This document shows, one piece after another, positions 1 through 64,000 of a stretch of DNA of 64,000 nucleotides. Source of the stretch: Polyangiaceae bacterium (lineage in GTDB: Bacteria > Myxococcota_A > Polyangia > Polyangiales > Polyangiaceae). The stretch covers positions 186,001 through 250,000 of the forward strand of contig JAICUB010000001.1 in the NCBI GenBank assembly GCA_025936045.1, written 5' to 3'. The notes beneath the pieces are model-generated. The model was not told the DNA's origin and made no database searches. It was given only the letters and a program-made list of their open reading frames with translations. The translations under genes and the position numbers were made by a program. Position 1 is the first letter of the stretch. Each line of letters begins with the position of its first letter.

Positions 1-420
1 GAGACCGGACGACGCCTCCTGCCGGGGGGCGCCGCCGGACGTCCAAACCTCCTCGACGCCTTTCTCGCTCCAGGGCCCGCCCGCGACCTGCTCACGAACT
101 TCCCCGAGGTCGCCTGGTCGCTCGCAGCTCGCTTCACGCGCGCGACGGCCGGGATGCACGCGAGTCCCGAGCTCGAGGCACTGCGCCGGCGCATGGACGG
201 CTATCTTCGCGGGATCCCCCGTCCCGTCACCAGCGCTGCCGGCGAGCTCGTCGTCTGTCCGACGTTTCGTATCGGCACCGAGCTCGTCCGAACGGTCGGC
301 ATGACCCTCCGCTTCGGGCCCAGTCGCGACGTGACGCTCGAGGAGCTTTCCGTCGATGTGCTCTACCCGCGGGACGAGGCTGCCGACAGGTTCTTCCGAG
401 CCCTCGCAACGGCCCACTGA
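1..420 (+). CDS. XRE/MmyB-type transcriptional regulator, 3' part
   Basis: The reading frame is open from the first base of the window to a TGA at 418-420, so only the C-terminal 139 residues are visible and the true start lies outside. The pattern (Asn-Leu-Leu near the start, then a helix rich in Ala/Arg, an 'ELEALRRRMDGY' segment, and a beta-rich tail) resembles the MmyB-like ligand-binding domain that follows an XRE helix-turn-helix in many high-GC regulators. The DNA-binding part would be upstream and cannot be seen. The next genes (DoxX-like and SDR) are on the same strand about 100 bp downstream, a common arrangement for targets of such regulators. The family assignment is by pattern only. 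Confidence 0.6.
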   Translation, partial: ETGRRLLPGGAAGRPNLLDAFLAPGPARDLLTNFPEVAWSLAARFTRATAGMHASPELEALRRRMDGYLRGIPRPVTSAAGELVVCPTFRIGTELVRTVGMTLRFGPSRDVTLEELSVDVLYPRDEAADRFFRALATAH

Positions 421-425
421 GCTCA

Positions 426-465
426 CATACCCGAACAGGGTATGGGCCGGGAGCCGACGGCTCCC
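426..465. promoter_or_regulatory. Two adjacent inverted repeats (terminator or operator)
   Basis: Two short perfect inverted repeats follow the stop codon of the regulator: CATACCC-gaaca-GGGTATG at 426-444 and GGGAGCC-gac-GGCTCCC at 449-465. Neither is followed by a T-run, so an intrinsic terminator is uncertain. Their place between a regulator gene and the DoxX/SDR pair also fits an operator. Confidence 0.4.
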
Positions 466-521
466 CAGGTTCCTCGTGTGACCAACACGGTGCGCTCTCT
501 CACGGAAGGACGGCAAGTGCG

Positions 522-929
522 ATGACCATCCGACGAGCCATGTATGCAATCACGACCGCGCTCGCCGTGCTCGCGTTTGCTGGCTCAGGTCTGGCGAACC
601 TTCTCCACGCTACCCACGTGGCAGAAGACATGAGCCACTTGGGTTATCCGACGTACTTCATGACGATCCTCGGCACTTGGAAGCTCCTCGGCGCGCTCGC
701 GATCAGCGCGCCGGGGCTCGCGCGGGCGAAAGAGTGGGCCTACGCGGGCATGCTGTTCGACCTCACCGGGGCCGCGGCTTCGCGGGCGGCCATGGCTGAC
801 GGCCCGGTGCTGGTGTTGGTCCCGCTGCTGATCGCCGTGGTCGTGGCGGTGTCCTGGGCGACGCGGCCGGCGCGCCGCAGACTGGGGTCGCCCCTCTTCG
901 AGCAGCCAAGCCGAGTGGAGGTCGCATGA
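522..929 (+). CDS. DoxX-like family membrane protein
   Basis: This 135-residue protein has about four hydrophobic segments (roughly residues 8-25, 45-65, 72-90 and 95-112) and a basic C-terminus. Its length, an early conserved 'TWKLLGA' motif and the hydrophobic pattern match the DoxX-like (DoxX_2) family of small inner-membrane proteins. Members of this family have no well-defined reaction and often sit beside oxidoreductases or redox regulators. The stop codon overlaps the start of the following SDR gene by four bases (ATGA), so the two are translationally coupled. The ATG at 522 is preceded by a GGAAGG-like ribosome binding site. Confidence 0.75.
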   Translation: MTIRRAMYAITTALAVLAFAGSGLANLLHATHVAEDMSHLGYPTYFMTILGTWKLLGALAISAPGLARAKEWAYAGMLFDLTGAAASRAAMADGPVLVLVPLLIAVVVAVSWATRPARRRLGSPLFEQPSRVEVA

Positions 930-1828
930 AAGGCCCGATTGACGCGAGCCGATTCGGACCGTGGGCGGTCGTTACCGGGGCTTCCTCGGGTATCGGTCGG
1001 GAAATTGCCCGAGGCGCCGCGGCGAGCGGCTTGAACGTGGCGCTGGTCGCCCGCCGCGTCGCGCGGCTCGATGAGCTCGGACGCGAGCTTGCGACTCGAT
1101 TCGGCGTCTCGTACCGCGCCGTGCAGGCCGATCTCAGCGTGCCTGAGGGGGTCGCAGCCGTTCTCGAAGCGACCTCCGCGCTCGACGTCGGGCTATTCGT
1201 AGGGAATGCGGGTTTCGCCAACCCTGGCGAGCTCTGGCGGCTCGAGCGAGGCGAGCTCCTCCGCGCGGTCCATCTGAAGATCGACGCAAACCTGATGCTC
1301 GTGCATCACTTCGCGCCCGCGCTCGTCGCGCGCGGGCGGGGCGGCATCCTCCTCACGTCTTCGATAGGGGGACTCAACGGCGTGCCCTACGTCTCCAACA
1401 CCGCGGCGCTCGAGGCCTACGTCCTGACGCTCGGCGAGGGGCTACACGTGGAACTGGCTCGGCACGGCGTGCGGGTAACCACGCTGATGCCGGGGCCCAC
1501 GCTCACGGAGTCGATGGCTAAAATGGGCGTCGAGCCCGCTCAGATGCCCGTGAAGCCCATGTCAGCCGAGCGGGTAGCGCTCGAAGGCCTGCGCGCTCTC
1601 CAAGCGAATCGGGCAACTCACATTGCCGGCAGACTCAACCGCATCATGTCTCGACTGATGCCCCGGTCGCTAGCGACCCGATTGACGGGGGCGATGATCG
1701 GGAAAGCCTTCGCCAAGCCCGGACTTGCGGCGTCCGCACCGGCCCGATTGCCGGAGGCACGGCGCGCGACGGTGCAAAACCTGCAGGCGCCGCCTACAGC
1801 GGACACCGTTCGAAGCGATCAATCATGA
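926..1828 (+). CDS. SDR-family protein lacking the catalytic Tyr/Lys
   Basis: This 300-residue protein is a short-chain dehydrogenase/reductase by fold. The nucleotide-binding motif TGASSGIG is at residues 17-24, there is an NAG motif in the middle, and a PGP motif follows the active-site region as in DltE-like SDRs. Aligned on the 'PY...AxVL' block of that subgroup, the catalytic Tyr is replaced by Thr159 and the catalytic Lys by Glu163, while Ser145/Ser146 remain. It may therefore bind NAD(P) without normal dehydrogenase activity, or use another mechanism. It is coupled by ATGA to the DoxX-like gene. Its 3' end overlaps the convergent SRPBCC gene by six bases. The fold is certain, the inactivity is inferred. 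Confidence 0.85.
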   Translation: MKGPIDASRFGPWAVVTGASSGIGREIARGAAASGLNVALVARRVARLDELGRELATRFGVSYRAVQADLSVPEGVAAVLEATSALDVGLFVGNAGFANPGELWRLERGELLRAVHLKIDANLMLVHHFAPALVARGRGGILLTSSIGGLNGVPYVSNTAALEAYVLTLGEGLHVELARHGVRVTTLMPGPTLTESMAKMGVEPAQMPVKPMSAERVALEGLRALQANRATHIAGRLNRIMSRLMPRSLATRLTGAMIGKAFAKPGLAASAPARLPEARRATVQNLQAPPTADTVRSDQS

Positions 1829-2332
1829 ATGCAGAGCCTTCGCCGCCGCCGCTACCTGCGCAAACGTGCCGAGCAGCCGGCCCCAGTCGCCCTCGGTATC
1901 GAAAATACGTCGCATCTCGTCGCGACGGGCACCGTACCGATCGAGACGGCGATGCTCGAGTTCGACGCGTGTCGCGTCGGTGCCCTCGGGGATGAACCGG
2001 ATCTCGATCTCCGTCTTCAGTTTGGGATCGTACTGCCAATCGGCAGTGATGTCCCACGAGAGGACGAGCCGCGAAGGCGGTTCCCAGGCGAGCACGGTTC
2101 CCCAGTCGCAGGTGCTGTCGTCGTCCCCGCGCTCGTACCACCGACCACCCACGCGTGGCTCGACGACGGCTGCTACCGCCTTCGCCTTGCCGATCTTGTA
2201 GTGCTCGAGGGGCCACCAACTGCTCATGTTTGCCGTGAAAACGCGCCAGGCGGTAGCCTGCGGCGCTTCCACCCGCATCATCTTGCGTACGCTGTTCGGA
2301 TCGCTTCCATCTGTAGCCATCTGCTCAACCAT
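1823..2332 (-). CDS. SRPBCC (AHSA1-type) domain protein
   Basis: This 169-residue protein has the START-like SRPBCC pattern of the AHSA1 group: an N-terminal strand ending in 'AWRVFTANMSSWWP', a central 'GGRWYERG' strand, 'WEPPSRLVLSWDI', and a C-terminal helix containing 'GDWGRLLGTFAQ'. These proteins form a hydrophobic pocket for small ligands, and the ligand here is unknown. I chose the ATG at 2332 because GGAAG lies about five bases upstream and it overlaps the ArsR stop by eight bases, a coupled junction. A longer in-frame extension upstream only re-reads the ArsR gene. ArsR-SRPBCC pairs are a very common two-gene unit. Confidence 0.85.
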   Translation of the reverse strand: MVEQMATDGSDPNSVRKMMRVEAPQATAWRVFTANMSSWWPLEHYKIGKAKAVAAVVEPRVGGRWYERGDDDSTCDWGTVLAWEPPSRLVLSWDITADWQYDPKLKTEIEIRFIPEGTDATRVELEHRRLDRYGARRDEMRRIFDTEGDWGRLLGTFAQVAAAAKALHS

Positions 2333-2654
2333 CACGCTTCCTTTCGTTCGCTGCTTCTCTCTCCGCTGCCTGCTTGAAGGCGGCGAGTGTGTCGTCCCAG
2401 AATCCGTCGAGCCACTGCCGCAGGACCTCGAGCCCGCGCTGGTCGACGGTGTAGAAGCGCCGCGTCCCCTCGACGCGTGCCACGACGAGCCCCGCACCCT
2501 TGAGCGCTTTGAGGTGCTGCGAGACCGCCGGACGAGTCACATCCATTCCGTCGGCTATCTCCCGTACGGAGCGACGGCCGCTCCGTAGCCGCTTGAAGAT
2601 TCGTCGGCGCGTAGGGTCGCCGAGGGCATCCAGAACCCGTTCTGCGGGAAGCAT
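2325..2654 (-). CDS. ArsR-family winged-helix regulator
   Basis: This 109-residue protein has the ArsR-type winged helix: 'LGDPTRRRIFKRL' at the N-terminus, the recognition helix 'TRPAVSQHLKALKGAGLV' around residues 39-56, and a wing 'RVEGTRRFYTVD'. No cysteine metal-binding motif is visible, so it belongs with the SRPBCC-linked, non-metal ArsR regulators. It is first in a two-gene operon with the SRPBCC gene. An inverted repeat 20-38 bp upstream of the start is a good candidate autoregulatory operator. The ATG at 2654 gives the family's usual length. Confidence 0.88.
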   Translation of the reverse strand: MLPAERVLDALGDPTRRRIFKRLRSGRRSVREIADGMDVTRPAVSQHLKALKGAGLVVARVEGTRRFYTVDQRGLEVLRQWLDGFWDDTLAAFKQAAEREAANERKRDG

Positions 2655-2673
2655 CCGGACGCAATGATAAGTT

Positions 2674-2700
2674 TTGGCTAACCGTTAGTCAAGGCTAACC
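2674..2700. promoter_or_regulatory. Candidate ArsR operator (inverted repeat plus extra half-site)
   Basis: TTGGCTAAC-c-GTTAGTCAA (2674-2692) is an inverted repeat with one mismatch. It is followed directly by a further half-site, GGCTAACC, at 2693-2700. It lies just upstream of the ArsR start, in an AT-richer patch than its surroundings. Autorepression through it is inferred. Confidence 0.6.
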
Positions 2701-2756
2701 ATTGCGACCGGTATCCGTCGGCCCGCGAGCGGCGCGCCGGGCGCACGCGCTCGGGT

Positions 2757-3194
2757 TTACTCGCCGCCGCCGCGATAGACGATGAGAACGTCGCGCTTCG
2801 CCCGATGGACGATGCGATCGGCCGTGGTCCCGAGGATCCGATCGAAACCGTGATAGCCGTGGTTGCCGATCACGATCAGATCCACATCGTGGGCTTCCGA
2901 GGCCGCCAGAACGGCACGGTCCGGAGAAGCATCCGCCTGTACGAGGACGCGGCACGGCTGGCCCGCGTCCGTGGCGGCGTACTTCATCAGCTCTTCATGC
3001 GCGGCTCGTACCAGTTCCGCGCCCAGTGTGTCGGGAGGGCCTCCTGCGCCCGCCGCCGGGAACTCCTGGACCGCATCCACTGCTCTGAACAACAGGAGCT
3101 CGGCGCCGGAGTCCCGGCTGATCTCGAGGGCGCGTTGAAAGACTCCCGGAGCGCGCGAGGACCCGTCGAGCGCGACCAGCACACGACGTATCAT
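2757..3194 (-). CDS. Universal stress protein (UspA family)
   Basis: This single-domain 145-residue USP starts with 'RRVLVALDGSSRA' and ends with the ATP-binding signature region 'GNHGYHGFDRILGTTADRIV', containing the G-x2-G phosphate-binding pattern. It is cytoplasmic, with no signal or membrane segment. It is the last gene of the RND efflux operon. Its start overlaps the pump's stop (ATGA at 3194-3191), so it is co-translated with an efflux pump, which is unusual company for a USP. Family members bind ATP and modulate stress survival; the partner here is unknown. Confidence 0.9.
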   Translation of the reverse strand: MIRRVLVALDGSSRAPGVFQRALEISRDSGAELLLFRAVDAVQEFPAAGAGGPPDTLGAELVRAAHEELMKYAATDAGQPCRVLVQADASPDRAVLAASEAHDVDLIVIGNHGYHGFDRILGTTADRIVHRAKRDVLIVYRGGGE

Positions 3195-6100
3195 GCCGGC
3201 AACTCCGCGTGGGTGGCCGGCGTAGCCTCCTCCTCCGTCTCCGGTCGTTCGCGCTTGGCCAAGAGCAGGAACATCACCGGCACGAGGAACAGCGAAAGAA
3301 TCGTGGAGGAGGTGAGCCCACCGACGACCGCGAGCGCGAGCGGTTGGTTCGCTTCGGTTCCTTTCTCGAGGGCGAGCGCGGTCGGCACGAGCCCAATCAC
3401 CGTCGCGAGGCTCGTCATGACGATCGGCACGAAGCGCGTGCGGGCCGCCTGCACGACGGACTCGAGCTTGTCCGTGCCTTCCGCGAAACGACGGCTCGCG
3501 TCGTCGACCAACAAGATCCCGTTCGAGACGGCGATGCCCACGACCATCAAAACTCCCATCAGCGCCGTGATCGAGAAGCCTTGCCCGGCCGCGAGCAGGG
3601 CCATCACGATGCCGACGAGCGACACGGGGATCGTGAACAACATCACGAACGGCAGACGCAACGATTTGAATTGCGAGGCCATGATCATGAACACGACCAT
3701 CACCGCGAGCAGGATGCCGACGCCGAGCCCCGAGAACGTGTCGCGCATGAGCTCGACCTGTCCGACATAAGAGAAATCGATGCCGCTCGTGGTGGGGTTC
3801 GTTCTGAGTTTTTGTTCGAGCTCCGCGGCTGCCGTTCCGATGTCGCGTCCCTCGGTTTGCATGAGCACGTGAGCCGCGCGCTGCAGCTGGTTGCGCTCGA
3901 TGGCGATCGGGCCGACCGAGCGCCGCACCGTGCCGTAGCCGCCGAGCGTGACCGCCTTGCCGTTCTCGATGCGCGCCGGAACCTGCGCGAGCGCGTTGGG
4001 ATCGGGGATGGCCTTGCCGTCGTAGTAGGTCACCACGTAGTACGATTGGCCGTTATTCGGGTCGATCCATACGCTCGGCGTGTTGATGTTTCCGAGGGTC
4101 GCCTCGAGCGTGGTCTGCGCCGCGCTGCGCAGCGAGAGACCGACCAGCCCCGCCTTCGCGCGATCGGTTTTGACGCGCACCTCGGGATAGTTGGTCTCGA
4201 GTGACACCCGCACGTCCCGAACGCCCGCCACGCTGCGCGCAACTTCCGCGACCGCGCGCGCTTGGGCGTCGAGTTCGGCCAAGTTGTCGTTGCGGACTTC
4301 CACGACGAGCGGCGCGATATAGCCGTTGGAAAAGACGCTCGCGACGAGCCCTCCCGGCCACTGCAAAAACTCGACGCCCGGATAGTGACGCCGCAAGATC
4401 TCGCGCATTCTGTCGGCTATTTGACGCTGCGACAGCGAGCGCTCCTCCGGATCGGACAAGGCCACACGAATGAACCCCATGTGCGGTCCGTTGTTGGGAC
4501 TGGTCATGGCGCTGCGGGCGTTGCTGGGCGAGCCGACATTGGCGAGCACGAGCTTGGCGGCGCCCTTCGGCAATTCCTTGGCCAGCGTTTTGCCCATGTC
4601 CTCCAGCATGTGCGCCGCGTCTTCCAGGGACACCCCGGGCGACACGCGCACGTAGACCCGCTCCATGGCCTCGTCGATCTCCGGGAAGAACGTGCTCGGC
4701 AGCCGATATGCCGCGAGCACGCTGCCCGCAACGAGCACCAGGGCGGCTGCGACGACGAAGCCCCGGTAAGGAATGACCGCGCGCAGAGCGCCCGCATAAC
4801 CGCCGGCGACGCGTTGAACGATCGCCTCACAGCGTTTCGCCAGGGGGCCCGGCTGCTCGTGGTGTCCCAACAAATAGCGGCACGCCACGGGGGTGATCGT
4901 CATGCTCACCAGGTAACCGGCGAACATGCCGACCGCGACCGTGAGCGCGAGCGGCGCGAACAGTTTCTTCGCAAGCCCGGCAAAAAGCAGCACGGGCATC
5001 AACACCGAGGTGGTCGTGAGCGTCGCCGCGAGCGTGGGCAGGGCGACGGCCTGCGTGCCCTCGAGCGCCGCACGCCACGGAGACTTGCCGAGCAGACGGT
5101 GGCGATGGACGGATTCGAGCACGACGACGGAGATGTCGACGAGCGGCCCCATCGCGAGCGTCAGGCCTCCGAGCGTGAAGGCGTTGAGGGTCTGCCCGGT
5201 CGCGTACAGCACGATCAGGATGATGCCGAACGAGATCGGAATCGCGATCGCCGAGATCAACACGGCGCGCGCGCTCTGCAAGAAGAACAGAATGATGAGG
5301 CCGATCAACACCAGTGCCTGCAGGATCTCCTTGCGCAGCCCCCGATACGTCGTCTTGACGAACGTCGACTGGTCGAAGATGGGCTTCACCTGCAGGCCCG
5401 GCGGCAAATCCTTGAGCTTCGACACCGCGTCCTTGACCGCCTCCACGATCGCGATGGTGTTGCCTCCCGGTACGCGGAGTACATTCAGGTAAACGCCGTC
5501 CTGGCCGTTCATCCACACCGCTTGCGTTTCAGGGCTGCCGCCGTCCTCCACCTTCGCGACGTCCCGGATCAGAATCGGCTTTCCGTTCACCAGCTTGACG
5601 AGCGCGTCGCCGATGGTCCGGGTCCGCTCCGGGACGGCGTTCGTGTACACGTTCGCGCTGAATTTGGGCGAGAGGAACATGCCGGAGGGCAAGAGGGCGT
5701 TGGACTGAGAGACGGCGGCCGCTACGTCGCTCGAAGTGACGCCTCGCGCTTGCGCAGCCGCGGGGTTGACGACCACGTTGATCTGTCGTTGCCGGCCGCC
5801 GTTGACCGAGGCGCTCGCGACGCCCGGAATACCCTCGAGCAAGGGCTCCACGTTGTTGAGCGCGTAGTCGTAGAGCTGCGGTCCCGTCAGACCCCCGCCG
5901 TAGACGGCGACCTGCACCACGGGCGCGTTCGACGGATCGTATTGCAGAACGAAGGGCGGCAGCACGCCGAGCGACTTCGGAACCGCGGACATGGCGAACG
6001 CGGTCTGCTGCTGGACGAGCGTTTGAGCGGCGTTGAGGTCCGTCCCCCATTTCATCCACACCCAGACGATGCTGAGGTTGTTCCGCGAAATGCTCTCGAC

Positions 6101-6331
6101 GTGATCGACGCCCGGCGTCGCGCTCACGTACTTTTCGATGCGCCAGGTGAGCGTCTTCTCGACGTCTCTCGGACCGAGCCCGGGCGCGAGCGTGCCCACG
6201 ACCAGCACGGGCGGCGTGAGCTCGGGAAACGTATCGATCGCCATGCGCGGCGTCACGACAAAGGCGAACACCACGAGCGCGATGCCGAGCATCAGAATCG
6301 CTATCGGGTTCTTGAGCGAGAGGCGCGTCAT
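3191..6331 (-). CDS. RND efflux transporter permease (AcrB/CusA-like superfamily)
   Basis: The 1046-residue inner-membrane pump has the usual RND layout: TM1, a large periplasmic loop, TM2-6 from about residue 340, TM7, a second loop and TM8-12 near the C-terminus ('VMVVFMIMASQFKSLRLP', 'GIAVSNGILLVDDASRR'). Length matches HAE/HME pumps. In TM4 the proton-relay pair normally Asp-Asp reads Asp399-Ile400, so one of the two aspartates is missing; a clade-specific relay is possible. It is coupled by ATGA to the adaptor upstream and to the USP downstream. The tripartite complex would export a substrate from periplasm or membrane to the outside. The substrate cannot be deduced. Confidence 0.92.
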   Translation of the reverse strand: MTRLSLKNPIAILMLGIALVVFAFVVTPRMAIDTFPELTPPVLVVGTLAPGLGPRDVEKTLTWRIEKYVSATPGVDHVESISRNNLSIVWVWMKWGTDLNAAQTLVQQQTAFAMSAVPKSLGVLPPFVLQYDPSNAPVVQVAVYGGGLTGPQLYDYALNNVEPLLEGIPGVASASVNGGRQRQINVVVNPAAAQARGVTSSDVAAAVSQSNALLPSGMFLSPKFSANVYTNAVPERTRTIGDALVKLVNGKPILIRDVAKVEDGGSPETQAVWMNGQDGVYLNVLRVPGGNTIAIVEAVKDAVSKLKDLPPGLQVKPIFDQSTFVKTTYRGLRKEILQALVLIGLIILFFLQSARAVLISAIAIPISFGIILIVLYATGQTLNAFTLGGLTLAMGPLVDISVVVLESVHRHRLLGKSPWRAALEGTQAVALPTLAATLTTTSVLMPVLLFAGLAKKLFAPLALTVAVGMFAGYLVSMTITPVACRYLLGHHEQPGPLAKRCEAIVQRVAGGYAGALRAVIPYRGFVVAAALVLVAGSVLAAYRLPSTFFPEIDEAMERVYVRVSPGVSLEDAAHMLEDMGKTLAKELPKGAAKLVLANVGSPSNARSAMTSPNNGPHMGFIRVALSDPEERSLSQRQIADRMREILRRHYPGVEFLQWPGGLVASVFSNGYIAPLVVEVRNDNLAELDAQARAVAEVARSVAGVRDVRVSLETNYPEVRVKTDRAKAGLVGLSLRSAAQTTLEATLGNINTPSVWIDPNNGQSYYVVTYYDGKAIPDPNALAQVPARIENGKAVTLGGYGTVRRSVGPIAIERNQLQRAAHVLMQTEGRDIGTAAAELEQKLRTNPTTSGIDFSYVGQVELMRDTFSGLGVGILLAVMVVFMIMASQFKSLRLPFVMLFTIPVSLVGIVMALLAAGQGFSITALMGVLMVVGIAVSNGILLVDDASRRFAEGTDKLESVVQAARTRFVPIVMTSLATVIGLVPTALALEKGTEANQPLALAVVGGLTSSTILSLFLVPVMFLLLAKRERPETEEEATPATHAELPA

Positions 6332-7548
6332 CGCGGCTTGCCCTGCTCACCTGCGAGGCCGGCGACGGCGGGATCGGGACTCGCGATCACGCGATCTTTG
6401 TCGTTGAGTAAGGCGCGCCCCTCGCTCACGACCTTGCTGCCGGGCTCGAGTTTGGTGTCGAGGAAGAGGTCTCCGCCGAGCTCGCCCTCGACGTGGTAGC
6501 TGCGCTTGTTCGCCACGCCGCCGTCAACGACGAAGACGCTGGCTTTTTCGCCGCGTACCGTCGCGGCGTACAACGGGATCTTCACGGCGGGAGTCGGCTG
6601 TCCGACCTCGATGCGAAGCTCGGCAGTCGTTCCGACGGGCAGCTCGCGCGCCGGGTCGGCGACGTCGAGCTCGAAGTGAACCGTGCGTGTCGCCAAGTCG
6701 GCCGCGGGCGCTCGGCGCGAGATCGTCGCGACCAGGTCGCGATCGGTCGCGAGCATGTGGACTTTGGCTTTCGTCCCCGGCGCGACGACGTTGAAGTCGA
6801 CTTCGGGCGCGTCGGCGAGGATGCGCACCGTCGAGCGATCGACGAGTGACACGATCGATATGCCCGGTCGTACGAAAGCACCCGGGTCAATCGTGCGCGT
6901 CGCCACCTCGGCGTCGAACGGCGCCCGCAGCACGCAATCTCCGACCTCGAGGGACGCGCCCAAGAGCTTGGCCCGGGTGGCCAAGAGCTCGGCCTGCTGC
7001 GCGGAGCTTTGCGCCGTCTTCTGTTCCACCTCGTTCGGAGACACGAAGCCGCCGTCGAGCAAACCTTGGATGCGGGAGGCTTCGTGCGCCGCCGCTTCCT
7101 GCTGAGCTTCGAGCGCGCGCGCCTGCATGGCCACGGCTTGGCTGGTCGCCCCCGCGTTGCGGCAGTCCAGCGTGGCGAGCACGTCACCCTTCTTCACGAC
7201 CGCGCCCGGCCGAACGAGCACGGTATCGACGTAGGCAGCGACCAACTGCGGCCCCACGCGCGCTTCGGTCCACGGCGCCAATGTTCCGATGTACGTGCGA
7301 GACGAGCGGAAGGTCGTGGCGACTGCCTCGACCACCGCGACCGGTTTCGCCGACTGACTCAAGGCGACCTTGTTGGTCTGCGCCTCGGCGTGCACCACCA
7401 TGAGCCCACCCGTAACGAGTAGAGCCAGCGTCGTCCCGACGATTGCGAAGGGCACGACCCTGCGCGGCTTTTGCGAGCCGCTGACCGGCGCCCCTTGTGT
7501 CTTCTGAACGGGAGCGAGGGAGGCGTCCTCGGGATCTTCGGTCGTCAC
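6328..7548 (-). CDS. RND periplasmic adaptor (HlyD/MFP family)
   Basis: This 406-residue membrane-fusion protein has an N-terminal anchor around residues 20-42. A lipoyl half-motif follows ('VLVRPGAVVKKGDVLATLD'), then a coiled-coil hairpin rich in Ala/Gln/Glu, the second lipoyl half ('LRAPFDAEVATRTIDPGAFVRPG') and beta-barrel and membrane-proximal domains. I chose the GTG at 7548: GAAGGAAAC lies just upstream and it starts right after the outer-membrane-factor stop. The much longer frame upstream only shadows that gene. It bridges the RND pump and the TolC-like channel, and its stop overlaps the pump start. Confidence 0.9.
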   Translation of the reverse strand: MTTEDPEDASLAPVQKTQGAPVSGSQKPRRVVPFAIVGTTLALLVTGGLMVVHAEAQTNKVALSQSAKPVAVVEAVATTFRSSRTYIGTLAPWTEARVGPQLVAAYVDTVLVRPGAVVKKGDVLATLDCRNAGATSQAVAMQARALEAQQEAAAHEASRIQGLLDGGFVSPNEVEQKTAQSSAQQAELLATRAKLLGASLEVGDCVLRAPFDAEVATRTIDPGAFVRPGISIVSLVDRSTVRILADAPEVDFNVVAPGTKAKVHMLATDRDLVATISRRAPAADLATRTVHFELDVADPARELPVGTTAELRIEVGQPTPAVKIPLYAATVRGEKASVFVVDGGVANKRSYHVEGELGGDLFLDTKLEPGSKVVSEGRALLNDKDRVIASPDPAVAGLAGEQGKPR

Positions 7549-7549
7549 T

Positions 7550-8971
7550 CTAGTTTCCTTCCGCGATGGTTCGGCCGAACGCTGCGCGCGCTCGGGCCAG
7601 CTCGAACTGGCCGAGCGCCAGCTGGATCTCTGCGTCCGTGCGAATGGCTTCCGCGTCGGCGAGCTCGATGCTCGTGCCGAGGCCGGCGTTGAAGCGCGCT
7701 TCCGCTTGCGCGTAGTTTGCTCGAGCGGCGTCGACCGCGCGAGCAAGCCCGGGGAGCGCCGTGCGCGCCACGTCGGTCGCCACGTACGCTGCGCGAATCG
7801 CCGCGATGTCGCGCTGGGCTGCGAGCGCGAGCGCTTGGGCGCGGACCCGCTCGCGCGCCCTCGCCGCGTCTCTCCGCGCCACGACGACGCCGTCGAACAA
7901 CGGCACGTTGAGAACGAGCCCGACATCCCAGTTCGGAACGTCGGGGAGCCAGCCTGAGCCCGCGGGCAAGCTGCCGTTTCCGGACGGCGTGGCGCCCCCG
8001 GCTCGACCGGAGATCGTGGCGGTAGCCGCCAGGTCAGGACGAAGCTCGGCAGCGAGCGCGCGGGTTTCGGCTTCGGAAGCATGCAGCTCGGCAAGCGCCT
8101 GCAGGATGGCGGGATCACGGCTCGAGCCCTGCCGGATCGCAGCGGCGAGGGAAGGGAGCTCGCTCGGCGTCGGGGGGGCGTCCGCGATGTCGAGACTCGC
8201 GTCCGCAACTCCGACGGCTGCGGCCAGCAACGCCTGGGCACTCTCGACTCCGCCGGTCGCTTTGATGCGCCCGATGTCGAAGCGCGTGAGATCCGCCTCG
8301 GCGCGTGTGAGCTCGATCGGAGAGCGCAACCCCGAGCGGACGCCCGCTTGTGCCAAGTCGCGGTGCGCCTTCGCGCGCTGATAGGCGTCTTCCGACGCTT
8401 TCGCGATGGCCTTCGCAGAGAAGACGGCGAAGTAGGCTTCCTCGACGTCGAACGCGACGTCGAGCTCGTCGGCGCGTGCGCGCTGCCTCTCGACGTCCAC
8501 GAGCGTGTCGAACGCAGCGGTTTGGGCAGCGATGCGTCCGAAGTCGAACACCTCCTGGCGCGCGCCTATTCCCACGAGCGTCGACGGGTACGGCACCCAG
8601 CTTCCGTCGGACACCACCCGCGTCCCGCCGATGCGAGGGACGTCGAACTGACGCGGCCCGGCGTAGCTCGCGGTCGTGTTGTTGGCTGTTCCCCCGAAGA
8701 TTTGCGCGGTCGCACCGGCGGTCGGATACCATTGTGCCCGCGGAATTTCGGCGTCTGCTTGCCGCGCGGAGACGCGCGCCAAGGACGCTAAAATCGAAGG
8801 GTGATGGGCTTTGGCATGCTCGATCGCTTCGCGGAGCGTTATGCTGCGAGCAGGCGGGATGACGTTGGGCAAAGGCACCGGCGTCGCGGCAACAGCCGGC
8901 GGAGCTGCGGCGCTTCGACCGGTGATCGACAGCAGCAGCAGCGCCAGTAAAGACCCAACGAGACGGAGCAT
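7550..8971 (-). CDS. TolC-like outer-membrane efflux protein
   Basis: This 473-residue protein starts with a Sec signal peptide (Leu-rich residues 1-20, cleavage near AAAPP). It has two OEP repeats of long alpha-helices ('ITLREAIEHAKAHHPSILA...' and 'ALAELHASEAETRALAAEL...'), typical of TolC/OprM channels. The C-terminus ends 'FELARARAAFGRTIAEG'. I chose the ATG at 8971 because it opens the signal peptide; the frame upstream runs through the regulatory spacer. It is first in the four-gene efflux operon. A sigma-54-type promoter ends only 16 bases before the ATG, so the transcript may be nearly leaderless. Confidence 0.88.
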   Translation of the reverse strand: MLRLVGSLLALLLLSITGRSAAAPPAVAATPVPLPNVIPPARSITLREAIEHAKAHHPSILASLARVSARQADAEIPRAQWYPTAGATAQIFGGTANNTTASYAGPRQFDVPRIGGTRVVSDGSWVPYPSTLVGIGARQEVFDFGRIAAQTAAFDTLVDVERQRARADELDVAFDVEEAYFAVFSAKAIAKASEDAYQRAKAHRDLAQAGVRSGLRSPIELTRAEADLTRFDIGRIKATGGVESAQALLAAAVGVADASLDIADAPPTPSELPSLAAAIRQGSSRDPAILQALAELHASEAETRALAAELRPDLAATATISGRAGGATPSGNGSLPAGSGWLPDVPNWDVGLVLNVPLFDGVVVARRDAARARERVRAQALALAAQRDIAAIRAAYVATDVARTALPGLARAVDAARANYAQAEARFNAGLGTSIELADAEAIRTDAEIQLALGQFELARARAAFGRTIAEGN

Positions 8972-8985
8972 CGCGGCGCGGCCTC

Positions 8986-9001
8986 TGCAAGTGCTGCGCC
9001 A
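8986..9001 (-). promoter_or_regulatory. Candidate sigma-54 promoter of the RND efflux operon
   Basis: On the minus strand the sequence is TGGCGCAGCACTTGCA. It has GG and GC exactly ten bases apart and a perfect TTGCA at -12, differing from the consensus at two positions. The -12 C (8987) is 16 bases from the A of the efflux operon's ATG. A sigma-54 activator gene is encoded in the divergent operon. Confidence 0.65.
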
Positions 9002-9015
9002 TCGCGTCTTTGCCC

Positions 9016-9090
9016 GGATTTCCGCGGAAATCCTCGCGCCGCGACGCGATGCGCTCGGGAAAATTTCCCTAGCGACTCGGGAAATTCTCC
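9016..9090. promoter_or_regulatory. Palindromic sites, candidate activator (UAS) binding sites
   Basis: Three GGAAA/TTTCC-type elements lie between the two divergent sigma-54-like promoters. They are a perfect 18-bp palindrome GGATTTCCGCGGAAATCC (9016-9033), a perfect odd palindrome GGGAAAATTTCCC (9057-9069), and an imperfect copy GGGAAATTCTCC (9079-9090). Their spacing upstream of each promoter suits upstream activating sites for the adjacent NtrC-type regulator. Confidence 0.55.
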
Positions 9091-9145
9091 TGGCCGTCGG
9101 GTAACGCCGCTCCTCGAACCTCGCGAATTCTCGCTTTGGTGCTGG

Positions 9146-9161
9146 TGGTCTGCTTCTTGCT
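9146..9161 (+). promoter_or_regulatory. Candidate sigma-54 promoter of the kinase/regulator operon
   Basis: TGGTCTGCTTCTTGCT has the GG-N10-GC spacing and TTGCT at -12. The -24 element keeps TGG but is otherwise degenerate. The -12 C (9160) is 16 bases from the ATG at 9176, the same spacing as in the divergent promoter. It implies positive autoregulation of the two-component system. Confidence 0.5.
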
Positions 9162-9175
9162 GAGCCCGCTGGCCG

Positions 9176-10747
9176 ATGAGCGTTGCGGTGGCCGTCGACC
9201 ACTCTTCGAGCGTGCGCGCCAAGGTGCAAGCGCGCTCGAGAAGCCTACCTGGGGGACTGCTCGTGGTCGTCATGTTCGTCGTCGTCGCGCTCGTTGCCGG
9301 CTTTGCCTATTGGGACGAGGAGCGTGAGTCGCGCGCGGCCCTCGATGACCTCGGGCGCGAGCAAGCGGCCTTTGCAGCCGGAGTCGGGCTCAGCCTGCGG
9401 TCACAGCTACGGGTGATCTCCAAGCGGGTGACGGAGCTCGCCCAGGCCTCGAATGACGAGCGCTCCACCGACGTCTTTCGCGAGCCGGACTTCACGCTCT
9501 ACGTGCACCACGAGCCAACCCCGAGCGAGGCGCGGAGCGCGGACTCGACGGCGCTCTGGGTGACGGTGCCTTGGGACGGGCATCGGTGGCTCGAGGTGGG
9601 GCTCGATCGCGACCGCATCCTTTCGAGCCTGGGCTCGCTCGAGCAAGGCGGGCGTCTTCGGATTTTCGTCCAGCATCCGCAACAGCCGGGCTTGACGGCC
9701 ACCCGTGACGGCACGTTGTTCTTGCCGCCGCTCGAGCGGGCGCTGGCTTCCGGCGCGAGCAGCGTGCGCCTCTTCGGTCGGGACGCGAGTCTCTTGGGGC
9801 TGCCCGCGCGTACGGCCGTCGCGGGCCTCGCGTCCCTCGACGCGGCGAAGCTCGGCGCCTGGCGCCTGGCGGTCGTGTCGAGCGCTCAGGAGGAGCGCGA
9901 TCGGCAAATCCACGCCAAATGGCGGCTGATGCTGGCGGTGCTGGTCGCGGCGGGCCTCGTCATCGGCTTCGGCGGGCTTGCTTGGCGAAAGCAGCGTGAA
10001 GAGCTCGAGCTGTCACAAGAGCTTGCACTCGCGTCAGCCGTCCATGCCCGTGACGAACGCCTGTTGCAGGCGGACAAGCTCGCGACGCTGGGGGCCCTCG
10101 CGACCGGCATCGCGCACGAGGTCTCGACCCCTCTCGGAGTCATCCTGGGCAGAGCCGAGCAGCTCTCCGCCAAACTCTCCGCGGACGAACGCGCGAAGCG
10201 GGCCGTCGAGACCATCGCGTTCCAGACCGAGCGCATCAGCGCGGTCATCCGCGGGTTTCTGAGCGTAGCGCGTGGTGACGTCGGACGTCTGGAACGCGTC
10301 GAGCCCGATCGCTTGCTACGCTCTTCGATCGACTTGGTCGAGCATCGGTTCAAGAGTGCCGGGGTCCAGCTGACGACCGATATTGCCGAGCCGCTCCCGA
10401 AGATCGCCTGCGAGCCCCACCTGATCAGCCATGTGCTAGTAAATTTGCTCTTGAACGCGCGCGAGAGTTGCCAGCCAGGCGGGCACGTCGACGTCGCCGT
10501 ACGCTCCGACGGCCGCCGCGTCGCATTCGTCGTCACGGACGACGGTCGCAGCATGCCGCCGGGAGCGGCGTCCCGCGCCACGGGCCCGTTCTTCAGCGCA
10601 GGATCTCGGGGTGAGGGTCTCGGTCTCGCGATCGCCAACGAGATCGTCAAACATCACCAGGGCGTGCTCGCCATTTCAGCGCGTGAACCGGGTGTCGAGG
10701 CGAGGGGGACGCGCGCAGTGGTCGAGCTCCCCGTTCCGGAAGCGTGA
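9176..10747 (+). CDS. Membrane sensor histidine kinase
   Basis: This 523-residue kinase has two membrane segments (about residues 25-43 and 255-275) enclosing a roughly 210-residue extracytoplasmic sensor region. A cytoplasmic HisKA domain follows with the phospho-acceptor His314 in 'GIAHEVSTPLG'. The HATPase domain has an N-box ('VLVNLLLNARES'), a D-G box ('VTDDG') and a G-box ('GEGLGLAI'). NtrB-like kinases of this form pair with NtrC-type regulators, and the next gene is one, three bases downstream. In-frame GTG codons at 9188 and 9212 are alternative starts; the ATG at 9176 would leave only a few bases of leader from the sigma-54-like promoter. It probably senses the efflux substrate or envelope stress. 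Confidence 0.9.
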   Translation: MSVAVAVDHSSSVRAKVQARSRSLPGGLLVVVMFVVVALVAGFAYWDEERESRAALDDLGREQAAFAAGVGLSLRSQLRVISKRVTELAQASNDERSTDVFREPDFTLYVHHEPTPSEARSADSTALWVTVPWDGHRWLEVGLDRDRILSSLGSLEQGGRLRIFVQHPQQPGLTATRDGTLFLPPLERALASGASSVRLFGRDASLLGLPARTAVAGLASLDAAKLGAWRLAVVSSAQEERDRQIHAKWRLMLAVLVAAGLVIGFGGLAWRKQREELELSQELALASAVHARDERLLQADKLATLGALATGIAHEVSTPLGVILGRAEQLSAKLSADERAKRAVETIAFQTERISAVIRGFLSVARGDVGRLERVEPDRLLRSSIDLVEHRFKSAGVQLTTDIAEPLPKIACEPHLISHVLVNLLLNARESCQPGGHVDVAVRSDGRRVAFVVTDDGRSMPPGAASRATGPFFSAGSRGEGLGLAIANEIVKHHQGVLAISAREPGVEARGTRAVVELPVPEA

Positions 10748-10750
10748 ACC

Positions 10751-12169
<1,419 letters not shown>

Positions 12170-12211
12170 CTTCTCCCCGACGTTGCGGCCGGCTCCCGTA
12201 GGCAGCCGACG

Positions 12212-12514
12212 TCACGTTCTGTCCGTGTTGGAGCCCGTGGCGCCTCGACCGTGGGACGCGGCCGCTTGCCGATTTTTCAACACGATGCCGCCGATGATCA
12301 AAGCGAAGGCGAAGAAGCGGACCACGTAAAGGTAGTACCTACTCTCGCTCGCGGAGTTCAAAATTCCGAGCAACGACCAGTGGAGTCCGAGGGCGCCAAA
12401 CCCCGCACAGAAAGCACCGAACAGGCCGTCGCGCGTGCGGCGCCAGAACGTCCAAAAAAATACCGCCGCGACCACACTGAGGGCCGCGAGAATACCGGTC
12501 AAGAATTGGTTCAT
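12212..12514 (-). CDS. DUF5985-like membrane protein (second copy)
   Basis: This is a 100-residue, three-segment membrane protein with hydrophobic stretches at about residues 5-22, 33-50 and 65-82. I chose the ATG at 12514 because it overlaps the upstream gene's stop (ATGA) and begins at the first membrane segment. It resembles its neighbour in size and topology, and both look like the DUF5985 family, which is common in Myxococcota and has no known function. It is third in an operon with a winged-helix regulator. Confidence 0.7.
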   Translation of the reverse strand: MNQFLTGILAALSVVAAVFFWTFWRRTRDGLFGAFCAGFGALGLHWSLLGILNSASESRYYLYVVRFFAFALIIGGIVLKNRQAAASHGRGATGSNTDRT

Positions 12515-12768
12515 CGCTCCTCCAGGATCAGGCCAATCACGAGCAAGGACAACGCAAGGACCGCAACGCTCCCGCGCACGATGCTCAAGTCGATATTCGG
12601 CGTGACGACCAGATCGATGAAAAGCAAAATGTTGTTCACCGCGAGCCCGCTGAAGCAAAGACAAGCGAGTAGCGCGAGCCGAAGGCGCGTCCGCCGGTAG
12701 TTGCGAATCAGCAGAGCGGCACAGAAGATGCTCGCGAGCGCACAGGAAAAATAGACGAGCTCAGCCAC
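12511..12768 (-). CDS. DUF5985-like membrane protein (first copy)
   Basis: This 85-residue protein has three hydrophobic segments and no soluble domain. The N-terminal 'MAELVYFSCALASIFCAALLI' is followed by a basic 'RNYRRTRLRL', as in DUF5985 proteins. It overlaps the upstream winged-helix gene by eight bases and the downstream paralogue by four. Function is unknown; the operon suggests that the two membrane proteins work together and are regulated by the first gene. Confidence 0.75.
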   Translation of the reverse strand: MAELVYFSCALASIFCAALLIRNYRRTRLRLALLACLCFSGLAVNNILLFIDLVVTPNIDLSIVRGSVAVLALSLLVIGLILEER

Positions 12769-13183
12769 CGGGTTTGCGCCTCCCGAGACGGAAAGCGTCC
12801 GCGAAGGTACGCAACGTCGCCGTACGCAGACGCTCCATCGAATTGGACGTCATGAAGCCCATGACATGCACCGGATTCGACCTGAACTCGCGAACGACAT
12901 AGGCGACGCGAGCCTCGACTTCCATTTCCTGACTCAGGTAGCAGTAGCTCATCGGCGGCACGCCGGTGCATGCAACCAACCCGCGTTCGGTGAGACGGCC
13001 GAGGGCGTCGCTCACGTCCGCCAGCGGCAAGCGCACCCCCTCGGAAATTGCCGGGGCCTCCACGCCCAGAGCCGTCGGCTGATCGCGCAGCCATGCCACG
13101 ATCGCGAGCTCCGCCAAATCGTCGAAGAGCTGGAGTAGCGCGGCGCGCAGCCGTTCGGCTTCGGAGGCGTCTGCTTCGGTCAC
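12761..13183 (-). CDS. Winged-helix regulator-like protein
   Basis: This 140-residue soluble protein has a predicted winged helix: a helical N-terminus ('LRAALLQLFDDLAELAIVAWL'), a helix-turn-helix-like middle ('LPLADVSDALGRLTERGLV') and a wing. It is followed by a helical segment with 'SNPVHVMGF' and a basic tail. I do not recognise the exact family. The GTG at 13183 gives the best N-terminus; a long upstream extension is out-of-frame shadow of the divergent DUF389 gene. It heads the DUF5985 operon. Confidence 0.6.
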   Translation of the reverse strand: MTEADASEAERLRAALLQLFDDLAELAIVAWLRDQPTALGVEAPAISEGVRLPLADVSDALGRLTERGLVACTGVPPMSYCYLSQEMEVEARVAYVVREFRSNPVHVMGFMTSNSMERLRTATLRTFADAFRLGRRKPGG

Positions 13184-13363
13184 GCTGGCTTCACGACGGC
13201 AAGGGCGAGCTCCCGGGGGGACGCACCCCGGGATAGCACCATCGGGCCGGGGCCGCCTGGCCGATCGCCGATTTAGTTGAGATTCAAACGACGTAGGCGG
13301 AGCCGGAGGAGCAAACCTGTGGCATGCAAGCCAGGCGAACGCCATCCTCGCCCGTAGCCGCGA

Positions 13364-15061
13364 ATGACTCGCCGCACCCTTCTCGCGTTTCAAGACGGCC
13401 TGCTCAGCCGTCTGGGCAATAGGCCCGACGCCCGAGGGACGCTGCTCACGGCGATGATGCACCGCGACGCGCAGGAGACCACTTCCTATTGGCTGCAGCT
13501 CGTCGTCTCGATCGGAATCGCAACGCTCGGGCTCGTCGTCGATAGCACCGCAGTCATCATCGGGGCGATGCTCGTCGCGCCGCTGATGGGGCCGATCGTC
13601 GGCCTCGCCATGGGGCTCGCGGCGGGGTCGCCGTTCTTGGTGCTCCGCTCGGCGGCGCGCGTAGGGGCGAGCGTGGTGGTTACCGTCGGCGGGGCAGCCG
13701 CCATTACGCTGCTGCTTCCGTTTCACGAGCTCAATAACGAAATCGCCGCCAGGACCTCGCCCACCGTGCTCGATCTCGTTACGGCGGCGTTTTGCGCCTT
13801 GGCGGGCGTCTATGCGTCGCTTCGACCCGGCTCGGATACGGCCGCGACTGCCGCGGGGACGTCGATCGGCATCTCTCTGGTGCCGCCGCTCTGCGCGAGC
13901 GGTTACGGCATGGGCACCGCCGCGGGCCCGATTGCGGGCGGCGCGGCGCTCCTTTTTCTCACGAATCTGGTCGCCATCATCGTCGTCGGCACGATCGCCT
14001 TCGTCGCCGTCGGGTTCAATCGCGCGGGTGCCGCGGCGATCGAACGCGACGAGCTCGCAGGGAGCTCGGGAACGCTCGTTACGGCTGCGCTCGCGCGGCG
14101 CCTCGCAGGGTTGTTCGAGTCCCGGTTCGGCCCCGTCCTGCGCTTTCTGATGCCGTTCGCGTTGCTCGGCGTGGTCTACGTTCCCTTACGCAAGGCGCTC
14201 GATGAAGTCGTCTGGCACGCGCGCGCACGATCCGTCGTGCAGGCGGCGATCGCGAAGGAGCACCTTCGGATCGTCGATACGCGCGTCCGGATCGAGCACC
14301 ACGAGGTCGACGTCGTGTTGGTCGTCCTCGGAGACACGCAGACGGCCGCGGGCGCGCGTCGGCGCTTGCAACCGGAGATCGAGCGTGGTTGTGGCGTCGC
14401 ACCGCGCCTGGAAATCTACGCGGTGCCCGACGCGGCCGCCTTCGCCGGGCTCGAATCGACGCTGCTCAAGCCGGCACCCGCCGCGGCAGCGCCGCCGCCG
14501 CCCGCTCCCGACGAGGAGCTCGACGACGTGCGGAAGCGGTTGGAGCGTGAGTTGCGTGCCGTCTGGCCGACGGACACGGCCGGCGCCCCTCTCGCCGTGG
14601 ATCTCGGCGTCACGGAGAACGGACCGTTGCCCGTTCGCGTGGTCCACCTCGGCGCCCCGCTCGAGGCCGACGGAATAGAGGCGGTGCGGCGCTCGCTCGA
14701 ACAGCGGCTCGGCCGCAAAACGGCTCTCAGCGACGTGGCAGTCGCGTCCGGCCCTCTTCGCCCGGGGGATGCTCCGCTCGCGTTTCTCGCAACCGTGATC
14801 CGGGGGGTCGAAGCAACCCGAGGGCTCGCGCGCGTGAGCGTTTGCGGGACGCGCCCGCCCGAGCAAGAGCCCGGCACGGATGCCGCTCAGCTGTCGGGCG
14901 CGCTCGTCGCCGAGCTCGCTCGCCATCCCCGGGTCGAGCTCGCGCTCGGGGACGGCTGGAGCCTCGGGTTCGTCGACGGCGTCTGCCCGCAGGCGGCCCC
15001 CGACGCGGGTGCGCCGGTGGAACCCGCGCCGTCGGCGAGCACACGCGCCGTCAAGCCGTGA
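13364..15061 (+). CDS. DUF389 family membrane protein
   Basis: This 565-residue protein begins with a soluble segment, then has a six-segment hydrophobic block (about residues 40-275). The block includes 'VIIGAMLVAPLMGPIVGLAMG' early on and 'SIGISLVPPLCASGYG' later, both typical of DUF389 (TIGR00341-like) proteins. The C-terminal half is soluble, with a Pro/Ala linker and an alternating alpha/beta region. The transported or sensed molecule of this family is not established. Its stop overlaps the convergent antiporter gene by 11 bases. Confidence 0.85.
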   Translation: MTRRTLLAFQDGLLSRLGNRPDARGTLLTAMMHRDAQETTSYWLQLVVSIGIATLGLVVDSTAVIIGAMLVAPLMGPIVGLAMGLAAGSPFLVLRSAARVGASVVVTVGGAAAITLLLPFHELNNEIAARTSPTVLDLVTAAFCALAGVYASLRPGSDTAATAAGTSIGISLVPPLCASGYGMGTAAGPIAGGAALLFLTNLVAIIVVGTIAFVAVGFNRAGAAAIERDELAGSSGTLVTAALARRLAGLFESRFGPVLRFLMPFALLGVVYVPLRKALDEVVWHARARSVVQAAIAKEHLRIVDTRVRIEHHEVDVVLVVLGDTQTAAGARRRLQPEIERGCGVAPRLEIYAVPDAAAFAGLESTLLKPAPAAAAPPPPAPDEELDDVRKRLERELRAVWPTDTAGAPLAVDLGVTENGPLPVRVVHLGAPLEADGIEAVRRSLEQRLGRKTALSDVAVASGPLRPGDAPLAFLATVIRGVEATRGLARVSVCGTRPPEQEPGTDAAQLSGALVAELARHPRVELALGDGWSLGFVDGVCPQAAPDAGAPVEPAPSASTRAVKP

Positions 15062-16280
15062 AGCGCCGCGCCAGACGCTCGAGCGTGAGACCCTGCACCA
15101 AAATCGAAAAGCCAACGACAAAGTACGTCATCGTCACGAGCAGGCCCTTGGACGGGAGGTTTCCGAGTGAAAGAGCCAAAGCTACCGAAATGCCGCCGCG
15201 GAGACCTGCCCAGGTGAGCAAGCGGATGCTACCGCGGGCCCACGAGCCTCGATGCGCGAGGGCACGCACCGCGAGCGCGACGCTGAGCCAGCGCGCGAGG
15301 AGCACGATGGGGATCGCGCACGTTCCGGCCGTGACCGTGGTGCGCGTGAGGGTCAGCCGCATGAACTCGAGTCCGACGAGAACGAACAGGACGGCGTTGA
15401 GTACTTCGTCGACGAGGCCCCAGAATTTGTCGAGGTGATCACGGGTGACGTCGGACATGCCCTGCTCTCTTCCCTGGTTTCCGGTCACGAGCCCCGCGAC
15501 TACCGCCGCAATGGGCGCCGACACGTGCAAACGTTCGGCGAGCGCGTATCCGCCGAGGACGAGCGCCAAGGTGAGCAAGAGCTCCGTCTGATAGTGGTCG
15601 ATGCTGCGGAGCAGCCGAAAGACGCAATAGCCCGCAACGAGGCCGAAAAGTGCTCCGCCGACTGCCTCGCGCGAGAAAAGGCCCAGCACTGACCGCACGC
15701 TGGGCTTGCCGCTCTCGACGACGCCGAGGACGGTGGTGAACACGACCACTCCGACGCCGTCGTTGAACAAGGACTCGCCGCCGATCTGGATTTCCAAGCG
15801 CCGCGGGACGCGTGCCTGTTTCAGGATCGCCATCACGGCGATGGGATCCGTCGGTGAGATGATCGCGCCGAACAACAAGCATTCGCCAGCCGAGAGCGGC
15901 AAGCCGACGTAAGGCAAGACCAGGTAAGCGAGGCCGGCGACGCACACGGTCGACAGCAGCGTCCCGACGAGCGCGAGCAGACCGACGCTGAGCCACTCTT
16001 CCTTGAGGTCCGATAGGCGAACGTGGAGCGCGCCGGCGAAGAGCAGAGCCCCCAGCATGCCGTGCAAGAGCGTCTGGTCGAGCTCGATGCGGTCGAGCAG
16101 CGCCTGCAGCGGGGCGGCGTCCATCCATCCGAGCTTCGCCGCCGTGAGCAGACCGGCCGACAAGCATAGACTGAGCGCCATCAGCGCGATCGACGCCGGC
16201 TGGTGCAACCAACGGTGGTTCACGTACCCGAGCGCCGCGGTGAGCGAGATCACGACGGCGAGGATTTCGAACGCGGACAT
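15051..16280 (-). CDS. CPA1-type Na+(K+)/H+ antiporter
   Basis: This 409-residue protein has about twelve membrane segments. It has the CPA1 hallmarks 'GAIISPTDPIAVMAIL' (Asp of the transport site) and 'GGESLFNDGVGVVVF' (the ND motif). The ATG at 16280 opens the first membrane helix; a longer in-frame extension has no support. It exchanges cytoplasmic cations for protons at the inner membrane and helps pH and salt homeostasis. It stands alone and is convergent with the DUF389 gene. Confidence 0.9.
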   Translation of the reverse strand: MSAFEILAVVISLTAALGYVNHRWLHQPASIALMALSLCLSAGLLTAAKLGWMDAAPLQALLDRIELDQTLLHGMLGALLFAGALHVRLSDLKEEWLSVGLLALVGTLLSTVCVAGLAYLVLPYVGLPLSAGECLLFGAIISPTDPIAVMAILKQARVPRRLEIQIGGESLFNDGVGVVVFTTVLGVVESGKPSVRSVLGLFSREAVGGALFGLVAGYCVFRLLRSIDHYQTELLLTLALVLGGYALAERLHVSAPIAAVVAGLVTGNQGREQGMSDVTRDHLDKFWGLVDEVLNAVLFVLVGLEFMRLTLTRTTVTAGTCAIPIVLLARWLSVALAVRALAHRGSWARGSIRLLTWAGLRGGISVALALSLGNLPSKGLLVTMTYFVVGFSILVQGLTLERLARRFTA

Positions 16281-16389
16281 GACCTGCGGAACGTAACAGG
16301 TTCCGCAACGCGCATGCTCGACGCGAGCGGTCGCGAATAACTCGCGCTGCAAGATTCGCTCGACGCGTCAGCGTTTCGAGTCCTGGACA

Positions 16390-17562
16390 CTAGCCTTGAA
16401 AAGCGGCGCCGAGCCAGCCGCAGAGCCCGCCGCCGAGCACGAGCCAGGTTGCGTTCAGCTTGAAGCGCACGAGCAGGACGGCTGCAACGACCAGGAGAGC
16501 CGCCGTGGGCACGTCCACGACGGCGGCACGCGCGAGCTGAAACGTGACGACGAGCATCAGCGCCAGCGACGCGACGTTGACCCCATCGAGGAAGCTGCCG
16601 GCAAGCGGCGAGGCGCGGAGCCGCGGAACGAGCGGACCGCTCAGCGCCACGAAGATGAATGCAGGCAGAAAGATGCCCGCCGTGGCCAGCAGTGCGCCCC
16701 TAGGACCCGCGAGCACGTAGCCGATGAACGTCGCCGTCGTGAAGACCGGGCCCGGCGTGACTTGTCCTACCGCGATCGCATCGACGAGCTGTCCCTCCGT
16801 AAGCCAGCCTCGATGTTGAACCAGCTCGTCGCGGAGAAACGCGAGCAGCACGTAGCCGCTGCCGAAGAGCACGGACCCGACCTTGAGGAACACCCAAAAC
16901 AGGCCCGGAAAGGTCACCGCGGTTGCGGTGGTCGCGGCGGCCGTCAGGGGAATCGCAGGCGCGAGCATCGGCAGCTGACTCTCGACCGCTTTCCGCTGCG
17001 TCGCGCGCGTTGCTAGGATTGCCGCAGCGCCCGCGCCGAACAGGACGACGAGCTCGTTGACGCCGACGGCCGCGGACACCGCCGCCGCGCCGCCAAGCAC
17101 TCGCAGCGGCACCGTTCGGGCAGCCTTGGGCGCGAGGCGCCAGATGGCTTGCACGACGACGGCGAGAATCACTGGCTTGATCCCGTAGAAGAGCCACACG
17201 GCGGCGGGCACGGACGCATAACGCACGTACGCCCACCCGAACGCCGCCGTGATCAGCGTCGCTGGGACGATGAAGGAGGTGCCTGCGACGACCAGGCCGG
17301 CCCAACCGCGCCGAGCCCAGCCGACGTGAATCGCCATCTCCGTCGAGTTCGGACCTGGAATCAGATTCGTCGCGCCGAGTAAATCGAGGAAGCGCTCTTC
17401 GGTCAGCCAGCGCCGTCGTCGCACGACCTCGTCCTCCATCATCGCGATGTGGACGGCAGGGCCGCCGAATGCGGTTCCGCCGAGCCGCAGGAAGAGGAGA
17501 CAGAGCTCACGTAGCGTCGTGGGCCGCTCCGCGAGCGCGTCGGCCTCGAGCTCCGCGCTCAC
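16390..17562 (-). CDS. chrA: Chromate transporter ChrA
   Basis: This 390-residue two-domain CHR protein carries both homologous halves. The first is 'LRLGGTAFGGPAVHIAMMEDEVV...LLGATNLIPGPNSTEMAIHVG' and the second 'LKVGSVLFGSGYVLLAFLRDELV...AIAVGQVTPGPVFTTATFIGY'. These repeats with PGP motifs are diagnostic of full-length ChrA. It exports chromate (or a related oxyanion) across the inner membrane. It is coupled by ATGA to the upstream hemerythrin-like lipoprotein, an unusual partner. Confidence 0.93.
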   Translation of the reverse strand: MSAELEADALAERPTTLRELCLLFLRLGGTAFGGPAVHIAMMEDEVVRRRRWLTEERFLDLLGATNLIPGPNSTEMAIHVGWARRGWAGLVVAGTSFIVPATLITAAFGWAYVRYASVPAAVWLFYGIKPVILAVVVQAIWRLAPKAARTVPLRVLGGAAAVSAAVGVNELVVLFGAGAAAILATRATQRKAVESQLPMLAPAIPLTAAATTATAVTFPGLFWVFLKVGSVLFGSGYVLLAFLRDELVQHRGWLTEGQLVDAIAVGQVTPGPVFTTATFIGYVLAGPRGALLATAGIFLPAFIFVALSGPLVPRLRASPLAGSFLDGVNVASLALMLVVTFQLARAAVVDVPTAALLVVAAVLLVRFKLNATWLVLGGGLCGWLGAAFQG

Positions 17563-18266
17563 GGCGTGAACTTTGCGAGGTCGTCGATGCCGAGCGCCGT
17601 CTCGATGCGCGCGACCTCCGCCACGGCGTTCTCGAAGCCGTGCTCACCCAAGCGTGCGTGCTCGTCGTCCTCGAACTTTTCGCCGAGCTCGCGGTAGGCG
17701 TCGCGGCCGATGAGCTCGCGGAAGGTCGGGAAGACGACGGTGTCTTCGCGGGCGGCGTGCGGGCGGTACATGCGCTCGAAAGCACGAAAGAGCGGGACGA
17801 GCGCCGGCGCATTCGTCCCCGACGAAGCAATCCGCGTAATCTCGTCGGTCACGTCGCGCCCGCGTTGGTGCTGGCGCCTCAACGTTGCGACGAGCTCGAC
17901 CTCACGCTGTGCCGATTCGAGCCGAGGGAAGATGAACTGTTCCTCGTTCTTCTCGTGATAGTCCTCGACGAAATGCCGGATGAGCCCGGCTGCGCTCGTG
18001 ACGAGCGCGAGCTCGAGCCCTTCGTTCTTCTCGAGGCGTGTCGCTGCTGAGTCGTAGATGAGCAGAATGCGCTCGAGCACCCCGTGCTCCTGCATCAAGT
18101 CCTCGCCGGGGGTGACCTCGGCTTCGGATTTATCGTCGTCTTTCGCTGGCGTGTTGGTCGCGGCCTTCGACGACGAAGCGCAACCGACGAGAACGAGACC
18201 AGCGGCGGAAACGGACGACTGGAGAAAGCTTCTGCGCGCGTCGGTTTGGTGTTTCGTGGCTTTCAT
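17559..18266 (-). CDS. Tat-exported hemerythrin-domain lipoprotein
   Basis: This 235-residue protein has a twin-arginine signal ('RRSFLQ' at about residues 11-16) followed by a lipobox 'LVLVGC'. It is therefore probably exported folded and lipidated. The rest is a hemerythrin-like four-helix bundle with di-iron ligand candidates: His in 'QEHGVLERIL', His/Glu in 'HFVEDYHEKNEEQFIFPRLE', His in 'RRQHQRG' and 'PHAAREDTVVFPTFRE'. The ATG at 18266 has a strong AAGGAGAT site. It is the first gene of an operon with chrA. It may sense or bind O2, NO or redox-active metal in the periplasm (inferred). Confidence 0.87.
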   Translation of the reverse strand: MKATKHQTDARRSFLQSSVSAAGLVLVGCASSSKAATNTPAKDDDKSEAEVTPGEDLMQEHGVLERILLIYDSAATRLEKNEGLELALVTSAAGLIRHFVEDYHEKNEEQFIFPRLESAQREVELVATLRRQHQRGRDVTDEITRIASSGTNAPALVPLFRAFERMYRPHAAREDTVVFPTFRELIGRDAYRELGEKFEDDEHARLGEHGFENAVAEVARIETALGIDDLAKFTP

Positions 18267-18478
18267 CGGGATCTCCTTGGCTTCGACGAGGGATGACGGG
18301 TCGGTTGCGACGCTCTGATGCGTCGAGAGCCGGGGTGGTCTCGGCTCGCTTCCGAGCACGACCTCCCGGAAGAGCTCGCTCACGTCCGAGACGCCGCGTG
18401 GTGAAGGATGTGGATCTTCCAAAGCCCCGAGGCTTATCTCGCGGTCGGCGGCCGGCAAGCGAGGCACGGCTCCCCGTG

Positions 18479-18913
18479 TCAATAGTGCAGACGAAGCTGC
18501 AACGTCGCATTTCCGTGCAGCCGGAACTTGGCGTCGCTCCAGCTCGGTGGGCCTATGAGCGGGCGCTTGTTGTTGGAGACGCCAACGCCTTCGCTCGGGA
18601 TGCCGAGGAAGTTGGTATCGAGCTTGCCGTTGGCGTTCTCATCGTGAAATACGGCGACCGCATAGGTCCCTGAAGCGAGTTGCGGGAAGGCGCAGGTCGC
18701 CGTCGTCCCGGGGATTGGAACGCGAGCCTGCGCTCGATACGTCGCTTTGGCCGGGAACCCCTCCGGTCCGGCAAACAGCCGACAGACGAGCGCTCCGCGA
18801 GTGCTCCGGAAGGTCGAGACATTGACGGTCAACGTGCTCGTCGCGCCAGCGCGCGTGTGCGAGCTCGAACCGAGCGCGACCAGCATCCATCCGAAAAATG
18901 CGCCGGTTTTCAT
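18479..18913 (-). CDS. DUF2141 family secreted protein
   Basis: This 144-residue protein has a signal peptide (about residues 1-23). Its DUF2141 beta-sandwich has the typical features 'GALVCRLFAGPEGFP', 'GTYAVAVFHDENANGKLDTNFLGIPSEGVGVSNN' and a basic C-terminal strand. The DENANGKLD loop resembles a calcium-binding loop. Function of the family is unknown; it is periplasmic or outer-surface. It overlaps the TetR gene by four bases, so it is co-transcribed with an efflux-type repressor. Confidence 0.87.
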   Translation of the reverse strand: MKTGAFFGWMLVALGSSSHTRAGATSTLTVNVSTFRSTRGALVCRLFAGPEGFPAKATYRAQARVPIPGTTATCAFPQLASGTYAVAVFHDENANGKLDTNFLGIPSEGVGVSNNKRPLIGPPSWSDAKFRLHGNATLQLRLHY

Positions 18914-19536
18914 GGCTTTTTCCCGTGAGCAGAAGTTGCTCGGTGGTTCGGGCTCGGGGACGCCAGGCCGAGCGTGAGCTCGATGGCGGGGCCTAGAAGC
19001 GCGGCGACCTCTTCGACGGGCGCAGAAGCAAGCGGCTCGACACGAACGATGTAGCGCGTGAGGAAGAGCCCTGTCACCTGAGCGCCGAGCAACTGGGCCC
19101 GCAGTTTCGCATTCGACGAGCCGAGCGCTCGCGCGGCCTCGTCGGTGAGCGAGCCGCCGAGGAGCATCCGCAGCTTCGGGAGCTGCTTCGCGTCAGTCAC
19201 CGCAGTGCGCAGGATCGCGGCGACGCTCTGCTCGTTCTCGACGAAAACTCGCTCGAGGTAGTAGCGTACGAGCCTCTTGCCGAGGCCGGGGCTCGCGTCG
19301 CGTAGCAATTCGCCGAGTCCGTCGGCGATGGCCGGCAGATCGATCGCGTTCTCGAAGAGTTTCTCCTTCGAGCCGAAGAAGTAGCTCACGAGGGCCACGT
19401 CCACGCGTGCGCGCGCTGCCACCGCCCTGAGCGTCGTGCCCTGAAAGCCCTTCTTGGCGAACAGTCCGCGAGCGGCACGCAGGACGGCCGCGCGCGTCTC
19501 GTTCGTCGAGCCGGTTCGCCGACCGCGCGCCTTCAT
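18910..19536 (-). CDS. TetR-family transcriptional repressor
   Basis: This 208-residue protein begins with a TetR helix-turn-helix ('TRAAVLRAARGLFAKKGFQGTTLRAVAARARVDVALVSYFFGSKEKLF') and has an all-helical C-terminal ligand domain of the TetR_C type. The ATG at 19536 overlaps the stop of the upstream membrane-protein gene (ATGA). A longer frame upstream is only shadow. It likely controls the divergent TolC-MacA-MacB-like efflux operon and its own operon through the inverted repeat at 20054-20073. The inducer is unknown. Confidence 0.9.
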   Translation of the reverse strand: MKARGRRTGSTNETRAAVLRAARGLFAKKGFQGTTLRAVAARARVDVALVSYFFGSKEKLFENAIDLPAIADGLGELLRDASPGLGKRLVRYYLERVFVENEQSVAAILRTAVTDAKQLPKLRMLLGGSLTDEAARALGSSNAKLRAQLLGAQVTGLFLTRYIVRVEPLASAPVEEVAALLGPAIELTLGLASPSPNHRATSAHGKKP

Positions 19537-20060
19537 GACCGTCGCGACCCCGGGTTCGCCTCGCGCGTTCGAGGATTGAGCTCGGCGAAGGTGGCCGCAA
19601 CGACGGCGAGGAAGGAAACATCGACTAGTCCGACGCGGAGCGACGTCCAGAACACGAACCGGTCGAGCAAATTCGCGAGTGCGGTTGCATCGCTTCCGCT
19701 CCTGCCGACCGTCCACATCAAGGGAGCGGCTCGGGTCGTTGCGAGCAACACGACCAGCGAGCAAACGCTCGATACGGCGAGGGCGGTTCGGGTCGCACGC
19801 GAAGCCCGTGACCGCCAGGCGACGACGCAAGCTGCCCCCGTGAGCACGAACCCCCCGATGCCGTAAACCGAATAGAACGCGATGCCGCGCGGCGAAAGGT
19901 CCGTGGCTCGAGAGAACGCGGCGAACGCAACGGGCCCCACCGCGAAGCGTGCCGGCAAGTCGATGAGCACCCGGAACGTTCCCGCTCCCGCGCGCAAACC
20001 TTCGACGAGCGTGGTCGCGGCGAGCAGTCCGAGCAGCGCCCTCGGTGTCCGAGAATTCAT
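19533..20060 (-). CDS. Four-segment membrane protein of unknown function
   Basis: This 175-residue protein has about four hydrophobic segments, near residues 8-22, 60-85, 92-112 and 145-162. The size and topology resemble small DUF1772/DoxX-like proteins, but no diagnostic motif was recognised. The ATG at 20060 opens the first segment and lies inside the inverted repeat 20054-20073. It is first in the three-gene operon with tetR and the DUF2141 gene, divergent from the MacAB-like exporter. Confidence 0.65.
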   Translation of the reverse strand: MNSRTPRALLGLLAATTLVEGLRAGAGTFRVLIDLPARFAVGPVAFAAFSRATDLSPRGIAFYSVYGIGGFVLTGAACVVAWRSRASRATRTALAVSSVCSLVVLLATTRAAPLMWTVGRSGSDATALANLLDRFVFWTSLRVGLVDVSFLAVVAATFAELNPRTREANPGSRRS

Positions 20061-20073
20061 CAGCCGATGAATT
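20054..20073. promoter_or_regulatory. Candidate TetR operator
   Basis: AATTCATC-agcc-GATGAATT is a perfect inverted repeat with 8-bp arms, AT-rich in a GC-rich context. It covers the start codon of the minus-strand operon that encodes a TetR repressor, and faces the divergent efflux operon. Size and symmetry fit a TetR operator. Confidence 0.55.
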
Positions 20074-20242
20074 ATGGGACGAGGTGGACCGGTGGTCAAG
20101 CGTCGAGGCGGGCAGGCTAGGCGGAAGCTCGGTCCGTCCCCGCCACAGGGCGCGGAGTGGCGAAACGGAACGCTCTCGCGCGGCGGAAAGGGCAACGTGC
20201 CGCGAACTTCTCAGCCGGGCTAGGGTTGGCTGCGAGGCTTCG

Positions 20243-21586
20243 ATGAGCTCACGCAAACCACACTCGATCCTGCACTTCACCGAGATGGCCGCCGTACTGG
20301 GGCTTTTGGCCGTGACCAAGCCCGCCCTCGCGCTCCAGCCGCTGACTGCTTTCGTGTCCGCTGCTCGGACGGGCAATGCAGACGAGCGCGTCGCGACACT
20401 CACGGCGGTGCAGCAAGACGCGGATGCGTTGGTCTCTCTCGGTCGCACACTCCCCGCGGCCAGCGCCCGCTTCGTCTACACGCGCAATCAGTTCGAGGCC
20501 AAGATCGACCCGTCGCAATTCGCGCCGGCCGGGTTACCGACGGCTCTCACGACGAAGCCGCTCGTCATCCAGCCGAGAAATCAGCTCGATGCGTATTTTC
20601 AGCTCGACGTACCGGTGGTCGACGCCGCTGGCTGGACGCGCACGGCTGCGGCCCGCGCGAACGTGCGCGCGGCGGAGCACAGCGCGCGGGCGACGCTGCT
20701 CGACGTGCAGAAGCAGATCGCGAATAGCTACTACCAGCTCGTCGGTGCTGGCGCGTTACAGCGTGCGGCCGTCCGGACACTCGAAGCGGCTCGACAGAAC
20801 CTGGCGTTGACGGAGGAGCGTGAGACGGGCGGCGTCGCCACCCCGCTCGAAGTCGAGCGCGCGACCGCCGAGATCGCGCACGCCGAGCGCAGCATTTCGG
20901 ACGCCGAGCTCAGCGCCGAGCTAGCGCGCCGCGCGCTCCGAACGCTTTCGGGACTCACGCCCGAGGGCGACGCGCCTGAAGTCATGGACGATTTGCACGA
21001 CGAGGCGCCGCTCGAGCGCTTCGAGGGCGTGGGGGTGAGCTCCGTCCCAGCCGTGCGTACTGCGTCGAGCCAGCGCGAAGGCGCGGAAGATCGCGCGCTC
21101 GCGGCGAAGCTCGCGTTCGTGCCCACGGTGAGCGCATCGGCGCAGGAGCACCTGACGAACGCGAGTGGCTTTTTCGGACATAGCGCGATCTGGATCGCGT
21201 CGGCGACGGCCAATTGGCGCATCGATCTCACGACGCTCGGGACCATGCGCTCGGAAGAAGCGGGCGCCGAAATCGCGCGCGTCAAGGAGCAGGCCGCCCG
21301 CCAGCTCGCGCTCGATCGCATCCATGAATCCTGGTTTCGCGTCCACAACGGCATCGCAAAGAGCCGCGCGGCTCGTGCCGAAGCGAGCGCTGCCAATGCA
21401 GCCGTAGGTCGCGCACGCGAGCGCTATCAGGCGGGCGCCGGCACTCAGCTGGAGCTGGTTCAAGCGGAGCGCGATGCCTTCAGCGCGGAAGTAGCGCGCA
21501 TCCAGGCCGATGCCGAGCTCGTCTATTCCCGTGCCGCGCTACGCTTGGACGCCGGGCAGAGCCTTACGACGGAAGAAACCCGATGA
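20243..21586 (+). CDS. TolC-like outer-membrane efflux protein
   Basis: This 447-residue protein has an N-terminal signal region (about residues 10-28, ending at the Ala-Leu-Ala stretch). Two coiled-coil-rich OEP repeats follow, with 'QIANSYYQLVGA' in the first and 'DRIHESWFRVHNGIAKSRAARAEA...ERYQAGAGTQLELVQAERDAFSAE' in the second. It forms the outer-membrane channel for the MacA/MacB-like partners that follow. The ATG at 20243 was chosen over earlier frame-open codons because it opens the signal peptide. Its stop overlaps the adaptor start (ATGA). Confidence 0.88.
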   Translation: MSSRKPHSILHFTEMAAVLGLLAVTKPALALQPLTAFVSAARTGNADERVATLTAVQQDADALVSLGRTLPAASARFVYTRNQFEAKIDPSQFAPAGLPTALTTKPLVIQPRNQLDAYFQLDVPVVDAAGWTRTAAARANVRAAEHSARATLLDVQKQIANSYYQLVGAGALQRAAVRTLEAARQNLALTEERETGGVATPLEVERATAEIAHAERSISDAELSAELARRALRTLSGLTPEGDAPEVMDDLHDEAPLERFEGVGVSSVPAVRTASSQREGAEDRALAAKLAFVPTVSASAQEHLTNASGFFGHSAIWIASATANWRIDLTTLGTMRSEEAGAEIARVKEQAARQLALDRIHESWFRVHNGIAKSRAARAEASAANAAVGRARERYQAGAGTQLELVQAERDAFSAEVARIQADAELVYSRAALRLDAGQSLTTEETR

Positions 21587-22827
21587 ATTCCGAGCGACCC
21601 GACGCTCAGGCTCCCAATCCCGTCGCGCGCGCCGAAGCGCCGCCTTCGCGCTTGCGGGCGCGCAAGCCCGCGCGACGCCGTTGGATACGGTGGCTCACGC
21701 GGTTCCTGGTGCTCGCTGCGCTCGCCACCGCAGTCTGGTTCGCCCGGCGCTCGCTGAAACCGAAGCCGCTCGCGGTCGACGTCGCCGTCGTCGAGCGCGG
21801 GACGGTGCGTGACGAGGTATCGTCGGCTTCGGCGGGTGAGGTCATGCCCGCTCAGAAGGCCACGGTGCGTGCGGAGATTTCCGCGCGGATCGTGAGCGTC
21901 AACCATCGGCGAGGGGATCGCGTCAAGCGCGGCGATGCCGTCGTCACGCTCGACACACGAGATCTGGACGCGAGGCTCAAAGAAGCGCTCGCCACCATCG
22001 CGTCGCAGCGGGCTGCGGTGGCGCAGTCAGAGGCGCGAGCGGAGGCGTCGAAAGCGACCGCCGAGCGCGAACAGCGACTTGCGGACCGCGGCGCGGAGCC
22101 GGTCAAAGCCGCCGAGGATGCTGCGGCGCAGGCGAGGGAGGCGGAGGCCGCGCTCGCCACGGCGAAGGCCGCCGTCGAGCAAAGCCAAGCGGCGTACCAG
22201 GTCACGAAGGTCGCGCGGACCAACGCGGTCCTGACCGCGCCGTTCGACGGGCTGCTTTCCGACGTCTTCGTCGAGGTCGGCGACCAAACCGTCCCGGCCT
22301 CGAACGTCTTCGAGATCATCGACGACTCGCGCCTTCACGTGGAAGCGACGTTCGACGAGGCGGACATTGCGCGCATCAAGCTCGGACAGTCCGCGATGTT
22401 GCGGCTCGATGCTTTACCGGACCACCCGCTCGCGGGCGTCGTCTCGAAGCTCGATCCGACGGTACGTACGGACGCCAAGGGAGCCCGCACCCTGCGCATC
22501 GAAGTCGAGGTCACGGATCTGCCCGGCGCCGTCGCGGCGGGCGTGCGGCCCGGTATGTCGGCGAACGTCGACGTGCGGGTCGCCGAAAAGACGGACGTGC
22601 TGAGCCTGCCCACGTCCGTGATCATCGGCCGCGGGACGAAGCGGTCGGTTGATCTGATCGAGAACGGCGTGATCGAGGAGCGACCGATTCAAGTCGGTAT
22701 TTCGAGCTGGGAGCGTACGGAGATCGCGGCGGGTCTCCACGCCGGCGATCGCGTCGTGGCGTCGTTGAACGTGAAGGGTCTGGGAGAGGGCGTCCGCGTC
22801 GAGCCCAAGGGGGCGGCCCGACGATGA
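21583..22827 (+). CDS. MacA-like periplasmic adaptor
   Basis: This 414-residue HlyD-type adaptor has a basic N-terminus and a membrane anchor at about residues 37-55. A lipoyl half ('RIVSVNHRRGDRVKRGDAVVTLD'), a long coiled-coil hairpin, a second lipoyl half ('LTAPFDGLLSDVFVEVGDQTVPAS') and a beta-barrel domain follow. Architecture and context (ATPase and MacB permease next) match MacA. It links the ABC transporter to the TolC-like channel. Junctions on both sides overlap. Confidence 0.9.
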   Translation: MNSERPDAQAPNPVARAEAPPSRLRARKPARRRWIRWLTRFLVLAALATAVWFARRSLKPKPLAVDVAVVERGTVRDEVSSASAGEVMPAQKATVRAEISARIVSVNHRRGDRVKRGDAVVTLDTRDLDARLKEALATIASQRAAVAQSEARAEASKATAEREQRLADRGAEPVKAAEDAAAQAREAEAALATAKAAVEQSQAAYQVTKVARTNAVLTAPFDGLLSDVFVEVGDQTVPASNVFEIIDDSRLHVEATFDEADIARIKLGQSAMLRLDALPDHPLAGVVSKLDPTVRTDAKGARTLRIEVEVTDLPGAVAAGVRPGMSANVDVRVAEKTDVLSLPTSVIIGRGTKRSVDLIENGVIEERPIQVGISSWERTEIAAGLHAGDRVVASLNVKGLGEGVRVEPKGAARR

Positions 22828-23540
22828 GCGCGCCGAACGGAGCCGCACCGTCGGCGCCACCGGTCATCGACGCTCGTGAACTCGAGCGCGATTTCCAGAT
22901 GGGTGACACGACCGTGCATGCCCTCCGAGGCGTGAGTTTTCGGCTCGACCCCGGCGAATACGCGGCGATCATCGGTCCCTCGGGCTCCGGCAAGTCTACG
23001 TTGATGAACCTCATCGGCTGCCTCGATAGCCCGACCTCCGGTCGCTACTACCTCGACGGCGAGGAGGTCTCGGAGCTCGACGACAACGCGCTCTCTCACG
23101 TGCGAAACGAGAAAATCGGCTTCGTCTTTCAGAGCTTCAATCTGCTTCCACGCGCGACGGCGCTCGACAACGTCGCGCTCCCGCTCGTGTACGCGGGTGT
23201 CGGCCGTCGTGATCGGCGAGAGCTAGCGCACGCGGCCCTCGCGAAGGTCGAGCTCGGCGATCGCGCGCACCATCGTCCCGATCAGCTTTCCGGCGGCCAG
23301 CGGCAGCGCGTCGCCATCGCGCGCGCGCTCGTCAACGAGCCGAAGCTCTTCCTCGCCGACGAACCCACCGGCGCGCTCGACCAACGCACCGGCCTCGAAA
23401 TCATCAAGCTGCTCGAACGGCTGAACGCCGAAGGCATGACGATCGTCGTCGTGACTCACGACGGTCAGATTGCGGCCCGCGCGCGGCGCCAAATCCGCAT
23501 CGTCGACGGGGAAATCGTCGAGAACGAGGTCGCTCCATGA
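22824..23540 (+). CDS. MacB/LolD-type ABC transporter ATPase
   Basis: This 238-residue ATPase has Walker A 'GPSGSGKST', Q-loop '[20 protein letters not shown]', the signature '[15 protein letters not shown]', Walker B '[12 protein letters not shown]' and the H-loop 'VVTHD'. The FQSFNLLP and PTGALD features are typical of the LolD/MacB group. It overlaps the adaptor and permease genes by four bases each. It powers the efflux or mechanotransmission complex. Confidence 0.95.
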
Positions 23541-24745
23541 ACCTGGTCGAGCTCTTCTTGACCGCGCTCGACACGATCCGCGCGGCCAAGCTCAGAGCAT
23601 TCCTCACGACTCTCGGCGTGGTGATCGGGGTGCTCGCGGTCATTTTGCTGGTCGGGCTCGGCGAGGGCGTGCGCGCGTACATCGGCGACACGTTCGCGTC
23701 GCTCGGCTCCAACGTAATCCAGATCGCTCCCGGCAAGCGGGACACGAAGGGCGGCGTGCAACCGCCCATGTCCGGCGTTGCGCACAAGCTCACGCCCGAG
23801 GACGAACAAGACATCGAGCGTCGCGTCTACACGCTCGACGGTGTGAGCGGCATCGTGCAGGGCGCCGGCACCTTGCGCTACGAGAATCGCCGGCGCGACT
23901 CGATGGCATTCGGCGTCGGCGAACGCTTCGGCGACATGCGTAACATGCACGTCGACTCCGGTCGCTTCTTCACCGCGGAAGATCTCGACGCTCACCGGCG
24001 CTACGCCATCATCGGTCGCGTGATCCAGGACGAGCTCTTCGGGGACGTGAATCCGCTGGGAAAAACACTCAAAATAAACACGACCGAATTTCGCGTCATC
24101 GGCATCCTCGAGCACAAAGGTCAATCGCTCGGCTTCGACATGGACGACCTCGTCCTCATCCCGAGCACCACCGCCCTCGATCTGTACTCACTCGACGGTT
24201 ACACGAGCATCATGGTGCGGGCACGCGACAAGGCGAACACCCAGGCCTCCATCGAAGACGTCACCGACGTGCTCAAGCGCCGCCACAACGGCCAAGTCGA
24301 TTTCACGGTCGTCTCCCAAGACGACCTCCTTGCCACCGTGAATTCGATCATGTCGATGATGACGGGCGTCCTACTCGCGATCGCGTCGATCGCGCTCGTC
24401 GTCGGCGGCATCGGTATAGCGAACATCATGCTCGTCTCCGTGCGCGAACGCACGCGCGAGATCGGCGTGCGCCGCGCCGTCGGGGCGACCAAGAACACCA
24501 TCTTGTTCCAGTTCCTCGTCGAGGCGGTGGTGATCGCCACGCTCGGCGGTCTCATCGGCCTCGGCCTCGGCGCGGTCATCATCGCGGTCGCCCGGGTCGC
24601 GGTGCCAGGCCTACCCGTGCAGCTTTCCCCCTGGATCGTGTTCACGGCCCTCGGGTTTTCAGGACTCGTCGGCGTGCTTTCGGGCGTGATGCCAGCGCGT
24701 AGCGCCGCGAAGCTCGATCCGGTCGAAGCGCTTCGCTACGAATGA
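23537..24745 (+). CDS. MacB-like ABC transporter permease
   Basis: This 402-residue permease has one N-terminal membrane segment ('AFLTTLGVVIGVLAVILLVGLGEGV'), a large periplasmic domain, and three C-terminal segments. The conserved 'GIGIANIMLVSVRERTREIGVRRAVGAT' is characteristic of the MacB/FtsX superfamily. Its own ATPase is a separate gene directly upstream. It completes a TolC-MacA-MacB-like set that may export a peptide, lipid or antibiotic. The cargo cannot be told from sequence. Confidence 0.93.
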   Translation: MNLVELFLTALDTIRAAKLRAFLTTLGVVIGVLAVILLVGLGEGVRAYIGDTFASLGSNVIQIAPGKRDTKGGVQPPMSGVAHKLTPEDEQDIERRVYTLDGVSGIVQGAGTLRYENRRRDSMAFGVGERFGDMRNMHVDSGRFFTAEDLDAHRRYAIIGRVIQDELFGDVNPLGKTLKINTTEFRVIGILEHKGQSLGFDMDDLVLIPSTTALDLYSLDGYTSIMVRARDKANTQASIEDVTDVLKRRHNGQVDFTVVSQDDLLATVNSIMSMMTGVLLAIASIALVVGGIGIANIMLVSVRERTREIGVRRAVGATKNTILFQFLVEAVVIATLGGLIGLGLGAVIIAVARVAVPGLPVQLSPWIVFTALGFSGLVGVLSGVMPARSAAKLDPVEALRYE

Positions 24746-24815
24746 CGTATCGGCTTCCGCGAGCCGCGCATTCTGATCCATGGGAGCCCGAGGGCCCCTC
24801 GAGCAACTGAACTGT

Positions 24816-27356
24816 ATGTTGACGCGCACTTCGAAGCAGCCGTGGCCACCCTCGCCGTGGGGCCATTCCGCACGCGTTGCCCGTTTCGTGCTCGGCGCCG
24901 GGCTCACCTGGGGATGTGGCTCGTCGAATCATACCGGCGGCGAGAGCTCGACCGGTGGCCACGACAATGGAAATTTATCGGGCGCCGCGGGTTCGGTCGT
25001 CGCCGGACGTGGGGGAGAGGGCGATGCTTCCGGGGGCGGTTCGAGGAGTCCGACCGGCGGCGTACAGGCTGGCGGCGCGACCGCGGCGGGCGGAGGAAGC
25101 GGCGTCTCGGGAACGGGTGGAAGCGCCGCTGGTAAGCGTGGCGGAAGCAGCGCAGGTGGCGAAGGCAATACCGTTGGCGGCGGCGGAAACGCGAACGCCG
25201 GCATGGGCGGAACTACAGCCGGCGCGGCCGGTGGGAACGCAGGCTCGGGCGCTGGTGGCACGCTGGAAACGGGGCGCGTCCGCACCATCCTGCATTTCGA
25301 TGGCGGCTGGGCGTTCCATTACGGCGACGCGTCCGGGGCGGACGGAGCGGCCTTCGCCGACTCGGGCTGGCGGCAGCTCAGCGTCCCGCATGATTGGGCG
25401 ATCGAAGGACCGAACCCTCCCGATAATCCCTTCTCTTCGAGCGCGGCCACGACCGGCCGCGGCGGCTACCTGCCTTCAGGCGTCGCATGGTACCGAAAGC
25501 ATTTCACGTTGGGCGACGTGCCGGCGGAGAACAAGGTCTTCATCGAGTTCGACGGCGTGATGGGCAACAGCACCGTCTACGTGAACGGTCAGAAGATCGG
25601 CAACCATCCGTTCGGATACGTGAGCTTTCGCTACGACATCAGCGCCGCGGTGAAGTTCGGCGCGATGGACAACGTGATCGCGGTCAAGACGGACACGACG
25701 ACGCAACCTGCCTCCCGCTATTATGCAGGCGCCGGCATCTATCGGCACGTTCGGCTCATCGCGACGAGCACCGTTCACGTCGAGCAGTACGCGACGTTCG
25801 TGACTACGCCTGCGCCGACAACGACGAGCGCCACCGTTCACGTAACGACGACGGTCTCGAACGCCGGCTCGGCTTCGGCAAGCGCGAGCATCGAGGGGGT
25901 CGTGAGCGATCCGAGCGGCACGGCCCTGGCGCCTGTGACGACGGCGGCGCAGAACATTGCGCCGGGATCCTCCGCTGATTTTACGTTCGACGTGGCGGTG
26001 GATAAACCAAAGCTGTGGGATTTGGCGAACCCGAACATGTACGGCCTCTTGACGAAGGTCAACGTCGGCGGCGCAGTCGTGGACGACGACGTCACCTCGT
26101 TCGGTATCCGCGAGCTCAAGTTCGACGGCGGCATGACTCTGAACGGCAAGAGCGTGAAGTTCCAGGGCGTCTGCCTGCATCAGGACTATCACGCGCTCGG
26201 GCTCGCCGCTCCCCAACGAGCGATGCAGCGCCGGCTCGCCCAGCTGAAGAGCTACGGCGTCAACGCCGTACGCACCGCGCACGATCCGCCCAGTCCCGAT
26301 TTCCTCGAGCTCACCGATCGCATGGGAATGCTCGTCCTCGACGAGTTCACCGACGTCTGGGTTTCTCACAAGTATAGCGACGTCGGTGATTACTCCGCGT
26401 ACTTCAACAAAGCAGCGACGGCGCCCACCGGCATGCCGCTCGTGCCCGAGGTCGCCGGGGTGACGAACGCCGGCGCGACGTGGTGGCAAGTCGATTTCAC
26501 CGGCTGGATCACGCGCGATCGCAACCACCCGAGCGTGGCGCTCTACAGCGTGGGGAACGAGATTCGAGACTCCCTGTCGACGCGCACGCCCATTTTGACC
26601 AAAATGGTCGCGATGAGCCACGCGCTCGATCCGTCGCGTAGCGATACGCAAGCGCTCTTTCAGCCGGACACCAACGGCGATATCGGCTCGGCCACGAACG
26701 ACCTGCTCGACGTCTGGGGTGACAATTACCATGTGGACAGCGCGCTCACCGCGATGGTGAACGCGCCGACCAAGTCGGGCTTGCTCACCGAGATCGGCAC
26801 GGAGACGAGCACCTGGGCGACGGTGAAGTCGAACGCGGCGTTGACGGGCCTCTTCATGTGGACGGGCGTCGACTACCTCGGCGAGGCGGACGCTGCGTGG
26901 CCGACCGTCGGGTCCACCGCCGGCATTCTGGACGAAATGGGGACACCCAAGTCACTTGCCTTCAGCTGGCAAAGCACGTGGAGCGCGCCAAAGACGACGT
27001 TCAGCACGGGCGCGACGGCGGGCAAGGTCGTGCTCACGGCCGATCACTCGACGATCACGACCGATTGGAACGACGTCGCTTACGTTCGCGCCGCGGTGCC
27101 GGATGCGACGGCAGCGGTAACCTTCGAGGTCGACGGTCCAGGCACCCTTGTCGCGGTCGACAGCGCGAGCATGACGCAAGAGACCTTCCGCGGGAACACG
27201 CGCAACGCGTCCGGCAACCTGGCGTACGCCGTCGTTCGAGCGACTGGACCCGGCAGCATCACGGTGACGGCTCAGTCACCCGGGTTGAGCGATGGGAGCG
27301 TCGCGGTCGAGGCAACGGCCGGCTCGTTCGTTCCGTGTTCTGGGACCTGTGATTAG
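24816..27356 (+). CDS. Glycoside hydrolase family 2 lipoprotein
   Basis: This 846-residue secreted enzyme has a signal with lipobox-like 'LTWGC', then a roughly 120-residue Gly/Ser/Ala linker. The sugar-binding domain follows ('FDGGWAFHYGD', 'LSVPHDWAIEGP', 'GVAWYRKHF'), then an immunoglobulin-like sandwich and a TIM barrel. The acid/base Glu is in 'VALYSVGNEIRD' and the nucleophile Glu is probably in 'LLTEIGTETS'. The C-terminus carries an Ig-like fold. Activity is beta-galactosidase/glucuronidase-like, specificity unknown. ATG 24816 opens the signal; ATG 24780 is an alternative. No strong Shine-Dalgarno site is visible for either. It is directly followed by a GH105 gene. Confidence 0.88.
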   Translation: MLTRTSKQPWPPSPWGHSARVARFVLGAGLTWGCGSSNHTGGESSTGGHDNGNLSGAAGSVVAGRGGEGDASGGGSRSPTGGVQAGGATAAGGGSGVSGTGGSAAGKRGGSSAGGEGNTVGGGGNANAGMGGTTAGAAGGNAGSGAGGTLETGRVRTILHFDGGWAFHYGDASGADGAAFADSGWRQLSVPHDWAIEGPNPPDNPFSSSAATTGRGGYLPSGVAWYRKHFTLGDVPAENKVFIEFDGVMGNSTVYVNGQKIGNHPFGYVSFRYDISAAVKFGAMDNVIAVKTDTTTQPASRYYAGAGIYRHVRLIATSTVHVEQYATFVTTPAPTTTSATVHVTTTVSNAGSASASASIEGVVSDPSGTALAPVTTAAQNIAPGSSADFTFDVAVDKPKLWDLANPNMYGLLTKVNVGGAVVDDDVTSFGIRELKFDGGMTLNGKSVKFQGVCLHQDYHALGLAAPQRAMQRRLAQLKSYGVNAVRTAHDPPSPDFLELTDRMGMLVLDEFTDVWVSHKYSDVGDYSAYFNKAATAPTGMPLVPEVAGVTNAGATWWQVDFTGWITRDRNHPSVALYSVGNEIRDSLSTRTPILTKMVAMSHALDPSRSDTQALFQPDTNGDIGSATNDLLDVWGDNYHVDSALTAMVNAPTKSGLLTEIGTETSTWATVKSNAALTGLFMWTGVDYLGEADAAWPTVGSTAGILDEMGTPKSLAFSWQSTWSAPKTTFSTGATAGKVVLTADHSTITTDWNDVAYVRAAVPDATAAVTFEVDGPGTLVAVDSASMTQETFRGNTRNASGNLAYAVVRATGPGSITVTAQSPGLSDGSVAVEATAGSFVPCSGTCD

Positions 27357-28818
27357 CGGGTTGAGATACCAGTTGCGTGTCATTGCGCCGTTCATGCTCG
27401 CGGCCGCCATTGGCTGCGGGTCTGAAAGAGCACCGCTCACGCATTCGATGACCGGCGTCGGTGGCGCGGCGGGCGCGAATGCCCATGGCCCCGGAGCTCC
27501 GGACACGACCGGCGGAAGCCCGCAGGGCGGCTCCGAAGTCCCCGGGATGACGGGGGGCATCGGCGGAAGCTCGGGCAGCACGAACTCGCTCGGTGGTGCG
27601 ACAGGAACGAGCGGGAGTGGCGGAGGCGGCATCGGCAAGGGCGGAATCGGCGCCTCCGCGGGTGGCATAGCCGGCGCGGCCGCGTCGCTCGGCGGTGCCG
27701 GCGCAGGTGCGACCGGGGGCGTTGCTGGTGGAGGTGGCGCTACGATCGCGGATTTGCCCTTGAAGGGCGAGATCCTCGCTGCCATGCGCCGGGCTAACGA
27801 CTACTTCATGGCGAAGTGGCCGGACCCGGGGGAGGCCATCGTCACCGACCAGACGCGGCCGAGCAACATCTGGACACGCGCCGTGTACTACGAAGGGCTG
27901 ATGGCGCTCGACGCCGTCGACCACGACGCGGACCTCGTCGACTACGCCGTGCGCTGGGGCGAAAGTCATGCTTGGGGTCTGCGCAACGGTCCTTCGACGC
28001 GCAGCGCCGATGATCAATGCGCCGGGCAAACCTACATCGAGCTCTACCGTATGAACCCGGAGCCCCAGCGCATCGCCGATATCGGGTCGAGCCTCGACGC
28101 CATGGTCGCAAGCTCGGGAGTCGCCGATTGGACCTGGATTGACGCCATTCAAATGGCGATGCCGGCGTTCGCGAAGCTCGGTGCGCTGCGCGCGGACGGA
28201 AAATACTTCGACAAGGCCTACGCGCTCTACGCGAACACGAAGAACGCCCAGGGCGCGAGCGGCCTGTACGACGAGACCGACCACCTCTGGTGGCGTGACG
28301 GCGACTTCGACCCGCCCTATGCGGAACCGAACGGGCAGGACTGCTTCTGGTCGCGGGGCAACGGCTGGGTCTATGCGGCCCTCGTGCGCGTGCTCGACGC
28401 CATTCCCACGGACGAGCCGCACCGCACCGAATACGTCGCTGACTTTCGCGCCATGTCCGACGCGCTCGCGGCCGTGCAGCGCAGCGACGGCTTCTGGAAC
28501 GTGAACCTCCACGATCCTACGCACTTCGGCGGCAAGGAGCTCACCGGGACGGCGCTCTTCACCTACGGCATGGCATGGGGAGTACGCCAGGGGATCCTCG
28601 ACGCCGGGTCGTTCGCTCCGAAAGCCGCGCTTGCGTGGAAGGCGATGGTCGCCGACGCGCTGCGCCCGGACGGCTCGCTCGGCTACGTCCAGGGCTCGGG
28701 CAAGCAGCCGTCGGACGGCCAACCCGTCACGTACGACAGCGTGCCGGACTTCGAGGACTTCGGGCTCGGTTGCTTCTTGCTCGCCGGAAGCGAGAGCGTG
28801 AAGCTCGCGCCACCGTGA
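27349..28818 (+). CDS. GH105-type unsaturated rhamnogalacturonyl/glucuronyl hydrolase lipoprotein
   Basis: This roughly 489-residue protein has an export signal ending in 'AAAIGC' and a Gly-rich linker. An (alpha/alpha)6-barrel follows with 'SNIWTRAVYYEGLMAL', 'WTWIDAIQMAMPAFAKLG', 'LWWRDGDF', and 'FWSRGNGWVYAALVRVLD', as in GH105/GH88 (YteR-like) enzymes. Such enzymes remove the unsaturated sugar left by pectate or rhamnogalacturonan lyases. The GTG at 27349 overlaps the GH2 stop, so the two are coupled; an ATG at 27292 is possible but would overlap the GH2 gene by 65 bases. The gene faces a beta-helix lyase gene one base beyond its stop. Confidence 0.86.
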   Translation: MISGLRYQLRVIAPFMLAAAIGCGSERAPLTHSMTGVGGAAGANAHGPGAPDTTGGSPQGGSEVPGMTGGIGGSSGSTNSLGGATGTSGSGGGGIGKGGIGASAGGIAGAAASLGGAGAGATGGVAGGGGATIADLPLKGEILAAMRRANDYFMAKWPDPGEAIVTDQTRPSNIWTRAVYYEGLMALDAVDHDADLVDYAVRWGESHAWGLRNGPSTRSADDQCAGQTYIELYRMNPEPQRIADIGSSLDAMVASSGVADWTWIDAIQMAMPAFAKLGALRADGKYFDKAYALYANTKNAQGASGLYDETDHLWWRDGDFDPPYAEPNGQDCFWSRGNGWVYAALVRVLDAIPTDEPHRTEYVADFRAMSDALAAVQRSDGFWNVNLHDPTHFGGKELTGTALFTYGMAWGVRQGILDAGSFAPKAALAWKAMVADALRPDGSLGYVQGSGKQPSDGQPVTYDSVPDFEDFGLGCFLLAGSESVKLAPP

Positions 28819-28819
28819 A

Positions 28820-30706
28820 TCAAAGCGCCGGCGCTCTCGGCGCACGCCGCGAGCGACGACGCGCAGAGCGCACGAGGCCCAGAAGCCCAAGTGCGCTCGC
28901 CGCAAGCCACGCGGCCGGCATGCGCGGCGTGGAGCGGGAGGGCACCGTGCACGCGCAACCGCTCGCGGTGGAGGCATCGCTCGTCGGCCCGAGGGCGTCG
29001 CGTCCCGCTGAGTCGCCGTTCCCGCTAGCGGCAGCGGTGCCTCTACCCGACGCGCCTCCCACACTCGTCGTCGCCGTGCCGCCCATACTCATGCCCGGTG
29101 TACCGCCGCTGCCGGTGCTCGTCCCACCCGTCATGCCCGCGGCCCCCGCGCTCGCCACGTCACCTGCGCCACCGCCTTGCGTTCCGGCGCCGCCGTTCGT
29201 GCCCGCGCTCGCCCCACCCGCCCCCTGCGCCGCACCTCCACTACCTCCCGGACTGCCGCTGCCCGCTGCGCCTCTACCGGCCGTGCCGGCGGTGCCTCCT
29301 GCGCCCATCCTTCCCGCCATCCCGGTCGTTCCCGCCATACCCCCCGTCCCGCCGGTCGCGGTCGCACCGTACTCGTAAGCACCGAGATCGGGAGCCGCAC
29401 CCACGTACGGGAGCATCACGTCGACGCCGCGGTCGATGAGCACACCGCCGGCTTTGGGCTTCAGAAAGTCGATGTTCGGAAGGCTGCCGTCCGGCTGGCG
29501 CGGGCCCGTGGCGCCGGTATCGCTCGTGCTCAGGAAGGCATTCGTCTCGCTCACGTCGAGATCCCAGGTGTTGTTCATCGTGTCGACTCCGCTCATGTTG
29601 CTGTTCTTGTTCGGGAAGCCGACGTTGTTCCGCATGCGATGCACCTTGTCACCCGTGAGCGTGATCGTCTGACTGCTATCGCCGGGCGGGCTTGCGAGCA
29701 TGTTGTACTGCGTCCCGTTCATGTAGGACGTGTTGTTGAGCCAGGTGTTTCCGCCGGAGGAGTGGTTCGCGTAAAAGCCGCTTGCCTTGTTCTTCCACGC
29801 GACGTCATTGTGAACGACGTGACGGATCCCGGTCTGGCTGCTGCCGACCTTGAAGCCGTTGCCGTTGCCGTCCGCCGGGCTCGTGGAGCCGCCGTTCGCG
29901 TACCCGTTCTGAAACGCCCATGATTCTTCGATCGTGACGGGAACCTCCTGCGAAATCAGGTCGTAACCGTCGTCGGAGTCCAGCCAGGCGCGACAGCCCC
30001 GGATGATCGTGCTCGGGCCCGTCGTTTGGTAGTGAACCCCGAAACCGTCGCCGTTTTGCCCGTCGCCCTGACTGCCGTCCTTGTCGTAGTTGTCGTGCGA
30101 ATCGCAGTTGAGGATGAGGTTGCCGCCCGTGCCGGTGTCGATGAAGAGGCCCGGGCCGAAGCCGCCGTGAATGTCGAGGAGCTCGTAGGTGTTGTTGCTC
30201 CCGCCGTTGCTACGCAGGGTAGAGATCGAATGGTCGCCGCTCGCACCGACCGGCGCACCGATGATCTCGAAGCCCTTGAGGTGGAGATAGCTGCCGGTCA
30301 CGAGGAGGCACGGGGTATCCGCGGCGCGGTTCGTGGTTTGGTAGTGCGAGCAATCGAGGACGGCGTGCTCCCCCTCGTAGACGAAGAAGCGAATGCGTTG
30401 GTCGTCGGACGTGCCGCTTTTGGAGAGCTTTGTCTGCGCGGTGACGGGGTAGGTGCCCGCTCGGAAGTACACGGTGTCTCCTGCGGCGGCCGTGCTCGCA
30501 GCTTTCGAGAGGCTCGCCCAAGGGGCCGCGACCGTTCCGGCGCCCGAATCACTACCCGAGGGTGCGACGTAATAGTCCGTCGCGCTCGCGCCTCGCGCCA
30601 AGCTGAACGCCGCGCTTGCGGCCAATACCGCGCAAACGTTCGCGCCGGTCGCGCGAAAGGTCCTGCGCACCGCGATCTTCCCGTCTTTCGGGGGCTTCGT
30701 TTTCAT
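28820..30706 (-). CDS. Right-handed beta-helix pectate lyase (PL9-like) with MYXO-CTERM-like anchor
   Basis: This 628-residue protein has a long signal peptide (cleavage near ASAT, about residue 43). The N-terminal 'YYVAPSGSDSGAGTVAAPWASLSKA' and a beta-helix rich in Asn/Asp follow, like PL9 pectate lyases. A Gly/Ala-rich linker from about residue 455 comes next. The C-terminus reads Gly-Cys-x-Cys, then a hydrophobic segment ('LAASALGLLGL'), then an Arg-rich tail, matching the MYXO-CTERM sorting signal of myxobacterial surface proteins. It is convergent with GH105. It likely cuts pectic polymers on the outside so that GH105 and GH2 can finish them. Confidence 0.85.
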   Translation of the reverse strand: MKTKPPKDGKIAVRRTFRATGANVCAVLAASAAFSLARGASATDYYVAPSGSDSGAGTVAAPWASLSKAASTAAAGDTVYFRAGTYPVTAQTKLSKSGTSDDQRIRFFVYEGEHAVLDCSHYQTTNRAADTPCLLVTGSYLHLKGFEIIGAPVGASGDHSISTLRSNGGSNNTYELLDIHGGFGPGLFIDTGTGGNLILNCDSHDNYDKDGSQGDGQNGDGFGVHYQTTGPSTIIRGCRAWLDSDDGYDLISQEVPVTIEESWAFQNGYANGGSTSPADGNGNGFKVGSSQTGIRHVVHNDVAWKNKASGFYANHSSGGNTWLNNTSYMNGTQYNMLASPPGDSSQTITLTGDKVHRMRNNVGFPNKNSNMSGVDTMNNTWDLDVSETNAFLSTSDTGATGPRQPDGSLPNIDFLKPKAGGVLIDRGVDVMLPYVGAAPDLGAYEYGATATGGTGGMAGTTGMAGRMGAGGTAGTAGRGAAGSGSPGGSGGAAQGAGGASAGTNGGAGTQGGGAGDVASAGAAGMTGGTSTGSGGTPGMSMGGTATTSVGGASGRGTAAASGNGDSAGRDALGPTSDASTASGCACTVPSRSTPRMPAAWLAASALGLLGLVRSARRRSRRAPRAPAL

Positions 30707-31107
30707 GCTGGTCCTTCTGCTCTCTCAAAGCTGCCACGAGCTCGGGGCCATGACGGGCAACCTCTCCGGACCTGGTTGCTTTCCGCCGTCATTTCCCGTC
30801 TCGAAACTCGCTCCATTCGGCCGGCGAGCTACGGCTGCCGCCCGCGCTCGCCGCTTCACGTACGCGCTCGGAGCGCGCGCGACCGGGCGCGGGATTCGGC
30901 AGCGCGGCGAGGCGCGCGAGCACGGGGTCGTCGGCAGTCACGGGCGGGTCCTGTGCGTGGAAGCGACGGGGGGCAGGCGCCTGGGCAGCGAGAGCGCCTC
31001 GGGATCTGCCGAGCCTTTCACGTCAGCAGGATAACGCGCGAACCGGCTCGGCGTGACAGCCCGTCACGCTCTTGCCCGTCGTGCGTTATCGGAGCGAGGT
31101 TCGAACG
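30707..31107. other. Intergenic stretch, no gene seen
   Basis: These roughly 400 bases separate the pectate lyase start (minus strand) from the small membrane-protein operon (plus strand). Divergent promoters must lie here, but I see no convincing -35/-10 pair, sigma-54 element or long inverted repeat. Open frames across it look like noise. Confidence 0.5.
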
Positions 31108-31464
31108 ATGCAAAAGTTCTTCGAAGAAGGCGGCTTCGCCATGTTTTTTCTGCTGGCGTTCGGGGTCGCGACGCTCTGCGCCGCGACCTCGTATGCGCGC
31201 CGGGTCACGCGCTTGACGCTGCGCATCACGCTCGCGCTCGGTCTCGCGACGACATTCACGACACTCACGGGCATTTGCGTGGATTTGGCGGCCGTCGGCC
31301 ACGGCGCGTCGGCCTTCGTGGCGCGCCATCCCGGCACTTCGCTCGCGGAAGCCGTGCTCCAGGGCATTTCGGAGTCGCTCGCTCCCGGCGTGCTCGGCTT
31401 CACGTTCGTCGCGCTCGCCGCGTTGATCACGACGCTCGGCTTGTACCGGGAGCCGAACCCGTGA
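31108..31464 (+). CDS. Small three-segment membrane protein (MotA/ExbB-like pattern)
   Basis: This 118-residue protein starts 'MQKFFEEGGFAMFFLLAFGV', a pattern like the N-terminus of ExbB/TolQ/MotA proteins. It has three hydrophobic segments (about residues 10-27, 40-60 and 92-112). It is far shorter than full ExbB and lacks the long cytoplasmic loop. Small MotA/TolQ-like proteins of this size are found in Myxococcota with no assigned role. Its stop overlaps the GTG start of the next gene (GTGA). Confidence 0.55.
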   Translation: MQKFFEEGGFAMFFLLAFGVATLCAATSYARRVTRLTLRITLALGLATTFTTLTGICVDLAAVGHGASAFVARHPGTSLAEAVLQGISESLAPGVLGFTFVALAALITTLGLYREPNP

Positions 31465-31820
31465 AGAGCACGGGGTTTTGCGCCGGACGTTACCGGCTCG
31501 ACGTCACCGAGGAGCTCGTCGCGTTCGTCGAGCGCACCTTCGTGGCCTCGTTACCTCTCGCTGAGCGCGCCGCGGCGCGCGCGGAAATGTCGAGTGAGCT
31601 CGCGAGCTCGGAGCTCGAGCTGTCGGCCGACGGCACGCTGATCTCGCGCGCCCGCGGCGCCGAAGCGTTGCGCGTGCGTTTGTCCGCAGCGAGCATCGCT
31701 CGGGGGACACTGACGTTCGAAAAGGCGCCCGGCGTCGAAGTACGGCTCGAATGCGTCTCACCGCGCGAGATTGTGGCAATCCACCCGGGCAAACCACCCC
31801 TCAAGTTCACACGCGCGTGA
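31461..31820 (+). CDS. Small hypothetical protein coupled to the membrane protein
   Basis: This 119-residue soluble protein starts at GTG 31461, inside the stop of the previous gene. It has an N-terminal beta hairpin, a helix with an Ala-rich stretch, and a C-terminal beta-rich half with 'ADGTLISRARGAEALRVRL' and 'REIVAIHPGKPPLKFTR'. I do not recognise the family. Translational coupling to a three-segment membrane protein suggests that the two act together. Confidence 0.55.
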   Translation: MKSTGFCAGRYRLDVTEELVAFVERTFVASLPLAERAAARAEMSSELASSELELSADGTLISRARGAEALRVRLSAASIARGTLTFEKAPGVEVRLECVSPREIVAIHPGKPPLKFTRA

Positions 31821-31938
31821 TGAGCCCCTGCTCGAATGCCTCGTTACTTGCGGGACACGACACTAGCGATGGTAGCGCAGAGATGGTTTCTGCCCTATGG
31901 CGCAGGACGACCCTAGTTGGTCGCTCGCAACCGGCCGA

Positions 31939-33513
31939 ATGAACCCAAGCCTTCGCCTAGTCGCAGTCTTGTTCGCGGTCGCCGGCGCGTGCGCCGAAGC
32001 CGCCACGTCTCGGCCGGACTCGTCCGACTCGATGAACGCAGGCGGGGAAGCCGGCGCGGGCAGCTCCGGAATTGCTGGTAAGTCGAGCGGTGGTAGGGCG
32101 CTTTCGGGCGGGCGCGCGGGGGCGAGCGACGCGTCAGCGGGGTTCGACTCCGGCGACGGCGCCACACCCCAGAGCGGTGGGGCGGGGGAGGGCGGGGCCG
32201 GCGAGGGAGGCCGGAACGAGGCGGGGCGCACTGATCGAGACGCTCCTGGCGGCGCGGACACAGGTGGTGCTGCGGACGGAGCGCCGGTCGTCGCGTTCAC
32301 GATCGCGACGAAGCTTGCAAGCGATGTCGATCCTAACGCCCCCACGACCGTCGGGATCGTCACTTGGTCCAGCAACATGTCCACGATCACTCGGGCTCAC
32401 ATCGACTTTGGACTCGACACGACCTACGGTATGACTGCCCCGGTCGAGCTCGGCGGGCAACCGTATCGCACGCTCTTGCTCGGAATGAAGCCGGCTCGCA
32501 GCTATCATTTCGTCGTGGTCGCCGAGGACGGAGCGAGGACGTTCGTGAGCTCCGATCACGTGATACGGACGGGAGCTCCGGTGCCGGCAGATCTGACGGC
32601 CACGCCCGCGTTCCACGTCGTGAACGCTGCCGCCCGGGCACCGGGCTTCATCATCACCTCGTTTTGGTCAGGCGCGGGCGCGGAGGTTCCCATCATTCTC
32701 GACGCCGACGGTGAGGTCGTGTGGTGGTACGCGGGTGGGCCCCCCGCGATAGCCAGGGCCAGGCTCTCCGCGGACGGCAAGAACATGTGGATGACGGTTC
32801 CAAGCGTCACCACGAGCCCGCAGGGACGTCCGCTGCAACGAGTGAGTATGGATGCGCTCGACGGCGAAACGTATTCGCGTGCGTTCACTACACACGACAT
32901 CACGCCGGTTCACGACGACGTCATGGCGTACATCGACTATGACGATTCCAAGTGTGCCAGCATCTTCGAAATCGACAGCAGCGGGACCACCAAGCTGGTC
33001 TTCGACTCCACTCCAGTCGTGGATCAGGCTAACTGTCATGGCAATTCCGTTCGCTACTCGGCCCCGCGGGACGAGTACGCGTTCTCGGACGCCGACCAAG
33101 ACGTATTCATGATCGACCGCGCCACGGGCTCGGTGAAGTGGCGGCTCTCCGAGCAAGTCCCGGGAGGTAACGCGGCGTGGGGCGGGCGCTCGCACGGCAC
33201 CTACCTTTTGAGCGACAGCATTCTGATCTACGCGAATTTCGGCGCCCCGAACTACCTGGCGGCAGCCATCGAGTATTCGCTTTCGGGCGCAGAGCTCTGG
33301 CGCTTCGACACCGGATTGAACGCCGCCTACATGGGAGACGTGCAGCGGCTGCCGGGCGGCAATACCCTGATCACGCACGGACCTCCTTCCGAGATTCAAG
33401 AGGTCGACCCGATGGGCAACGTCGTGCTCACGATCGACGGAGAGGGACGGCCCTTCGGCTATGCCGAATGGCGAACCACGCTCTACGGCCCGCCGCTGGA
33501 TATTCAGGAGTAA
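31939..33513 (+). CDS. Arylsulfotransferase-like beta-propeller lipoprotein
   Basis: This roughly 524-residue protein has an export signal with a possible lipobox ('AVAGAC') and a Gly/Ser-rich linker to about residue 120. A fibronectin-like domain with 'ITRAHIDFGLDTTYGM' and 'RSYHFVVVAEDG' precedes a propeller. The propeller has 'IILDADGEVVWWY', 'ITPVHDDVMAYIDY', 'CHGNSV', 'SHGTYLL' and 'GGNTLITHGPPSEIQEVDPMGNVV', the pattern of ASST-type arylsulfotransferases. Histidines are present, but I cannot name the catalytic one. Sulfate transfer is therefore inferred. An upstream ATG at 31897 is possible. Confidence 0.7.
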   Translation: MNPSLRLVAVLFAVAGACAEAATSRPDSSDSMNAGGEAGAGSSGIAGKSSGGRALSGGRAGASDASAGFDSGDGATPQSGGAGEGGAGEGGRNEAGRTDRDAPGGADTGGAADGAPVVAFTIATKLASDVDPNAPTTVGIVTWSSNMSTITRAHIDFGLDTTYGMTAPVELGGQPYRTLLLGMKPARSYHFVVVAEDGARTFVSSDHVIRTGAPVPADLTATPAFHVVNAAARAPGFIITSFWSGAGAEVPIILDADGEVVWWYAGGPPAIARARLSADGKNMWMTVPSVTTSPQGRPLQRVSMDALDGETYSRAFTTHDITPVHDDVMAYIDYDDSKCASIFEIDSSGTTKLVFDSTPVVDQANCHGNSVRYSAPRDEYAFSDADQDVFMIDRATGSVKWRLSEQVPGGNAAWGGRSHGTYLLSDSILIYANFGAPNYLAAAIEYSLSGAELWRFDTGLNAAYMGDVQRLPGGNTLITHGPPSEIQEVDPMGNVVLTIDGEGRPFGYAEWRTTLYGPPLDIQE

Positions 33514-33522
33514 CGTCGCGCC

Positions 33523-34605
33523 TTGGGAGCACGGACAGCTTTTGCGCGCCAACCGACAGAGGAGGAGCTCGCCCGCCTCGAAGTCAGCCGAGCCTCGCTT
33601 CGGCGGTCGGCGCGGTGGGTTGCGGCTGTCGGGCTCGTGCTTCCGACTGTGCTCGCGGTCGTCGTGACTGCCTCGACCCTCATGACCTTTCCGGGTTCTC
33701 GGCTGGAGCTGCTCCTGGGCTTGCTGCTCGGGTACGTCGCGATTTTCGCCGTATTCACCGGCGGCACGTCGCTGAACGAAACCGGTCACGTGCTCGCCTC
33801 CTCGCGACGTTTGGAGCGCGACGCGACGGGTGGGTTTGGCGTCGTGCGCGAGCGTGGCGAGGTAAAGTGGGGGAAAAGCTCCTACGTCGCCGTCGCTGGC
33901 GGGCGCCGGCTCTTCTCGCCGTATTTCACCGAGCTCGCGAGCGTGCCGGGATTTTGGCGACACTTCGATCGACTCATGCCCGGCCGGTACGTGTTCGAGC
34001 TCCTGCCCGAATCCGGCCTCGTTCTCCACGCGGAGCCCGCTGCGCACGCCGAGCACAACGCGCACGTCGAGCACGCTGAGCCCGCCGAGCGCCACGAACG
34101 TGACGTGAGTCAACCCGCCGAGAGCGCGCTCGACGCCGCCCTCCTCGCGGCGTTTCGCAACCGTCCGGCGGACCGTGCGCTCAATCGAGTCGGACGGGCG
34201 AGTCGTGCGCAACGTTGGCGGCTTTTCGTCACTTACGCCTGGCTCCTGATCCTGCTGCCGGGCCTCGGCATCGGGGCGTGGGTCAGCCGAACGAAGCCAG
34301 TCGAGGCACCGACGACGGGCGGGTGGCTCGGGGTGCTCGTCCTGGTTGCATTCAGTGGGTTCGTCTTGCAGCTCCTCGTGCGTGTCGTGCTCGATCTTTT
34401 CGAGGGTCGCGTGGAGTCCAAAGTCGGACGGACAACCTTCCGCTTCGGCAAAACGGACGCAACCGGCTCGATCGACGGTCGCTCCTTCACCCTCTCGAAC
34501 AAGCAGGCTCGCGCGCTCTTTGCGTTGCCACGCTACCGCGTCTACTTCTTCCGCCGCACGCGTCGGGTCGCGGGTGCCGAAGCGGGCCGGCATCCCTCGG
34601 TCTAA
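33523..34605 (+). CDS. Four-segment membrane protein of unknown function
   Basis: This 360-residue protein appears to start at TTG 33523, nine bases after the previous stop. It has two N-terminal membrane segments (about residues 33-75), a soluble middle region with an Ala/His/Glu-rich patch, and two further segments (about 235-290). A C-terminal soluble piece contains 'ESKVGRTTFRFGKTDATGSIDGRSF'. I do not recognise it. Close spacing puts it in an operon with the arylsulfotransferase-like gene. Its 3' end overlaps the convergent protease gene by four bases. Confidence 0.6.
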   Translation: MGARTAFARQPTEEELARLEVSRASLRRSARWVAAVGLVLPTVLAVVVTASTLMTFPGSRLELLLGLLLGYVAIFAVFTGGTSLNETGHVLASSRRLERDATGGFGVVRERGEVKWGKSSYVAVAGGRRLFSPYFTELASVPGFWRHFDRLMPGRYVFELLPESGLVLHAEPAAHAEHNAHVEHAEPAERHERDVSQPAESALDAALLAAFRNRPADRALNRVGRASRAQRWRLFVTYAWLLILLPGLGIGAWVSRTKPVEAPTTGGWLGVLVLVAFSGFVLQLLVRVVLDLFEGRVESKVGRTTFRFGKTDATGSIDGRSFTLSNKQARALFALPRYRVYFFRRTRRVAGAEAGRHPSV

Positions 34606-36497
34606 TGACCAGTGCTGTGGTTCGAGAGCGGCTTGCCGGCCGCATTGTCAGCGACCGCACTCGTGAACGCAGGACTCGCGGCATTGACGGCGCGGAACGT
34701 GCCGTCACCGTTGGAAAACGCGATGCGTACGCCCGTCCAGCCCGGAACGCCGAGCAGCGCAATGTCGTCTCGTCGATCGCCGTCGAAGTCGCCCGCAATG
34801 ACCTTCACGCCCGCGGTCCGCGACCAGCCGGGAAAGCCACTGACGGTCTTGTTCGTCACGGTTACCTGAAAACTCGCCGTTCCGCCGTCCATCAGCACGA
34901 CTGGGCGTGAGAACGCGACGGGGATGGTGGTCCAGTTCGCTCCGCCGACGAGAGCGATATCGGTGCGACCATCACCGTCGAAATCACCCGTGACCGGTAT
35001 TGCACCGCTCGTCCTCGCGTAGTTCGCGAACGTGGTCTGTGCATAATTGAGAACGGTAAAGGTCCCGTTACCATTCGAGAAGGCATACGGGATTGACCCC
35101 CAGTTCGTGCCGCCGACCGCCGCAAGGTCGTCACGGCCGTCACCATCGAAATCACCCGCTACCGGTTTGGCACCGGGCTGAGCCGCGTACACGGGGAAGT
35201 CGGTCACGCTGTAGTTCGTGTCGGCCCATGCTCCTCCCCCCTGACTGAATGCCACCGGAATCGTACTCCAGTTTACCCCTGCCGTGAGCGCGATGTCGTC
35301 CCGCCCATCGCCGTCGAAGTCACCGGAGACCGGCAGCGCGCCGGCCAAGGCCGCATAAGTGGGAAAGTTTCCGGCGGCGTCGTTTACCTCCGTGAAAGTG
35401 GAGTCCCCATTCGCGAGTGCAACCGGCAGTGTCCACCAGTCGAGTCCTCCCGTCAGTGCCACGTCACTGAGTCCATCTCCGTCGAAATCCCCCGATACGG
35501 CCTTGACGTTCGGGGCGGTGGCCCAATTCGAAAAATTTGGCTCGTACGGGTTCGTCCCGGAATAGGTGAAGGTGCCGTCGCCGTTCGAGACACCGAACGG
35601 CAACGTCGTCCAGCCCGACACACCTGTCACCGTAATGTCGGACTTGCCGTCTCCGTTGACGTCGCCTTGCACGAACACCGCCCGCTTGATCCAGCTGCGA
35701 AACGCATCGACATGTTGATCGTACGTGAAGAGCCAGTCAGGGTCCTGTTCACGCGAGCGCTGATTGGAGTGGTGAATTCCGAGGACCCAATTCCCCGGCC
35801 GCCCCAAAACGTCGTATACCCGCGTCGTTGGACCGCCGGAGTCACCATGCCAGGCGTACTGCCCGCCGTTCGTGCTGTTCGGAGCGATCGAGAAAAGCGT
35901 GTAGAGGTTCTGGGCCACCGTGTTTTGGGACTGGCGGAGCGTTCCCGAGCCGCTTCCCGTCGGAGTCAGCGGGGCAGGGTCGGGCAGGATTGACGTATTC
36001 TGACCGTAGCCCTCCATCGAAACGTTGAGGTTCACCGTCGCATAGCCGTTATAGAGGGGCCACCAACCTGTTTCCGCATGGTTCAGCAGCACGAGGACGA
36101 TGTCCTCCGGGTCTTGCGCACCGTTGGCCGCTTGCCAACTGGTCGGATGAAACTCGCTGACATGCACCAACTGATTCGTATAGTTCGAATTGATGACGAG
36201 GCCCGGCGAAACCGCGCGGGAAGTCCAGATGGCCGAGATGGGAGAACGCAAGGGCCCCCCGGCGGATCCATCCGAGGTCACACAGTGACGCGCTGTCAGT
36301 GCCCAATAACGTCGGATGAGGACGCCGGAGCAGACGCCGTTCCCCGCGTTTAATGCCATTACGGCACCGTTGTTGATGACATTGTAGCCGTTTACAATCT
36401 CTTCGGCGGACTGGCTAGTCTCGCCCGCGTTTTCCGTCGGCGCGACACAACCGACCAGCGCCACCGCCATCACCCAACCCAATTGCAACGTCTTCAT
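34602..36497 (-). CDS. Trypsin-like serine protease with FG-GAP/VCBS repeats
   Basis: This 631-residue secreted protein has lipobox 'VALVGC', then an S1 protease domain. The triad is visible: His in 'LTARHCV', Asp in 'DPEDIVLVLL', Ser in 'GDSGGP'. From about residue 275 there are roughly six FG-GAP/VCBS-like repeats of about 50 residues. Each has a 'GDFDGDGxxD' calcium-binding loop and 'NWxTIPVAFSNGDGTF', expected to fold as a beta-propeller. The propeller probably gives surface binding while the protease acts. It stands downstream of a small LuxR-type gene on the same strand. Confidence 0.9.
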   Translation of the reverse strand: MKTLQLGWVMAVALVGCVAPTENAGETSQSAEEIVNGYNVINNGAVMALNAGNGVCSGVLIRRYWALTARHCVTSDGSAGGPLRSPISAIWTSRAVSPGLVINSNYTNQLVHVSEFHPTSWQAANGAQDPEDIVLVLLNHAETGWWPLYNGYATVNLNVSMEGYGQNTSILPDPAPLTPTGSGSGTLRQSQNTVAQNLYTLFSIAPNSTNGGQYAWHGDSGGPTTRVYDVLGRPGNWVLGIHHSNQRSREQDPDWLFTYDQHVDAFRSWIKRAVFVQGDVNGDGKSDITVTGVSGWTTLPFGVSNGDGTFTYSGTNPYEPNFSNWATAPNVKAVSGDFDGDGLSDVALTGGLDWWTLPVALANGDSTFTEVNDAAGNFPTYAALAGALPVSGDFDGDGRDDIALTAGVNWSTIPVAFSQGGGAWADTNYSVTDFPVYAAQPGAKPVAGDFDGDGRDDLAAVGGTNWGSIPYAFSNGNGTFTVLNYAQTTFANYARTSGAIPVTGDFDGDGRTDIALVGGANWTTIPVAFSRPVVLMDGGTASFQVTVTNKTVSGFPGWSRTAGVKVIAGDFDGDRRDDIALLGVPGWTGVRIAFSNGDGTFRAVNAASPAFTSAVADNAAGKPLSNHSTGH

Positions 36498-36715
36498 TAG
36501 GCCCGCTCCGTATCTTTCTCGTCCTGCGTTCGAGTAGCTCGCTACGTATTACGATTTGCGCGGCGAGCTCGACGGCGAGCAATCGGTGATCTGAACGCCG
36601 CCCGACCGCCGATGAGCAATCGCCGCCGTCAGGCGCAAGTACCAAGGCGTCAGTCTTCGCACAATCCCTCAAATTAGGGTGTGCGCGGGCGGCGCGTGGC
36701 GAACTGCCGCGCGTC

Positions 36716-37117
36716 TCACCCCGAAGGTTCTGTTCGGGCCGTTGCCGCGAGCGGCGAAGGGCCGATGTCCGCTTCAGGTCGTGAGCTCTTTGCGATAGCT
36801 TCGCAAAGGAGTGCGGCGCGGGAGCGCACTCCGAAGCGCCGAAAGATGGACTTGTTATACTGATTCACCGTGAAAGGGCCGATATCCAGGCGCTCCGCTG
36901 TGTCCTTGTCGGATCTACCTTCGAGCAAGGGGGCAAGCCTTTCGCGCTCGCGTGGCGTCAACGTGGAGCTCCTCTGCCGCCGCGCGATGCTATCGCGCGA
37001 GTGCTCGACGAGCGCATCAGCGCGGCGCGGGCCACGATCCGCTTCGCCTGTCGCGCCCACCCCGAGCTCGTCGCGCGAACCACGAGCGAGTACAGGCGCG
37101 GCCGGCGCGCAAGTCAA
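36716..37117 (-). CDS. Small LuxR-type helix-turn-helix protein
   Basis: This 133-residue protein has one recognisable domain, a LuxR/GerE helix-turn-helix at about residues 50-112: 'LTPRERERLAPLLEGRSDKDTAERLDIGPFTVNQY', then a wing-like 'IFRRFGVRSRAALLCEA'. No receiver or ligand domain is seen, and the 49-residue N-terminus reads like noise. The TTG at 37117 is a weak start, so the gene may be truncated or decayed. It is about 220 bp upstream of the protease gene, on the same strand, beside an IS remnant. Confidence 0.55.
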   Translation of the reverse strand: MTCAPAAPVLARGSRDELGVGATGEADRGPRRADALVEHSRDSIARRQRSSTLTPRERERLAPLLEGRSDKDTAERLDIGPFTVNQYNKSIFRRFGVRSRAALLCEAIAKSSRPEADIGPSPLAATARTEPSG

Positions 37118-37690
37118 CGCGCAACGAGGCGCGCCCTGAGGTAGAGCGATTCCGCGAGAGTGAGGTTGCGTCCAAGCTTCAGCGTCAACGATGACGTCGA
37201 GCGCGCGTTTGCCGATTGGTTCGAGGTGAGGGAGGTTAGCGTTTCGAGGACCGGCAGCGCTCAGGCTGAGTTGGCCAGCCTGGGAAGCTCAGAGGTTCCG
37301 GCTCCGCGCAGAGCAGCCGTTGCAGGTCCTCGAACTGGCTCTCGACAGTGATGGCGTGCCCGGGCGAGTTGGCCTTCGCGATGCGTCCCTGGAGATAGGA
37401 GACATATCCTCGCAGAGCGTTGCAATGGGTGCCGGATCGCTGCGCAATTCGGCGAGCTTCAGCACGCAACCGAGCGAGCGGTTGAGCGCGTACAGGTGCC
37501 ACGTCGCGAGCGCCAGTTTCTCGCCAGGGTGCGGGCTGGTACTCGGCGACCAGGCTCACGAACGCGCGAAACGCCGCGTTGCCGTCCTGGGCGAGCGGGT
37601 TGACGAGACGGTGATTCAACAGCGCACAGGCTTCCGAGCCGTGGCTACAGTAAAGCTAACGGCGGACGCCGCCCGCAGCTGATCAACGTA
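37118..37690. other. Unassigned stretch beside IS3 remnant
   Basis: Frames on both strands are open here (for example 37236-37619 minus and 37320-37682 plus), but none looks like a protein family that I recognise. This may be decayed DNA or the flank of the truncated insertion sequence. Confidence 0.4.
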
Positions 37691-38357
37691 GAGCTCAGGC
37701 TTTGGTGCACGCCCGACGCGCGCAGCTCGGCGCGATAGCTATCGCTCGCGTAAGGACTTCCGCGGTCCGAATGGTGCAAAAGTCCGCGCCGAGGGCGCCG
37801 CAGGCCGGAGCGCCCCGCGGAGAACTTCGAGGGCAAGCGCGGTGTCGTTGTGCTCGCTCACCGCCAAGCCAGCACGCGGCGCGAGCAGAGGTCGATCATC
37901 GGCGCGAGATAGAGCCAGCCTTCGTCGGTCTCGATTGCCGTCACGTCCGTCGCCCAAGCGCGATCGAGCTCGCTCACGTCGAACGGCGCGCCAACACGTT
38001 GGGAGCGATCGGTCCGCCATGGCGCGAGTCGGTCGTGCCCTTGAAACGGCGCTTGGAGCGGCCCCGCAGGCCGTTTTCCCGCGTCAAACGCTCGACTCGT
38101 TTCTTCCGACTCGGACGCCGCGCGCCTTGAGCTCGCTGTGCACGCGCGGGCTCGCTCGGCTGCCGTGAGCGCGTCCGGTGGCCCTTTCCCTGCGTCGATG
38201 TCGCACGCCTGACCCACTCCCGCACCTCCGTGCCGGTCAAATCCAAGTCCTCGGCGACCTGCGTGATCGTCCGATCGCCGACTTTGCACAGTCGGACCGC
38301 CTCCGCCGTGAACTCAGGCGCGAACGCTCGTCGCTTCCGTCTTTGCTTCCGTTCCAT
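37690..38357 (-). pseudogene. Decayed IS3-family transposase (orfA/orfB remnant)
   Basis: The start at 38357 gives an IS3 OrfA helix-turn-helix ('[35 protein letters not shown]'). Downstream, in changing frames, are OrfB pieces: '[22 protein letters not shown]', then '[35 protein letters not shown]' (first catalytic Asp), '[18 protein letters not shown]', and 'GLLHHSDRGSPYASDSYRAEL' (second catalytic Asp). The region with the final Glu is missing, and at least three frameshifts and an internal deletion are needed to join the parts. The element is inactive. I could not find its terminal inverted repeats. Confidence 0.75.
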
Positions 38358-38575
38358 GAACCACTCCCGGCGCATTCTCGCGCCTTTTCGGCGGTCCACG
38401 AAATAGGGGAACGTTCACCCTCGGCCGCAGCGTAGCGCCAAGATGGCGTGCCGCATAGCCTTCCGAGAGCTTGGACCCGCCCCGCCTGAACTCTACGCGG
38501 AGATTGTACAAGCAAGGGAACTGCTGACGTTCGCCCGCTTCGTGCGGACAATGGTATAAGCGTCGCCGCCGGACG

Positions 38576-40090
38576 ATGGAGCGAACGCTGGAGCCGGGGA
38601 CCGTCCTTTGGGGCCACTATCGCATCGAGCGCAAGCTCGGAGCGGGCGGCATGGGGGCGGTGTATGCGGCCAGGAACATTCACACGATGGGCGACGTCGC
38701 TCTCAAAATCCTGACCCACGACTCCGACTTTGCCGTGGAAAATTTTCAGTTCGAGGCAACCGTCGGCGCTCGGATCCGGAAGGCTTCGGGGCCGAACCGG
38801 AACATCGTGGAGGTCAAGGATGCCGGCTATCGCCCGGGTGAAAAGTGCCGCTACATCGTGATGGAGCTTCTCGAGGGGCAGTCATTCGCAGAGAGAGTGA
38901 AGCCCGAGTCGCCGCTCAGCGCGCCGGAAGTGGTGGACTTCGTCGAGCAGATCGCACGTGGTCTGGACGCTGCTCACTCGTGCGCCGAGGGCGACAAGCC
39001 GACGCCCATCGTGCACCGCGATATCAAGCCCGCAAACCTGTTCCTAACGACTGGCTCCGTCGTGAAGATCCTCGACTTCGGGTTGGCCAAACGCGTCAGC
39101 GCGTCGGTCGCAACGAGCGGTGAAGCACGGGGGACGCCGCTCTACATGGCGCCTGAACAGTTCATGGGGGCAAAGGTGTGTCCTGCGACGGATGTTTGGG
39201 CGCTCGGACTCGTCACGTTCTTCCTGCTCACGGGCCACGAGTTCTGGAACAGCGCGAGAGTGACGGACGCGACCACGCTCGCAGTCTGGGAGGAACTGCA
39301 AAAGAGCCGTGCTTCGCCGAGTGCGCGGTTCCGAGAACTGACTGGATCCGACCCCACCTGGACCCCTGCGTTCGACGCCTGGTTCGCCAGGGCGACCGAG
39401 AAAATGGCGCATAGCCGCTTTCCGACGGCCGGGGCAGCGGCAGCGGCGTTGCGTAAGGCGCTTCTCGGAAAAGGCCGCGAGCCGCGCGCGATGACCCCCT
39501 CCGTGGATCCGCTCGGCGCGACCGAAACCTCGCCCCGGCTGAGTGCGCCCGTCGATCGGTCGGTCGGCGCGGCGAAGACGGACGGACCTTTAACCCAATC
39601 GGTGGTCTCGTTCAGCCGCTTCACCGACAAGCTTGGCTCGTCGCGCGTTGGCTGGGGGCTGGCAGTGGCGGTGACCGCCGGTCTTCTCTTCGTGTTGAAG
39701 CTGCAGACGCGCCGCGCTGACGTAGCGTCGCCGAGCCCCATGATCTCCAACGACTCGCCTGCACGGGGCACGGCTGCGCAGGCCGCCGTGGAGGCGAATC
39801 CTCCGAGTCCTGCGCCTCCCCTGGCGTCGGCCGTTGTCGAGCGCCCTTCGCCACCCGTTGCTCAGCACGGCTCGAGGACAACGCGAGCAAACGTTGCGCT
39901 TTCACGCAGCGAGCCACCACCCGTCGCGCATTCGGTTGCTCCTCCCACCGAGTCCGTGGAACGCGAACCGTCCGTGCCGCCACCGACACCCTCCGCGTCG
40001 GTTTCGCTCGCCTCGGCGTCCGCGCCGCCCGCGAGTGCGAGCGTCGCTCCGAAGACCAAACCGCACGAGAACCCCCTGGACAAGCGGTGA
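38576..40090 (+). CDS. Ser/Thr protein kinase with extracytoplasmic tail
   Basis: This 504-residue kinase has a cytoplasmic Hanks domain: P-loop 'LGAGGMGAVY', 'VALKIL' lysine, catalytic 'VHRDIKPANLF', 'LDFGLAK', 'GTPLYMAPEQ' and 'DVWALGL'. One membrane segment is at about residues 362-378, followed by a Pro/Ser/Ala-rich tail. All catalytic residues seem present. It is first in a compact operon with a TPR/PEGA-like membrane protein, a propeller-like lipoprotein and an FHA-domain sigma-54 activator. FHA domains bind phosphothreonine, so the kinase probably signals to that activator. Confidence 0.92.
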   Translation: MERTLEPGTVLWGHYRIERKLGAGGMGAVYAARNIHTMGDVALKILTHDSDFAVENFQFEATVGARIRKASGPNRNIVEVKDAGYRPGEKCRYIVMELLEGQSFAERVKPESPLSAPEVVDFVEQIARGLDAAHSCAEGDKPTPIVHRDIKPANLFLTTGSVVKILDFGLAKRVSASVATSGEARGTPLYMAPEQFMGAKVCPATDVWALGLVTFFLLTGHEFWNSARVTDATTLAVWEELQKSRASPSARFRELTGSDPTWTPAFDAWFARATEKMAHSRFPTAGAAAAALRKALLGKGREPRAMTPSVDPLGATETSPRLSAPVDRSVGAAKTDGPLTQSVVSFSRFTDKLGSSRVGWGLAVAVTAGLLFVLKLQTRRADVASPSPMISNDSPARGTAAQAAVEANPPSPAPPLASAVVERPSPPVAQHGSRTTRANVALSRSEPPPVAHSVAPPTESVEREPSVPPPTPSASVSLASASAPPASASVAPKTKPHENPLDKR

Positions 40091-41064
40091 ACATGCCGCA
40101 TGCGCGGAACGACTGGCTCTCGAGGCTACGGCTCACGGCGATCGTGCTCGTTTGCTGGACATCGGCAAGGACCGCCACGGCGCAAGACGCAGACGCGACG
40201 AGCAGCGTTACCGAGCGGGCCGAAGCCGAGTTTGCCGCAGGCCTCGCGCTGCGGTCGACGGACCCAGCGACGGCCTGTCGTCACTTCCAGAAGAGCCTCG
40301 CGCTCGAGCGGAGCGCTTCGGTTTGGGTTCGCGTCGGCGAATGTCGCGAGCAGGAAGGGACACCGCGGCAGGCGCTTGCGGATTACCGGCGTGCGCTCGA
40401 GCTCAACCGAGAGGTCAACGGGTACCGGCCGGAATACCAGGCCGACCTGAAGCAGGCGATCGAGGAGCACCTTGCGACGCTCGAGGCACGGATACCGCGC
40501 GTCATCATCCACGTCACACCTCAGCCCGCAGGGCTCGAGCTGGTCCTCGACGGGGAGCCGCTGCCGCTATCGACGCTCGACCGCCCCGCGGGAGTCAATC
40601 CGCTTCAGATGCACGCGCTCGTGGCGCATGCACCCGGGTATCAAGCAGCGACAGCCTACGGCCGTGAAGAAATCAATATGACCTTGCTGCCAGCCGCTGC
40701 ATCGCCCCGGCTCCTAACCTACGTGGCTGGCGGCATCGCGATCGTGGCGCTCGCAACGGCAGGGGGGTTCTATCTCGACTCCCGCGGGAGCCTGCGTGCC
40801 CGAGATCGCGCCTGCCCCGGTGGGGGCGGCTTTACTTGTGCGAGCGAGGCCGAGCGTCACACCTATGAAGCGCGCCAGTCGGACGCTGCGCGCTCGCTCA
40901 CGATCGCAGATGTCTCGGTGGGCGTCGGGGCTGGAGCGCTTGCTGCAGCATGCGTGTTGTGGTTCCTGGAGCCCCATTTCCGATCTGGAACGCGCGGGGG
41001 CTCGACGGTGACGTCGCGACTGGCCGTCGACGCGAATGGACTGAGCTTGGAGGGAACATGGTAG
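40087..41064 (+). CDS. TPR/PEGA-like membrane protein
   Basis: This 325-residue protein has a signal peptide (about residues 12-32), then a TPR-like block 'AEAEFAAGLALRSTDPATACRHFQKSLALERSASVWVRVGECREQEG'. A PEGA-like beta segment follows ('VIIHVTPQPAGLELVLDGEPLPL'), then two hydrophobic segments (about residues 208-228 and 275-297). This combination is frequent next to Ser/Thr kinases in Polyangiales. The start is GTG 40087 (GTGA overlap with the kinase stop) or ATG 40093. Its role is unknown; a periplasmic sensor or scaffold for the kinase is possible. Confidence 0.75.
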   Translation: MNMPHARNDWLSRLRLTAIVLVCWTSARTATAQDADATSSVTERAEAEFAAGLALRSTDPATACRHFQKSLALERSASVWVRVGECREQEGTPRQALADYRRALELNREVNGYRPEYQADLKQAIEEHLATLEARIPRVIIHVTPQPAGLELVLDGEPLPLSTLDRPAGVNPLQMHALVAHAPGYQAATAYGREEINMTLLPAAASPRLLTYVAGGIAIVALATAGGFYLDSRGSLRARDRACPGGGGFTCASEAERHTYEARQSDAARSLTIADVSVGVGAGALAAACVLWFLEPHFRSGTRGGSTVTSRLAVDANGLSLEGTW

Positions 41065-42860
41065 CAAACAGAACCTGGGCGGCAGCGTGCGTCGTGTGGA
41101 CGCTCGTCGGCGGGTGTGGGCTCGAGGAGCATCACCCTCGTGTCGATGCAGCCGTCGTCGCAGGCGGCGCGGGGGGCGCCGCGGGTCGGGCTCTGAACGA
41201 CACGGGCGGCGCCGCGCGACGCGATCTGAACGACACGGGCGGCGCTGCCGGTGCAGGCGCGGGCGACCAGCCGCTTGGAACGGGCGCCGAAGGCGGTACG
41301 ACAGCGCGCGCTTCGGGGGGTGCCGTTGGAAGCAGCGGAGCACACTCGTCTGGCGGAAAGGGTTCGATCGCGGGGTCAGACGGGGCAGCGATAGGTAACG
41401 ACGGCACGGCTGGAGGGACCGGAGGCGGTCCGGAAAACCTCGCGGGCGACGCAGGAGACTCCTCGAGCACGGCTCGCGCTGGAACCGCCGGCGCTGCGGG
41501 AGAGTCAACGGCCGGGCAGAGCTCGGCGGGCACCGGCGGAAGCAATGTATCGTGTCCAGCACCCGCGCAATTCAGCTTCCTCGACGGCTTCGAAGCGTAC
41601 CCGAGCGACACCGTCCTTGGTGTCCCCGGTTCCCCCTGGCGCGCCCTCAACCCGTCGAGCACGACGGGTAGCCTGACGACGGTGTGGGCACGGTCGTGCG
41701 CCAAGGACCTCTTCCTTCAGGCCGCGGGCCCGATCCTTTACGCACCCTTGTCGCTCGCCTCGCGCCCTTCAAAGCTGAACATCGAGCTTTGGTACGCGCC
41801 CGCCGCCGGCGCCGACAGCGCCGCTGAGTTCGGCTTGGGCTCCATCGACGGCCAGATCTTGAGCAAGGCCTTCGCCATCTCGGTTCAGGGCGGGAGCGCC
41901 AAGGCATCGACTTCGTCCGGTCCGTCGAGCATGGTCAGTACCAATGTGCAAAGCGCGAGCGACACGTTCGGACGAGCCGCGCAGAACTACATTCGCGTGG
42001 AGCTCGACTACTGTGAGCTCGAGGCTCGCGTCTATGTCGGAACCGATAGCGACGCTCCACTGTCGGCGACGGTCGGCCTGGGAGCGAACGACAATTTCGA
42101 CATCTTCTATCTCGCGCCGGAAGCACGCTCGACTTACATCGACAATCTCGCGATCTGGACGCCTGCGACGCCCATCGATCGGTCGCAGCTGTGCGCAGGT
42201 CAGCTGCTGGATACGTTCACTTCACCCGGCAGTCGCTGCAGCGGCCTCGGTTGGGACGGCAATAACCTCTGGCTGCTAGACAATCTCGAGGCGCTGTATC
42301 AGCTGGACGACACGGGAAAAGAGACAAACAGCGTCGCGCTCGACTTTCACGGTGATGGGCTGAGCTGGGATGGCGTCGGCTTCTGGACACGAAACAACGA
42401 CAGCGCCTCGTTCGGGACGCAGATCGTGCGCGTACGCGCCAATGGAACCGTCGATTCCGGCCCCGACATCTTTGCTCAACAAGGCTTCAGCGACTGGGAT
42501 AGCCAGGCCCAGTGGTACGACGGCTCGTTTTGGACCCTCTCATCACAATTTGGTGTTCACAAGTGGTCGACCGCCGGCGTCGAGCAGCTGAACTGGACGA
42601 CGAGTGAGCTCTCCCCCGTCGGCCTACTCGCCAAAGGCGACGCCCTCTATTTCGGGGTAGGCATCTGGAGGAACTCCGCCGACTACGACACCGGCGTCGC
42701 GAAGTACTCGTTGACCGGCGTGCCTCTCGGCTCCTTCGACCTGGCTCAATTGGGCGTGCCCAACGGGCTCGGTCGTCTCTCGCTGGCAAGCGACGGACAG
42801 ACCTATTGGGTCTGCAGCGAGGACGGATTCGACGTTTGGCACGTTGCGCTGCCGTTCTGA
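41058..42860 (+). CDS. Gly-rich-linker lipoprotein with beta-propeller-like C-terminus
   Basis: This 600-residue protein has a lipobox 'LVGGC' at about residue 20. A long Gly/Ala/Ser linker follows with the short repeat 'LNDTGGAA', then a jelly-roll-like region ('FLDGFEAYPSDTVLGVPGSPW...YIDNLAIW'). A C-terminal half of repeated 'GLGWDGNNLWLLDN', 'GLSWDGVGFWTRNN', 'AQWYDGSFWTLSS' units looks like propeller blades. I do not recognise an enzymatic motif. The start overlaps the previous stop, and the earlier part of the open frame only shadows that gene. It may be a surface sensor for the kinase. Confidence 0.78.
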   Translation: MVANRTWAAACVVWTLVGGCGLEEHHPRVDAAVVAGGAGGAAGRALNDTGGAARRDLNDTGGAAGAGAGDQPLGTGAEGGTTARASGGAVGSSGAHSSGGKGSIAGSDGAAIGNDGTAGGTGGGPENLAGDAGDSSSTARAGTAGAAGESTAGQSSAGTGGSNVSCPAPAQFSFLDGFEAYPSDTVLGVPGSPWRALNPSSTTGSLTTVWARSCAKDLFLQAAGPILYAPLSLASRPSKLNIELWYAPAAGADSAAEFGLGSIDGQILSKAFAISVQGGSAKASTSSGPSSMVSTNVQSASDTFGRAAQNYIRVELDYCELEARVYVGTDSDAPLSATVGLGANDNFDIFYLAPEARSTYIDNLAIWTPATPIDRSQLCAGQLLDTFTSPGSRCSGLGWDGNNLWLLDNLEALYQLDDTGKETNSVALDFHGDGLSWDGVGFWTRNNDSASFGTQIVRVRANGTVDSGPDIFAQQGFSDWDSQAQWYDGSFWTLSSQFGVHKWSTAGVEQLNWTTSELSPVGLLAKGDALYFGVGIWRNSADYDTGVAKYSLTGVPLGSFDLAQLGVPNGLGRLSLASDGQTYWVCSEDGFDVWHVALPF

Positions 42861-42905
42861 AAGCAGCGCTCGCTCGGGCCGCGTCCTCGAGCAGGTGGAG
42901 GGTGG

Positions 42906-44378
42906 TTGCACTCGGCCGTGGATTGCGTTCTCATCCGCGGCTTGAGTAGTGGCAAGACAACCACGCTGGCGGATGCTCGCGCGCAGGCCACGGCAGCCGG
43001 GCAATCGCGGCTCGGTATCCGGTGGATCTTTCCGACGACGCTCGGGACGGCGACCTTCCTCGCTCCGGGAACGTTGATCGGCCGTGCGCAGCCGGGTTCG
43101 GGTCGGCCACGCGGGGACGAACGCACAGTGACGACCCTCGAGGTGAGCGGCGTTTCCAAAGAACACGCCGAGCTCGTCGAGCGGGGCGGGGCCATTTGCC
43201 TGCGGGATCGCGGAAGCAAGAACGGGTCCTACGTGAATGGTCGGAAGGTCACGCTGTCGCCCCTTACGCACGGAGACGTGGTACGACTCGGCGAGTGCGT
43301 GGGGGTCGTGTGTTCGATTCCGCACGAGGATCGAGGTTTCGCCGAATTCGAAACAGGCCTATTCGGAGGGCCCGCTTTGGCCGAAGCGCTCGACTCGGCC
43401 CGTCGCGTCGCGGAAATGGGTCTTTCCGCGGTGATCGTGGGCGAGACGGGAACCGGAAAGGAGCTGTTCGCTCGCGCCATTCATGCGTGGGGCCGTCGCG
43501 CGCGGGGGAGCGACGCGGAGCCTCGCTCGAAGTCGCCGTTCATCGCCGTCAACTGCGCAAGCCTGCCTGAACAGCTGGCCGATGCTTTGCTCTTCGGTTA
43601 CGTGAAAGGGGCATTCACGGGCGCAACCGGGGACGTACCCGGATTCTTTCGTGAAGCAGATGGCGGCACGCTACTCTTGGACGAGGTCCTCGACTTGCCG
43701 CGGGCCGTTCAGGCAAAGCTCCTGAGAGTGCTTCAGGAAGGTGAGGTCCTTCCCGTGGGCGAAACGGCGCCGAAGAAGGTATCGGTGCGGGTCCTAGTGA
43801 CCGCGCATACACCCCTCCAGCAAGCGGTGGCCGCGGGCGAGTTTCGGCAGGATCTGCTGATGCGCCTCGAGCAGGCGGTGATTGCGCTCCCGCCGCTCCG
43901 CGCACGCAAGGAGGACATCGCGCATCTCCTCAGTTGGCTCTTGGCACGACAGGCGCGCAGCCGCCCCACAGCGGAAGCTACGCATGCAAGTGAAGGCGCC
44001 AGCTACGTGCCTCAAGCCCAGCTGATCGAGAGCCTATGCATCTACGATTGGCCGGGAAACGTGCGTGAGTTCGTGAACGTCGTCGTGGACCTGACCGCGA
44101 GGAGCATCCCCGATACAACGCTCGAGTGGCGAAACTTGCCCCTTCGGATAAGGGACGCCGAGCGTGCAACCGCGTCGGAGACCGAGGCTGCCGCGGCCGC
44201 CGCGGAAGGGGGTGAACCGAGCGACCTCAAGAGGAAGCTGATCGCCGCCCTGCGCGCGCACGACGGTGTTGTCGCCCAAGCGGCCCGCGCCTTGGGATTG
44301 AAGAACCCGACCATGCATCGCTACCTGAAAAGATGTAGGATCGAGCCCGCCGACTACAGATTTAGGACCAGCAAGTAG
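42906..44378 (+). CDS. FHA-domain sigma-54-dependent activator
   Basis: This 490-residue activator has an FHA domain at about residues 50-125 ('TLIGRAQPG', 'VSKEHAELV', 'RDRGSKNGSYVNGRKV'). The AAA+ domain has Walker A 'GETGTGKE', an intact GAFTGA loop, and Walker B 'GGTLLLDEV'; a Fis-type helix is at the C-terminus ('GVVAQAARALGLKNPTMHRYLKRC'). There is no receiver domain. The FHA domain would read Thr phosphorylation by the kinase at the start of the operon. TTG 42906 has GGAGGG a few bases upstream; GTG 42918 is the alternative. Confidence 0.9.
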   Translation: MHSAVDCVLIRGLSSGKTTTLADARAQATAAGQSRLGIRWIFPTTLGTATFLAPGTLIGRAQPGSGRPRGDERTVTTLEVSGVSKEHAELVERGGAICLRDRGSKNGSYVNGRKVTLSPLTHGDVVRLGECVGVVCSIPHEDRGFAEFETGLFGGPALAEALDSARRVAEMGLSAVIVGETGTGKELFARAIHAWGRRARGSDAEPRSKSPFIAVNCASLPEQLADALLFGYVKGAFTGATGDVPGFFREADGGTLLLDEVLDLPRAVQAKLLRVLQEGEVLPVGETAPKKVSVRVLVTAHTPLQQAVAAGEFRQDLLMRLEQAVIALPPLRARKEDIAHLLSWLLARQARSRPTAEATHASEGASYVPQAQLIESLCIYDWPGNVREFVNVVVDLTARSIPDTTLEWRNLPLRIRDAERATASETEAAAAAAEGGEPSDLKRKLIAALRAHDGVVAQAARALGLKNPTMHRYLKRCRIEPADYRFRTSK

Positions 44379-44562
44379 CGGCGCGGACACAACGGACACA
44401 ACGGACACCTTGGACTGTTTCGCGATCGATGACCGGCGACCGCAGGGGTGGCTCGCCGCGGACGATCGCTGAAATGCCTGTCTTCCGCGTAGATCCTGGG
44501 GAAGGGGCGGCTGCTGGCTGCAGTTCGAAGGCGGCCTGTTTCATGCACTAGCGCCTTGTCCG

Positions 44563-44577
44563 GGCGCACGGTGCGCC
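44563..44577. promoter_or_regulatory. Palindrome upstream of Kelch-like lipoprotein gene
   Basis: GGCGCAC-g-GTGCGCC is a perfect palindrome 27 bases before the ATG at 44604. It could be an operator or a hairpin in the leader. No sigma-54 -24/-12 pair with good TTGC was found nearby. Confidence 0.35.
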
Positions 44578-44603
44578 TCGTTTGTAACGAAGGACGAACT
44601 CGC

Positions 44604-46130
44604 ATGACCCAGTTTTTCCGATACTGCTTAGCAATGCAAGCCGCGGTCGGTCTTTCTGCCGCCGGTTGTTCCGGCCAGTTAGGAGACGGTAATAAGGAGT
44701 CCCCACTGAGCATTTCGAGCATGGCGTCGGTCACGGCAAAGGCCCCGCCTGGTTTTAGCGGAACGCTCTGCCTGCTGACCTCAATCAGGCGCGTCGCCGG
44801 AGATCAACAGATGGCGATGCAAACCCTGCCGCTCGATCCGAACGGCACTTCGCAGTTCGAGATGTCCGGTCCCGCCGGCCGCGTTCAACTGTCCGCGCAA
44901 GTGTACGACGGCGGGCCCCCGACGAGCGGCACACAGTGCCCGGGTAACGTGATCTACGCCGGCACGGTCACCGCCGACGCTCCTGCCGGCGGTTCGTATT
45001 CAGCCACGTTGTTGCTCAAGGCGGGACCCGCTACCGGCACCATCACCACGCAGTACGAGGATCTCGGTGCGCCTTACTGGCTGCATTTCGCGAGTCAAGT
45101 CGGTCCGATGGGACAGATCCTGAGTGGGAGCCCGAAGCTCAATCTAGACCCTGCGACGCGCCGGGCCATCGTATTCTACCCGAGTAACCCGCAGTATCGT
45201 GACGGCGTGAGCAGCCAGATCTGGCTGGTCGACCATGCGGACGCCGTGGGCGGGGATCCTCTCTGGTCGCAGCTCGATGCGACGGGTGAGATCCCAACCG
45301 TGAACGCCAAGGCGGCCGTCGCGTACGCGGCTGGGACGAATCAACTCTACGTGTACGGTGGGTGCACGGCGAACTGCGCGCCCGCGCTCTCGACCGTCTG
45401 GGTTCTCTCCAACGCCAACGGCAATGGCGGACCGGCTGTATGGTCAACTATCAGCGTGGCAAATCCAGAACCGCGTAGCGGACACGAAATGGCTTACGAC
45501 ACGAGCACCAACAGCCTGTTGAGCTTCGGCGGGAACCTGGCGGAGTTCGGGACGGATTTCAACGACTTCCGTTCACTTCAGGCCATCAATCCAGCGTCCT
45601 GGGCGGAGATCGAGACTCAGGGCGTTCTGCCGGGCGCGCGGTCGGAGTCGTTCGCCATGACCTATGACGAGGGTTCCTCTCGCTTGTTGGTGTTCGGTGG
45701 CAATCACCTCATTTCCACCTGCTGCCCGTACGACATCAGCCAATACAACGACGTGCAGATCCTTTCGCACGCCAACAGCGAAGGAGGACCCCCGGCATGG
45801 CAGGAGGTGCATCCGTCCGGTCCTGCCCCGAGGCCCCGAGCAGGCGCGAGCGCAGTCTTCGATCCGAAGCGGCAGCGCTTGCTCGTCATGAGCGGCTCGG
45901 TCTGGTCCAATGAGGACCAAAGCTCGACGCCGCTTGCCGATCTCTGGGAGCTCGCGCTCGGCACCGGTGACACCGGAGCGTCTTGGACCGAGCTTCTCCC
46001 GGCCGGTGAAACTCCACCTCCGATGGCCGGGCACGCAGCGGCGTTTTCTCAGAACGACCGCATGATCGTCGTCGCGCCCGGCGATGTGAGCGCGAGTACG
46101 CCGCCGGACCTCTGGGTTCTCGCTGAGTGA
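44604..46130 (+). CDS. Kelch-like repeat lipoprotein
   Basis: This 508-residue protein has a lipobox 'LSAAGC' at about residue 22. A short domain is followed by Kelch-type blades: 'AAVAYAAGTNQLYVYGG', 'HEMAYDTSTNSLLSFGG', 'FAMTYDEGSSRLLVFGG', 'GASAVFDPKRQRLLVMSG' and a last blade at the C-terminus. Kelch propellers bind partners rather than act as enzymes. I chose ATG 44604 because it opens the signal and has GAAGGA upstream. It may be a target of the FHA activator 225 bases upstream. Confidence 0.8.
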   Translation: MTQFFRYCLAMQAAVGLSAAGCSGQLGDGNKESPLSISSMASVTAKAPPGFSGTLCLLTSIRRVAGDQQMAMQTLPLDPNGTSQFEMSGPAGRVQLSAQVYDGGPPTSGTQCPGNVIYAGTVTADAPAGGSYSATLLLKAGPATGTITTQYEDLGAPYWLHFASQVGPMGQILSGSPKLNLDPATRRAIVFYPSNPQYRDGVSSQIWLVDHADAVGGDPLWSQLDATGEIPTVNAKAAVAYAAGTNQLYVYGGCTANCAPALSTVWVLSNANGNGGPAVWSTISVANPEPRSGHEMAYDTSTNSLLSFGGNLAEFGTDFNDFRSLQAINPASWAEIETQGVLPGARSESFAMTYDEGSSRLLVFGGNHLISTCCPYDISQYNDVQILSHANSEGGPPAWQEVHPSGPAPRPRAGASAVFDPKRQRLLVMSGSVWSNEDQSSTPLADLWELALGTGDTGASWTELLPAGETPPPMAGHAAAFSQNDRMIVVAPGDVSASTPPDLWVLAE

Positions 46131-46279
46131 TCACCTAGAGCGCGGGGACGCACCCGCCAAGGCTGGGCCGCGACTTCGCAGCGAAGTGTGCGGCCCAGCC
46201 CTGGCGAGGAGAGCTGCCGGTGTATCCGGACACCGAGGCACGGGTCCCAGCGTCCGTTGCCGTCACGCGGCGGGCGCCG

Positions 46280-46689
46280 TCACTCGATGTGCCACTGCTG
46301 GCGGTCGAGGCCCTTGTTTGGCTGGACGTACACGTCTTGTTTGCCCGTGGACGTCGCCGCCTGAAGCGTGAGGTAGATGGGGACCTGATTGCTGTTCTGC
46401 CTGCGTCGGGCATCCAGGCGCTGCGCAAATGGAACAACATGCCGTCGCCGAATACGTCTTCTTTGATCGAGACCTGCGTCGACCATTGGCTGTTGAGCGA
46501 CTGATCCAGCACGAAAGCGAGGGGTTTGCCGCGGTGCCCTTCTGCACGTCGACCGGCACCAACACCCCAACACCTGATTGCCGAACGAGTCCGGGGACCA
46601 CCACGGCCGCGGGATCCGACGAAAAGTGGCCGACCACCGACTTCAGAAAAATCGCGCTCGTGTTCGGCGCGGTCGGCGCGCGCAATCAT
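46280..46689 (-). pseudogene. Frameshifted secreted lectin-like gene remnant
   Basis: Three overlapping frames on the minus strand each hold a coding-looking piece in the right order. They are 'SVVGHFSSDPAAVVVPGLVRQSGVGVLVPVDV', then 'LAFVLDQSLNSQWSTQVSIKEDVFGDGMLFHLRSAW', then 'VPIYLTLQAATSTGKQDVYVQPNKGLDRQQWHIE'. The last part resembles the Gln-x-Trp end of a ricin-type lectin repeat. At least two indels are needed to join them, so it is a pseudogene or an assembly error. Family is uncertain. Confidence 0.5.
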
Positions 46690-46695
46690 TGGCTC

Positions 46696-47391
46696 TCAGA
46701 AAACGGTCAGGATCGCGAGAGATGGCGCGCGGGCGGAGCTCGCGTTCACGGGCTCGTCCGCTGCGAACAGCAGATTCGGCGCGCTCCTCACTGCGCCGGC
46801 TGGAACACGAGCTCGTAGGTACGCGCGTCTCACCTTCTCTGCGTCCCAAATTGCCGAGCCCAATGCCCTGGCCCGCGCCGTCTGACTCGGCCCCGGCGCC
46901 GTCGGGCGTCGCGTCTGTTTGCGTCTCGTTCGCCGTCGCTCCGCCCGGTGAACGCATCGCGGCGGCGGAGGCCGTGGACGGGCGCTCGGCCGTGAGGCGC
47001 TCCACTTCGGCGGTGGTCGCTGAGCTCGGTCCCACGTGCCCCACGATGCCTTGCCGGTCGATGATCAGCGTCGTCCGGACGTCCGTCACGCCGAGCCGGA
47101 AGAGCGCTTCGCTCGATGCGATGACAAACGGAAAGCTCGCGTTCGCGTTCTGAATGAACTCCGGCACTCGAGCCGACTCCTGCGCGGCTGCCGCGTCGCT
47201 GAATTGAGCGTCGACGCCGGCGACGAGCAGCCCGCGCTCGGCCAGGCGTGCGTAATCGTTCTCGACGGATTGAATCGAGGTTCGGCAGGGGCGCATTGAC
47301 TCGTGAAGAACTCGAGCACGAGTACGTTGCCGAGCGCTTCCGTTGGATGCCACGGAGCGTCGTCAGCGTCGGGTGAACTCGAGCTCACACC
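46696..47391 (-). pseudogene. Frameshifted thioredoxin-like (TlpA/redoxin) gene
   Basis: Reading on the minus strand from about GTG 47391, 'NVLVLEFFTSQCAP' is followed in another frame by 'CRTSIQSVENDYARLAERGLLVAGVD...TDVRTTLIIDRQGIVGHVG'. Together these give a thioredoxin fold with a CxxC active site (Cys-Ala-Pro-Cys). The break lies at a run of G (47288-47291). Further breaks near the 3' end separate 'TYELVFQPA' and 'SAPNLLFAADEPVNASSARAP'. Either the gene is dead or the assembly has indels. Confidence 0.6.
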
Positions 47392-47465
47392 GATTCGCTG
47401 CTGAGCTCGTTGTAACGCGGCGGCTGGTCGCTGCAAATAGCTCGGGGTATCGTACGCGCGCGATC

Positions 47466-48083
47466 GTGACCGACGAACCGTTGACCCCCGTCTGGATCGC
47501 GTTCGCCGGCCAGTTCCTCGATACGGAAACGCGTGACTCGATACCGCTTGCGGCCCTCGCGGCCGTGGAAGCCGGATTGTCGGTCGAAGACGCGCGCGCC
47601 ACGTGGTGTCTCGACGTCGCGCCGCTCGTCGGTGGCAATCTCTTGAGCGTCGCGGGCGAGTGGGAAGGATGGGACGAAGCTTGGCTGCTCGAGCGCATTC
47701 GCGCGAGGCGGAGCCGAAAGTCCGGACGTCTGGCCCGCTTGGTCGGAACATACTGGTGGCTGACGGTGTCCGGTGACGTCTGGCGCGCCGTCGCGCAGTG
47801 TATGGGCGAGCTCCTCGCCGTCGGACCCGAGCGACGGCGCACCACGGCGACCGACTTACGCGGTCTCGCGGGCTACTATTTCGACTTCTGCAAGCGGCCG
47901 TTCGATTTGTCGGTGCCGGGCCGCCGCGAGGAGCTCACGCGGCTCTTCCGGAGCGTCTTTTTGCCCATCTTCAGCCGGTTGGTCGTCGAGAGCGCGGACG
48001 AGTCGCGCGCCTTGTGCGAAGAACGCGTGCTGCAAGCGCTGGGAGGCCGCCCGGAGCGCAATGCGTCAACCCTGCGACGGTAA
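47466..48083 (+). CDS. DUF7079-like protein
   Basis: This 205-residue soluble protein starts at GTG 47466. The first 120 residues ('PVWIAFAGQFLDTE', 'VEAGLSVEDARATWCLDVAPLVGGNLLSVAGEWEGWDEAWLLERI') look like the DUF7079 family, of unknown function. The rest is helical, with 'GYYFDFCKRPF' and a basic C-terminus. It overlaps the end of the convergent DUF2231 gene by 18 bases. The family call is by memory of motif shape. Confidence 0.6.
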   Translation: MTDEPLTPVWIAFAGQFLDTETRDSIPLAALAAVEAGLSVEDARATWCLDVAPLVGGNLLSVAGEWEGWDEAWLLERIRARRSRKSGRLARLVGTYWWLTVSGDVWRAVAQCMGELLAVGPERRRTTATDLRGLAGYYFDFCKRPFDLSVPGRREELTRLFRSVFLPIFSRLVVESADESRALCEERVLQALGGRPERNASTLRR

Positions 48084-48548
48084 CTTGCGGCTGAGCGAGC
48101 TCGGGACGTCGGTGCCGAGCAAATCGCTCACGCCGATGCCGTGACGATTGATGAGCTCGCCGCCGGCCCACGCGGTCGCGCCGGTGAGGAGCAAACCTGC
48201 CGCGGAGAGAGCCTTTGAGGCACGCAGGTTGCGTCGATCAGCGCGGAGCAGGCGTGCCGCGCCGAAGAGCGCGAGCACGGCCACGTTACCGACGGCATGC
48301 CAGGCGCCGACACGTTTCGCGCGCGTGCGCGACGGGATGGCGAGCCAATCCACCAAGCCGAACGGAGCGGCGAGGCTCGCCGTGACTAATCCGAAGTCCA
48401 GCGCGTGACGGGCCGCGCTCGCGAATTCCGCGCGCCCCGTGACCGAGTGCAGCGCGTCACACGTCACCGCGAACCCCAGCGCACCCACCGGAAACTCGAC
48501 GAGGATCTGGTGCGCGGGATGGCCCAAGAGCTGAACACGACTTTCCAT
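48066..48548 (-). CDS. DUF2231 family membrane protein
   Basis: This 160-residue protein has four hydrophobic segments and begins 'LLGHPAHQILVEFPVGALGFAVTCD', close to the 'HP...hFPiALl' signature of DUF2231. Other features are 'AAPFGLVDWLAIP' in the middle and a final 'GGELINRHGIGV'. Function is unknown. It overlaps the DUF7079-like gene at the 3' end. Confidence 0.82.
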   Translation of the reverse strand: MESRVQLLGHPAHQILVEFPVGALGFAVTCDALHSVTGRAEFASAARHALDFGLVTASLAAPFGLVDWLAIPSRTRAKRVGAWHAVGNVAVLALFGAARLLRADRRNLRASKALSAAGLLLTGATAWAGGELINRHGIGVSDLLGTDVPSSLSRKLPSQG

Positions 48549-48612
48549 GGGGCGAGCTCCAGCAATGAAGATGCCAAACCGAAACCGGGCCGATCGGGCG
48601 CGAAGCGCTGCC

Positions 48613-48900
48613 TCAACCCGTCGCCTCGGCGTGCACCCAGGAGAAGCCGATACGCGTGCCGTGCCCGAGCACGCGCCCCAGATGGATATTGAGCAGCGAC
48701 AGCGGCTCGAGGTAGCGCGCGTTTTTGAGTGGCCCGGCGTCGACCGCGTCGAAGCCGGGTCGTCGAACCGCCCGAGTCGTCGTGGCCCAGCGTGAGCTCA
48801 CGATGATCGGCGGTGATCGGATTCGTCACGTCCACCACGATTTTGCCCGCGAGCGCGCGGCATGACCGACCTTGCCCCATCCGAGGACTCCAATGCTCAT
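48613..48900 (-). pseudogene. Dinucleotide-binding oxidoreductase remnant
   Basis: On the minus strand ATG 48900 gives 'MSIGVLGWGKVGHA', the first beta strand and glycine loop of a Rossmann fold. It is followed, out of frame, by 'LAGKIVVDVTNPITADHRELTLGHDDSGG', and then in another frame by 'DAGPLKNARYLEPLSLLNIHLG'. In NADP oxidoreductase (NpdG/F420-reductase-like) proteins, about 75 residues normally lie between the first two blocks, so an internal deletion and frameshifts have occurred. Confidence 0.6.
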
Positions 48901-49137
48901 GACGTCTCCAGCGCTGTCCCGAGGCAGAAGCAAGTTGCGTGCAAATCGCGCCGAGCGCCGCTTCAGTCTGCGAGCGTATCGGACGTGATGCGCGCTAGCG
49001 GCGGCACCCAGCGGCTACAAACGTGGAGGAATGCCTCGGCCGGTGACACAAGGCCGCGGCTCGGTGTCGTTGACACGCGTTATCTACACCGGGGACCACT
49101 TGCCGACGCTGGCTCGGCGATTGCTTAGCTCGTCGGC

Positions 49138-49401
49138 ATGTCCATTCTCGCGTTCATCATTCTGGGTTTGATTGCCGGATTCATTGCGCGAGCCATCATG
49201 CCGGGCCGCCAGGCGATGGGCCTCATCCCTACGGCTCTCCTCGGCATGGTCGGGTCCCTCATCGGTGGCTTCCTCGGAAGTCTCATCAGCGGAGATCGCG
49301 TGTTCGACCTCCACGCCGCCGGCATCATCGGCAGCGTCATCGGAGCCCTAATCGTCCTCGCGCTGACGGGTGCCGGACGTCACCGGAGCGCGCTCGTCTG
49401 A
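49138..49401 (+). CDS. GlsB/YeaQ/YmgE family small membrane protein
   Basis: This 87-residue protein has three membrane segments and the family pattern 'LGLIAGFIARAIMPGRQAMGLIPTALLGMVGSLIGGFLGS'. Formerly called transglycosylase-associated, members are stress-linked small membrane proteins with unknown mechanism. The ATG at 49138 lacks a clear Shine-Dalgarno site. It lies immediately left of the integrated elements. Confidence 0.85.
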   Translation: MSILAFIILGLIAGFIARAIMPGRQAMGLIPTALLGMVGSLIGGFLGSLISGDRVFDLHAAGIIGSVIGALIVLALTGAGRHRSALV

Positions 49402-49477
49402 GCAACGCGCCCCAGTTTTTTGGAGGGACCGGCGTGCGCACGGTGCGTCGCAGGCTGAAAAGCGTTACCGCCGCACT

Positions 49478-49830
49478 CCGCGCGATCTCTTGTTCCCGGC
49501 GATCACGGGAGGGTTCCGTTCACCGTCCGTCCTGAACAAGCCGTTCGCTGACGTTGCCGAGACCCTTGGCTTCCCGCCGCTCACGCAGCGAGGGCTCCGA
49601 CGCACGTTCCAAGACCTGTGCCGAAAGGCGGAGGTGGAGGACCTCATGAAGAGGAGCATCAGTGGGCACGCCACCGAAGATGGGCTACTCGACCGTGAAC
49701 CCCGACGAGCGCAGCGTGCCGTCGCCAAGGTCATCGAGCTCTTCGGCCAGGGAAGAGCGACGTCATCCTCGTCCGAACCGTTGACTGGTACCTGGGACGG
49801 TGCCCAACACCCGGAGGTGGTACCCAGAAC
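49478..49830 (+). pseudogene. Decayed tyrosine recombinase 3' end
   Basis: This fragment is homologous to the last third of the intact recombinase at 54795-56114: 'DLLFPAITGGFRSPSVLNKPFADVAE' and 'LTQRGLRRTFQDL...RSISGH'. The nucleophilic Tyr region ('GYSTVNPDERS') is present but in a shifted frame. The 5' two thirds are missing. It ends in the same hairpin and 44-bp repeat as the intact gene, so it is the relic of an earlier element in tandem. Confidence 0.8.
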
Positions 49831-49831
49831 G

Positions 49832-49866
49832 AAAAAACCGGCCAGCGCTCTGCGCCAACCGGTTGA
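49832..49866. terminator. Bidirectional hairpin terminator at outer att copy
   Basis: An A-run is followed by AACCGG (49837-49842) ... CCGGTT (49859-49864). It is homologous to the terminator next to tRNA-Gly at 56101-56138, showing that this whole recombinase-end/terminator/att unit is duplicated. Confidence 0.55.
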
Positions 49867-49882
49867 TTCGTCTCAGCTTTTC

Positions 49883-49926
49883 GGAGCGGGAGAAGAGATT
49901 CGAACTCTCGACGTCCACCTTGGCAA
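49883..49926. repeat. Outer att site: 44-bp direct repeat of tRNA-Gly 3' half
   Basis: These 44 bases are identical to 56152-56195, the 3' half of tRNA-Gly(GCC) up to the anticodon loop. After the repeat the sequence departs (aaacgaa here, ggtggca in the tRNA). It is the attachment site left at the far end of the integrated element. Confidence 0.9.
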
Positions 49927-50021
49927 AACGAATTTGACCGTCCCCTCCCGTTCCCTTGCGAGCCAACTACGCGGAATCCCGTGACCCGGCGTCCCGGGAC
50001 GACCCTCCGCGTGACGGGCAA

Positions 50022-50061
50022 GTGGTGCTCCGGGTGGTGCTCCGAGAGGTCGGAGCACCAC
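50022..50061. repeat. Candidate recombinase arm-type sites, left end (hairpin)
   Basis: GTGGTGCTCC occurs at 50022-50031 and 50034-50043 and inverted at 50052-50061. The last two are part of a perfect inverted repeat with 13-bp arms and a 4-base loop (50033-50062). The same 10-mer occurs twice near the right end (56053-56062 and 56086-56095). Its place near both att copies suits arm-type binding by the integrase N-terminal domain. Confidence 0.5.
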
Positions 50062-50062
50062 C

Positions 50063-50425
50063 TCGGCGCTTCCGGTTGCTGCCCAGGGGTTAGGTCGTTC
50101 CCGCATGCCAGGATTTCTGATCATTCGGGCCGCGGATTTGTTCCCCGATTCGAATGGTCATTTGTTTGGGAGGTGCGAGAGGCACCCGCCGGGGAGGAAT
50201 AACGCCCGCTAAGCTACCGGCCAGAAAAATGCGGACAACCAACAGTCGGTCTTGTCTCAACGGGACTTGCGCCAACGGCTTTCATTCCGCGATCCAGTCG
50301 CAGTCCACCACGCAATTCGCACCGTCTTGCGTGCGCCGGGGTGAGCGAGACGCTGCGCGGGCGGCAAGGATGAGCCACACTTGACTCCAGCGGTAAAGTC
50401 AACGTATGTGCGGCTCGAGGGTCAA
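50063..50425. other. Left-end spacer of the element, no gene seen
   Basis: There is no convincing open frame or RNA gene between the hairpin and the lipoprotein start. It probably holds that gene's promoter. Confidence 0.45.
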
Positions 50426-51811
50426 ATGCGGTCGTCCAGTAAAAACGTGGCTTGGGCCAGGGCGCTCCGGTTTGCTGCGGCGCGTACGCGGGCACTCGGC
50501 ATCTTAGCGCTCGTGGCCCCGGGGTGCGCCACCAGTCGCACGCGTGGCGACAACGACTCCGCAGCCGGCGGCCATGGCGCGGTTCACGTGTCTGGTTCAA
50601 GTGAAATGCCAGCTGGCCGGAGCAACGGGATGGGTGGCTCGAACGGGGGCGCGAGCGATGACTCCGCCGGCGAAGCTGCCAATCCAAATGGTCAGGCAGC
50701 AAGCTCCAACGGCGGCGATAGCCAGGATGAGTCCGACGGCGGCACCGGTGGTGCAACGACAAGCGCTTCTGGCGGGGTTGGTGGAAGGGATTCCGCCGGT
50801 TCAGGTGCACGCGAGCCCTCGGGTGGAACCGGACTCGCCTCGGGGACGGGCGGTAGCGGGGCGGGAGCGGGAGCGGGAGCCGGAGGCGGAGCGGTCCACT
50901 ACTCAGGAAACTGGACGGGCCGCTATTCAGCGAGCGATGAATATGGATTGTCGTTCCTGGTGGACGAATCCGGAACGATGAGAGCTATCACGCTGACCGA
51001 TTCGTCGTCGTCCTGTGGCGGCACAGGTTTAGTCGAGGGCGTAAATCAAGGACCAATCGTCATTGGACCCGGTGGCGACTTCGAGGCCGTCGTGATCGGT
51101 TGCGGGAAGGCCGCTTGCTTCACCGACCACCTCGTCGGGCAATTGTCGGGCGATGGGACGGCACAAGGGACGCTGATCCACTATGGCGCGTGTGGATTGA
51201 CGGGGTGCACTTCCGTGGTGAGCGGCAGCACGGGGCAAGCCTGGAGCGCCGCGACGAGCTGCGCGCTCCGCCCGACCGCAGGCGTTTCGGCGTCTCGCTT
51301 CTGCGACGAGGCAGGCATGCCGCGGTCCGACTCGACGGGTGCGATGGCGACGACGCTTGGCGGTACTACCTGCTCGGTAACGCCGTCGGGTTCGGGCGGC
51401 ACCAGCGGACAAGGAGCCGGAGGTTCGTCGGGTGCCGGGGGAAGGACGGGCAACGCGGGTTCGGGCAATGGCGGTGCGCCGGTAGACTACCACTTGGGCG
51501 AGCAATGCGGCGACGTTGGCTGTCCACCGGTGTTTCAAGGCGACGAGTGCAGCTGCACGGACGGATCCACTGACTGTCTTACGATGGCTTACTATTGGGT
51601 ACAATCCGATGCCTGCGGTGGCGGGAGATGTGTTGGCAATTGGAGCTCTACCAAGCAGTGCTCCGCGCCGTGCGAAACTGATCAAGACTGCGACAATCCG
51701 ACGCTTGAAATGCATTGCCTGACGGCATGTCCGGGTTTTCCCGCGCTTGAAGGTGAAGTCACCGGACTCTGCTGGCCCGTCGACGCATTCGCGTTTAGCG
51801 ACTGCAAATGA
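50426..51811 (+). CDS. Gly/Ser-rich, Cys-rich lipoprotein carried by the element
   Basis: This 461-residue protein has a lipobox 'LVAPGC' at about residue 34. A long Gly/Ser/Ala linker is followed by a beta-rich domain ('VHYSGNWTGRYSASDEYGLSFLVDESGTMRAITL'), a second Gly-rich linker and a C-terminal Cys-rich domain. In the last part, cysteine pairs such as 'CGDVGCPP', 'CSCTDGSTDC' and 'CGGGRCVG' suggest disulfides. No family recognised. The ATG at 50426 has GAGG upstream; an earlier start at 50381 is possible. It is probably displayed on the outer surface as element cargo. Confidence 0.75.
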   Translation: MRSSSKNVAWARALRFAAARTRALGILALVAPGCATSRTRGDNDSAAGGHGAVHVSGSSEMPAGRSNGMGGSNGGASDDSAGEAANPNGQAASSNGGDSQDESDGGTGGATTSASGGVGGRDSAGSGAREPSGGTGLASGTGGSGAGAGAGAGGGAVHYSGNWTGRYSASDEYGLSFLVDESGTMRAITLTDSSSSCGGTGLVEGVNQGPIVIGPGGDFEAVVIGCGKAACFTDHLVGQLSGDGTAQGTLIHYGACGLTGCTSVVSGSTGQAWSAATSCALRPTAGVSASRFCDEAGMPRSDSTGAMATTLGGTTCSVTPSGSGGTSGQGAGGSSGAGGRTGNAGSGNGGAPVDYHLGEQCGDVGCPPVFQGDECSCTDGSTDCLTMAYYWVQSDACGGGRCVGNWSSTKQCSAPCETDQDCDNPTLEMHCLTACPGFPALEGEVTGLCWPVDAFAFSDCK

Positions 51812-53064
51812 CGGCCACCCCCGAAGTTTCTATTGGCGATCACTGCACCCGCGAACCTCCGCCGTTGAGTTCAGTATAGCGACTCGCTACCCCATCGACG
51901 TCCCTAATCTAAGGAGGTGATCGACGTCCTTATCGGCGTCGACGCCGCCGTCAGCCCAGACTTCGGCGACTGCAGGGGCGACCTCGCAAGCAACGACGAC
52001 TACCTCTTCTGCAGAGCCGCCTCGGACGTCCCGCGGCTGAGCCATGACGGAAGCGGCTCGAAAACGATCGAGACGACTCCCGCTGCGGCCCGGTGGTCGT
52101 CTCGGCCGACCACTTGTACATGAACTGTCCAAGCGGTATCGAATGGATGGCCGTCGCAGCCCGCGAATTGACCTTCATTCGGAAGCCCCGCGACACGCAC
52201 CAACAGGTCACAGACGCAGCGGATCGCGATTGGTGCGGAGTTCTTTTGTTGGGCAGAGCCGACCGGCGTCTTTCGGGCGGCCAAGCCAGCCTGGCCATAG
52301 GAGTCTCGGCGAGCAGCGTTATGGCGTGATGGCAGGGGCACCGCGCGTGCACCAGGTTAGACTAGCAGGTTGTTGAAAATCGGGCTGGGCGGCGGCCGAT
52401 GGATGGACAGGTCGAGCGCGGTGTGATCAAAGGTGGGGATGCGCGGCGAAGTTACGAAGCAGCAGTCGATGTTGATGCTCCGCTCGGCGGAGGGCTCTGG
52501 AAGTCCGGCGCCAAGTGTTGGGGGGCGATGCCTGGGAGCTGGCGGCCCGCAGTGTTCGTACAGGGGCCGACAAGGGCGAGAGCGCTCGCTCGGACCGACC
52601 GGGGCGGGGGCGCGCTGTGGCTCCTCGCCGAGCTCGAGCACGTCCAAGCAGTCGGCGTCCTCGGGCCAGTCTTTGCAACGGCCGCAGCGATTGCCGCGTT
52701 GCCAAGAGGGACACCTATTCGCTCCGAGGGTGCCCTTGCGCCTGCCCTCCCCGCGATACCCGTGGAGGTACAACCGTGACGGTGTTCCCGGACCTCTGCG
52801 TCGTGGCCGCGCCTGCGTGCCCTTGCACTTGCCCTCTCCGCGAAGGCAGACCGGAGTCGCAAAGCCCGCACGTTTACTGCAGCGCCGCTTCGCGCGGCTG
52901 GTGCGCCTTCAAGATCTTTGAAGGTTGGTTTCCCCGCGCGGTGTTCAAGGCCGACGCGCTCGACCCACGAGCGCTTCAAGAAGGAAGGGACGTTGCCGAA
53001 GGTCTGAAAGTCGAAGGCGTCAGAGCGGGTAGTGCATGGGCGGGCCGGCCCCGGCTCAACTCCT
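51812..53064. other. Unassigned or decayed middle of the element
   Basis: Frames are open on both strands but none looks like a known protein. Two curiosities lie here: AAGGAGGTGATC at 51911-51922, complementary to the 16S rRNA 3' tail, with no good start codon after it; and a repeated 27-base unit near 52730-52756 and 52818-52844 that would encode Cys-Pro-Cys motifs. A sequence near 52371 resembles the end of some insertion sequences but no partner end was found. Confidence 0.4.
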
Positions 53065-53400
53065 ATGTCAAACGCAGCAACTCAACGGCGTATCGCGTGG
53101 TCGTGGGGACCAGCTTCGCGCTCGTGGACCTGGAAGAAGATCGTCGCGGCCAGTCTGGCGGCCTATGGCGGGACGGCATCGCTCGCGCAGCTCTACAGCA
53201 TCATCGAGCCCCATCCCGGAACGAGGACGCGCAAGCACTGGAAAGCGAAGATTCGCCAGGTCCTCGAGCTGTCGGACAAGGTCATCCGCATGGATCGCGG
53301 CGTCTGGAGTCTCGCGTCAAAGCACAAGGCGAAAACCATCAGGAAACTGAAGGCGCGTCGCCGAAGGCTCTACCCGAAGCGGTCCGAAGCCGAACGCTGA
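53065..53400 (+). CDS. Winged-helix (HARE-HTH-like) small protein
   Basis: This 111-residue protein has a clear winged-helix core: 'TWKKIVAASLAAYGGTASLAQLYSIIEPH', then 'HWKAKIRQVLELSDKVIRMDRGVWSLA'. This strand-helix-helix-wing pattern is seen in HARE-HTH and similar domains. The C-terminus is a highly basic helix ('KLKARRRRLYPKR'). The protein likely binds DNA. ATG 53065 gives the shortest plausible start; the N-terminal 25 residues look poorly conserved. It may regulate or defend the element. Confidence 0.6.
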   Translation: MSNAATQRRIAWSWGPASRSWTWKKIVAASLAAYGGTASLAQLYSIIEPHPGTRTRKHWKAKIRQVLELSDKVIRMDRGVWSLASKHKAKTIRKLKARRRRLYPKRSEAER

Positions 53401-53706
53401 CGACGATCATTGGCACGTCTCATCCAGGAGGGCGCGGTGCGCCGGGGTCGGTTGATCGCCCCTGCACTTTGCCGTGGCTGACGGCGCTTCGAAGCGCGTC
53501 GGCGCCGCCGTGCTCTCCGCTTTTCCGGGTGAAGGTGGACTGCTCCTCCGTTCGCCCCTTGTTCACGGTGCCGTTGGCACCAGAAGGAGGTCGGTCGCGG
53601 TGCAGGCGGATGGCTGAAGCGAAGGTGACGGTTCTTGGAACGAGGCGCGCCCGCGCGGCGTGGCTCTCATCCCGGGCCGTCACTCACTCTTTAACCATAC
53701 GAGAAT
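53401..53706. other. Spacer, no gene seen
   Basis: I see no credible gene. A promoter for the downstream 231-aa gene is expected, and the AT-richer 'actctttaaccatacgag' just before the start is the best place. Confidence 0.4.
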
Positions 53707-54402
53707 ATGACAACCAATCTGCACTACGCGATCCGAAGGTCGCCGGAAAATCCGAAAGTCCTGAGCTGGGCTCTGCAAGCCCAGGCCAAGTTGAACGAAC
53801 GGCTCTCGCCGTTTCGCGATCGTCTAAGCCTTGCGGCCGTCTCGGCTGCGCCCGAGCGTCCGATGCTTGGGTTTCCCTTCGTTCGGATCGCTCCAGCGCG
53901 CATCGGCCCGTACGCGATCCCGGATCTGTTTCAAGACCGCTCGCCGGTTCATACGCCCAACGCCGTCGCAGTTGGCGCGACCAAGGTCAGGGACCTGTTC
54001 TCTGCCCACGTGGTCGCCGCTTTTCTGCGCTCCGTGTCGAAGGCGTATCCGGAGTGCGTGCTCGAGCTCCGGGACGAGTCTGGGCAGTTCGTCTTGCCGC
54101 TCGGCATCGTGATCCGTTCCGGCGGGCGACTCGAGCTAAACGCGGAGGTTCTGAACGCGGAGCGAGCCAAGGTGCTCGAGGCGACTGGCGATCCGCAAGC
54201 GGCAGCCCCGTTCCTCTGGGCCGAAGCACAAGCGTTGAACGGCCAGGTTCTTTCGGACAGCCCTGCGACGGAGATCATGGAGGCACCTGAAGTCAAAGAA
54301 CTCGATCTGGATCCTGAGGTGTTCGAGCAAGCGACTGTCGGCAATATCGCGAGCTTCTTCGTGGAGCGCGTGATCGCCGATACCGCCCCCGTCGCCAATT
54401 GA
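53707..54402 (+). CDS. Unrecognised 231-aa cargo protein
   Basis: This soluble alpha/beta protein has an N-terminal helical region ('SPENPKVLSWALQAQAKLNERLSPF'). The middle is beta-rich ('FPFVRIAPARIGPYAIPDLFQDRSPVHTPNAVAVGATKVRDLF') and the end acidic ('APEVKELDLDPEVFEQATVGNIASFFVERVIADT'). No signal peptide, membrane segment or catalytic motif was recognised. It sits between a winged-helix gene and the excisionase-like gene. It could be a recombination accessory factor, structural or defensive protein; I cannot choose. Confidence 0.6.
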   Translation: MTTNLHYAIRRSPENPKVLSWALQAQAKLNERLSPFRDRLSLAAVSAAPERPMLGFPFVRIAPARIGPYAIPDLFQDRSPVHTPNAVAVGATKVRDLFSAHVVAAFLRSVSKAYPECVLELRDESGQFVLPLGIVIRSGGRLELNAEVLNAERAKVLEATGDPQAAAPFLWAEAQALNGQVLSDSPATEIMEAPEVKELDLDPEVFEQATVGNIASFFVERVIADTAPVAN

Positions 54403-54553
54403 TCCCGCTCTGCACCCTCGACTGACCAAGCGGGAGGGGCTGGGCATCGCGAGCCCGGGATGAAAGCGCCCGCGCGGGCCACATCCTTCCAAGGAAACCG
54501 CCCGCCAACGCTCACTGGTTCGCGCTTGCCCCGCCCCGAACGTCCATACGACC

Positions 54554-55165
54554 ATGTCCCCCGTCCGCACGTACCTCACGACCCGCGAAGTCGCCGCATA
54601 CTGCGGCTTCAAGAGCACCTCCGCGATTCGCAAGGCCGTGCTCCGAGGGCAGCTCGTTCCAGCCGGTCGCCGCGGCGGTCGCGGCACTTGTGTCTTCGCC
54701 ATCGAAGCCCTCGACGCCTATCTCGTCGGCTCTCCGTCCTCTGCTACGGTTGCATCGGGTCGTCCCGGGGCGCCTTCGCAAGAAGGAGTCCCTCATGGAC
54801 ACGAAACAATGGACAAGACGCTGGAAAACGTGGGTGAAGCCCACCAAGCTGCCGGGCGTCTGGCAGCGGAAGGAAGGAGGATACCTGGTTCGCGTGCGAG
54901 TCACCGACGCGACGACGGGTCACCTAGTCGAGATCAAGAAGGTGTTGCCGGAGACGACGGAAGCGAAGGCGTTCCAATGGCTCAACGCCGAACGAACGCG
55001 CATCAGGACCGGCGCCGCATCGGACACGCCTCAAAGGATGCGCTTCGCGGAATACGCGCAGCGTCTCTTCGAGCGGAAGCTCGCGACCATGGAGATCCGG
55101 AGCGCCAAGGGGCGCGCGAAGTGGACCAACACGCTGGAGCACCTCATCGCGGGCTCGCGCGGTAG
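54554..55165 (+). CDS. Excisionase-like HTH protein overlapping the recombinase
   Basis: The first 60 residues form a MerR/excisionase-type helix-turn-helix: 'YLTTREVAAYCGFKSTSAIRKAVLRGQLVPAGRRGGRG', then 'FAIEALDAYL'. Proteins like this bind att DNA and direct excision. The frame stays open to 55165, overlapping the recombinase by 371 bases in another frame. The part after about residue 75 looks like shadow of the recombinase. The original stop may have been lost by frameshift near 54790. Confidence 0.6.
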   Translation: MSPVRTYLTTREVAAYCGFKSTSAIRKAVLRGQLVPAGRRGGRGTCVFAIEALDAYLVGSPSSATVASGRPGAPSQEGVPHGHETMDKTLENVGEAHQAAGRLAAEGRRIPGSRASHRRDDGSPSRDQEGVAGDDGSEGVPMAQRRTNAHQDRRRIGHASKDALRGIRAASLRAEARDHGDPERQGAREVDQHAGAPHRGLAR

Positions 55166-56114
55166 GAAGAGCGGGCTTGTGGCGAAGGGTTTTGGAGAGA
55201 TGTTCCTCGATCAGATCGGGGTCGGGCAGGTGGAGGCGTGGAAGGCCGAGCTCGCGGGGCTCGTCCGCGTCGGCGACTACAAGCCGACCACGTGCAACGG
55301 CTGGCTCACGATCTTGCGCGTCGTCCCAAAAGCCGCGAAGCGGGAGCTGTCGCTCCCCATTCTCGCGACCGAAGGCGTCCGCGACCTCGATGAGTCGGAG
55401 CACGCCACCTACACGGAGGAAGAGCCCAACGCCCTTCTTCCTGAAGAGGTGCCGCGCTTCCTCGAGGCTGTGCGCGAGCTGCACCCAGCACACTACGCGA
55501 TGACGTTTTTGGGTCTGGCGACAGGCCTACGACCCTCATCGCTCCGTCCTCTGCGTCGAAAGGGGCACGCGGCGGATGTGCTGTGGGATGAGGGGAAGCT
55601 CCTCGTCAGGCGCTCGCACACCGCGCGCGCCGAGGTCATGAACACGACGAAGCAGCGCGTGCGCTACCGGATCCACCTCCCCGAGCCCGTGCTCGAGGTG
55701 CTCCGTTGGCACATCCGGACCCAGCTGCCGACGCCGGAGATGCAGGAGAGCGATCTCTTGTTCCCTTCGACGACGGGCGGCTTTCGGTCGCCCTGCGTGT
55801 TGAACAAGCCGTTCGCCGACGTGGCTGACGCGGTCGGGTTGGGCAAGGCCGTCACGCAGCGCGGGCTTCGCCGCACGTTCAACGACCTCGCGCGGGCCGC
55901 CGCGATCGAGGGCGTCGTCACGAGGAGCATCTCGGGCCACCTGACCGAGCGGATGCAGCACCACTACTCGACGGTGAACGCCGACGAGCAGCGGGGCAGC
56001 ATCGCGCGAGTGATCGACCTCATGGAGGCGCGCGACGAGCGCAGCTCCGCAGGTGGTGCTCCGACTGGTGCCCCGGCCCCCTCAAGTGGTGCTCCAAACG
56101 AAAAAACCGGCTGA
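54795..56114 (+). CDS. int: Tyrosine recombinase / integrase
   Basis: This 439-residue protein has an AP2-like N-terminal arm-binding region ('GVWQRKEGGYLVRVRVTDATTG'), a core-binding domain, and a catalytic domain. Catalytic Arg246 lies in 'TGLRPSSLR', Arg359 in box II, a His in 'SISGHLTERM' and nucleophile Tyr391 in 'HHYSTV'. The box II His (HxLR) is replaced by Arg356. A strong AAGGAG site precedes ATG 54795. It is 38 bases from the 44-bp att core in tRNA-Gly and is surely its recombinase. Confidence 0.92.
   Translation: MDTKQWTRRWKTWVKPTKLPGVWQRKEGGYLVRVRVTDATTGHLVEIKKVLPETTEAKAFQWLNAERTRIRTGAASDTPQRMRFAEYAQRLFERKLATMEIRSAKGRAKWTNTLEHLIAGSRGRKSGLVAKGFGEMFLDQIGVGQVEAWKAELAGLVRVGDYKPTTCNGWLTILRVVPKAAKRELSLPILATEGVRDLDESEHATYTEEEPNALLPEEVPRFLEAVRELHPAHYAMTFLGLATGLRPSSLRPLRRKGHAADVLWDEGKLLVRRSHTARAEVMNTTKQRVRYRIHLPEPVLEVLRWHIRTQLPTPEMQESDLLFPSTTGGFRSPCVLNKPFADVADAVGLGKAVTQRGLRRTFNDLARAAAIEGVVTRSISGHLTERMQHHYSTVNADEQRGSIARVIDLMEARDERSSAGGAPTGAPAPSSGAPNEKTG
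56053..56095. repeat. Candidate recombinase arm-type sites, right end
   Basis: GTGGTGCTCC at 56053-56062 and 56086-56095, with a degenerate copy between, lies inside the recombinase 3' coding end. It encodes Gly-Ala-Pro repeats. The same 10-mer occurs three times at the left end (50022-50061). Confidence 0.45.
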
Positions 56115-56138
56115 CGCTCAGCGCCAACCGGTTGTTTT
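56101..56138. terminator. Bidirectional terminator between integrase and tRNA-Gly
   Basis: AACCGG (56105-56110) pairs with CCGGTT (56128-56133), with an inner CTGA/TCAG hairpin. A T-run on the minus strand (A56101-56106) ends tRNA transcription, and a T-rich stretch (56132-56138) ends the integrase transcript. Confidence 0.75.
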
Positions 56139-56150
56139 CTCTCCAGATTC

Positions 56151-56225
56151 TGGAGCGGGAGAAGAGATTCGAACTCTCGACGTCCACCTTGGCAAGGTGG
56201 CACTCTACCGCTGAGTTACTCCCGC
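56151..56225 (-). tRNA. tRNA-Gly (GCC)
   Basis: This gene reads on the minus strand. The acceptor stem GCGGGAG/CTCCCGC is perfect, a D-loop lies near AGCGGTAGAG, the anticodon stem CCACC/GGTGG encloses loop TTGCCAA with anticodon GCC, the T-arm contains GTTCGAATC, and CCA is encoded at 56153-56151. Its 3' half is the integration core; the element restores the gene. A sigma-70 promoter lies upstream. Confidence 0.95.
56152..56195. repeat. Inner att site: 44-bp direct repeat in tRNA-Gly
   Basis: Identical to 49883-49926. It covers the tRNA from the 3' terminus to the anticodon loop, a usual attB position for tyrosine recombinases. Confidence 0.9.
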
Positions 56226-56238
56226 GAAAGAGGGGGGC

Positions 56239-56267
56239 GATTTACCTCCCGATCTCGGCCCTGTCAA
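56239..56267 (-). promoter_or_regulatory. Sigma-70 promoter of tRNA-Gly
   Basis: On the minus strand TTGACA (56267-56262), a 17-base spacer and TAAATC (56244-56239) lie just before the tRNA 5' end at 56225. The -35 is a perfect match. Confidence 0.75.
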
Positions 56268-56312
56268 GCGGGCGTCGGAGGTCGGCCGGACGCCCGAAGA
56301 TCGCCAAGCCCC

Positions 56313-57005
56313 ATGCCGAACGCACCGCCGCCCCCGATCCTCTACCGCGACGCCCGCCTCGTCGCGGTCGACAAGCCGGCCGGCACCGTCGTCCATCGCG
56401 GCTGGGCGAACGACGACGAGCCGCTCCTCCAAGCCGTGCGCGACCTGGTCGGCCAGTACGTGTTCCCGGTGCACCGGCTCGACCGCGGAGCGTCCGGCGT
56501 CGTGCTCTTCGCGCTCGACGCCGAAGCGGCCGCCGCGCTCGCGCGTAGTTGGCGTGATCCGGACCGTCTGGACAAACGCTACCTCGCGATCACCCGGGGT
56601 CACCCGCCCGCTCACGTGCTCATCGACCACGCGATCCCGCGCGAGCCCGGCGCCGAACGCGTCGCTGCCGTCACGGAGGTGTGGCTGCGTGAAATCATCG
56701 GGCGGTACGCGCTCGTCGAGGCGCGCCCGCATACCGGGCGGCTCCACCAAATCCGTCGCCATCTGAAGCACCTCGCGTGTCCGCTCGTCGGCGACGTGAA
56801 GTACGGCAAAGGCGAGCACAACCGGCTCTGGCGCACCGAGCACGGCTTGCACCGTCTCGCGCTCCACGCGACGCGCCTCACGTTCCCACACCCCGAAACC
56901 CAGACGCCCGTCACCATCCACGCGCCGCTCCCCGCCGACCTCGGCGCGGCGCTCGCCTCCGCCCGCGCCGCCGTCGCCAGCCCGCACCCATGTACGTATA
57001 CATAG
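56313..57005 (+). CDS. truC: tRNA pseudouridine synthase (RluA/TruC type)
   Basis: This 230-residue RluA-family enzyme has the catalytic motif 'VHRLDRGASGV' (Asp is the nucleophile), a conserved 'YRDARLVAVDKPAGTVVH' start, and 'ARPHTGRLHQIRRHLKH', typical of TruC/RluA. There is no S4 domain, and the length matches TruC, which modifies U65 of tRNA-Asp. Assignment to TruC over other RluA members rests on size and the QIRRHLKH motif. It is not coupled to neighbours. Confidence 0.85.
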   Translation: MPNAPPPPILYRDARLVAVDKPAGTVVHRGWANDDEPLLQAVRDLVGQYVFPVHRLDRGASGVVLFALDAEAAAALARSWRDPDRLDKRYLAITRGHPPAHVLIDHAIPREPGAERVAAVTEVWLREIIGRYALVEARPHTGRLHQIRRHLKHLACPLVGDVKYGKGEHNRLWRTEHGLHRLALHATRLTFPHPETQTPVTIHAPLPADLGAALASARAAVASPHPCTYT

Positions 57006-57098
57006 ATGACTTTTCGTTCGTGAAGGGGTGGACCCGCGCCCCGCCAGCGCTCCCGGTCCACGGCGCACACGTCATAGCGCCGAGGTTGCGGTCGCCGC

Positions 57099-58982
<1,884 letters not shown>

Positions 58983-59386
58983 GGCTGGGAACGTGAACCT
59001 TGCCACCACTTCGCGCGTCGCTCAACCGCCACCACGGCCAAATCCCAATCATTTTCGATAGTAACCGCTCCCAGCGCGAGACAGTCGGGACCCTTGAAAC
59101 ACCCGTGCCCCGTGCTTCTGCCGCCCTTGACGAGCGCCGCGCTCTCCCCTTGGGGTTAGCGGCTCTCCCCGAGCGCGCGCCCCCTTGCGCGTCCGAAACG
59201 CGTGCCTACTTTTCTTTGGTCCCGACAACGGCACGAAACGTGACGGGCCGAGCGGCTCGCACGCTTCTTGGGGTTCCCCCCGGGTCGCGGACCGCGCATG
59301 CGCCGAACCCTGGTGCGTCGTGCGGCCGTGATCTGGCGTCGTTCGGACGCAGACCCAAAGACGAAAACGAAGAAGGAGAACGAACC
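58983..59386. other. Intergenic stretch between divergent kinase and hsp20
   Basis: No gene is supported. Divergent promoters should be here, but no CIRCE element (TTAGCACTC-type) or clear heat-shock promoter is recognisable. Confidence 0.45.
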
Positions 59387-59821
59387 ATGCTGACCCGTTG
59401 GAACGATTTTGGTGTGTGGCCGAGCCTCGGATTTCGCGATTTCCCGCGCCTTTCGGGCGATCTCGATCGCCTCTTTTACGCCTTCGAGCGCCCGCAGGAT
59501 TTCGCGCCGCGCGTGACCTTCGAAGAACGTGAGGGTGCGTGGGTGCTGAAGAGCGAGCTGCCCGGCTTCAGTGAAAAGGAGATCGACATCAAGGTGACCG
59601 GCAGCACCGTTTCACTCAAGGTCGAACGCAAGACGGAAGCCAAGGGCGAGGCCGAAAAGGCGCAAGCACAGGCGAGCTATGTTTACGAGCGCAGCTTCGA
59701 GCTCCCGTCGAAGGTCGACGCGGAGAGAGTCGAGGCGGAGCTCAGGCTCGGAATCCTGACCGTCACCCTACCCAAGGCAACCGACGCGCAACCCAAACAG
59801 ATCGCCGTCAAGGCGGCCTGA
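59387..59821 (+). CDS. Hsp20/alpha-crystallin small heat-shock protein
   Basis: This 144-residue protein has an Hsp20 fold: 'PRVTFEEREGAWVLKSELPGFSEKEIDIKVTGSTVSLKVER', then 'SYVYERSFELPSKVDAERVEAELRLGILTVTLPKATDAQPKQIAV'. It ends with the A-x-x-x-n-G-v-L signature and a P-K-x-I-x-V tail. It is an ATP-independent chaperone holding unfolding proteins. ATG 59387 has AAGGAG eight bases upstream; the longer frame upstream is not coding. A strong hairpin terminator follows. Confidence 0.93.
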   Translation: MLTRWNDFGVWPSLGFRDFPRLSGDLDRLFYAFERPQDFAPRVTFEEREGAWVLKSELPGFSEKEIDIKVTGSTVSLKVERKTEAKGEAEKAQAQASYVYERSFELPSKVDAERVEAELRLGILTVTLPKATDAQPKQIAVKAA

Positions 59822-59836
59822 CCCGCGCTCCGTACA

Positions 59837-59875
59837 CGACGCCACGCCCGCGCTTCATTTCGCGGCGTGGCGTCG
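59837..59875 (+). terminator. Hairpin after hsp20
   Basis: The 15-bp stem (one bulged C) CGACGCCACGCC-(C)-GCG, loop cttcattt, and CGCGGCGTGGCGTCG follows the hsp20 stop by 15 bases. There is no T-run, so it is a likely but imperfect terminator. Confidence 0.6.
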
Positions 59876-60068
59876 CTGTCCGTACGCCGAGCGTGGTTCT
59901 TTACCCAAGTGGGGCTCCAAAATTCACGATCGATGCAAGTGGTCCCCGGTGTAGGGGCGACCAACGTGCCACAGGGTCCCGGGCGGGGTGGTCCGAAGCC
60001 GTTCCACTCGCCACCCGAATTGCGCTACGGAAAGAGCGGCGCCTTCACTCGGGGCGTCACCCCTCGCT

Positions 60069-61709
60069 GTGCCTCATCCTCTCGCCGGCAAACCCGCACC
60101 GAAAGACCTCCTGCTCGACACCGCCGCGCTCCTCGCGGCTTACTTCGAGAAGCACCCCGACCCGCAAAAGCCGGCTGAACGCGTGAGTTTCGGCACGAGC
60201 GGTCACCGCGGCTCCGCCTTCGTCTCCGCGTTCAACGAAGCGCACATCCTCGCGATCACCCAGGCCATCTGCGAGTACCGCGCGAAAGAGGGCACGAGCG
60301 GTCCGCTCTTTCTCGGCAAGGACACGCACGCGCTCTCCGCGCCCGCCGAACGGAGCGCGCTCGAGGTGCTCGCCGCCAACGGCGTCGACGTCGTGGTGCA
60401 GGAGAACGACGGCTACACCCCGACTCCCGCGGTGTCGCTCGCGATCATCCAGCACAACCGCGGGCGCAGCTCGAAGCTCGCGGACGGCATCGTCGTCACG
60501 CCGTCGCACAACCCGCCCGAAGACGGCGGCTTCAAGTACAACCCGCCGCACGGCGGCCCCGCGGACACCGCGGCCACCCAATGGATCGAGACGCGCGCGA
60601 ACGCGCTCATCGCGGCCGGGCTCGGCGAGGTACGGCGCGTTCCCTTCGAGCGCGCGCGTTCGGCGCCGACGACCACGAGCACGGATTTCATCGCGATTTA
60701 CCTGCGCGAGCTCCCCAAAATTCTCGACCTCGTCTCCATTCGCAATGCGGGCGTGAAGCTCGGCGCCGATCCTCTCGGGGGCGCGAGCGTCGGCTACTAC
60801 CCGCGCATCGCGGCCGAGTTCGGCCTCGACCTCGACGTCGTAAACTCGACCGTCGACCCCCAATTCGCCTTCATGCCGCTCGACCACGACGGGCGCATCC
60901 GCATGGACTGCTCGAGCCCGTACGCGATGGCCGGTCTCGTGAAGCTCGCCGATCGCTACGCGGTCGCCTTCGCGAACGATACCGACGCCGACCGCCACGG
61001 CATCGTGGTGCCGCGCGCGGGCGTCATGAACCCGAACCACTTCCTCGCCGTCGCAGTAGACTACCTGTTTCGCTCGCGCAGCGGTTGGTCGCCGCGCGCG
61101 GCCGTCGGCAAAACGGTCGTTTCGAGCGCGCTCATCGAGCGCGTCGCCCGTTCGCTCGGGCGGGCGGTCGTCGAGGTGCCCGTCGGCTTCAAATGGTTCG
61201 TGCAAGGCCTCTCGGACGGCTCGCTCGGCTTCGGCGGCGAAGAGAGCGCCGGCGCGAGCTTCTTGCGATTGGACGGCAGCGTCTGGACCACCGACAAAGA
61301 CGGCATCCTGCTCGCGCTCCTCGCCGCCGAAATCACCGCCAAGACGGGCAAGGATCCGGGCGTTTACTACGAAGCGCTCGCGCAACGGCACGGTCGTCCT
61401 TACACGACGCGGCTCGACGCGCCCGCGACGCCCGAACAAAAAAACGCACTGAAGAAGCTCACGTCCGCTGCCGTCACTGCCACGGAGCTCGCCGGCGAAC
61501 CGATCCGCGAGCGCCTCACGGAAGCGCCGGGCAACGGCGCCGCCATCGGCGGGCTGGTCGTCAAAACCGAGAACGGTTGGTTTGCCGCGCGTCCGAGCGG
61601 AACTGAGAACATTTATAAAATTTATGCCGAGAGTTTCGTGAGCGAGGCGCATCTCGCCGCGCTCGTCGACGAAGCGAAGGCCATGGTGGGTCGCGCGCTC
61701 GGCTCCTGA
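60069..61709 (+). CDS. pgm: Phosphoglucomutase (alpha-D-glucose phosphate-specific)
   Basis: This 546-residue protein has the same length as E. coli Pgm. It keeps '[12 protein letters not shown]', '[31 protein letters not shown]' (catalytic phosphoserine in SHN), '[13 protein letters not shown]' metal site, '[11 protein letters not shown]' sugar-binding loop and '[14 protein letters not shown]' phosphate-binding loop. It interconverts glucose-1-P and glucose-6-P. GTG 60069 was chosen because the N-terminus then aligns with the family. It stands alone in the plus-strand string. Confidence 0.95.
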
Positions 61710-61788
61710 TTTCGAGTTCCGCGCCGGTCATTCAGGTCTAGACTTCGAGCTCAGGACTCGGGCTTAGGCCCCCGCGTCCAGAGGGACC

Positions 61789-62403
61789 ATGGCCGACGTC
61801 GCATTTTACTATTCGATTGCCAGCCGCTATTCGTATTTGGCGGCGTCGCAGCTCGACGAGCTCGTCGCGGAAACCGGCACGTGTGTCGATTGGCTGCCCG
61901 TCAACAGCGTGCGGCTCTTGCAGGAGCGCGGCGGAGGCCCCTTCCGCGGCGAACCGGTCTCCGGACAGTACGACTGGTCGTATCGCACGCGCGACGCCGA
62001 ACGCTGGGCGGAGCTCTACGGCATCCCCTTCGTGGAAACACGCGGTCGCGTCGAGATCGACGCGGAAGCGTTGGCGCTCGCGTGCACCGCGGGCAAGCGA
62101 CTCGGCAAAGTGGAGGCGCTGAGCCGCGCGCTCTTCGCGGCCGTGTTCGACGGAACCACCTCGCTCATCGACGTGCATGAATGCGTGCGTCGCGCCGAGA
62201 GCTGCGGATTTTCTCCCACGGCGTTCCACGGCGAGCTCGCGCTCCCCGCGACGAAAAAGCAGCTCGACCAAACGATGCGAGCCGCTCAACGCGCGGGCGT
62301 CTTCGGCGTCCCCGCCTTCGTCGTCGCCGGCGAGCTCTTCTGGGGCAACGATCGGCTGGTGTTGGTCAAACGCCACCTCGAACGGCTGGCGAAGCGCAGC
62401 TGA
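61789..62403 (+). CDS. DsbA/HCCA-isomerase-like thioredoxin-fold protein
   Basis: This 204-residue protein has the DsbA-like fold of 2-hydroxychromene-2-carboxylate isomerases (kappa GST-like). It begins 'ADVAFYYSIASRYSYLAASQLDEL', where Ser (in S-R-Y-S) takes the place of the redox CxxC, and ends with 'AAQRAGVFGVPAFVVAGELFWGNDRLVLVKRHL'. It is therefore unlikely to be a disulfide oxidase. The substrate is unknown (aromatic isomerisation or glutathione chemistry). Confidence 0.88.
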   Translation: MADVAFYYSIASRYSYLAASQLDELVAETGTCVDWLPVNSVRLLQERGGGPFRGEPVSGQYDWSYRTRDAERWAELYGIPFVETRGRVEIDAEALALACTAGKRLGKVEALSRALFAAVFDGTTSLIDVHECVRRAESCGFSPTAFHGELALPATKKQLDQTMRAAQRAGVFGVPAFVVAGELFWGNDRLVLVKRHLERLAKRS

Positions 62404-62416
62404 ATCATCGGGGCCG

Positions 62417-64000
62417 CTAATCCGCGCACGGCATCACGCGCGCGATTTGGATCGTGCTCGACGCCGACGCCACGGACGCCCACGCGACGCTGCCGTCCGG
62501 AAACGCCTTCCACGATTGCCAGGGATGGTCCGGGACCGCGATGCTGAACTGGTCGCCGACCGCCGCGCCCGTGCCCGCGTCGTAAATCTGCGCGGCGAGG
62601 CCCGAGCCCGACTTCCACGTAAGGAGCATGTCGCTTGCGCCGAGCGAGACCAGGTGCGGATTTTCGCTGTCACCCGCCGTCGTGACCGTCCGATCGGAGG
62701 CGCCCGTCGTGAAGTGCTCGAGCTTGATCGCGTGCTGATAGCTCCACGCGGTCCAATAGCCGGACGTCGTGGCGTTCACTATGTCGCCGCCGAACAGGGT
62801 GCCGTCGCAGGTGGCGCTGACGATCGTCTTGTAGTTCGGCGCGAGCGCAATGCGGCAATCGTTGTCGGTCGCGCACACGCTGACGAAGTGATTGGTGCGC
62901 GAGTCCCAGAGCAGGCGCGTGGTCCAGCTGTGGCTGCAGCCGAGATCGAAGCTGTCGTGACCCTTGAGCAAGCTGCCGTCCGGGCCGACGACTTTCATGC
63001 GGTCGCCTTCGTGGATGTCCACTTTGCCCGCGCCGTTCGCGCACATGTCGTTGGTGACGGTGATCGCGTCGCAGAAGTACGCCGCGTAGTTCGTGCCGTC
63101 GTACGCGATGCGCCCGTGGTGCTGGTACCACCACACGAAGTAGTTGTAGCCGGCGCTACCGGAGGTGTAACCAGGCGCATCCGCGGTCGCGGAGTCGAGC
63201 TCCGTCGCCCACTGCTCTTTGCCCGCGCAGTCGAAGCGCACCATGTTCACGTCGTAACAACCCGGACGATCGCTCGGGAGGATGCAGAGGTCGTTCACGT
63301 CGCCGCAGTGCTGCGCGTCGGGGCCACCCTTCGAATCGCGCGTCAGCACGAGCACGCCGCCGTCGCCGTCGGCCGCAAGGTCCTGAAAATCGTGCGCCTC
63401 GAGCGTGAAGGGCGTGCCCGTGAGCTTGTCGTCGCAGTCGAGGCTCGCGACGTGTACCTGGCTCGCCGTGCTGCTCCCGTACTTCGAATAGCCGGTCATC
63501 CACGCGACGAGCGAGCCTCCGCCCGGCTTGGCCGCGATGGCGAGCGGGAGGTTGTAAGTCTCGTCCGTCGAATAATCGAGCGCCGACCCGAGCTCGACGT
63601 CGGTCACGCGCACGCCGGGCGTCGAGCACGAGGTCGCCGCGGGCGCAGCGCAGCTCCCCGGGCAATTGCCGGTCGCTCCGCCGACATTCGTACCGCCGGT
63701 ACCGCTTCCGCCTGCCGACATTCCGGCCGAGCCCGCGCCGCTGCCGCCAGTTCCGCCGGATCCACTCGAGCCGGCCACCGCCCCCGTGCCGCCCGTCGCG
63801 TTGGACCCGCCCGTTCCCGGACCACCCGCGGTTGCGCCTGAGCCGCCCGCTGCCGGACGTCCGCTCGAGCCACCGCTCGCATCCGAGGCGGGCGTGCCGC
63901 CCGAGCCACCCGTGGTCCTACCGCCCGTCGCCGTGCCGGCGCTACCAACGGCTCCGCCCGCAGCTCCCTGTTCGGAGCCGCCGGCCGAGGGCGGTGGCAG
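62417..64000 (-). CDS. Gly-rich-linker surface protein, C-terminal part (5' end beyond window)
   Basis: The frame is open to the window edge, so the start lies outside. The visible 527 residues begin with a Gly/Ser/Ala-rich linker of about 100 residues. A Cys-containing segment ('NCPGSCAAPAATSC') and a beta-rich, propeller-like domain follow ('GSLVAWMTGYSKYGSSTASQVHVASLD', 'DGGVLVLTRDSKGG', 'TTRLLWDSRTNHFVSVCATDND'). No enzyme motif was recognised. The pattern matches other surface lipoproteins in this window. Confidence 0.7.
   Translation of the reverse strand: MPPPSAGGSEQGAAGGAVGSAGTATGGRTTGGSGGTPASDASGGSSGRPAAGGSGATAGGPGTGGSNATGGTGAVAGSSGSGGTGGSGAGSAGMSAGGSGTGGTNVGGATGNCPGSCAAPAATSCSTPGVRVTDVELGSALDYSTDETYNLPLAIAAKPGGGSLVAWMTGYSKYGSSTASQVHVASLDCDDKLTGTPFTLEAHDFQDLAADGDGGVLVLTRDSKGGPDAQHCGDVNDLCILPSDRPGCYDVNMVRFDCAGKEQWATELDSATADAPGYTSGSAGYNYFVWWYQHHGRIAYDGTNYAAYFCDAITVTNDMCANGAGKVDIHEGDRMKVVGPDGSLLKGHDSFDLGCSHSWTTRLLWDSRTNHFVSVCATDNDCRIALAPNYKTIVSATCDGTLFGGDIVNATTSGYWTAWSYQHAIKLEHFTTGASDRTVTTAGDSENPHLVSLGASDMLLTWKSGSGLAAQIYDAGTGAAVGDQFSIAVPDHPWQSWKAFPDGSVAWASVASASSTIQIARVMPCAD

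Follow-up and report, generated by a model that had tools for sequence, protein, structure and literature searches.

How does half of a tRNA gene come to stand twice in a chromosome, with recombinase sequence beside each copy? The question is raised by a locus of a Polyangiaceae bacterium, analysed here in a 64-kb window from a contig of 293.8 kb (bases 186001-250000). The draft genome to which it belongs measures 6.37 Mb in 87 contigs, with 86.6% completeness and 4.3% contamination. Away from the locus, the window carries at 34756-35666 six copies of a 38-nt repeat, mostly at 168-nt spacing, which probably belong to a repeat-domain protein.

The answer that fits best, with a probability of roughly 0.88, is that a small inner element was integrated at tRNA-Gly(GCC) by a recombinase of the lambda type, with arm sites at both of its ends, after an older relative had used the same tRNA.

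The att core and its tRNA target

Three features mark the target gene and the ends of the inner element:

56151-56225, minus strand: tRNA-Gly(GCC), the target gene (ARAGORN; Rfam RF00005), whose 3' half would be supplied by the inner element
56152-56195: 44-bp att core at the tRNA, reaching from its 3' end to the anticodon loop (sequence comparison)
49883-49926: displaced copy of the 44-bp att core, the distal end of the inner element (sequence comparison; genome search)

The sequence-only reading had recognized the 3' half of the tRNA in an exact repeat, and this is borne out: the copies are identical over exactly 44 nt, with divergence on both sides, and a pattern search of the 6.37-Mb genome that allowed up to 3 mismatches finds these two copies only (the reversed pattern, as a control, is found nowhere in it). 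Outside the core, similarity persists at 81% over 124 nt, a homologous hairpin terminator included. The repeat might have been part of a second true tRNA gene, a case that the same reading had itself raised against its proposal, but ARAGORN and Rfam give one tRNA only at this site, a tRNA-Gly(GCC) that is also the only one of its kind in the window. Since the sequence beyond the left copy continues into the unrelated AACGAATTTG, that copy represents the displaced end of a tRNA rather than a second tRNA. The locus thus has a whole tRNA at one end and a displaced 3' fragment at the other, the arrangement by which tRNA-targeting islands are recognized, and the integrase gene (PF00589) is situated between both att copies.

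In the proposed mechanism, a lambda-type recombinase would recombine the 44-bp core of attP with the 3' half of tRNA-Gly(GCC). This recombination would rebuild the tRNA, and the old 3' half would be pushed, together with its terminator, 6.27 kb downstream.

Genes and cargo of the inner element

The inner element has the following components:

49927-56151: inner element, measuring about 6.27 kb when one core is counted, delimited by the two core copies and by matching arm repeats at both ends
54795-56114, plus strand: tyrosine recombinase (integrase, Int) of 439 aa, facing the 3' end of the tRNA (PF00589; PHROG integrase; lambda Int-like model)
54554-55165, plus strand: HTH_17/MerR-like ORF, candidate excision or directionality factor, overlapping int from upstream (PF12728; PHROG MerR-like)
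53707-54402, plus strand: cargo ORF of 231 aa, rare in the class (no Pfam, NCBIfam or PADLOC match)
53032-53400, plus strand: cargo ORF of 122 aa without family match, with homologues near recombinase genes in several genomes
50381-51811, plus strand: cargo ORF of 476 aa, Gly-rich, a possible lipoprotein (lipobox-like LVAPGC by eye; no family match)
56105-56133: element-borne hairpin terminator between int and the tRNA (fold of -25.3 kcal/mol for a 55-nt stretch)

An intact recombinase beside one of the 44-bp copies had been reported from the letters alone, and the 439-aa product with its PF00589 match upholds this. The core starts 37 nt past the int stop, behind the hairpin, which can terminate both int and the tRNA, a presumed dual role. 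The HTH ORF matches PF12728 at an E-value of 7e-5, under the Pfam cut-off, and its homologues sit directly upstream of int in relatives; this protein would be the likely directionality factor. Its frame stays open far into int, and in locus L075 the match of the homologue stops just before int.

The integrase and the HTH protein are the only matches that PHROGs, Pfam, NCBIfam and PADLOC give in the inner element, and the 476-, 122- and 231-aa ORFs have none in these collections (further family searches with the 231-aa protein gave nothing convincing). No conjugation or relaxase family was matched by any ORF of the inner element, which is therefore classed neither as an ICE nor as an IME, and no phage structural, packaging or replication gene was found in it, PHROGs returning only the integrase and the MerR-like regulator. 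This agrees with the claim that the element lacks conjugation and phage genes. Relatives of the 231-aa gene are present in 4 of 289 genomes of the class and those of the 122-aa gene in 7 of 289, the present genome counted. Homologues of both lie on one contig in G250 and stand together in G156 (L155:4475-8819), here beside a large gene resembling a serine recombinase, so that the pair looks as if it travels with different recombinases; in G082 and G087, homologues of the 122-aa gene are found beside tyrosine recombinases. Both genes look like mobile cargo. Altogether, 49927-56151 is an integrated small integrative element that is probably still functional, and in itself it is an ordinary one.

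Probable arm-type repeats at both ends

Short repeats are arranged inside both ends of the inner element, all of them recognized as sequence repeats:

50020-50031, plus strand: arm-type repeat AAGTGGTGCTCC, distal end
50032-50043, plus strand: arm-type repeat GGGTGGTGCTCC, distal end
50052-50063, minus strand: arm-type repeat AGGTGGTGCTCC, distal end, inverted
56051-56062, plus strand: arm-type repeat AGGTGGTGCTCC, inside the int coding tail
56063-56074, plus strand: imperfect arm-type repeat GACTGGTGCCCC, 12 nt on from the copy at 56051
56084-56095, plus strand: arm-type repeat AAGTGGTGCTCC, inside the int coding tail

The exact 11-mer GGTGGTGCTCC occurs at three sites only in the 64 kb (50033, 50052 and 56052), two inside the left end of the element and one within the int coding tail. 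At the level of sequence, the core is thus flanked on either side by repeats, as in lambda-type systems, and the matched repeats are very probably arm-type sites. The recombinase would bridge the core and arm-type sites RRGTGGTGCTCC, set at 12-nt spacing inside both element ends, those on the right falling within the final codons of int.

The same arrangement recurs in the recombinase family. In most members, the part of the int tail that runs from the catalytic domain to the terminator holds an element-specific repeat in at least two copies, spaced by 12 nt; of 68 recombinase tails, 48 have such a repeat with a match of at least 9/10 (as controls, 0-3 tails have one at another spacing, and 0.25 after shuffling). 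An earlier set of 25 had given 19 int ends with the repeat, with 0 at 12 nt in internal control stretches of the same genes. A readable GTGG-type repeat is present in 47 tails, of which 35 belong to near-full-length recombinases, and consists of RRGTGG followed by a variable half, the GTGG portion of this consensus being fixed by the alignment itself; a few other tails have variants such as GCGGTATGC or GTGTGCTCC.

A spacing of 12 nt is also four codons, so that the repeat of the int end could partly be a protein repeat. The distal copies lie outside int, and this explanation therefore does not cover them. Among the elements with both ends available (n=8), 7 of 8 show the repeat of the int end again at the far end, 84-120 nt inward of the distal core. 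The best 23-nt match between ends is 17-23 in the seven same-element pairs vs 14-19 when ends are swapped, and the weakest matched element, that of G080, scores 17 against a row maximum of 16. The eighth, in G172, has two ends that do not match each other; it was set aside as a clean two-ended element, since its far end is without a matching repeat, and is probably composite.

The N-terminal domain and recognition of the repeats

The variable half of the repeat offers a way to ask which part of the recombinase reads it. In the 35 near-full-length members its similarity tracks how far the N-terminal domains are identical (partial Mantel r 0.34, p 0.0005, catalytic identity fixed) and not how far the catalytic domains are (r 0.02), and N-terminal columns show more covariation with the repeat than the rest of the protein (p 4e-6), both tests treating pairs and columns as exchangeable and modelling the tree incompletely. 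Repeat type thus appears to follow the N-terminal domain rather than the catalytic one. The strongest single covariation is that of residue 36, in the N-terminal sheet; residues 34, 36 and 48, which lie in strands two and three, all rank near the top.

The predicted topology of this domain is β-β-β-α (pLDDT about 80), and its model resembles the arm-binding domain of the HPI integrase (3jtz) with a modest Z of 4.2. The model of the whole Int matches lambda Int over its full length (E 3e-5), at a mean pLDDT of 68.6 and with a poor catalytic part; a profile search of Int against solved structures gave no sequence match. The conserved catalytic residues are R246, K286, R359, H382 and Y391, and the first His (HxxR) is Arg or Lys in the members aligned. 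On the strength of these models, the N-terminal domain (about residues 12-75) is a predicted arm-binding domain of the lambda type, and would be the part of the recombinase that reads the arm sites.

Directionality factors also bind repeats near att sites, and the GTGG repeats could on this ground be sites of the HTH protein, or of another regulator, instead of arm sites of the recombinase. This is unlikely, as the dependence on the recombinase's own N-terminal domain speaks against it, as do the position of the sites on both sides of the core, where arm sites lie, and the likeness of the domain to known arm-binding domains. Recognition by the recombinase remains the preferred reading.

The type of arm repeat shows no association with the tRNA target. 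The same repeat, GTGGTGCTCC, is found with recombinases at tRNA-Gly, Val and Arg, and arm and core recognition are therefore separable.

The scar of an older element

The displaced core is directly bordered on its outer side by a terminator, by three repeats and by the final third of a recombinase:

49481-49774, plus strand: remnant of an older recombinase, corresponding to Int residues 319-420 (54% protein match; catalytic Tyr segment out of frame)
49783-49826, plus strand: arm-like repeats of the older element, GACTGGTACCTG, GGACGGTGCCCA and AGGTGGTACCCA, laid out as in the inner element with a different sequence
49836-49864: terminator of the older element, homologous to 56105-56133

The decayed, homologous recombinase end that had been read beside the displaced copy is thereby substantiated, together with its homologous terminator. 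Residues 1-318 are missing, and the segment with the catalytic Tyr, YSTVN, stands in another frame. A dead recombinase remnant, 54% identical, with a homologous terminator outside the displaced copy argues that an older relative used the site earlier. The repeats lie at offsets of 0, 12 and 32 in the older element and of 0, 12 and 33 in the inner one; because they read GTGGTACC (sites GTGGTACCC) in this similar layout, instead of GTGGTGCTCC, the relative that held the site first was presumably a different one. It would have integrated at this tRNA with arm sites of the GTGGTACC type, and all that is left of it would be the final third of the recombinase, the terminator and a core copy. With remnant int, terminator and repeats abutting the displaced core, the locus shows tandem accretion. 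Two related elements, inserted successively, had been proposed here; the succession is backed by the remnant, its terminator and its different repeats, and what needs revision is the outer "element," which is a one-ended scar. The suggested search for a third 44-bp copy found none to about 110 kb left of 49883-49926. No distal core was found, and the scar is for this reason not a CIME, i.e., a decayed element with both att sites.

The genome of the nearest genus relative, G242, is colinear with the present one from 57.1 to 83 kb in window coordinates, up to its tRNA-Gly, which has no adjoining recombinase and shares its upstream neighbors with the window. Left of the tRNA there is no colinearity, about 170 kb here having been compared with 135 kb of G242, so that genome order breaks at the tRNA and no strictly empty site is seen. 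Of the two flanks expected around an unoccupied site in a relative, G242 has the right one, beside a recombinase-free tRNA-Gly, and its left side is not colinear. An RluA-family gene (56313-57005) lies between tRNA-Gly and a kinase gene here and is absent from this place in the otherwise colinear G242. Both genomes also have, at a similar distance from tRNA-Gly, an isolated block with an ArsM-like methyltransferase, an ArsR-like regulator and a sigma factor (-3593 to -1501 in window coordinates; G000:C66:182408-184500). This block, about 51-53 kb from the tRNA in both, was considered as a shared left border and rejected, as colinearity stops beyond it.

The loss of colinearity leftward from the tRNA is what a very large island would give, and the locus could accordingly be a tandem of two whole elements, the outer one extending far left to a distal att copy. 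This is distinctly improbable: besides the missing third core, no cluster of outer-type repeats that might mark a hidden distal end was found to about 170 kb left, and the outer recombinase is truncated, with a broken frame. A single integration, the outer fragment being a duplicated and decayed piece of the inner int with a duplicated tRNA end, would account for the order int end, terminator, core shared by both pieces, but is very improbable, since a recent duplicate would be near-identical, yet the remnant is at 54% in protein and 81% in DNA around a core at 100%, and its repeats are of another type. The order preferred here, an older relative followed by the inner element, is that which the repeats and the remnant suggest.

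Distribution and stacking

Related recombinases occur in 108 of the 289 genomes sampled in the class, and the named matches come from metagenome-assembled Polyangiaceae, Myxococcales and other genomes labelled as Deltaproteobacteria. Int has no match in the phage collection at E 1e-5 and none in the viral collection. For most members with enough 3' sequence, the targets are the 3' ends of tRNA-Gly (GCC or CCC), tRNA-Val (GAC or CAC) and tRNA-Arg (TCG). Contents differ: the 15.4-kb element at tRNA-Gly(CCC) in G170 (L172:4265-16084) carries a Wadjet system of type II, complete with JetA-D, as well as an IetAS pair, and that of G027 is prophage-like in gene content, judged by eye.

Stacking at one tRNA recurs for this family in five other genomes, where a recombinase, or what remains of one, precedes a displaced tRNA end: G172, G221, G240, G173 (two contigs) and a named genome of the Polyangiaceae. 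In each of the two G173 contigs (L094 and L095), a recombinase of the family adjoins a displaced end of tRNA-Gly, which suggests that several elements are stacked there.

Relation to known systems and meaning

Islands at tRNA genes have been catalogued in Islander, with 125 tandem arrays (two or more) among 3919 islands (PMC4383910). The present locus shares with them the intact tRNA, the displaced 3' fragment, the integrase in between and a core that extends to the anticodon loop; it differs in that the outer member is a one-ended scar and in the arm-repeat match, an extra and independent mark of the boundary. Site-specific accretion with decayed neighbors is also described for streptococcal IME-CIME tandems (PMC5704250), whereas here there is no conjugation or relaxase gene and the neighbor has no distal att. 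The lambda-type tyrosine recombinases (PMC8138268) have in common with this Int an N-terminal arm-binding fold, core-binding and catalytic domains and flanking arm repeats, but here the first catalytic His is replaced by Arg or Lys and the arm sites of one side lie in the int coding tail. The Myxococcus phages Mx8 and Mx9 (PMC6070905) likewise have myxobacterial integrases, and the attP of Mx8 is part of the coding sequence of int; by contrast, the core here follows the int stop, and int is unchanged on integration. Comparable with the arm-site series, on a small scale, are the Cluster K mycobacteriophages, whose related integrases have different arm-type repeats, which the authors tied to changes in the N-terminal domain (PMC3203893); the present series extends to dozens of elements at several tRNA targets, with the spacing fixed at 12 nt.

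Mechanism and stacking are of known kinds, and the arm-site series is the part of use to specialists. It separates arm from core recognition and makes an arm-site code directly testable, the recombinases of this family being a ready test set for the recognition of DNA by enzymes, via their end tags. It also gives a rule to delimit islands even when the core has decayed, namely to search the far end for the repeat that the recombinase tail carries. A tentative generalization, held at less than even odds, is that bacteria of the Polyangia type hold a large family of tRNA elements that combine one shared kind of core target with a diversified arm code (a constant GTGG and a variable half), which would be set by a few residues in strands two and three of the N-terminal domain and would let stacked elements be excised independently. 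If this is true, elements residing together at one tRNA would not be excised by each other's recombinase.
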